22,843 nucleotides of DNA from an uncultured Verrucomicrobia subdivision 3 bacterium (lineage in GTDB: Bacteria > Verrucomicrobiota > Verrucomicrobiae > Limisphaerales > UBA11358). The stretch spans positions 1-22,843 of the forward strand of contig CAINDH010000168.1 in assembly GCA_903847285.1 (NCBI GenBank). Direction: 5' to 3'. This document shows positions 1-22,843 of the stretch, one piece after another (position 1 is the stretch's first letter; each line of letters opens with the position of its first letter). The notes below the pieces were generated by a model. The model was not told the DNA's origin and made no database searches. It worked only from the letters and a program-made list of their open reading frames with translations. The translations under genes were made by a program, and so were the position numbers.

Positions 1-2844
1 CAACGGATCCAACTTTTTTCCGCCGGACTTGTAATCCGTCACCACCGCCAGCACGACATCGCTGTTCGGGTCACGCCAGAAATCCACGCGATCAATGCGG
101 CCTTGTAGCGCCAGCTTGCGCCCGCCGCCCAAATCAATTTCCCAAGCAGCCGCGGCATCATCCTTGCCGCCAAAACCAAACTCCGCTGCCGCCGGATCAA
201 AATCATATTGCGTGTGCATCCAGCTGACGATGACCTCCACAAAATCCTGCAACGCCGCCGCCATCGCCCGCGCCGCAAAACTTGTTTCTGCTGAATCCAA
301 AAACAAGCCGTCGCGGTGCGACTCCATTTGCGTCGCCGCAATCGCGCCAATTCGTTTGCGCGCCTCCGTAGGTGCGAGATCGCGCCAGCGTTTGCCCTCC
401 GCCTGCAACTGCTCCTGGAAAACTTTTAAAACATCATGCTGAAAATTTCCACGTTCGCGGGCATCCAGTTCAAAGACTTTCCGTTCGTTTGCCCGCAGGC
501 CGGAGCGCACGAAAAATTTGAACGGGCATTGCGCGAACTCTTCCAGTCGGCTCACGGAAGAACGCAAAACCGGTGCGTAAAGTTTTTCTGCGTGCGTTGC
601 CGAGAGGTTTTCTTTCTGATCCGGCTCACGCAACGCCGCCAGTTTATCGGCTAGCAATTTCAACGCGGGGATTTGCTGGAGTTCAACTTTTCGCGGGGCG
701 CTTGGATAAGCTAATGTTTGAACTCCAACATCGGTGGCCAGCATTGGCAGGATTTCATTCGGGTGCTGCGCCTCATGCCAGTCCGTATCCGTCGAAAATT
801 CTTCTACCTTAAGCTCTGGAAACATCCGCTGTAATTGTGCCACAAACGATGACGGGTTCAGTGTCTTCCCTTCCGTGCCTTGTTTGGAAAAAGTGATCGC
901 AAGTTTTTCATTCGCCCGCGTGCAGGCGATGTAGCCAAGGTAACGCTCGCGCGAAATCTGATCAAACACACCCGCGCTTAACGCAACGTTTTGCTTTTCC
1001 AGTTCATCGCGGTCTGAATTTGTCAGGATCACCGGCGCGGCGGGCGCGGCCGGAAAAACCGATTCGTTCACGCCTAGCAAGACCGCAAATTTCAAGCTTG
1101 GATTTCGTGCGCGGTCAATTGCGCCCACTAAAACTTCATCAAGCGACGGCGGGATCACGCCCACAGTCAAGTTGCCCAGCCCGGCCTCCAGCACCGGCAA
1201 CCAGTCTTTCAAACGCATCGATTCATACGGGAACGCTAGCTTCAGATTGTCGAGCCACGAATTCATCTGCTCCCAAACTGTTTGGTGCGGCGAGGTGCGC
1301 TGTGTGCTGCGTGCCGCATCCTCGGCATCACGCGTCCAACGTGCCAGCGCGGCTTCGACTTCAAGTTCGCGCCATAGTTCGCGCAACGCTGCGACGAGCT
1401 GTTCACCCGTGGGTTTGAAATTTTGTTTGGCGAACGCGGTATAAAAATTACCGAACGGGGGAAATATAATTTCACGCAGTCGTTCGCTGTCTTCGTCTGG
1501 CAATGGCTCGCGCCATTTTTTTCCTCGCCAGCCGAATTCCAGCGCGGTGTTTTCCAATCGGTCTATTGCTGTTTCTGTAGCGGGCGTAAAGCCGCATTTC
1601 AGCGTGGCAAACCAGTCATCATTTTTCCAGTCGCCAGCCACGGTGCGGAGCGCATTGCGGGTGAGTTCGGCGAGCGGGTGATGCGCCACACTTTCGCGTC
1701 GGTCGAGAAAGAACGGGATTCCGTAGCGGCGAAAAACGCGGGCGAGTGGTTTGTGGTAGCCATCCAACTGCCGCACCAGCGCGGCGCAATCGCGGAAACG
1801 ATTTTTGCCGCCGCTGGCGCGGACGAATTTCAAAACCTCCCGCGCGGCAAACACCGCCTCGGCTTCAGGGTTTGCGCAGGCGGTAATGCTGATTGAGGCG
1901 GGAGGGCCCAGGGTGGAGCATGGAGCGCCGATCTGTAACGTCCAAGATTCTTCGAGCATTGCCAGTTCCGAATCCAACGCAAAACGACTTTTGTCAGCTT
2001 CACGTTTCAGGATCTCCACGTCAACTTGGCTGCCCGGTAAATTTTTTATTTGGTCGCGGCATTGCTGAAACGTCTTGCCGATGGCGGACCAGATCGAGAG
2101 CCATGATTCTGTCGGCGTCGGCTCGGTTTCGAGGCAGAACGCGAGCGTGGCCTGTTCGCAAAACGGCACGATGGCGGCAAGCAACGCTAGTTCCTGTGGC
2201 GTCATTTCGGCAAAGCCATCAAGCCAGAGACCTTCAATTTTTAATTTTGATTTTTTTATTTTGAATTCGCCGCGTAACGCGTCCGTCGCAAAATCCAGCA
2301 GGTTGTTTGCGTCTTGCAAGCCGTGTTCGCGCAACCAGTCACCGTATTTTTCGGAAAGCAGCGCAAGGTCTTGGAGCTTGTCGCGTAGTTCGCTACGAAT
2401 TTTTTTATCGTCGGCCAGCGCGCGCAGCTTTTTTGGCGTGAACTGATGCTCCTGTAATTCCGCGAGTAGTCCGCCCAGTTCCTGTGCGAACCCAGCGCGA
2501 CGCGCGCTGCCATGAAATAATTTCAACTCGTCCGCATGCCGCTGGAGCAGGGCGCGCAACACCATGAGTCGGCCTTCGGCGGACAACAATTTTGGCGGCG
2601 CGAGGTTGAGCTTTTCAAAAACGAATTCCGCGAGGCGATCGAAGGAAAGAATTTGCAACCGAGTGAAGCCGGAAATTTCTGCGCCTTCCAGCAGTTGGCG
2701 TTCGAGCTGGAACGTGGCTTGTTTAGGCGTGAGCAGAATGAGCGGCGGTCCGTCGGGAGATTTCGCCAGTGCGGCGCGCACTTCGGCCAGACAGCGGAAA
2801 GTTTTTCCGCTGCCAGCGGGACCGAGCAGAAAGCGCGCTTGCAC
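1..2844 (-). CDS. addB: AddB-like ATP-dependent helicase/nuclease subunit (C-terminus beyond window)
   Basis: Open frame of 948 codons with no stop, running off the left edge. By family it would pair with AddA to process double-strand breaks for recombination. Residues 8-15 read GPAGSGKT, a Walker A motif. ACTRAN in the second half resembles helicase motif VI. C773 in QCPFKFF matches the first Fe-S cysteine of AddB; the other three would lie outside. The RecB-family nuclease core is at the edge: GRIDRVD (D918), then TDYKSG (D937, K939). I chose GTG at 2844 because homologues begin just before the Walker A strand. GTG at 2859 and TTG at 2868 are in frame, but they fall in repeat DNA, and an in-frame stop lies at 2890-2892. 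No Shine-Dalgarno is visible. Residues 193-204 and about 306-317 look like repeat-derived inserts. AddA is probably beyond the left edge (inference). Confidence 0.88.
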   Translation of the reverse strand, partial: MQARFLLGPAGSGKTFRCLAEVRAALAKSPDGPPLILLTPKQATFQLERQLLEGAEISGFTRLQILSFDRLAEFVFEKLNLAPPKLLSAEGRLMVLRALLQRHADELKLFHGSARRAGFAQELGGLLAELQEHQFTPKKLRALADDKKIRSELRDKLQDLALLSEKYGDWLREHGLQDANNLLDFATDALRGEFKIKKSKLKIEGLWLDGFAEMTPQELALLAAIVPFCEQATLAFCLETEPTPTESWLSIWSAIGKTFQQCRDQIKNLPGSQVDVEILKREADKSRFALDSELAMLEESWTLQIGAPCSTLGPPASISITACANPEAEAVFAAREVLKFVRASGGKNRFRDCAALVRQLDGYHKPLARVFRRYGIPFFLDRRESVAHHPLAELTRNALRTVAGDWKNDDWFATLKCGFTPATETAIDRLENTALEFGWRGKKWREPLPDEDSERLREIIFPPFGNFYTAFAKQNFKPTGEQLVAALRELWRELEVEAALARWTRDAEDAARSTQRTSPHQTVWEQMNSWLDNLKLAFPYESMRLKDWLPVLEAGLGNLTVGVIPPSLDEVLVGAIDRARNPSLKFAVLLGVNESVFPAAPAAPVILTNSDRDELEKQNVALSAGVFDQISRERYLGYIACTRANEKLAITFSKQGTEGKTLNPSSFVAQLQRMFPELKVEEFSTDTDWHEAQHPNEILPMLATDVGVQTLAYPSAPRKVELQQIPALKLLADKLAALREPDQKENLSATHAEKLYAPVLRSSVSRLEEFAQCPFKFFVRSGLRANERKVFELDARERGNFQHDVLKVFQEQLQAEGKRWRDLAPTEARKRIGAIAATQMESHRDGLFLDSAETSFAARAMAAALQDFVEVIVSWMHTQYDFDPAAAEFGFGGKDDAAAAWEIDLGGGRKLALQGRIDRVDFWRDPNSDVVLAVVTDYKSGGKKLDPL
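1895..1929 (-). repeat. Candidate low-complexity insert in addB
   Basis: On the minus strand this GC-rich tract contains GCTCCATGCTCCACCCTG and encodes roughly APCSTLGPPAS, a Pro/Ser/Cys-rich stretch between two ordinary AddB segments. Its internal repetition (GCTCCA twice) and atypical composition suggest repeat-derived sequence, kept in frame. No second copy is visible in the window, so the call is weak. Confidence 0.3.
2233..2268 (-). repeat. AT-rich dispersed repeat as 12 in-frame codons in addB
   Basis: A 36-nt A-rich block in a GC-rich gene, translating on the minus strand to EFKIKKSKLKIE (residues 193-204). Its second half, CAAAATTAAAAATTGAA, closely matches the AT-rich repeats bounding the four-helix-bundle gene at 21296 and 21745. 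The length is a multiple of three, so the addB frame is kept. The seven lysines in twelve residues contrast with their surroundings. Origin by repeat insertion is inference. Confidence 0.6.
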
Positions 2845-2853
2845 GGCGGAAGT

Positions 2854-2914
2854 TTTCACGCAAAGGTGCAAAGGCGCAAAGAAATAAATTTAACCGCAGC
2901 GAACGCAAAGAATG
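2854..2914. repeat. GCAAAGG-type degenerate intergenic repeat overlapping the addB start region
   Basis: The plus strand holds tandem, slightly degenerate units: CGCAAAGGTGCAAAGGCGCAAAG, shown here as units CGCAAAGG, TGCAAAGG, CGCAAAG, and later ACGCAAAG. An AACCGCAGCGAACGCAAAG segment joins them. On the minus strand it translates as the FLCAFAPLRE-type peptide that I recognise from spurious ORFs in many environmental bacterial genomes. It lies between the divergent addB and GH2 genes and touches the possible upstream addB starts. Confidence 0.6.
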
Positions 2915-3055
2915 CTCAGACAATATTCCAATTCGTGACCGGCAACCGCCGCTGGCTTGAACAGTCAAAAGGCTTTTGCCTCAGAGTGGTTCGCGCTCGC
3001 GCCGGTTAATTTTCTGTCCGGCAGTATGGGAATGCGTTATTTTGAGGCTACAAGC

Positions 3056-4915
3056 ATGAAAAAACTCTGGTGGCTTTTATTGTGTAGTTTTTCCGTCGCG
3101 GAGATTTCCTCCGCAGAGGAAACGGTTCTCGCCGATGTCTTTGCCCGTCACGTCACGAGCTTGAACGGCAAGTGGAACGTCATCGTGGATCCTTATGACA
3201 CGGGCTATTTTAATTATCGCCGCCAGCCTTACGACGCAGACGGTCAGGTCACCGGTGGCTACGCGCTTGACGCGCACGCGAAGAACAAGTCTGACCTCGT
3301 TGAATATAATTTCGATACCAGTCCGACGTTGAATGTGCCGGGCGACTGGAATTCGCAGGATCAAAAAATGTTCTACTACGAAGGCTCCGTGTGGTATCGC
3401 AAAAAATTTGACGCCAAGGTTTCAGCGCCCGGCCATCGGCTGTTCGTTTATTTCGCTGCGGCGAATTACGAGGCCAACGTCTATCTCAATGGCAAGCCCC
3501 TCGGCAAACATATCGGCGGCTTCACGCCGTTCGCGTATGAAATCACCGAGCTGGCCAAGGAGAAAAATAACTCGCTTGTCGTGCGCGTGAACAACAACCG
3601 CCATGCCGAGGATGTGCCCACGGTGAATACAGACTGGTGGAACTACGGCGGCCTTACCCGCGACGTGCTGCTGGTCGAGACGCCGGCAACCTTTATTTCC
3701 AACTTCAGCACCCGGCTCAAAGCGGGCACGACGAATACGATTCAGGTGAGCGTTCAGCTTGATGGTGCGGATAAGTCACAGACCGTTGCCGTTAAATTTC
3801 CCTCGCTGAAAATTGCTGCCGAAGTGAAGGCGGACACCAACGGCTTTGCGCGCTGTGAACTGACGTCCCCGAACTTGTCTCTGTGGTCTCCCGAAAACCC
3901 GGCGCTGACGGATGTGGAGGTTTTCGCTGGTGAGGATTCACTCAAGGACCGCGTTGGTTTCCGTTCCATTATGACGAGCGGCACGGAGGTTTTGATGAAC
4001 GGTAAAAGGATTTTTCTGCGCGGCATCTGCATCCACGAAGAGATTGCGACGGAAGGTCGTCGTGCTTGGTCCGAAGCTGACGCGCGCAAGCTTCTCGGTC
4101 AGGCCAAGGAGCTGGGCTGTAATTTTGTCCGCCTCGCGCATTATCCGCATAACGAACACATGGCACGCGTGGCCGATGAGCTAGGCATCCTATGCTGGGA
4201 AGAAATTCCTGTCTATTGGACGATTCAATGGACGAATCCTGCGACGCTGGCGAATGCTCAAAAGCAACTGACCGATTTGATTACTCGTGACCAGAATCGC
4301 GCGAGCGTCATCGTCTGGTCGGTGGCGAATGAAACGCCAGTCAGTGAGCTGCGCACGAAATTTTTGAAGTCGTTGGTGGATGTTGCCCGCGAACTCGATG
4401 GTTCTCGGCTGGTTTCGGCGGCGATGGAAGTTCATTCCGGCACGATGGAAAATCGTCCGGGCACAAAACAGGAAGTGCATAAAGTTGTAGATGACCCCTT
4501 CGGCGAATTTACTGACGTCTGCAGTTTCAATCAATACACCGGCTGGTATGACGGCACACCGGAGAAGATTGATCGCACTACGTGGAGCATCAAATACAAC
4601 AAGCCGGTGTTCATCAGCGAATTTGGTGCGGACGCCAAACAGGGTTTGCATGGCGATGCATCGGAGCGCTTCACTGAGGAATATCAAGCTGACCTTTATC
4701 GCCGCACGCTGGCGATGCTGGACAAGATTCCCGGCTTCAGCGGATGCACGCCATGGATTCTGAATGACTTTCGTTCGCCGCGGCGTCCACTGGCTGGAAT
4801 TCAAGATGGTTGGAACATCAAAGGCCTAACCGGCCATAATGGCGAAAAGAAAATGGCGTTTGATGTGCTGAAAAACTTTTACGACGAAAAGTCAAAAGCT
4901 GACGCGATAAAATAA
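3056..4915 (+). CDS. Secreted glycoside hydrolase family 2, beta-glucuronidase-like
   Basis: A 619-residue exported GH2 enzyme, predicted to cleave beta-linked uronic acid or sugar residues by a retaining mechanism. The start at 3056 is set by GAGG at 3044-3047 and by a clean signal peptide (MKKLWWLLLCSFSVAEISSA, cut near residue 20); the in-frame ATG at 2957 would bury it. A jelly-roll domain is followed by the GH2 hallmark DWWNYGGLTRDV, an Ig-like domain and a TIM barrel. The acid/base is E426 in SVANE and the nucleophile E522 in ISEFGAD. Near the C-terminus N587-I-K589 matches the NxK motif that bacterial beta-glucuronidases use to bind the uronate carboxylate. The length is close to E. 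coli GUS (about 600). Beta-galactosidase-like activity is a less likely alternative. The phosphohexomutase follows after 11 nt, so they may be cotranscribed. Confidence 0.85.
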   Translation: MKKLWWLLLCSFSVAEISSAEETVLADVFARHVTSLNGKWNVIVDPYDTGYFNYRRQPYDADGQVTGGYALDAHAKNKSDLVEYNFDTSPTLNVPGDWNSQDQKMFYYEGSVWYRKKFDAKVSAPGHRLFVYFAAANYEANVYLNGKPLGKHIGGFTPFAYEITELAKEKNNSLVVRVNNNRHAEDVPTVNTDWWNYGGLTRDVLLVETPATFISNFSTRLKAGTTNTIQVSVQLDGADKSQTVAVKFPSLKIAAEVKADTNGFARCELTSPNLSLWSPENPALTDVEVFAGEDSLKDRVGFRSIMTSGTEVLMNGKRIFLRGICIHEEIATEGRRAWSEADARKLLGQAKELGCNFVRLAHYPHNEHMARVADELGILCWEEIPVYWTIQWTNPATLANAQKQLTDLITRDQNRASVIVWSVANETPVSELRTKFLKSLVDVARELDGSRLVSAAMEVHSGTMENRPGTKQEVHKVVDDPFGEFTDVCSFNQYTGWYDGTPEKIDRTTWSIKYNKPVFISEFGADAKQGLHGDASERFTEEYQADLYRRTLAMLDKIPGFSGCTPWILNDFRSPRRPLAGIQDGWNIKGLTGHNGEKKMAFDVLKNFYDEKSKADAIK

Positions 4916-4926
4916 TTTCCATTTCA

Positions 4927-6408
4927 ATGAAAGTTTCCATCAAAGAACTCATGGCGCAGAGCGGTGTGGCTTTTGGCACGAGTGGCGCGCGTGGGCTGGC
5001 CACGGCGATGACTGATTCCGTCTGCTACGCCTACACGCAGGGCTTTCTTCAATACCTAGAATCCATTGGAGAAATCAAGCTGGCAGGGGAGCGTGTCGCG
5101 GTTGGTGGCGATTTCCGCCCCAGCACCGGCCGTGTGATCGAAGCTGTTTGTCGCGCGGCGGAGGACATGGGTTATCAAGCCGTGAACTGTGGTCGCGTGC
5201 CATCACCTGCGGTTGCGCTGTTCGGGTTTGAAAATAAAATTCCGTCCATCATGGTCACCGGCAGCCACATTCCCGACGACCGTAACGGCATCAAGTTCAA
5301 TAAATGCGGTGGTGAAGTTTTGAAGTCGGACGAGCAGGGCATGAGCAGCCAGATTGTGGAACTGGACGATGCGCTGTTTGGGCCCGATGGAAATTTCGTG
5401 AAGGTAAAAACGCCGCATGATATTTCGCCAGAAGCCGGCGAGAATTACGCGATGCGCTACTTAAATTTTTTCGAGCCCGCCGCACTGAAAGGTTTACGTG
5501 TTGGTGTCTATCAACATTCTGCCGTCGGGCGCGATGTTCTGGTGAAAATTTTTTCGCACCTTGGCGCGGAAGTGGCACCGCTGGGACGTTCTGAGAAATT
5601 TATTCCCGTGGACACGGAAGCCATTCGTCCCGAAGACGTGCAACTGGCGCACGAGTGGGCGGCGACGGGGAAGTTTGACGCCCTCGTTTCCGCCGACGGC
5701 GACAGCGACCGTCCGCTCGTCAGCGACGAGGATGGCAACTGGCTGCGGGGCGACATTGCGGGAATTCTTTGCGCGAAATTTCTGGAAGCGGATTCCGTCA
5801 GCACGCCGGTGAGCTGCAACACCGCCGTGGAAAAATGCGGCTGGTTCCGCGACATACGCCGCACGCGCATCGGCTCGCCCTTCGTGGTGGCCTCGATGAC
5901 GGAAGCCACGGACAACGGGGCGAAACGCGTTGTCGGCTACGAGGCTAATGGCGGCTTCCTGCTGAACTCGGACATCGAAAGTGGCGGAAAAGTTCTCCGT
6001 GCCCTGCCGACGCGGGATGCGGTGATTGTGATGCTCGGCATTTTGCTGCTGGCGAAATCGCAGAAACAAACCGTCTCGCAACTTGCCGCGACCTTGCCCG
6101 CGCGGTTCACGGCGAGCGACCGGCTGAAAAATTTTGCCACGGAAAAAAGCATGGCGATCCTGGCGAAGTTCAATTCTGATTCCGAGGCTGCAGACCAGAC
6201 GGAGGTTGAAAAGATGTTTGGCGGGGTTTGCGGCACGGTCAAAAGTTTGAACCGCACCGACGGCCTGCGCATCACCTTTGCGAACGAGGAGGTCATCCAC
6301 CTGCGCCCGTCTGGTAACGCGCCAGAATTCCGTTGCTATGCGGAGGCTTCATCGGATGAACGCGCCCGAGAAATCACCACGCTGGTGCTTGCGAAAATTC
6401 TCGGCTGA
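4927..6408 (+). CDS. Alpha-D-phosphohexomutase (phosphomannomutase/phosphoglucomutase family)
   Basis: A 493-residue cytoplasmic enzyme interconverting hexose-1- and hexose-6-phosphates via a phosphoserine. All four family loops are visible: the phosphoserine loop VTGSHIPDDRNG with S113, the metal loop DGDSD at 257-261, the sugar loop GYEANGG with E339, and the phosphate-binding loop RPSGNAPE from R460. The active-site loop is the TGSHIP variant instead of the commoner TASHNP, which I associate with a phosphomannomutase subgroup. The start at 4927 is the first ATG after the GH2 stop; no Shine-Dalgarno is visible. Substrate (mannose versus glucose) cannot be settled from sequence. It converges on the sulfatase gene with only 13 nt between stops. 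Confidence 0.88.
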   Translation: MKVSIKELMAQSGVAFGTSGARGLATAMTDSVCYAYTQGFLQYLESIGEIKLAGERVAVGGDFRPSTGRVIEAVCRAAEDMGYQAVNCGRVPSPAVALFGFENKIPSIMVTGSHIPDDRNGIKFNKCGGEVLKSDEQGMSSQIVELDDALFGPDGNFVKVKTPHDISPEAGENYAMRYLNFFEPAALKGLRVGVYQHSAVGRDVLVKIFSHLGAEVAPLGRSEKFIPVDTEAIRPEDVQLAHEWAATGKFDALVSADGDSDRPLVSDEDGNWLRGDIAGILCAKFLEADSVSTPVSCNTAVEKCGWFRDIRRTRIGSPFVVASMTEATDNGAKRVVGYEANGGFLLNSDIESGGKVLRALPTRDAVIVMLGILLLAKSQKQTVSQLAATLPARFTASDRLKNFATEKSMAILAKFNSDSEAADQTEVEKMFGGVCGTVKSLNRTDGLRITFANEEVIHLRPSGNAPEFRCYAEASSDERAREITTLVLAKILG

Positions 6409-6421
6409 CGAATGCGCCGGG

Positions 6422-7924
6422 CTATAGCGTTGCCCCATATTTCCGCGTGAGCGCCGAGAGTTCGGCCACGACGGACTTGTGTTTTGGTTCGTCCGCGAAA
6501 TTTTTCAATTCATCCGCGTCGTGCGGGTCGAGCAGCATCGCGCCGTTTGCACCGTCCTTGCCGTATTCGGCGTAGCGCCATTGCTCCGTGCGCACGGCGA
6601 CGCCATGCGCGGTCTTGCCGTCCTCGCTCCAGATGCTGTAAGCGGGTTTGTTCCATTTCACCGTTGGATTTTTCAGCAGCGGCACGAGGCTTCTGCCTTC
6701 AATGCCATTTTCCGGCGTCAGCCCGGCGAGTTCCGCCACCGTCGGATAAATGTCCAGCGACTCCACTATCCGATGACAGCTCTGCCCATTCCCCTTCATG
6801 CCCGGCGCGGAGATGATCAGCGGCACGCGCGTGCCCATCTCGAATAGCGAGCCAGCCTTGGACCATTTTCCTTTTTCGCCGAGCTGGTAGCCGTGATCTA
6901 CGACCATGACGATAATGGTGTTGTCGCGCAAGCCAAGCGTGTCGAGTTCGTTGATGATGCGCCCAAAATTCCAATCCGCCCAGGACAACGACGCGAGGTA
7001 AGCACGGATGACTTCCTTCGCCTCCGCCTCGCTCGCTCCGCGACCGATGAACAAATCCGCGTTGCGCTTGCGGATGGCGGCGCTCGGGAACCCCGGCGGC
7101 ACGGTCGGCCACTCGGCAAAATCCGGCGGAAGTTTGATTTTATCCACGTCGTAGAGATCAAAAAACTTTTGCGGCGCGGTTGGCGGACTGTGCGGCTTGA
7201 TCAATCCGCCCGCGATGAAAAACGGCTCGTCCTTGTGCCGGCGCAGATTATCAATCGTCCGGTCAGCGGTGTGATAATCACCGTGATCCTCGCCATTGCC
7301 ATCCAGGATCACGATGCGGTCGGAATACGCCGCACGGCTGCGATCGGCAGGCAGCGGTTCCGGAGCATCTGCCGGTTTGGCGGAAGCGGCGGCCACATTC
7401 AATTTTTTGGTGCGACCAACTGCCGGGGTGCTGCCGTCATCAGTCGGACCACCGGGGTCGCTCGTTACGCCCCAGGATTTCGCATCGTCAATGCCGCCGT
7501 GATAAATTTTTCCGGAGCGCATGGTCGCGTAGCCGTTTTCTTTGAACAACTGCGGCAGGGTTGTCCAGTCGGGATGTTCCTTACGAAAATCCGTGCGGTT
7601 GCCTAGCACTCCGGTCGTGGATGGCTTGCGCCCAGTGAGCAGTGATGCGCGCGACGGATTGCACAACGGGAACTGGCAGTAATTCCGGTCGAAGCGCACA
7701 CCGGATTTTGCGAGCGCATCGAGGTTCGGCGTCTTCGCACCAAAGCGGCTCGCATAGCAGCCGAGCTCCACGCGCATGTCGTCGGCCATCAGAAACAGGA
7801 CGTTAGGTTTGCGCGTGGGTTTATCTGCACCGCGCAGCACGACGGGAAACGAAACGGCGGCGGACGCAGCGGCGACGGTTCCCAAAAATTTCCGGCGCGT
7901 GAGCGGGGCGGTCGGCGGTTTCAT
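6422..7924 (-). CDS. Tat-exported Cys-type sulfatase, iduronate-2-sulfatase-like
   Basis: A 500-residue type I sulfatase hydrolysing sulfate esters, probably on glycans. The N-terminus has a twin-arginine signal (LTRRKFLG then a hydrophobic stretch), so it is folded before export. PNVLFLMADD supplies calcium ligands D48 and D49. The modification motif CNPSR starts at C88, to be converted to formylglycine, followed by ASLLTGRKPSTTG. Later metal ligands D343-H344 lie in VVDHGYQLGEKGKW. This layout is typical of the iduronate-2-sulfatase-like branch. The Cys form matches the anSME-type maturase encoded divergently 111 nt away. The exact substrate is unknown; with the nearby beta-glucuronidase-like enzyme, a uronic-acid-containing sulfated polymer is plausible (inference). 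Confidence 0.92.
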   Translation of the reverse strand: MKPPTAPLTRRKFLGTVAAASAAVSFPVVLRGADKPTRKPNVLFLMADDMRVELGCYASRFGAKTPNLDALAKSGVRFDRNYCQFPLCNPSRASLLTGRKPSTTGVLGNRTDFRKEHPDWTTLPQLFKENGYATMRSGKIYHGGIDDAKSWGVTSDPGGPTDDGSTPAVGRTKKLNVAAASAKPADAPEPLPADRSRAAYSDRIVILDGNGEDHGDYHTADRTIDNLRRHKDEPFFIAGGLIKPHSPPTAPQKFFDLYDVDKIKLPPDFAEWPTVPPGFPSAAIRKRNADLFIGRGASEAEAKEVIRAYLASLSWADWNFGRIINELDTLGLRDNTIIVMVVDHGYQLGEKGKWSKAGSLFEMGTRVPLIISAPGMKGNGQSCHRIVESLDIYPTVAELAGLTPENGIEGRSLVPLLKNPTVKWNKPAYSIWSEDGKTAHGVAVRTEQWRYAEYGKDGANGAMLLDPHDADELKNFADEPKHKSVVAELSALTRKYGATL

Positions 7925-8035
7925 GTGGACGATTTAACTGCGCTTCGCCGATAAACGCAAGACTGGTGGGCTCGCCAGTTCGGTGGATGCGACGATGTTT
8001 GCCAGCAGTGCGAATTAAACCTACCTTCTCCGCGC

Positions 8036-9334
8036 TTGACCAAACAAACTGTCATCGCCGCCGGACGCCCGTTTCACATCCTCACGAAACCAATCGGGCC
8101 GATTTGCAATCTGGATTGCAAATACTGCTTCTATCTCGAAAAAGAAAAGATGTATCCCGGCGAAAACTCGTGGCGCATGAGCGACGCGGTGCTGGAGCGC
8201 TACGTTCGCGAATATATCCAGAGCCAGCCGGTGTCGGAGATCAACTTTGCGTGGCAGGGTGGCGAGCCGACGTTGCTGGGCGTGGAATTTTTCCGCAAGG
8301 CGGTTGAACTCCAGCAAAAATTCGCCGATGGCAAAACGATTTCCAACGCGATCCAGACGAACGGCACGTTGCTCGATGATGAGTGGTGTGAATTTCTGGC
8401 GGCGAACAAATTCCTCGTCGGGCTTTCAATAGATGGCCCGGCGGAGTTGCACGACCAATACCGCGTGGACAAGCGGCAGCAACCGACGTTCGACAAGGTG
8501 ATGCGCGGGCTGGAGTTTTTGAAGAAGCATCGCGTCGAGTTCAACACGCTCACCGTGGTCAACTGCGCGAATTCGCAGCACCCGCTGGAGGTTTATCGCT
8601 TTCTAAAAAGCATCGGCAGCGGGTTTTTGCAATTCATCCCGCTCGTTGAGCGCGCTGCGCCGACGGAAATGAAAACGGCGGGCTATGATTTTGCCGCGCC
8701 GCCGGTGCTCGGACGTAGCGGTGTCTCGGCAGAGCGCCGCAACTTTTCCCACAAGTCAGCGGCACTCTGCCGAGATGCCGCTACGGTCACCGAATGGAGC
8801 GTGGAGGCGGAAACTTATGGCAATTTCCTCTGCGCAATCTTCGACGAATGGGTGCGGCACGATGTCGGCAAAACGTTTGTGCAGTTGTTCGACGTGGCGC
8901 TCGGTAATTGGATGGGGCTTGGCTCGTCGCTCTGCGTCTTCGCGGAGAAGTGCGGCGCGGCGTTGGCCATCGAGCATAATGGCGATGTTTATTCCTGCGA
9001 CCACTACGTTTATCCCCAGCACAAGCTCGGCAACCTGATGAACCACAGCCTCGGCGCGATGTTGAACTCGCCGCCGCAGATGAAATTCGGCGACGACAAG
9101 CTGGATGCTCTGCCGAAGTTTTGCCGCGAATGCGAGGTGCGTTTCGCCTGCAATGGCGAATGTCCGAAGCACCGCTTCACCCAAACGCCGGACGGCGAGG
9201 CGGGATTGAATTACCTTTGCCCGGCTTACAAAAAATTCTTCAACCACATTGACCCGCATATGAAGACGATGGGCTGGTTGTTACAAAACGAGCGCGCCCC
9301 GGCGGAAATCATGCAAATGCCGGCGGGGAAATAA
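8036..9334 (+). CDS. Anaerobic sulfatase-maturating enzyme (radical SAM/SPASM)
   Basis: A 432-residue radical SAM enzyme that makes formylglycine from the Cys of sulfatases without oxygen, in the cytoplasm before export. The SAM cluster motif CNLDCKYC uses C24, C28 and C31, and WQGGEPTLLG follows. All eight SPASM cysteines keep anSME spacing: LCVFAEKC, then YSCD, then CRECEVRFACNGEC, then LCPAY. The Asp after the third of these (CD) matches the proposed catalytic base. The start is TTG at 8036: the frame is open back to a stop at 7952-7954 but contains no ATG, and the next ATG lies past the cluster motif. No Shine-Dalgarno is seen. Residues 227-250 are encoded by a palindromic 72-bp insert. 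It is divergent from its likely substrate, the sulfatase. Confidence 0.93.
   Translation: MTKQTVIAAGRPFHILTKPIGPICNLDCKYCFYLEKEKMYPGENSWRMSDAVLERYVREYIQSQPVSEINFAWQGGEPTLLGVEFFRKAVELQQKFADGKTISNAIQTNGTLLDDEWCEFLAANKFLVGLSIDGPAELHDQYRVDKRQQPTFDKVMRGLEFLKKHRVEFNTLTVVNCANSQHPLEVYRFLKSIGSGFLQFIPLVERAAPTEMKTAGYDFAAPPVLGRSGVSAERRNFSHKSAALCRDAATVTEWSVEAETYGNFLCAIFDEWVRHDVGKTFVQLFDVALGNWMGLGSSLCVFAEKCGAALAIEHNGDVYSCDHYVYPQHKLGNLMNHSLGAMLNSPPQMKFGDDKLDALPKFCRECEVRFACNGECPKHRFTQTPDGEAGLNYLCPAYKKFFNHIDPHMKTMGWLLQNERAPAEIMQMPAGK
8714..8785. repeat. 72-bp palindromic element inserted in frame in the maturase gene
   Basis: Left arm 8714-8740 begins CGTAGCGGTGTCTCGGCAGA. Right arm 8759-8785 is its reverse complement with 3 mismatches in 27. 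An 18-nt spacer (8741-8758) separates them and contains a short inner ACTT/AAGT pairing. The block is exactly 24 codons (RSGVSAERR to RDAAT) between the radical SAM and SPASM halves. It looks like a REP- or MITE-like dispersed hairpin. No other full copy is present in this window. Confidence 0.75.
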
Positions 9335-9335
9335 T

Positions 9336-10445
9336 TCAGTTTGCGGACGAAAACATCTTCGCCGGTCGCGAGAAAATCTCAGCGGGCACCCCGAGGTCGT
9401 GCTTCAACAAAACGTCGCGGTCCCATGGATTTTTTGTTCGCCAGATTTGTATTTTCTGGCGCAAGGACAGGCGGAACGAATACCACGGCGAGACTAGTGC
9501 GGTGTTGATGAGCGGAAAATCCGTGCCATACACAAGCCCGCTTGAAAAATCCGGCTTCATCAATGACTCTTTCAAATAACCCGGCTTGTTGAGTTGCGTC
9601 AGTGCGGAAATATCTGCGTAGAGATTGGGAAACTCCCGCATGAGTCGGGCGAGCCGGTCAGGGCCGCGTTCGCCGTGAAATTTTTCGCCGGAAGCAATGT
9701 GAGCGGCAATGACGGTCACGCCGAGGCTCAGCGGCAGACGCAATTTTTCCGGGTCGCCATAGTCGGCGGCGGCGCTCGCAAAAGACTTTTCTCCGCCGGT
9801 GTGCGACAGCAACGGCAGGTTCAGCTCAACCATTTTTTTGTAAAACGGGATGAACTTCGGGTCGTCGGGATTGATTTCCATGATGGGGGGAATCCATTTC
9901 ACCAGCACTGCGCCATGGTTTTTAGCCCACACTAGCTGCTCCACGGCGTTCGGACGGTTTGGGTTCACTGACGCGCCGAATAAAAGGTTTGTGTGCGCCG
10001 CGCAGAGGCTGGCGACAAATTCATTCGGGAAATAAACCTCGGTGTGATTAGTGTCGAACTGGCCATCTGCGCCGATGACACCGTCTAGTGCGAGAATGAC
10101 GGCCTTGCTGACATACTTGCTCTGCGCGAGCGTGGCGGAAATTTTATCGCCAATGATGGTATCACCTTTCGCCGCAATTTCTGTTTTGGAAACGCCGAAC
10201 GCGCGGAGATAGATGTTGAATCGCCAGTTGTCGCGCATTTCCGGCGAGACAAAGCAGCCGCTGCCGCCCGCGCCAATCCCTGCAATATGGCAGTGCATAT
10301 CCACGATTCCTGCTGGAATCGGTTCGACGGGGCGATACGGGCGTGACGGCAAGCACGCGCAACCGGCGCAGGCGATGAGAATGCTGATGCCGCCGGCGCG
10401 CCGCTGTTTCCAGACGGCGCGGAAAAGTTTCTTGGTTTTTTGCAT
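9336..10445 (-). CDS. Amidohydrolase-family metal-dependent hydrolase, probable lipoprotein
   Basis: A 369-residue protein of the amidohydrolase-2 TIM-barrel type. The start at 10445 puts a basic N-terminus (MQKTKKLFRAVWKQRR) before a hydrophobic stretch ending in cysteines at C26, C29 and C31; LIAC or the next Cys could be a lipobox, suggesting an envelope-anchored enzyme. An in-frame ATG at 10505 would add 20 residues ahead of this signal. Metal ligands are consistent with the family: H51 and H53 in DMHCHI, H215 in LSHTGGE, H249 in AAHIAS and D309 in YGTDFP. The substrate is unknown. Its stop lies one base from that of the convergent maturase gene. It is divergent from the M42 peptidase gene. 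Confidence 0.78.
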   Translation of the reverse strand: MQKTKKLFRAVWKQRRAGGISILIACAGCACLPSRPYRPVEPIPAGIVDMHCHIAGIGAGGSGCFVSPEMRDNWRFNIYLRAFGVSKTEIAAKGDTIIGDKISATLAQSKYVSKAVILALDGVIGADGQFDTNHTEVYFPNEFVASLCAAHTNLLFGASVNPNRPNAVEQLVWAKNHGAVLVKWIPPIMEINPDDPKFIPFYKKMVELNLPLLSHTGGEKSFASAAADYGDPEKLRLPLSLGVTVIAAHIASGEKFHGERGPDRLARLMREFPNLYADISALTQLNKPGYLKESLMKPDFSSGLVYGTDFPLINTALVSPWYSFRLSLRQKIQIWRTKNPWDRDVLLKHDLGVPAEIFSRPAKMFSSAN

Positions 10446-10551
10446 GCGCCGATGATGAACAAAAAATTGGGGCGGCCGTGAATTGAAAAACTTTCCGGCA
10501 GCCATTGAAGAAAACGATTGCCGAATTTTTCCCGCGCTTTAGCCTGCCGTC
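10446..10551. other. Divergent intergenic region with a 17-nt repeated motif
   Basis: The 106 bp between the amidohydrolase and M42 peptidase starts must hold both promoters, though I cannot identify convincing -35/-10 boxes. GTGAATTGAAAAACTTT at 10478-10494 recurs exactly, inverted, at 14887-14903. Confidence 0.4.
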
Positions 10552-11622
10552 ATGCGCGAAGCCTCACTCCATTTTCTAAAAACCCTCGTCAACACTCCGA
10601 GCCCTGTCGGGCACGAAACGCGCGGCCAGCGCGTCTGGCTGGATTACGCCAAAAAATTTGCCGACGAAACTTTTTCTGACGCCTACGGCAACTGCGTCGC
10701 CGTGCTCAACAAGGGCGGCGGGCCGCGCATTATGCTCGCGGCGCATGCGGACGAGATCGCGATGGTGGTGAATTACATTGATGACAACGGCTTCATCTAC
10801 GTCCGGCGCATGGGCGGCGTGGACGCAGCCATCACCAAGGCGCAGCGCATCGTCATCCACACGCGCGGCGGCGCGGTCAAAGGTGTGGTCGGCAACGTCG
10901 CGCCGCATCTGACCAAGCTGGAAGGCGAACCGAAGATGCCGAAGATCCACGACATCTTCATCGACATCGGCGTGAGCAGCCGCAAGGAGGCGGAACAACT
11001 CATCCGCATCGGCGACCCGATCACGCTGGCGGATGAATTTGATGTTTTGCGCGGCGACCTCGTGGTGGCGCGGGCGTTCGATAATCGCATCGGCACGTTT
11101 GCCGTGGCAGAAACGTTGCGCCTGCTGAAGGAATCCAAAGTGAAACTGAACGTCGAAGTCTGCGCCGTCTCCAATGTGCAAGAAGAAGTCGGCCTGCTCG
11201 GCGCGCGGCAGATCGCGTATTCGCTGAATCCCGACCTCGCGCTCGTCGTGGATGTGACGCACGCCACGGATTATCCGACCGTGAGCAAGACGCAACACGG
11301 CGACACGCGGCTGGGCAAAGGCCCGGCCATCACGCACGGCGGCTGCAATCATCCCGAAGTCGTGAAGCGTCTCGAAGAAGTCGCGAAGAAAAAGAAAATC
11401 CCGCTGCAACACGAAGCCATGTCCAATTCCAGCGGCACGGACACGGACGTGATTTTCTGGACGCGTGGCGGCATCGCCAGCGCGCTCATCAGTCTGCCGA
11501 ACCGCTACATGCACTCGCCCGTCGAGGTCGTGAGCCTGCGCGACCTAGAGATGATTCCGCAACTCATGGCCGCCTTCGTGCAGTCGGTGAAGAAGGGCGA
11601 GCAGTTCAAGGTGAAGATTTGA
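10552..11622 (+). CDS. M42-family metallo-aminopeptidase
   Basis: A 356-residue cytosolic peptidase of the M42 (glutamyl aminopeptidase/TET/cellulase M-like) family, which removes N-terminal residues from short peptides and often forms dodecamers. The dinuclear metal site is complete: H65 in AAHADEI, D177 in ARAFDNRIG, E212 with catalytic base E211 in VQEEVGLLG, D234 in VVDVTHATD and H321 in RYMHSPVE. The length is normal for the family. The start ATG has no Shine-Dalgarno. The ABC ATPase gene begins 21 nt after the stop, suggesting cotranscription. Residue specificity cannot be read from sequence. Confidence 0.92.
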   Translation: MREASLHFLKTLVNTPSPVGHETRGQRVWLDYAKKFADETFSDAYGNCVAVLNKGGGPRIMLAAHADEIAMVVNYIDDNGFIYVRRMGGVDAAITKAQRIVIHTRGGAVKGVVGNVAPHLTKLEGEPKMPKIHDIFIDIGVSSRKEAEQLIRIGDPITLADEFDVLRGDLVVARAFDNRIGTFAVAETLRLLKESKVKLNVEVCAVSNVQEEVGLLGARQIAYSLNPDLALVVDVTHATDYPTVSKTQHGDTRLGKGPAITHGGCNHPEVVKRLEEVAKKKKIPLQHEAMSNSSGTDTDVIFWTRGGIASALISLPNRYMHSPVEVVSLRDLEMIPQLMAAFVQSVKKGEQFKVKI

Positions 11623-11643
11623 AGCCGCCAGCCTCCGCGCGCG

Positions 11644-12432
11644 TTGAAAAAGCTGGCCGCCATCCTATCCGTTGAAAAACTCCGCATCGTGCGCGACGGC
11701 ACGGTGATTTTGCGCGATGTGGACTGGCGCGTGCAGCGCGGTGAACACTGGGTCATCCTCGGCGCGAATGGTTCCGGCAAAACTTCCCTGTTAAGCGCGC
11801 TCACCGGCTACCTCATGCCGACGGCGGGGGAAATTTCTTTGCTCGGCAACATCTACGGTGAATCTGACTGGCGCGAGCTGCGCAAAAAAATCGGCATCGT
11901 CAGTTCTTCCATCCGGCAGATGATGGCGGACGAAGAACCAGCACTGGAGAGCGTGGCCAGCGGCAAATACGCGATGATTGATTTCTGGGGGCGTGTGAAG
12001 CGCAGCGAAAAAGCCGAGGCGCTGAAGCTCTTGAAACAGGTCGAGTGCGGGTATCTGGCCGAACGCCCGTGGCGCGTGCTCTCGCAGGGCGAACGCCAGC
12101 GTGTGTTGATAGGACGCGCGTTGATGGCCAAGCCTCGCTTGCTGATTTTAGACGAGCCCTGTGCCGGTCTCGACCCGGCGGCGCGGGAACATTTTCTCCA
12201 GTTTATCCAGCGGCTTGGCGCGCGGAAAAATTCACCGACACTGGTCTTCGTCACGCATCACGTCGAGGAGATCGTGCCGGTTTTTTCGCACGCACTGATT
12301 TTGAAAGACGGTGGTGTGCTCGCCGAGGGTAAAATGGCCAAGGTGCTAAGTTCCAGAAATCTCACCCAAGCCTTTAATACGCGAACGAAATTGCAATTGG
12401 CCGGAGGGCGCTACGGCTTAAAAGTTTCGTAA
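11644..12432 (+). CDS. Solo ABC transporter ATP-binding protein, YlmA/FepC-like
   Basis: A 262-residue ATPase with Walker A GANGSGKT at 40-47, signature LSQGE at 146-150, Walker B LLILDEP with D170 and E171, and a switch histidine in VFVTHHVEE. It resembles the YlmA/iron-complex class of ATPases. No permease or binding protein is adjacent, so its partner is encoded elsewhere or it acts outside transport. The start is TTG at 11644 (MKKLAAILSVEKLRIV); no ATG lies close, and starting later would remove the first beta-strand. It sits 21 nt after the M42 peptidase gene and ends at a strong terminator. Confidence 0.82.
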   Translation: MKKLAAILSVEKLRIVRDGTVILRDVDWRVQRGEHWVILGANGSGKTSLLSALTGYLMPTAGEISLLGNIYGESDWRELRKKIGIVSSSIRQMMADEEPALESVASGKYAMIDFWGRVKRSEKAEALKLLKQVECGYLAERPWRVLSQGERQRVLIGRALMAKPRLLILDEPCAGLDPAAREHFLQFIQRLGARKNSPTLVFVTHHVEEIVPVFSHALILKDGGVLAEGKMAKVLSSRNLTQAFNTRTKLQLAGGRYGLKVS

Positions 12433-12504
12433 GTGGGTTTCACCTGTCCGAAGCCTTAAATGTATTTCGCGTCGCTGCTGGCGGTATTTTTCTCCACAAA
12501 AAAA

Positions 12505-12530
12505 CCGGGCAGGATTTTCATCCTGCCCGG
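12505..12530. terminator. Bidirectional rho-independent terminator
   Basis: A perfect 10-bp stem, CCGGGCAGGA/TCCTGCCCGG, with loop TTTTCA. On the plus strand it is followed by CTGTTTTAATTTTT, and on the minus strand by a run of eight Ts. It therefore ends both the ABC ATPase transcript and the convergent PEP-CTERM transcript. Confidence 0.93.
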
Positions 12531-12554
12531 CTGTTTTAATTTTTGGCTAGTTGA

Positions 12555-13169
12555 TTAGGCAACGAGCTTGCGGCGGATGAGGCCGAGCGCAGTAATCGCG
12601 CCGCCGAGCATCGCAACCGTCGTGCCGCCGTCCGGAACATAACCGGTCACAGAACCGATCAAGACGTTGGACGCTTTGGAACCAGTGCCGCCACCGCCGA
12701 TGCCACCAGCGCCGACGCCGATGAAACCGTTTTGGTAGATGCTGCTAATCGCAAAGGAGGTGTCGGAACTGACTGAACCGATCAAAATTCCGAGCGTGCC
12801 TTGGACAGTTGAGAAATAAATGTTAGCAATTTCACCAGCCGTGGTGCTGTCGAGGCTGATTGAGCTAATCGCGAAACTGGATGAACCAGTGGCGGACAAA
12901 AGCTGGATGAATTCGCCCGCCCAGATTTCGTTGTCGCCGGACGGATCGCCAGTGAGACCGAGACCGGATTCACCGTTAGCGAGCTTCGCGTAGAGCTGGC
13001 TGCTAGAAGCATACGCCGTCAAAGAGGCGCCACCGGAGGTGAAGGTATGGCTGGAGCCGAGCGCCAGATTTGAGCCGTCGCTCAAGAAGTCGAACACGAT
13101 GGGGGCCGCTTGAGCGGTCATACCGAGGCCGACGAGAGCCGTGATTGCGAGGATGTTTTTGATTTTCAT
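12555..13169 (-). CDS. PEP-CTERM (VPDGG-type) sorted surface protein
   Basis: A 204-residue exported protein of unknown function. It has an N-terminal signal peptide (MKIKNILAITALVGLGMTAQA, cut before AP) and a Ser/Gly/Thr-rich body with a glycine run GAGGIGGGGTG. The C-terminal tripartite sorting signal is VPDGG at 178-182, a hydrophobic helix, then RRK near the end. By family, an exosortase would cleave near this motif and place the protein at the cell surface or in exopolysaccharide. No exosortase is in the window. No Shine-Dalgarno is visible at the ATG. A sigma-54 type site lies about 42 nt upstream and a strong terminator follows, so it is a monocistronic unit. Confidence 0.9.
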   Translation of the reverse strand: MKIKNILAITALVGLGMTAQAAPIVFDFLSDGSNLALGSSHTFTSGGASLTAYASSSQLYAKLANGESGLGLTGDPSGDNEIWAGEFIQLLSATGSSSFAISSISLDSTTAGEIANIYFSTVQGTLGILIGSVSSDTSFAISSIYQNGFIGVGAGGIGGGGTGSKASNVLIGSVTGYVPDGGTTVAMLGGAITALGLIRRKLVA

Positions 13170-13210
13170 AGTTTAGTTTGTTGCGATGGTTGGTTTCGCT
13201 GCCCCAATTA

Positions 13211-13226
13211 AGCAGGCACGATGCCA
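13211..13226 (-). promoter_or_regulatory. Sigma-54 (-24/-12) promoter of the PEP-CTERM gene
   Basis: Reading the minus strand, TGGCATCGTGCCTGCT matches the RpoN consensus TGGCAC-N5-TTGCW: GG and GC dinucleotides are at the required spacing, with TGGCA and TGCT intact. Transcription would begin about 12 nt further on, leaving a leader of about 30 nt before the ATG at 13169. PEP-CTERM genes in other bacteria are known to be under PrsK/PrsR and RpoN control. Confidence 0.7.
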
Positions 13227-13671
13227 CGCTCTCTACTTTTTACTACCAGTGAGAAATCGCTTCTTTTTACAATGGTTTAATGAGAAAAATGCTTTTTCAA
13301 ATGGACGTGGTGCTAAACTTCAAAGTGGAAAGGATTCCGACGCTCCAATCCGGGTTTTAGCCTAAAAACCGTCGAATTAAAGGGGTTTCTGTTGAAAAGG
13401 CGTTTTTGTAACCAAGCCCGACGTTTTCGGCTGGTTGGGAGGGGTTTGAAGTCCTGGAAATCAGTTGGCCGGTGTTGACTCTCTCTTTGATTCCGACTCG
13501 TCCACCGCCGGTGTGACGCGTGCCCGTGCCGAGGATGGCTTCGTGCGTCAGCTTACGCGGTCAGGTATCAGGGTTATTTGAACAATCCAGCACGGCGGCG
13601 GCATGCTTAAAACCTATCCCAAAAGTGAATTGCACTTTACAGCCCCGCCAGCTTGCGGAAATGATGTTCCC
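13227..13671. other. Long intergenic region between divergent PEP-CTERM and membrane-protein genes
   Basis: About 445 bp without a supported gene. It should contain enhancer sites for the sigma-54 promoter and the promoter of the downstream membrane-protein gene. I see a 6-bp hairpin (GGTTTT/AAAACC, 13353-13370) and a bulged hairpin at 13410-13436 (AACCAAGCC against GGCTGGTT). An in-frame ATG at 13603 would extend the next gene by 23 residues before its signal peptide; I reject that start. Confidence 0.5.
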
Positions 13672-14856
13672 ATGAAGAAGTTCAAATGGTTCCTCGCCGC
13701 CGTGCTGGCTTTGTCATTGCTCGCCAATTCCGCGCACGCTGCCATCACCGCCACCGGCAAGGACGACCCCAATCCACAGGCGAAAAAAGTTTGCGAAACC
13801 GTCTCTATGATCACTGGCGTCGCCATCTCGCCGCTGCTTGGCGTCGGTGGCGTGGGCGCGTATAAATATTTTTCCGTCCACAACGATGCTGAAAAAGCGG
13901 CGCTGCCGTGGTTTGCCAATCCACTCTTCTGGATTCCCGCGCTGTTGCTCGTCGGTGTCTGTTTCTTGAAAGACGCCGCCGGAACCACCATCCTGCCCAC
14001 CGCGCTAAAAAAGCCGCTCGATGCCGCCGAGACCATCGAACACAAAGTTTCCGGCCTCGTCGCCACCGGCGCATTCGTGCCCGTAGTCGCTTCGATTTTT
14101 CACGCCGCCGCGCCGCTCTCTCCCCAAAGTTCACTTGCCGCGTCCGGTTTTGCCGCCATGGATTTGCACTGGCTTTACAACGCGCTGATGGTTCCTTTTG
14201 CGATGGCGCTATTCTTCATCGTCTTCCTCGCGTCAAATGCCATCAACATATTAATTCTCATCAGCCCGTTCACCACTGTGGATACCGCGTTGAAAGTTTT
14301 CCGCACCAGCATCCTCGCCAGCGTCGCCGGCAGTTCTTTCGTCAACCCGTGGATCGGTGCGGCGTGGGCGGCAATCATCATATTGGTTTCGTGGCTGATC
14401 GCCGGGTGGTCATTCCGCCTCTCGCATTTCGGCCTCGCATTCCTCTGGGATTTTTTCACCGGCCGCAAAGGACGTTTCCAACCCGACGCCTCGGCGAATA
14501 AATTGTTCCTCGGCCGAAAAATTGAAAAAGTTCCCACGCGCACCTACGGCAAACTATCGCGTAACGACAAAGGCGAACTCGCCTTCAGCTACCGCCCGTG
14601 GCTCATCCTCCCGCAACGCACGCTAATTTTTCCTGCCGGAAATTACGAGGCTGGCCGCGGTGTGTTCTACTCTGAAATCCTGCGCATCGAAGGTGATTCC
14701 GCCAAGACCGTGATTCTCCTGCCGCCGCGTTACCTTGGCCACGAGGAAGCAGTTGCGCGCATCTACAATCTCGCCGGCACCCGCGATGTCGGCCTGCGCG
14801 CCGCGTGGGCGTGGTTCAAGAGTTTGTTCGGGAGCAAGCCGGTGACGGCGCACTGA
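13672..14856 (+). CDS. Multi-pass membrane protein of unknown function with signal peptide
   Basis: A 394-residue protein that I do not recognise. The start at 13672 gives a clear signal peptide (MKKFKWFLAAVLALSLL then ANSAHA), and cleavage before AITATG is likely. Hydrophobic segments follow at roughly 43-62, 78-98, 128-150, 168-200 and 212-243, and one contains NAINILILISPFTTVD. The remaining 150 residues are soluble, with YRPWLILPQRTLIFPAGNYEAGRG and a lysine/arginine-rich link after the last helix. The layout suggests an inner-membrane protein with a C-terminal soluble domain. Only a weak GGAA lies upstream. The gap to the next gene is 148 nt with an inverted repeat, so cotranscription with it is uncertain. 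Confidence 0.7.
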   Translation: MKKFKWFLAAVLALSLLANSAHAAITATGKDDPNPQAKKVCETVSMITGVAISPLLGVGGVGAYKYFSVHNDAEKAALPWFANPLFWIPALLLVGVCFLKDAAGTTILPTALKKPLDAAETIEHKVSGLVATGAFVPVVASIFHAAAPLSPQSSLAASGFAAMDLHWLYNALMVPFAMALFFIVFLASNAINILILISPFTTVDTALKVFRTSILASVAGSSFVNPWIGAAWAAIIILVSWLIAGWSFRLSHFGLAFLWDFFTGRKGRFQPDASANKLFLGRKIEKVPTRTYGKLSRNDKGELAFSYRPWLILPQRTLIFPAGNYEAGRGVFYSEILRIEGDSAKTVILLPPRYLGHEEAVARIYNLAGTRDVGLRAAWAWFKSLFGSKPVTAH

Positions 14857-14869
14857 GTCTGAACATCGT

Positions 14870-14903
14870 GTGAATTGATTCCGTCCAAAGTTTTTCAATT
14901 CAC
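14870..14903. repeat. 9-bp inverted repeat after the membrane-protein gene
   Basis: GTGAATTGA (14870-14878) and TCAATTCAC (14895-14903) are perfect complements around a 16-nt spacer. No T-tract follows, so it is not a standard terminator. Its right side, read on the minus strand, is GTGAATTGAAAAACTTT, identical over 17 nt to 10478-10494. Confidence 0.55.
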
Positions 14904-15004
14904 GTCGGCGCGGTGAAATGGGGCAATCTGGTGTCGTAACGTATCGGAAGCGGTAAATCCGGCCAGCGTCAGCAACGACATGGCCATCACGAAAGAACCC
15001 GGTT

Positions 15005-17974
15005 ATGGATCAATTCGTTCTCCTCTTCATAGTGGTCATCGGACTGCCGCTAGTCATTGCGCCGATCGCCGTGACCATCTGGCTCATTAGCCGCGCCTCC
15101 ACCGCCAAAAAAGAGATTAAGGAATTGAACCGCCGGGTGGATTCGCTGCAAATCCAGCTCGCCAAACTCTCCAGCCAGCCACGCACGGCCACGGAAATCG
15201 CGGAGGAGAAACTTGCCCCGTTCGTTCCCGCCAATTTACCGCCGCGCCGCGAAGATTCAGAAACAAAAGCCGCTGCCGCCCCACCGGAAACCGCTTCCGA
15301 AATCATCTCTGAAACACCAATCGCTCCGCCGCCGATGGTTGAACCGCCACCCATCATTCCACCGTTGATTTCAACTCCCGTCGCAGAGCCCACGCTGACA
15401 ACCTTTGCAAGCGATAGCAAAACAGAAAATTTTGAATCCACTGAATCCGCCCAGACCGCCACGCCGCCGTTGCCGGAGAAAAATTCTTTTGAGATGCGGC
15501 TCGGAACTTACTGGCTCGTCCGCATCGGCATTGTGATGTTGCTGACCGGATTCGCCTTTTTTGCCAATTACGCTTACCACCATGTCGTGCCCCGACTCGG
15601 CCCCGGCGGAAAAATCTCCCTTCTCTACCTCGCCAGCGGATTATTGCTCGGCGCAGGCGCATGGTGGCAGCGGAAAAACGTCAAAGATTCCCTCAAAAAC
15701 TTCGCGCAGGTCGTATTCGCTGGCGGACTCGCGGCGGTTTATTTCACGACTTACGCGGCGCATCACATCCCGCCGTTGCAAATCATTGGCAGCGCGCTGG
15801 TGGATGGCACGCTCCTGCTCGCGTGGGCGGGCGTCATCGCGTGGATTGCCGACCGCCGAAAATCCGAAGTCATGGCGCTCTTCGCCGTTGGCCTCGCGTT
15901 TTTCACTTCGGTCATCACGCGCGTCGGCGAATTCACGCTTTACTCCAACCTCATCCTCACCGTCGTCGCCGTGGTGTTCCTCGTGCGCAACCGCTGGGCC
16001 GCACTATCATTCGCTAGCCTCGTGACGAGCTACGCTGGCTACGCCTTCTGGCGGTTTCTACACTCAGACGGTTGGCGCTGGGCCACGCCGGATGAAAACC
16101 TCTGGCTCGGCGCGGGTTTTCTTGTGTGCTATTGGCTCGTGTTCACGGCGGCAACGTTTTTGTCCAAGAGCGAAAAACTTTCTGGCGTGAGTCGCGCCGC
16201 GTTTCTCACGCTGAACAATGGCGCGGCCTTCACGTTGTTCCTGCTGACCATGCTACAAGTTCACTCCGGCGGTTTCTGGAAATTGTCCCTCGGGTTCGGC
16301 ATAGTGCTGCTGGCGCTCTCGGTGCTGGCGCAAAAATTATTGCCCGCCGAAAAACCCACTAAGAACGCCTACCTCACGCAGGGCTTGCTGCTTGTTACGC
16401 TCGGCTTCATTACCAAGTTCTCCGGCCTGCAACTCTCGCTTGTCCTCGGCGCGGAAAGCGTGGTGCTGTTCGTGTTCGGTTCGCAACGTCAGAGCGTCGT
16501 GCTGAAATGTTTCGCCCACGCCGCCGCGTGGCTGGCGACGGGCTGGTGCTTGGACAGCTTGAACAAGTTTGACGAACCAGGCCTGTGGACGGGCGCGGGC
16601 TTGGGCGCATTACTTGCATTCAATGCCTTCTGGGCGCACCGGATGGACGCAGGAAAAAGCGAATCGCCGCTCCGCGCTGAACCGACGGCGTTCATATTGC
16701 TCGCCTTCGCTGCGTGGCTGGCGACGACTTATTTCAACACCACCGAAGCAAACCTTCCACTCGCGCTGGCTGCCGAAGCGGTCGTCCTGACGTTTTCCTT
16801 TTACCTGCTGCGCGTTCGCGAAATCACGTTGCTTGGACAATTTTTTCTCGTGTTTGCGCAACTCGCATGGCTAGTCCACTTTTTGAATCACACGCCGCCG
16901 TGGTGGAATCCACTCGCCATCATCGCCGTCACCATCGGCTTGAGCCACTGGTGGCAGCATCAAAAAATTCTCGCCATCAGCCGCAACATTTTTGTGTGCT
17001 ACTCGACGATCTTTGCGTTGGCAACTGTTGGCGTGGTGCTGGTGTGGTTGCATCCGCTTGTCTCACCGCCCGGCTGGCTCGCGCTCACCAGCCTGCTCGC
17101 CGTGGCCGCGACGATTTACGGCGTAGCGACGCGCACGTGGCCGCTGGCAATCTGCGGGCAAATTTTTCTCGCCGTCAGCACGTGGGAATTTCTCGCGCAA
17201 CTCCTTCGCGAAAAACCTGAGTGGTATTTTCCGCTCGCGCCGCTCGCCGTTCTGGGAGTTTTATCCTTCGCCACCGTCGGCTGGTTCGCGCGCAAACCTG
17301 ATAGCAAAACGGAAGTGCGCGCCCCGCTTCTGCAAATCGCGCTTGTCTATCGTTGGCTCGCGCTGGCGATGTCGCTGCTATGGGTCTGGCAATATGTTCC
17401 CGAACGCCAACGCGTGTGGGCTTACATGGCGGCAGCGTCCGGGGTCTTTACGCTCGCCGTTTGGCGCCGCAACCGCGAAGCACTCGTGGCCGTGGCGGTC
17501 TATGCCACGACGTCGCTCGTCGTCCTCTGGGCGCGGGAAAATCTGGAGATGGATATCTGGTGGCCGAACCTGCTTTCACTCCTCGCGATTTTTGCGATGC
17601 AACAGATTCTGCGCCGCCCGGCTGCAAAAATTTCGCTCGCGGAACGCAATCACGGCGCAATGGTTTTCATTGCCGGCATTAGCTTGTGGCGTTTCCTCTC
17701 GTGCTGGGTGCCGACGAGCGGGCTGTTTCTGACGATGACTTGGGCGGGTTTTGCCGTGCTGGTATTCGCGGCCGGAATGATTTTACGCGAACGTTTCCTG
17801 CGCTGGTTCGGACTCGGCGTGCTTGCGGCTTCCGTTGGGCGCGTCGTGCTGGTGGACGTGTGGAAACAAGAAACGATTTATCGCGTGCTGACCTTCATGG
17901 CGTTGGGCGTGGCGCTGCTCGTCGTCGGCTTCGTCTACAACAAGTATCAGGAGGCGATTCGGAAATGGCTGTGA
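15005..17974 (+). CDS. DUF2339 polytopic membrane protein
   Basis: A 989-residue integral membrane protein. Residues 1-30 form an N-terminal anchor, followed by a short coiled coil (KKEIKELNRRVDSLQIQLAKL) and a long proline-rich linker (PPPMVEPPPIIPPL) to about residue 160. From M164 the sequence MRLGTYWLVRIGIVMLLTG matches the DUF2339 opening signature, and more than twenty hydrophobic helices fill the rest to the C-terminus. The function of this family is unknown; an envelope role is often guessed. Length is usual for DUF2339. The start at 15005 has no clear Shine-Dalgarno. It is followed after 76 nt by a secreted protein gene with its own good ribosome binding site. Confidence 0.87.
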   Translation: MDQFVLLFIVVIGLPLVIAPIAVTIWLISRASTAKKEIKELNRRVDSLQIQLAKLSSQPRTATEIAEEKLAPFVPANLPPRREDSETKAAAAPPETASEIISETPIAPPPMVEPPPIIPPLISTPVAEPTLTTFASDSKTENFESTESAQTATPPLPEKNSFEMRLGTYWLVRIGIVMLLTGFAFFANYAYHHVVPRLGPGGKISLLYLASGLLLGAGAWWQRKNVKDSLKNFAQVVFAGGLAAVYFTTYAAHHIPPLQIIGSALVDGTLLLAWAGVIAWIADRRKSEVMALFAVGLAFFTSVITRVGEFTLYSNLILTVVAVVFLVRNRWAALSFASLVTSYAGYAFWRFLHSDGWRWATPDENLWLGAGFLVCYWLVFTAATFLSKSEKLSGVSRAAFLTLNNGAAFTLFLLTMLQVHSGGFWKLSLGFGIVLLALSVLAQKLLPAEKPTKNAYLTQGLLLVTLGFITKFSGLQLSLVLGAESVVLFVFGSQRQSVVLKCFAHAAAWLATGWCLDSLNKFDEPGLWTGAGLGALLAFNAFWAHRMDAGKSESPLRAEPTAFILLAFAAWLATTYFNTTEANLPLALAAEAVVLTFSFYLLRVREITLLGQFFLVFAQLAWLVHFLNHTPPWWNPLAIIAVTIGLSHWWQHQKILAISRNIFVCYSTIFALATVGVVLVWLHPLVSPPGWLALTSLLAVAATIYGVATRTWPLAICGQIFLAVSTWEFLAQLLREKPEWYFPLAPLAVLGVLSFATVGWFARKPDSKTEVRAPLLQIALVYRWLALAMSLLWVWQYVPERQRVWAYMAAASGVFTLAVWRRNREALVAVAVYATTSLVVLWARENLEMDIWWPNLLSLLAIFAMQQILRRPAAKISLAERNHGAMVFIAGISLWRFLSCWVPTSGLFLTMTWAGFAVLVFAAGMILRERFLRWFGLGVLAASVGRVVLVDVWKQETIYRVLTFMALGVALLVVGFVYNKYQEAIRKWL

Positions 17975-18050
17975 AAACTCATGCTCTAAAACGCGTTGTA
18001 TCGAGGTTGATTGCTGCTAGGATGGCAAGGTAGCGAAAGGAAAAATCTGT

Positions 18051-19829
18051 ATGAAAACTACACTCCGCAAATTTCTCGTGGCCTTGTTCACGGCTTGGTT
18101 TTGCAGCAGTGTTAGCCAAGCCGCCACGCTCGCGATTTCGCCCGCTGTCACCAGCAACACCTACAGCGGCGTAGTCACGTTAAGCATCACTGGCCTGATC
18201 AGCGGCGAGCAGGTCAGCCTCCAAAACTGGATTGATGGCAACACCAACGGCGTGATTGACGCTGGCGACTTGCTGATGGACGGCGGCAAAATCAGCGACG
18301 GCGAAGTCATGGTCATCGGCGGCATTACGAACATCATCAAACCATTTGATAGCAATCTTTCAGCGGGAGCCATCACCACGACGCTGAATTTTGCGCCGCC
18401 GTTGACTCTGGAAAACATTGTCGCGCGGCACATTTACCGGCTGTCGAGTCCGAGCAACAATTTCACCGCGACCACCGCGTCGTTCATCGTGACCAATGCC
18501 GCCACCGCCCAGCGCGTCAGCGGCATCATTTACAGCAACGGCGTCACGCCCTTGCCGTATGCGAGCATCGTGGCGACACCGGCGGCAGGCGGCTACGCGG
18601 GCGCGGCGGTGGCGGATGCGAACGGACGCTATTCGTTGAATCTGAATCCCGGAACTTTCAACCTCATCGCCACCGCGCCGAATTATTTTTTTGATTTTTC
18701 ATCCGGCGTGACCGTGGTGCTGACCAACGGCGTTTCCGCCACGAACAACCTCACGTTGACGCGCGGCACGGCCACGATTTCTGGCTACATCTACAATGCG
18801 GGAAACAGTAACAAGCAGGAGGGCGTCATGCTGGAGTTGGATTCAGGAAGTTTGTTTGCCATCGTCTTCAGCGACACGAACGGAAATTATTCCGCCGCCG
18901 TCACGCCGAATTTTTGGCAGGTGCAACCCATCAAAGAACGTTTGGCCCGCCGTGCCGTGGTGGCCGCGCAAAGCCCGCTGCAAGTTGACACCACCTCCGC
19001 GAACGTGACCAACGCCAACCTCGGCTTGCCCAAGGGCAACGCGCTTTACTATGGACGCATCACTGACAACTCCAGTGTGCCATTCAACAACATCCGCATG
19101 AGCGCAGGCGACGGCTCGAATAATTTATACAGCGCCATCGGCTACAGCGATACGAATGGCTACTACGCCGTCGCGGTTTTGGGGAACACCAGCACCGACT
19201 GGAATTGCAGTGCGAATGATTCCGACAACACGGTGCTGGCGAATTACGTCCTGAATAATTTCGGCAATACCAACATCACCGTCGGCCAGGCCATTCTGCA
19301 AAATTATGTCGCGCTGCCCGTGACCGCGCATATTTTTGGACGCGTGCTGGATAATCTTGGCAGCCCCGTCAGCGGCGTTACCCTGTATGCTGATCTGTTC
19401 AACGGCGGGAACAATTATTCGTCCCAAAACATCAGCACGGATATGGCGGGGAATTATACGCTCGGCGTGGCAGCAGGCTTTTGGAATGTTCGTTTCAGCT
19501 ACGGTAACGACGACCTTTCTAGCCACGGGCTGGTGGATTTATTCCAGCCTTATAGCGTCACCATCCCGCCGACCAACATCACGCTCAACATTACCGTTTA
19601 CACGAATGGCACGCCGCTCATCAGCCAGCCGCAACGCCAGTCGGCCACACAATTCGGCTTCAACGTCGTCGGCTCTGTGGGCGTAAATTATTCCGCGCAA
19701 GTCTCAACGAATCTGGCGAAGACGAACTGGACGACGTTTTCCACGTTCACTCTTACATCAAATTATTTTCCCATCGTGGACACGCACGCCACGAACGGCG
19801 CGCGCTTCTATCGGCTGCTGAAAAACTAG
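18051..19829 (+). CDS. Secreted carboxypeptidase-regulatory-like repeat protein
   Basis: A 592-residue exported protein with a signal peptide (LRKFLVALFTAWFCSSVSQA, cut before ATLAIS). After an N-terminal beta domain, four degenerate carboxypeptidase-regulatory-like (prealbumin fold) units are seen at about 156-235, 243-300, 335-390 and 427-490. Each carries a D-x-x-G-x-Y turn: DANGRYSLNL, DTNGNYSAAV, DTNGYYAVAV and DMAGNYTLGV. The C-terminal 60 residues (YSAQVSTNLAKTNWTTF to RFYRLLKN) match a beta domain frequent at the ends of Verrucomicrobial secreted proteins; whether it is a sorting domain is not known. AAAGGA at 18036-18041 fixes the start at 18051. The role is probably structural or adhesive (inference). 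The stop overlaps the convergent livF stop. Confidence 0.8.
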   Translation: MKTTLRKFLVALFTAWFCSSVSQAATLAISPAVTSNTYSGVVTLSITGLISGEQVSLQNWIDGNTNGVIDAGDLLMDGGKISDGEVMVIGGITNIIKPFDSNLSAGAITTTLNFAPPLTLENIVARHIYRLSSPSNNFTATTASFIVTNAATAQRVSGIIYSNGVTPLPYASIVATPAAGGYAGAAVADANGRYSLNLNPGTFNLIATAPNYFFDFSSGVTVVLTNGVSATNNLTLTRGTATISGYIYNAGNSNKQEGVMLELDSGSLFAIVFSDTNGNYSAAVTPNFWQVQPIKERLARRAVVAAQSPLQVDTTSANVTNANLGLPKGNALYYGRITDNSSVPFNNIRMSAGDGSNNLYSAIGYSDTNGYYAVAVLGNTSTDWNCSANDSDNTVLANYVLNNFGNTNITVGQAILQNYVALPVTAHIFGRVLDNLGSPVSGVTLYADLFNGGNNYSSQNISTDMAGNYTLGVAAGFWNVRFSYGNDDLSSHGLVDLFQPYSVTIPPTNITLNITVYTNGTPLISQPQRQSATQFGFNVVGSVGVNYSAQVSTNLAKTNWTTFSTFTLTSNYFPIVDTHATNGARFYRLLKN

Positions 19830-20533
19830 CCGCCGAGATACGCGCTCTTCACTTGTGGATTCTGGCGGAGTGAGGCCGAGTCGCCTTGCAGCGTGATGTT
19901 GCCTGTCTCCAAAACGTAGCCGAAGCTGGAAACTTCCAGCGCGCGGTTCGCGTTCTGTTCCACTAGTAAAATCGTCAAGCCGCGCTCGCGGTTGATCTCC
20001 ACGATCTTTTCAAAAATGGTTTTCACCAGCAGCGGCGCGAGGCCCAGCGATGGCTCATCCAGCATCAGAAACTTTGGCTGGCTCATCAGCGCGCGACCAA
20101 TCGCCAGCATCTGCTGCTCGCCGCCGCTCAAAGTCCCGGCAACCTGCTGCTCGCGTTCCTTCAATCGCGGAAACGTGGCGAAGACAAATTCCAGTTCGCG
20201 CCGGACGATTTTTTTGTCGCGCACCAAATACGCGCCCATCTGCAAATTCTCCAGCACCGTGAGGTTCGCGAAAATCATCCGACCTTCGGGCACGTGCGAC
20301 AAACCGCGCGCCACAATCTCATGCGGAGGCAATCCGGCAATGGTTTTGTCGTCGTAAACGATTTCACCGGACTTCGGTTTCAGCAGGCCAGAAATCGTCT
20401 TCAGCGTCGTCGTTTTGCCCGCGCCGTTACTGCCGATGAGCGTGACAATGCTGCCGGACTGCACGGACAACGAGATGCCTTGCAGCGCATTGATCGCACC
20501 ATAGCTGACGGTCAGATTTTTTATCTCGAGCAT
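19826..20533 (-). CDS. livF: Branched-chain amino-acid ABC transporter ATPase LivF
   Basis: A 235-residue ATPase, one of two that drive the LivHM permease. It has Walker A GSNGAGKT at 34-41, the LivF-typical VPEGRMIFANLTVLENL, signature LSGGEQQ from 135, Walker B FLMLDEPSLGLAP with D159 and E160, and the switch region LLVEQNANRAL. The length is standard. The ATG follows the livG stop with no gap, indicating translational coupling. It is the last gene of the operon, and its stop shares a CTAG with the convergent upstream neighbour. Confidence 0.95.
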   Translation of the reverse strand: MLEIKNLTVSYGAINALQGISLSVQSGSIVTLIGSNGAGKTTTLKTISGLLKPKSGEIVYDDKTIAGLPPHEIVARGLSHVPEGRMIFANLTVLENLQMGAYLVRDKKIVRRELEFVFATFPRLKEREQQVAGTLSGGEQQMLAIGRALMSQPKFLMLDEPSLGLAPLLVKTIFEKIVEINRERGLTILLVEQNANRALEVSSFGYVLETGNITLQGDSASLRQNPQVKSAYLGG

Positions 20534-21295
20534 TTAGTCTCCCAGATACGCCGCGATGACTTTTGGATTCTTGCGCACTTCATCCGGCTTGCCTTCGGCA
20601 ATTTTGATTCCGTAATCCAGCACCACGATGCGCTCGCAAATTTCCATGACGAGCTGCATATCGTGTTCGACGAGCAGAATCGAGATTTGAAACTTGTCCT
20701 TGATGAAACGGATGAGCCGCGCGAGCTCAACTTTCTCCGTCGGGTTCATGCCGGCAGCGGGCTCGTCAAGCAACAGCAATTTAGGTCTCGTCGCCAGCGC
20801 GCGAACGATTTCCAAACGTCGCTGGTCGCCATAAGGCAGACTCTTGGCGGATTCGTCGCGGAATTTGCCGAGATGAAAAATCTCCAGCAACTCCATCACC
20901 TGTCGCGCGATTTCCTTTTCGCCCTCGCGGAAAGCCCGTCCACGCCAGAGCGAATTGATGACGCGCCGTTCGCAATGCAGTTGCGCCGCTGCGCGCACGT
21001 TGTCGAACACCGTGAGCGAACTGAACAGCCGGATGTTTTGAAACGTCCGCGCAATCCCGCGCCGCGCGAGGTGATGCGCCTTGAGTTTGGAAGTTGGCTG
21101 ACTGGCGAAAGAAATTTTCCCCGCCGTCGGCTGATACACGCCGGTGATGAGATTGAAAACGGTCGTCTTGCCCGCGCCGTTTGGGCCAATCAAGCCGACG
21201 AGTTCGCCCACGCCAATCTGCAAATCCAGTTCCGACACTGCCGTCAATCCGCCGAAGAGGATGGTCACGTTTTCAAGTTGGAGCAGAGCGGACAT
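20534..21295 (-). CDS. livG: Branched-chain amino-acid ABC transporter ATPase LivG
   Basis: A 253-residue ATPase partner of LivF. Walker A is GPNGAGKT at 37-44. RGIARTFQNIRLFSSLTVFDNV and the variant signature LPYGDQRRLEIVRAL are LivG hallmarks, followed by Walker B LLLLDEPAAGMNP and LLVEHDMQLVM. The stop directly abuts the livF ATG. The ATG is separated from livM by the four-helix-bundle cassette, whose AT-rich left repeat begins one base upstream of it, so its native ribosome binding site may have been replaced. Confidence 0.95.
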   Translation of the reverse strand: MSALLQLENVTILFGGLTAVSELDLQIGVGELVGLIGPNGAGKTTVFNLITGVYQPTAGKISFASQPTSKLKAHHLARRGIARTFQNIRLFSSLTVFDNVRAAAQLHCERRVINSLWRGRAFREGEKEIARQVMELLEIFHLGKFRDESAKSLPYGDQRRLEIVRALATRPKLLLLDEPAAGMNPTEKVELARLIRFIKDKFQISILLVEHDMQLVMEICERIVVLDYGIKIAEGKPDEVRKNPKVIAAYLGD

Positions 21296-21324
21296 GAATT
21301 AAAAATGCAAAATTAAAAATCAAA
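21296..21324. repeat. AT-rich inverted repeat, livG-side boundary of cassette
   Basis: The plus strand starts GAATTAAAAATGCAAAATTA and continues AT-rich. It is nearly the reverse complement of 21719-21745. It contains the stop codon of the four-helix-bundle gene (TGA, minus strand, 21320-21322) and begins immediately upstream of the livG ATG. Confidence 0.75.
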
Positions 21325-21721
21325 CCTCTCCGCCACGTTTGGTTGAAACGATAATCGCCCCTATCACGCGCCGAATCTCGTCAGCCTCCCGAATTAGCGG
21401 GTTCAAATCATTTATGGAAACGACATTTGCCGGGACGAGCAAGCGGAGTCGCAGATGCGTCTCCCGCGCCTCTTTCAACGCGATGCTCATCTTACTTACA
21501 AAGTCCGCCTTGCTTTGAGCCGCCTGCGCTTCTTCAACATTTGCTGGAACACTGGTTCCGGCACGGAGAATCTGGCTCATCAAAATCCTGCCAACTCCGG
21601 GACGCTCATCCAGCTTGCCGCACAACTGGATGATGTGAACGGCGAATTCAAACGTGCGCTCAACAATGTCCCTTGGCGGAACCTCGTTTGAATCGCCCGA
21701 ACTGGATTCGGCTTTTTTCAT
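21320..21721 (-). CDS. Four-helix-bundle protein (23S rRNA intervening-sequence/S23 family)
   Basis: A 133-residue all-alpha protein. The core ILRAGTSVPANVEEA, then KADFVSKMSIALKEARET, is the hallmark of the 23S rRNA-intervening-sequence four-helix-bundle family; related proteins form ring-shaped oligomers, and one acts with diversity-generating retroelements. The true function is unknown. An N-terminal tail of about 20 polar residues (KKAESSSGDSNEV) precedes helix 1. The gene interrupts the liv operon between livM and livG, in the same direction. Both ends lie in AT-rich inverted repeats: the ATG at the end of the right copy and the TGA in the left. There is no reverse transcriptase or 23S rRNA nearby. 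Acquisition as a cassette is inference. Confidence 0.88.
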   Translation of the reverse strand: MKKAESSSGDSNEVPPRDIVERTFEFAVHIIQLCGKLDERPGVGRILMSQILRAGTSVPANVEEAQAAQSKADFVSKMSIALKEARETHLRLRLLVPANVVSINDLNPLIREADEIRRVIGAIIVSTKRGGEV

Positions 21722-21745
21722 TTTAAATTTTGAATTTTTAATTTC
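21719..21745. repeat. AT-rich inverted repeat, livM-side boundary of cassette
   Basis: On the minus strand it begins GAAATTAAAAATTCAAAATT and ends in the ATG of the four-helix-bundle gene. It aligns with the plus-strand repeat at 21296 with only small gaps and substitutions. It also supplies the last codon and the TAA stop of livM. Confidence 0.75.
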
Positions 21746-22658
21746 TTTTCCTTCGGAAGGAAAAGAGGCCTTGTGGGCGCAAAATCATCAGCACGATGAT
21801 GAGCAACGAGTAGAGGATCATCCGGTATTCCGCGAATCCGCGCAGGAATTCCGGCAGCAGCGTTAGCAGGATGGCCGCGACGATGACACCCGCTGTGCGG
21901 CCCATGCCGCCGAGGATCACCATCATCACGATGTCGATGCTCTTGAGAAAATCAAAGCCGGTCGGCGAGAGGAATTGTTTGTGATGCGCGTAAAGTCCGC
22001 CCGCGATACCGGCGAAAAATGCGCCGAACACAAACGCGGTGACTTTATAGCGCACCGGATTGACGCCGACGGAACTGGCGGCGATCTCGTCGTCGTGGAC
22101 AGCGATGAAGCCGCGGCCGTAAGTCGAATTCACGATGGACGTGATAACAAAAACGGTGATGGCCGCGAACGCCCACGCCCAGAACAGATTTGTTTCATGC
22201 GGAATATTTTTTAATCCGCTGGCTGCGCCGACGCTTTCCATGTTTTGCAAAACCACGCGGATGATTTCACCAGAACCGAGCGTGACTATGGCGAGATAAT
22301 CGCCGCGCAACCGTAGCGTCGGCACGCCGACGGCCAGGCCGGACAGCGCCGCGAGCAAGCCGCCGGACAGCAGCGCCGCGAAAAATAAAACCGGCGCGAG
22401 TTGCGCTGGAATTTTATCCGAAAAGACGATGGAGATTTTCGCCGCCGTGTAGGCGCCAACCGCCATGAAACCCGCGTGGCCCAAGGAGAATTGCCCCGTG
22501 TGGCCGTTGATGAGATTGAGGCTGACGGCGAGGATGACGTTGATGCCGATGTCAATCACCACGCCGAGGTAATAGCGGTTGAACTGCGCCGAAAAAGCCG
22601 ACACGACCGCCGCCACAAAAATGGCCGCGATCAAAAATCGTTTTGCGCCGGAGTTCAT
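21738..22658 (-). CDS. livM: Branched-chain amino-acid ABC transporter permease LivM
   Basis: A 306-residue permease with about eight to ten transmembrane segments, which forms the membrane channel with LivH. Hallmarks are LNLINGHTGQFSLGHAGFMAVGAY near the N-terminus and YGRGFIAVHDDEIAASSVGVNPVRYKVTAF, the cytoplasmic EAA-like loop that contacts the ATPases. VMMVILGGMGRTAGVIVAA and the tail ILRPQGLF also fit. The ATG overlaps the livH stop by one base (TGATG). The stop lies inside the AT-rich repeat of the downstream cassette, so the last residue (RRKRN) may be altered from the ancestral form. Confidence 0.95.
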   Translation of the reverse strand: MNSGAKRFLIAAIFVAAVVSAFSAQFNRYYLGVVIDIGINVILAVSLNLINGHTGQFSLGHAGFMAVGAYTAAKISIVFSDKIPAQLAPVLFFAALLSGGLLAALSGLAVGVPTLRLRGDYLAIVTLGSGEIIRVVLQNMESVGAASGLKNIPHETNLFWAWAFAAITVFVITSIVNSTYGRGFIAVHDDEIAASSVGVNPVRYKVTAFVFGAFFAGIAGGLYAHHKQFLSPTGFDFLKSIDIVMMVILGGMGRTAGVIVAAILLTLLPEFLRGFAEYRMILYSLLIIVLMILRPQGLFSFRRKRN

Positions 22659-22843
22659 CAGACTTTTTCCACCGTTGATTTGCCGAGCAAGCCGGCGGGT
22701 TTGAACAGCAGGATCAAAATCAAAATGGCGAATGCGATACCGTCGCGGTAATTCGACATGCCGGGGATGCCGCCCGCGAACGTTTCCAGCAGGCCGATCA
22801 CCAGGCCGCCGAGCGCCGCGCCGGGCAGGTTGCCGATGCCGCC
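22658..22843 (-). CDS. livH: Branched-chain amino-acid ABC transporter permease LivH, C-terminal part
   Basis: The last 61 codons of LivH, with the rest past the right edge. GGIGNLPGAALGGLVIGLLE is the conserved LivH segment, and the final helix is followed by LLFKPAGLLGKSTVEKV. The stop TGA overlaps the livM ATG by one base, so the two permeases are translationally coupled. The substrate-binding protein gene is not seen and may lie further right. Confidence 0.93.
   Translation of the reverse strand, partial: GGIGNLPGAALGGLVIGLLETFAGGIPGMSNYRDGIAFAILILILLFKPAGLLGKSTVEKV

What the first reader, a model, noticed from the sequence alone, without database searches (positions are those of the whole stretch)
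21296..21745. Four-helix-bundle gene framed by AT-rich inverted repeats inside the liv operon
A 450-bp unit sits exactly between livM and livG, which are normally adjacent. Near-identical AT-rich repeats in inverted orientation bound it, and they supply the livM stop, the start and stop of the inner gene, and the DNA just before the livG ATG. This looks like a mobile, non-autonomous cassette that keeps operon polarity. S23/IVP-type genes are known as inserts in 23S rRNA helices; an insert in a protein operon with its own terminal repeats hints at a wider mobile system that needs a helper in trans.
Basis: partly seen in the sequence, partly recalled or inferred. Interest (0 to 1): 0.75.

Follow-up and report, generated by a model that had tools for sequence, protein, structure and literature searches.

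The report
Heptamer-framed four-helix gene, mobile unit
A small gene of the family known from inserts in ribosomal RNA sits between two transport genes, framed by mirror-image runs of a seven-letter DNA repeat; comparison with relatives shows that such framed genes come and go at many places in many bacteria, and how they move is unknown.

Summary
A PF05635/TIGR02436 four-helix gene (21320-21721, minus strand) lies exactly between livM and livG, between inverted AT-rich arms that supply the livM stop, the inner start and stop, and the bases before the livG ATG. The arms are degenerate 7-nt arrays. This is general: period-7 arrays flank 64 of 95 distinct PF05635 loci against 18 of 212 neighbouring ORFs; period 8 is a distant second. 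Heptamers differ from copy to copy (105 types in 164 arrays, core ART) but are shared, inverted, by the two ends of a copy. The unit is gained and lost: livM-livG is filled in 6 genomes examined, the fewest state changes on the tree are 6, and the nearest relative (97%) is empty. On Nostoc-type plasmids units stand in place of 314-328, 188-197 and 64 bp of target. One copy lies inside 23S rRNA, and a published 23S insert has heptamers before its S23 start (PMC4990558), so rRNA intervening sequences look like one case of this class. Mechanism and helper are not shown: reverse transcriptase is not associated; HUH transposase is, but its genes carry no heptamers.

The parts
21297..21744 (-). whole unit: inverted heptamer-type arms with the four-helix-bundle gene between them
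   Evidence: absent from the same junction in L072 and others
21320..21721 (-). four-helix-bundle gene, PF05635/TIGR02436, 133 aa, stop included
   Evidence: AlphaFold2 model pLDDT 86, four helices; best PDB match 2RLD
21714..21744 (-). upstream arm: period-7 array AAATTAA AAATTCA AAATTTA AAATGAA, holds the livM stop and the inner ATG
21297..21324 (-). downstream arm, inverted partner (89% over 28 nt), holds the inner TGA; livG ATG follows
21744..21766 (-). 11-bp palindrome at the 3' end of livM, present at the 6 filled sites (one base lost in G010) and in one empty relative (L092), with paired changes in 3 of 11 base pairs (7 sequences)
21738..22658 (-). livM (branched-chain amino acid permease); its last codons differ from those of the nearest, empty relative (L072)
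20534..21295 (-). livG (ATP-binding subunit)
19826..20533 (-). livF-type ATP-binding subunit; its junction with livG is empty here but filled in G003 and G005
2233..2267 (-). possible solo array of five degenerate heptamers, in frame in an AddB-like gene (weak by itself: period-7 score 8.5 against 8.0 for period 6)
   Evidence: three relatives hold clear arrays of other heptamers at this place

Best explanation
The unit is a mobile element made of one four-helix-bundle gene and two inverted arrays of a copy-specific heptamer of the form ARTNNNN. It is the same kind of thing as the S23-bearing intervening sequences of 23S rRNA, but in a protein operon. SHOWN by comparison: the unit is discrete, gained and lost, dispersed in many copies, and on plasmids stands in place of target DNA. 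INFERRED: it spreads by copying at broken or stalled DNA. A free 3' end pairs with an existing unit through its heptamer array, synthesis copies through the gene, and the other broken end is joined through the second array, so that target DNA between the ends is lost. The arms fold back on each other as single strands, which keeps them alike and lets them drift together to a new heptamer. The protein, which resembles the DGR accessory protein Avd in fold, would bind the array as DNA or RNA and hold the ends. In the liv transcript the arms would form a panhandle around the gene.
For: Period 7 at 64 of 95 loci against 18 of 212 controls; other periods at most 5 of 95. Genomes drawn evenly from two phyla: array or inverted arms at 22 of 29 Bacteroidota and 22 of 29 Verrucomicrobiota loci. 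14 of 14 fetched plasmid loci (of 23 records found), 13 of 14 by period alone. Own arms match far better than exchanged arms (79/153 against 15/1530). Filled/empty status needs 6 changes for 6 filled sites. G003 carries genes at both liv junctions, G005 only at livG-livF. Plasmid pairs: a unit in place of 314-328 bp inside a DNA methyltransferase gene that is annotated whole in three relatives; in place of 188-197 bp; in place of 64 bp at a cas1 end. Arms change together in two cases: 3+3 against 4+4 heptamers at one locus, and a 24-nt repeat in both arms of L141. dN/dS 0.07-0.16 for the gene. RNA panhandle z -3.0. Avd among fold matches (4DWL, TM 0.66, E 0.02).
Against: No movement has been watched. 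31 of 95 loci lack an array above threshold, 7 of 29 in each phylum sample lack both signs, and several Clostridia copies have heptamers upstream only. Period-7 arrays are common near other genes too in Bacteroidota (7 of 23 controls), and occur without the gene: 14 in 400 kb of G099, so the arrays may be the primary thing and the gene a passenger. Arm lengths correlate weakly (0.25, p 0.06, 55 elements). The tree is a quick one with 9 of 27 inner branches unresolved, so 6 changes could be fewer on the true tree. In L130 a 5-nt word, ACAGG, adjoins the unit on both sides, which could be a short duplication; L131 at the same site has none. Microhomology at the left junction (7, 4 and 4-5 nt by eye in three of four comparisons) is too little to test. 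In the liv operon the shared livM tail also fits transfer by ordinary recombination. Synonymous sites of the liv copies are near saturation. Unrelated four-helix proteins (pectin methylesterase inhibitors) score about as well as Avd in the fold search.
Confidence: 0.6

Rival explanations
1. The heptamer arrays are the mobile or self-expanding thing, and the four-helix gene is cargo or a host gene that gathers between inverted arrays.
For: Solo arrays and short inverted pairs without the gene: 14 arrays in 400 kb of G099, 5 with an inverted partner 30-125 nt away. Arrays near 7 of 23 control ORFs in Bacteroidota. One AddB linker holds different heptamer arrays in G035, G001 and G027 and none above threshold in the other relatives read. 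A solo CCTTTTT array sits at livM-livG in G030 (L080). Published Xanthomonas and Nostoc heptamers, many in inverted pairs in Xanthomonas (PMC4692102).
Against: Among neighbouring ORFs scored in the same way, 0 of 162, 0 of 23 and 0 of 30 have inverted arms at 28 or more, so the framing goes with this family. Heptamer likeness rises with protein likeness (3.83 against 3.60+-0.03 of 7 for pairs 40-70% identical), though shared base composition could add to that.
Confidence: 0.21
2. A helper in trans moves the unit: an HUH (Y1) transposase of the RAYT kind acting on hairpin ends, or a reverse transcriptase acting on the panhandle RNA with the protein as Avd-like partner.
For: PF01797 in 20 of 24 gene-rich against 6 of 16 gene-free Bacteroidota genomes (Fisher p 0.006). 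Avd-like fold.
Against: No PF01797 found in G067, G095, G096, G108, which carry 6, 9, 5 and 8 copies. Y1 genes have no heptamers, 0 of 18; most have other inverted flanks. RVT_1 shows no association (11/24 against 5/16, p 0.51) and was not found in 6 of 16 other genomes with 3-11 copies. Many of these genomes are in pieces, so absences are soft.
Confidence: 0.14
3. The gene is an old stable part of the liv operon, lost now and then, and its flanks are only AT-rich spacers.
For: The five closest hits of the genome scan all lie in liv operons. LivG (half of it readable in G010) tells less than LivM: 87% identical to the window's, synonymous difference 0.58, near the inner gene's 0.65.
Against: Empty relatives beside the filled ones, fewest changes 6 for 6 filled; two different junctions used; window and G010 share 91% of LivM but only 79% of the four-helix protein, while window and G001 share 66% and 82%; the same anatomy is found at unrelated loci.
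Confidence: 0.05

Closest known systems
23S rRNA intervening sequences (IVS) with S23/IVP open reading frame
   Same: PF05635 gene; terminal inverted repeats forming a stem; tandem heptamers (GACAGAT) just before the start codon and a 28-bp terminal stem in the published case (PMC4990558, passages read); L010 here is such a 23S copy.
   Different: The window unit lies in a protein operon, with heptamers of another sequence at both ends.
Avd, accessory protein of diversity-generating retroelements
   Same: Four-helix fold (4DWL, 8UBE among matches).
   Different: 18% identity and E only 0.02, beside unrelated four-helix proteins; no association with reverse transcriptase seen.
Bacterial heptamer repeats (cyanobacterial STRR, Xanthomonas GGGAATC, Beggiatoaceae TAACTGA)
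   Same: Tandem 7-nt units close to gene ends, in Xanthomonas often as inverted pairs (PMC4692102 passages and one section, PMC4679880 passages). The name STRR is from the listing and recall.
   Different: The main texts of those two papers have no occurrence of 'S23' or 'four helix'; here the arrays frame one gene family.
REPINs with RAYT (Y1_Tnp) and MITEs
   Same: Short inverted ends, dispersed copies, small or no gene (features recalled).
   Different: Ends differ from copy to copy, no clear target-site duplication, and Y1 genes in the same genomes lack heptamers.

Membership tests
23S rRNA IVS with S23 ORF | PF05635 reading frame | tested here: met
23S rRNA IVS with S23 ORF | terminal inverted repeats that close a stem | tested here: met
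23S rRNA IVS with S23 ORF | heptamer array before the start codon (known to me from one published IVS) | tested here: met
23S rRNA IVS with S23 ORF | location inside an rRNA gene | tested here: not met
   between livM and livG; met by L010
23S rRNA IVS with S23 ORF | excision by RNase III without ligation | not testable with these tools
   needs RNA
IS element / MITE | target-site duplication | tested here: inconclusive
   three filled/empty pairs show loss of target (314-328, 188-197, 64 bp) and no duplication adjoining the unit in L133, L142 or L131; L130 has a 5-nt word (ACAGG) on both sides
IS element / MITE | same terminal repeat in all copies | tested here: not met
   105 heptamers in 164 arrays; exchanged arms rarely match (15 of 1530)
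REPIN/RAYT | Y1_Tnp gene associated with the same repeats | tested here: not met
   0 of 18 Y1 loci with heptamers
Diversity-generating retroelement | cognate reverse transcriptase with template and variable repeat | tested here: inconclusive
   RVT_1 not associated with the gene across genomes; template repeats were not searched
STRR-type heptamer repeats | tandem, degenerate 7-nt units | tested here: met

The most novel reading that the evidence does not exclude
A class of mobile element without a transposase of its own: one four-helix gene framed by inverted heptamer arrays that are private to each copy, share only an ART core, evolve in concert, and enter DNA by replacing it. The rRNA intervening sequences known since 1990 would be its members that happened to land in 23S genes, and the scattered heptamer repeats of many bacteria its solo or gene-free remains. 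The arrays may be written onto both broken 3' ends in telomere-like fashion, since as a rule the purine-rich strand is the one that runs 3' into the unit on both sides.
Probability: 0.4. Interest if true: 0.93.

Novelty: new variant of a known kind. Interest (0 to 1): 0.82.

Why it matters
The function and origin of S23-bearing intervening sequences are still called unclear in the 2016 paper whose passages I read (PMC4990558). If they are a special case of a dispersed, heptamer-framed element, the question can be studied in ordinary operons and plasmids with clean filled and empty sites. It would also give a home to heptamer repeats that were described separately in several groups of bacteria. 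PF05635 genes occur in 45 of 61 Bacteroidota and 41 of 59 Verrucomicrobiota genomes sampled, so this may be a common source of operon remodelling.

Tried and rejected
Reverse transcriptase as obligate helper: 10 of 16 genomes with the gene have RVT_1, and in Bacteroidota 11 of 24 rich against 5 of 16 lacking; no support. The rich set is 24 of the 25 genomes with 5 or more copies (G056 was left out), the lacking set all 16 without a match. HUH transposase: associated but without heptamers at its own genes, 0 of 18 with an identifiable ORF of 22 looked at. Heptamer copied from the target: clear only in the methyltransferase case (CAATTCG stands once in the empty target at the junction); 4 to 5 nt in two others and none in the cas case, by eye; left as a lead. 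Equal arm length as a rule: correlation 0.25, p 0.06; not supported. The RRT core alone: 88 of 107 against 73.8+-3.6 in shuffled heptamers; the seven-column logo (A .81, R .94, T .83, N4) fits better than shuffled heptamers, log-likelihood 232.5 against 190-197.

Literature: in the searches no listed title or abstract start links heptamer arrays with PF05635 genes; the one paper with both is PMC4990558. Only listed papers were seen (one search listed 15 of 1,205, 15 of 101, 15 of 52, 20 of 42), three were read in passages, and the library holds open-licence papers only.

Limits of the counts: (37 of 74 against 0 of 162) counts a few loci twice that came in under two locus numbers; one search uses distinct proteins, and those plus one search's. 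L008 and L014 gave no intact frame and were left out; L038 and L041 had short flanks. The tree count leaves out L075 (contig ends) and L098 (partial LivM), and counts L005 as empty at livM-livG. The loci are the strongest family matches, not all.

Full report
What is in the window. The minus strand reads livM (21738-22658), a 133-codon gene (21320-21721), livG (20534-21295), livF-type (19826-20533). The inner gene matches PF05635 (6.5e-20) and TIGR02436 (3.8e-25). Its model has four helices (pLDDT 86) and matches 2RLD and 2GSC, the only PDB sequences found by sequence as well, then, at E 0.02, Avd of a phage diversity-generating retroelement beside unrelated four-helix proteins. Two inverted arms of 28 nt, 89% complementary, bound it. 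The arms pair in the predicted RNA around the gene (z -3.0, 1 of 100 shuffles as low).

The arms are heptamer arrays. The upstream arm reads AAATTAA AAATTCA AAATTTA AAATGAA. In relatives from several phyla the same gene stands beside or between arrays of other heptamers, such as GTGAAAA, AATGCGG, AATTAAG, AGTTGAG. Over periods 4 to 11, a tandem score of 10 or more is reached at period 7 by 64 of 95 distinct loci and 18 of 212 control ORFs of the same loci; at each other period by at most 5 of 95. In genomes drawn evenly from two phyla, 16 of 29 Bacteroidota and 17 of 29 Verrucomicrobiota loci pass at period 7 (controls 7 of 23 and 1 of 30), and 13 and 15 have inverted arms at score 28 (controls 0 and 0); 22 of 29 have one or both in each phylum. 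Period 8 passes at 4 and 5 of 29 (controls 0 and 0), a smaller excess. On named plasmids, 14 of the 23 records found were fetched and all 14 show arrays or arms.

Each copy tends to have its own heptamer. 164 arrays from 110 elements hold 105 different heptamers; aligned by rotation they share A, A/G, T and four free positions. The two arms of one element often match each other (79 of 153 at 28 or more), arms of different elements rarely do (15 of 1530). Arms change together in two cases: one Nostoc plasmid locus has 4+4 heptamers in two plasmids and 3+3 in a third, and L141 has the same 24-nt repeat inside both arms. Array length is only weakly correlated between arms in general. Two Planktothrix copies differ upstream by gaps of 7 and 21 nt. 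Heptamer likeness rises with protein likeness.

Gain and loss. Of 49 genomes in the family of G001, 27 have a close LivM. At livM-livG, L073, L084, L085 and L094 of these carry the unit, as do G003 (L003) and the window; of the other 23, L075 ends before livG and 22 do not carry it. The window's nearest relative G035, 97% identical over LivM and LivG, is empty. On the tree the fewest changes of state are 6 for 6 filled sites, 28 rows counted; it is a quick tree with 9 of 27 inner branches open. G003 has a second gene with arrays between livG and livF, and G005 has one only there. LivM of the window and G010 is 91% identical, their four-helix proteins only 79%; for G001 the figures are 66% and 82%; LivG, half readable in G010, is 87% identical and tells less. 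Filled sites share an 11-bp palindrome at the end of livM (96% of cells paired, paired changes in 3 of 11 pairs, 7 sequences); one empty genome, G034, has the palindrome as well. Whether it is a target, a remnant or part of what travels cannot be told.

Filled and empty sites elsewhere. On Nostoc and Anabaena plasmids: a unit stands inside a DNA cytosine methyltransferase gene in L133, L134 and L136, in place of 314-328 bp of the gene that L146, L147 and L148 have whole; one strain (C057) carries both states on two plasmids. In L142 a unit stands in place of 188-197 bp of L143-L145. In L130 and L131 a unit stands between cas2 and cas1 in place of 64 bp of L149. No duplication adjoins the unit in L133, L142 or L131; in L130 the word ACAGG adjoins it on both sides. 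L135 has a unit between a helicase and a methyltransferase gene where L261-L263 have none.

Link to rRNA inserts. L010 (Cloacimonadota) has its gene (3934-4336) inside an LSU rRNA match (3343-5222); its flanks hold only degenerate heptamer-like repeats, seen by eye, which did not reach the period-7 threshold. The paper on the Coxiella insert, of which I read passages, reports tandem GACAGAT heptamers before the S23 start and a 28-bp terminal stem (PMC4990558). This is the anatomy described here. It is one published case and one weak case of mine, not a survey.

Arrays without the gene. 14 period-7 arrays (and 6 of period 8) lie in the first 400 kb of G099, 5 of the 14 with an inverted partner nearby; 1 in 360 kb of G161. 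An AddB-like gene of the window has a possible solo array in frame (2233-2267); the same linker holds clear arrays of three other heptamers in G035, G027 and G001, and none above threshold in the other relatives read. So arrays seem to turn over at one site.

Mechanism. Host enzymes, a helper in trans and an RNA route are all open. Tests of two helper families are in Tried and rejected. I favour copying during repair of broken DNA, because target DNA is lost, ends vary, and arms evolve together; this is inference, and I give the particular route about one chance in three, while the mobility of the unit itself I hold at about 0.85.

Noticed in passing
L080 and L081, livM-livG junction: G030 has a solo CCTTTTT heptamer array at this junction; G032 has a 167-bp gap bounded by another inverted repeat (ACCACGGATGGACACAGATG...), without a four-helix gene found there (by eye). 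The junction may be a hot spot.
   Followed up: partly
L130, L131, L135, L138, L140: Four-helix unit between cas2 and cas1 on Nostoc/Anabaena plasmids; others lie in defence or modification operons (L138 drmD, L140 DUF1156/Swt1-HEPN, L135 helicase/methyltransferase), by annotation.
   Followed up: partly
G120:C14:220758-226839 and G104:C11:492107-498082: Clusters of several PF05635 genes a few kb apart in Bacteroidota.
   Followed up: no
several of L019-L033: Clostridia copies with heptamers, then what looks by eye like a terminator hairpin and a promoter before the gene, and no downstream array.
   Followed up: no
L271, L280, L278, L274: Y1_Tnp genes flanked by REP-type palindromes such as GGGCTTTAGCC in Bacteroidota.
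   Followed up: no
window 2233-2267: In-frame AT-rich heptamer-like stretch in an AddB-like gene, at a linker that holds other heptamers in three relatives.
   Followed up: yes
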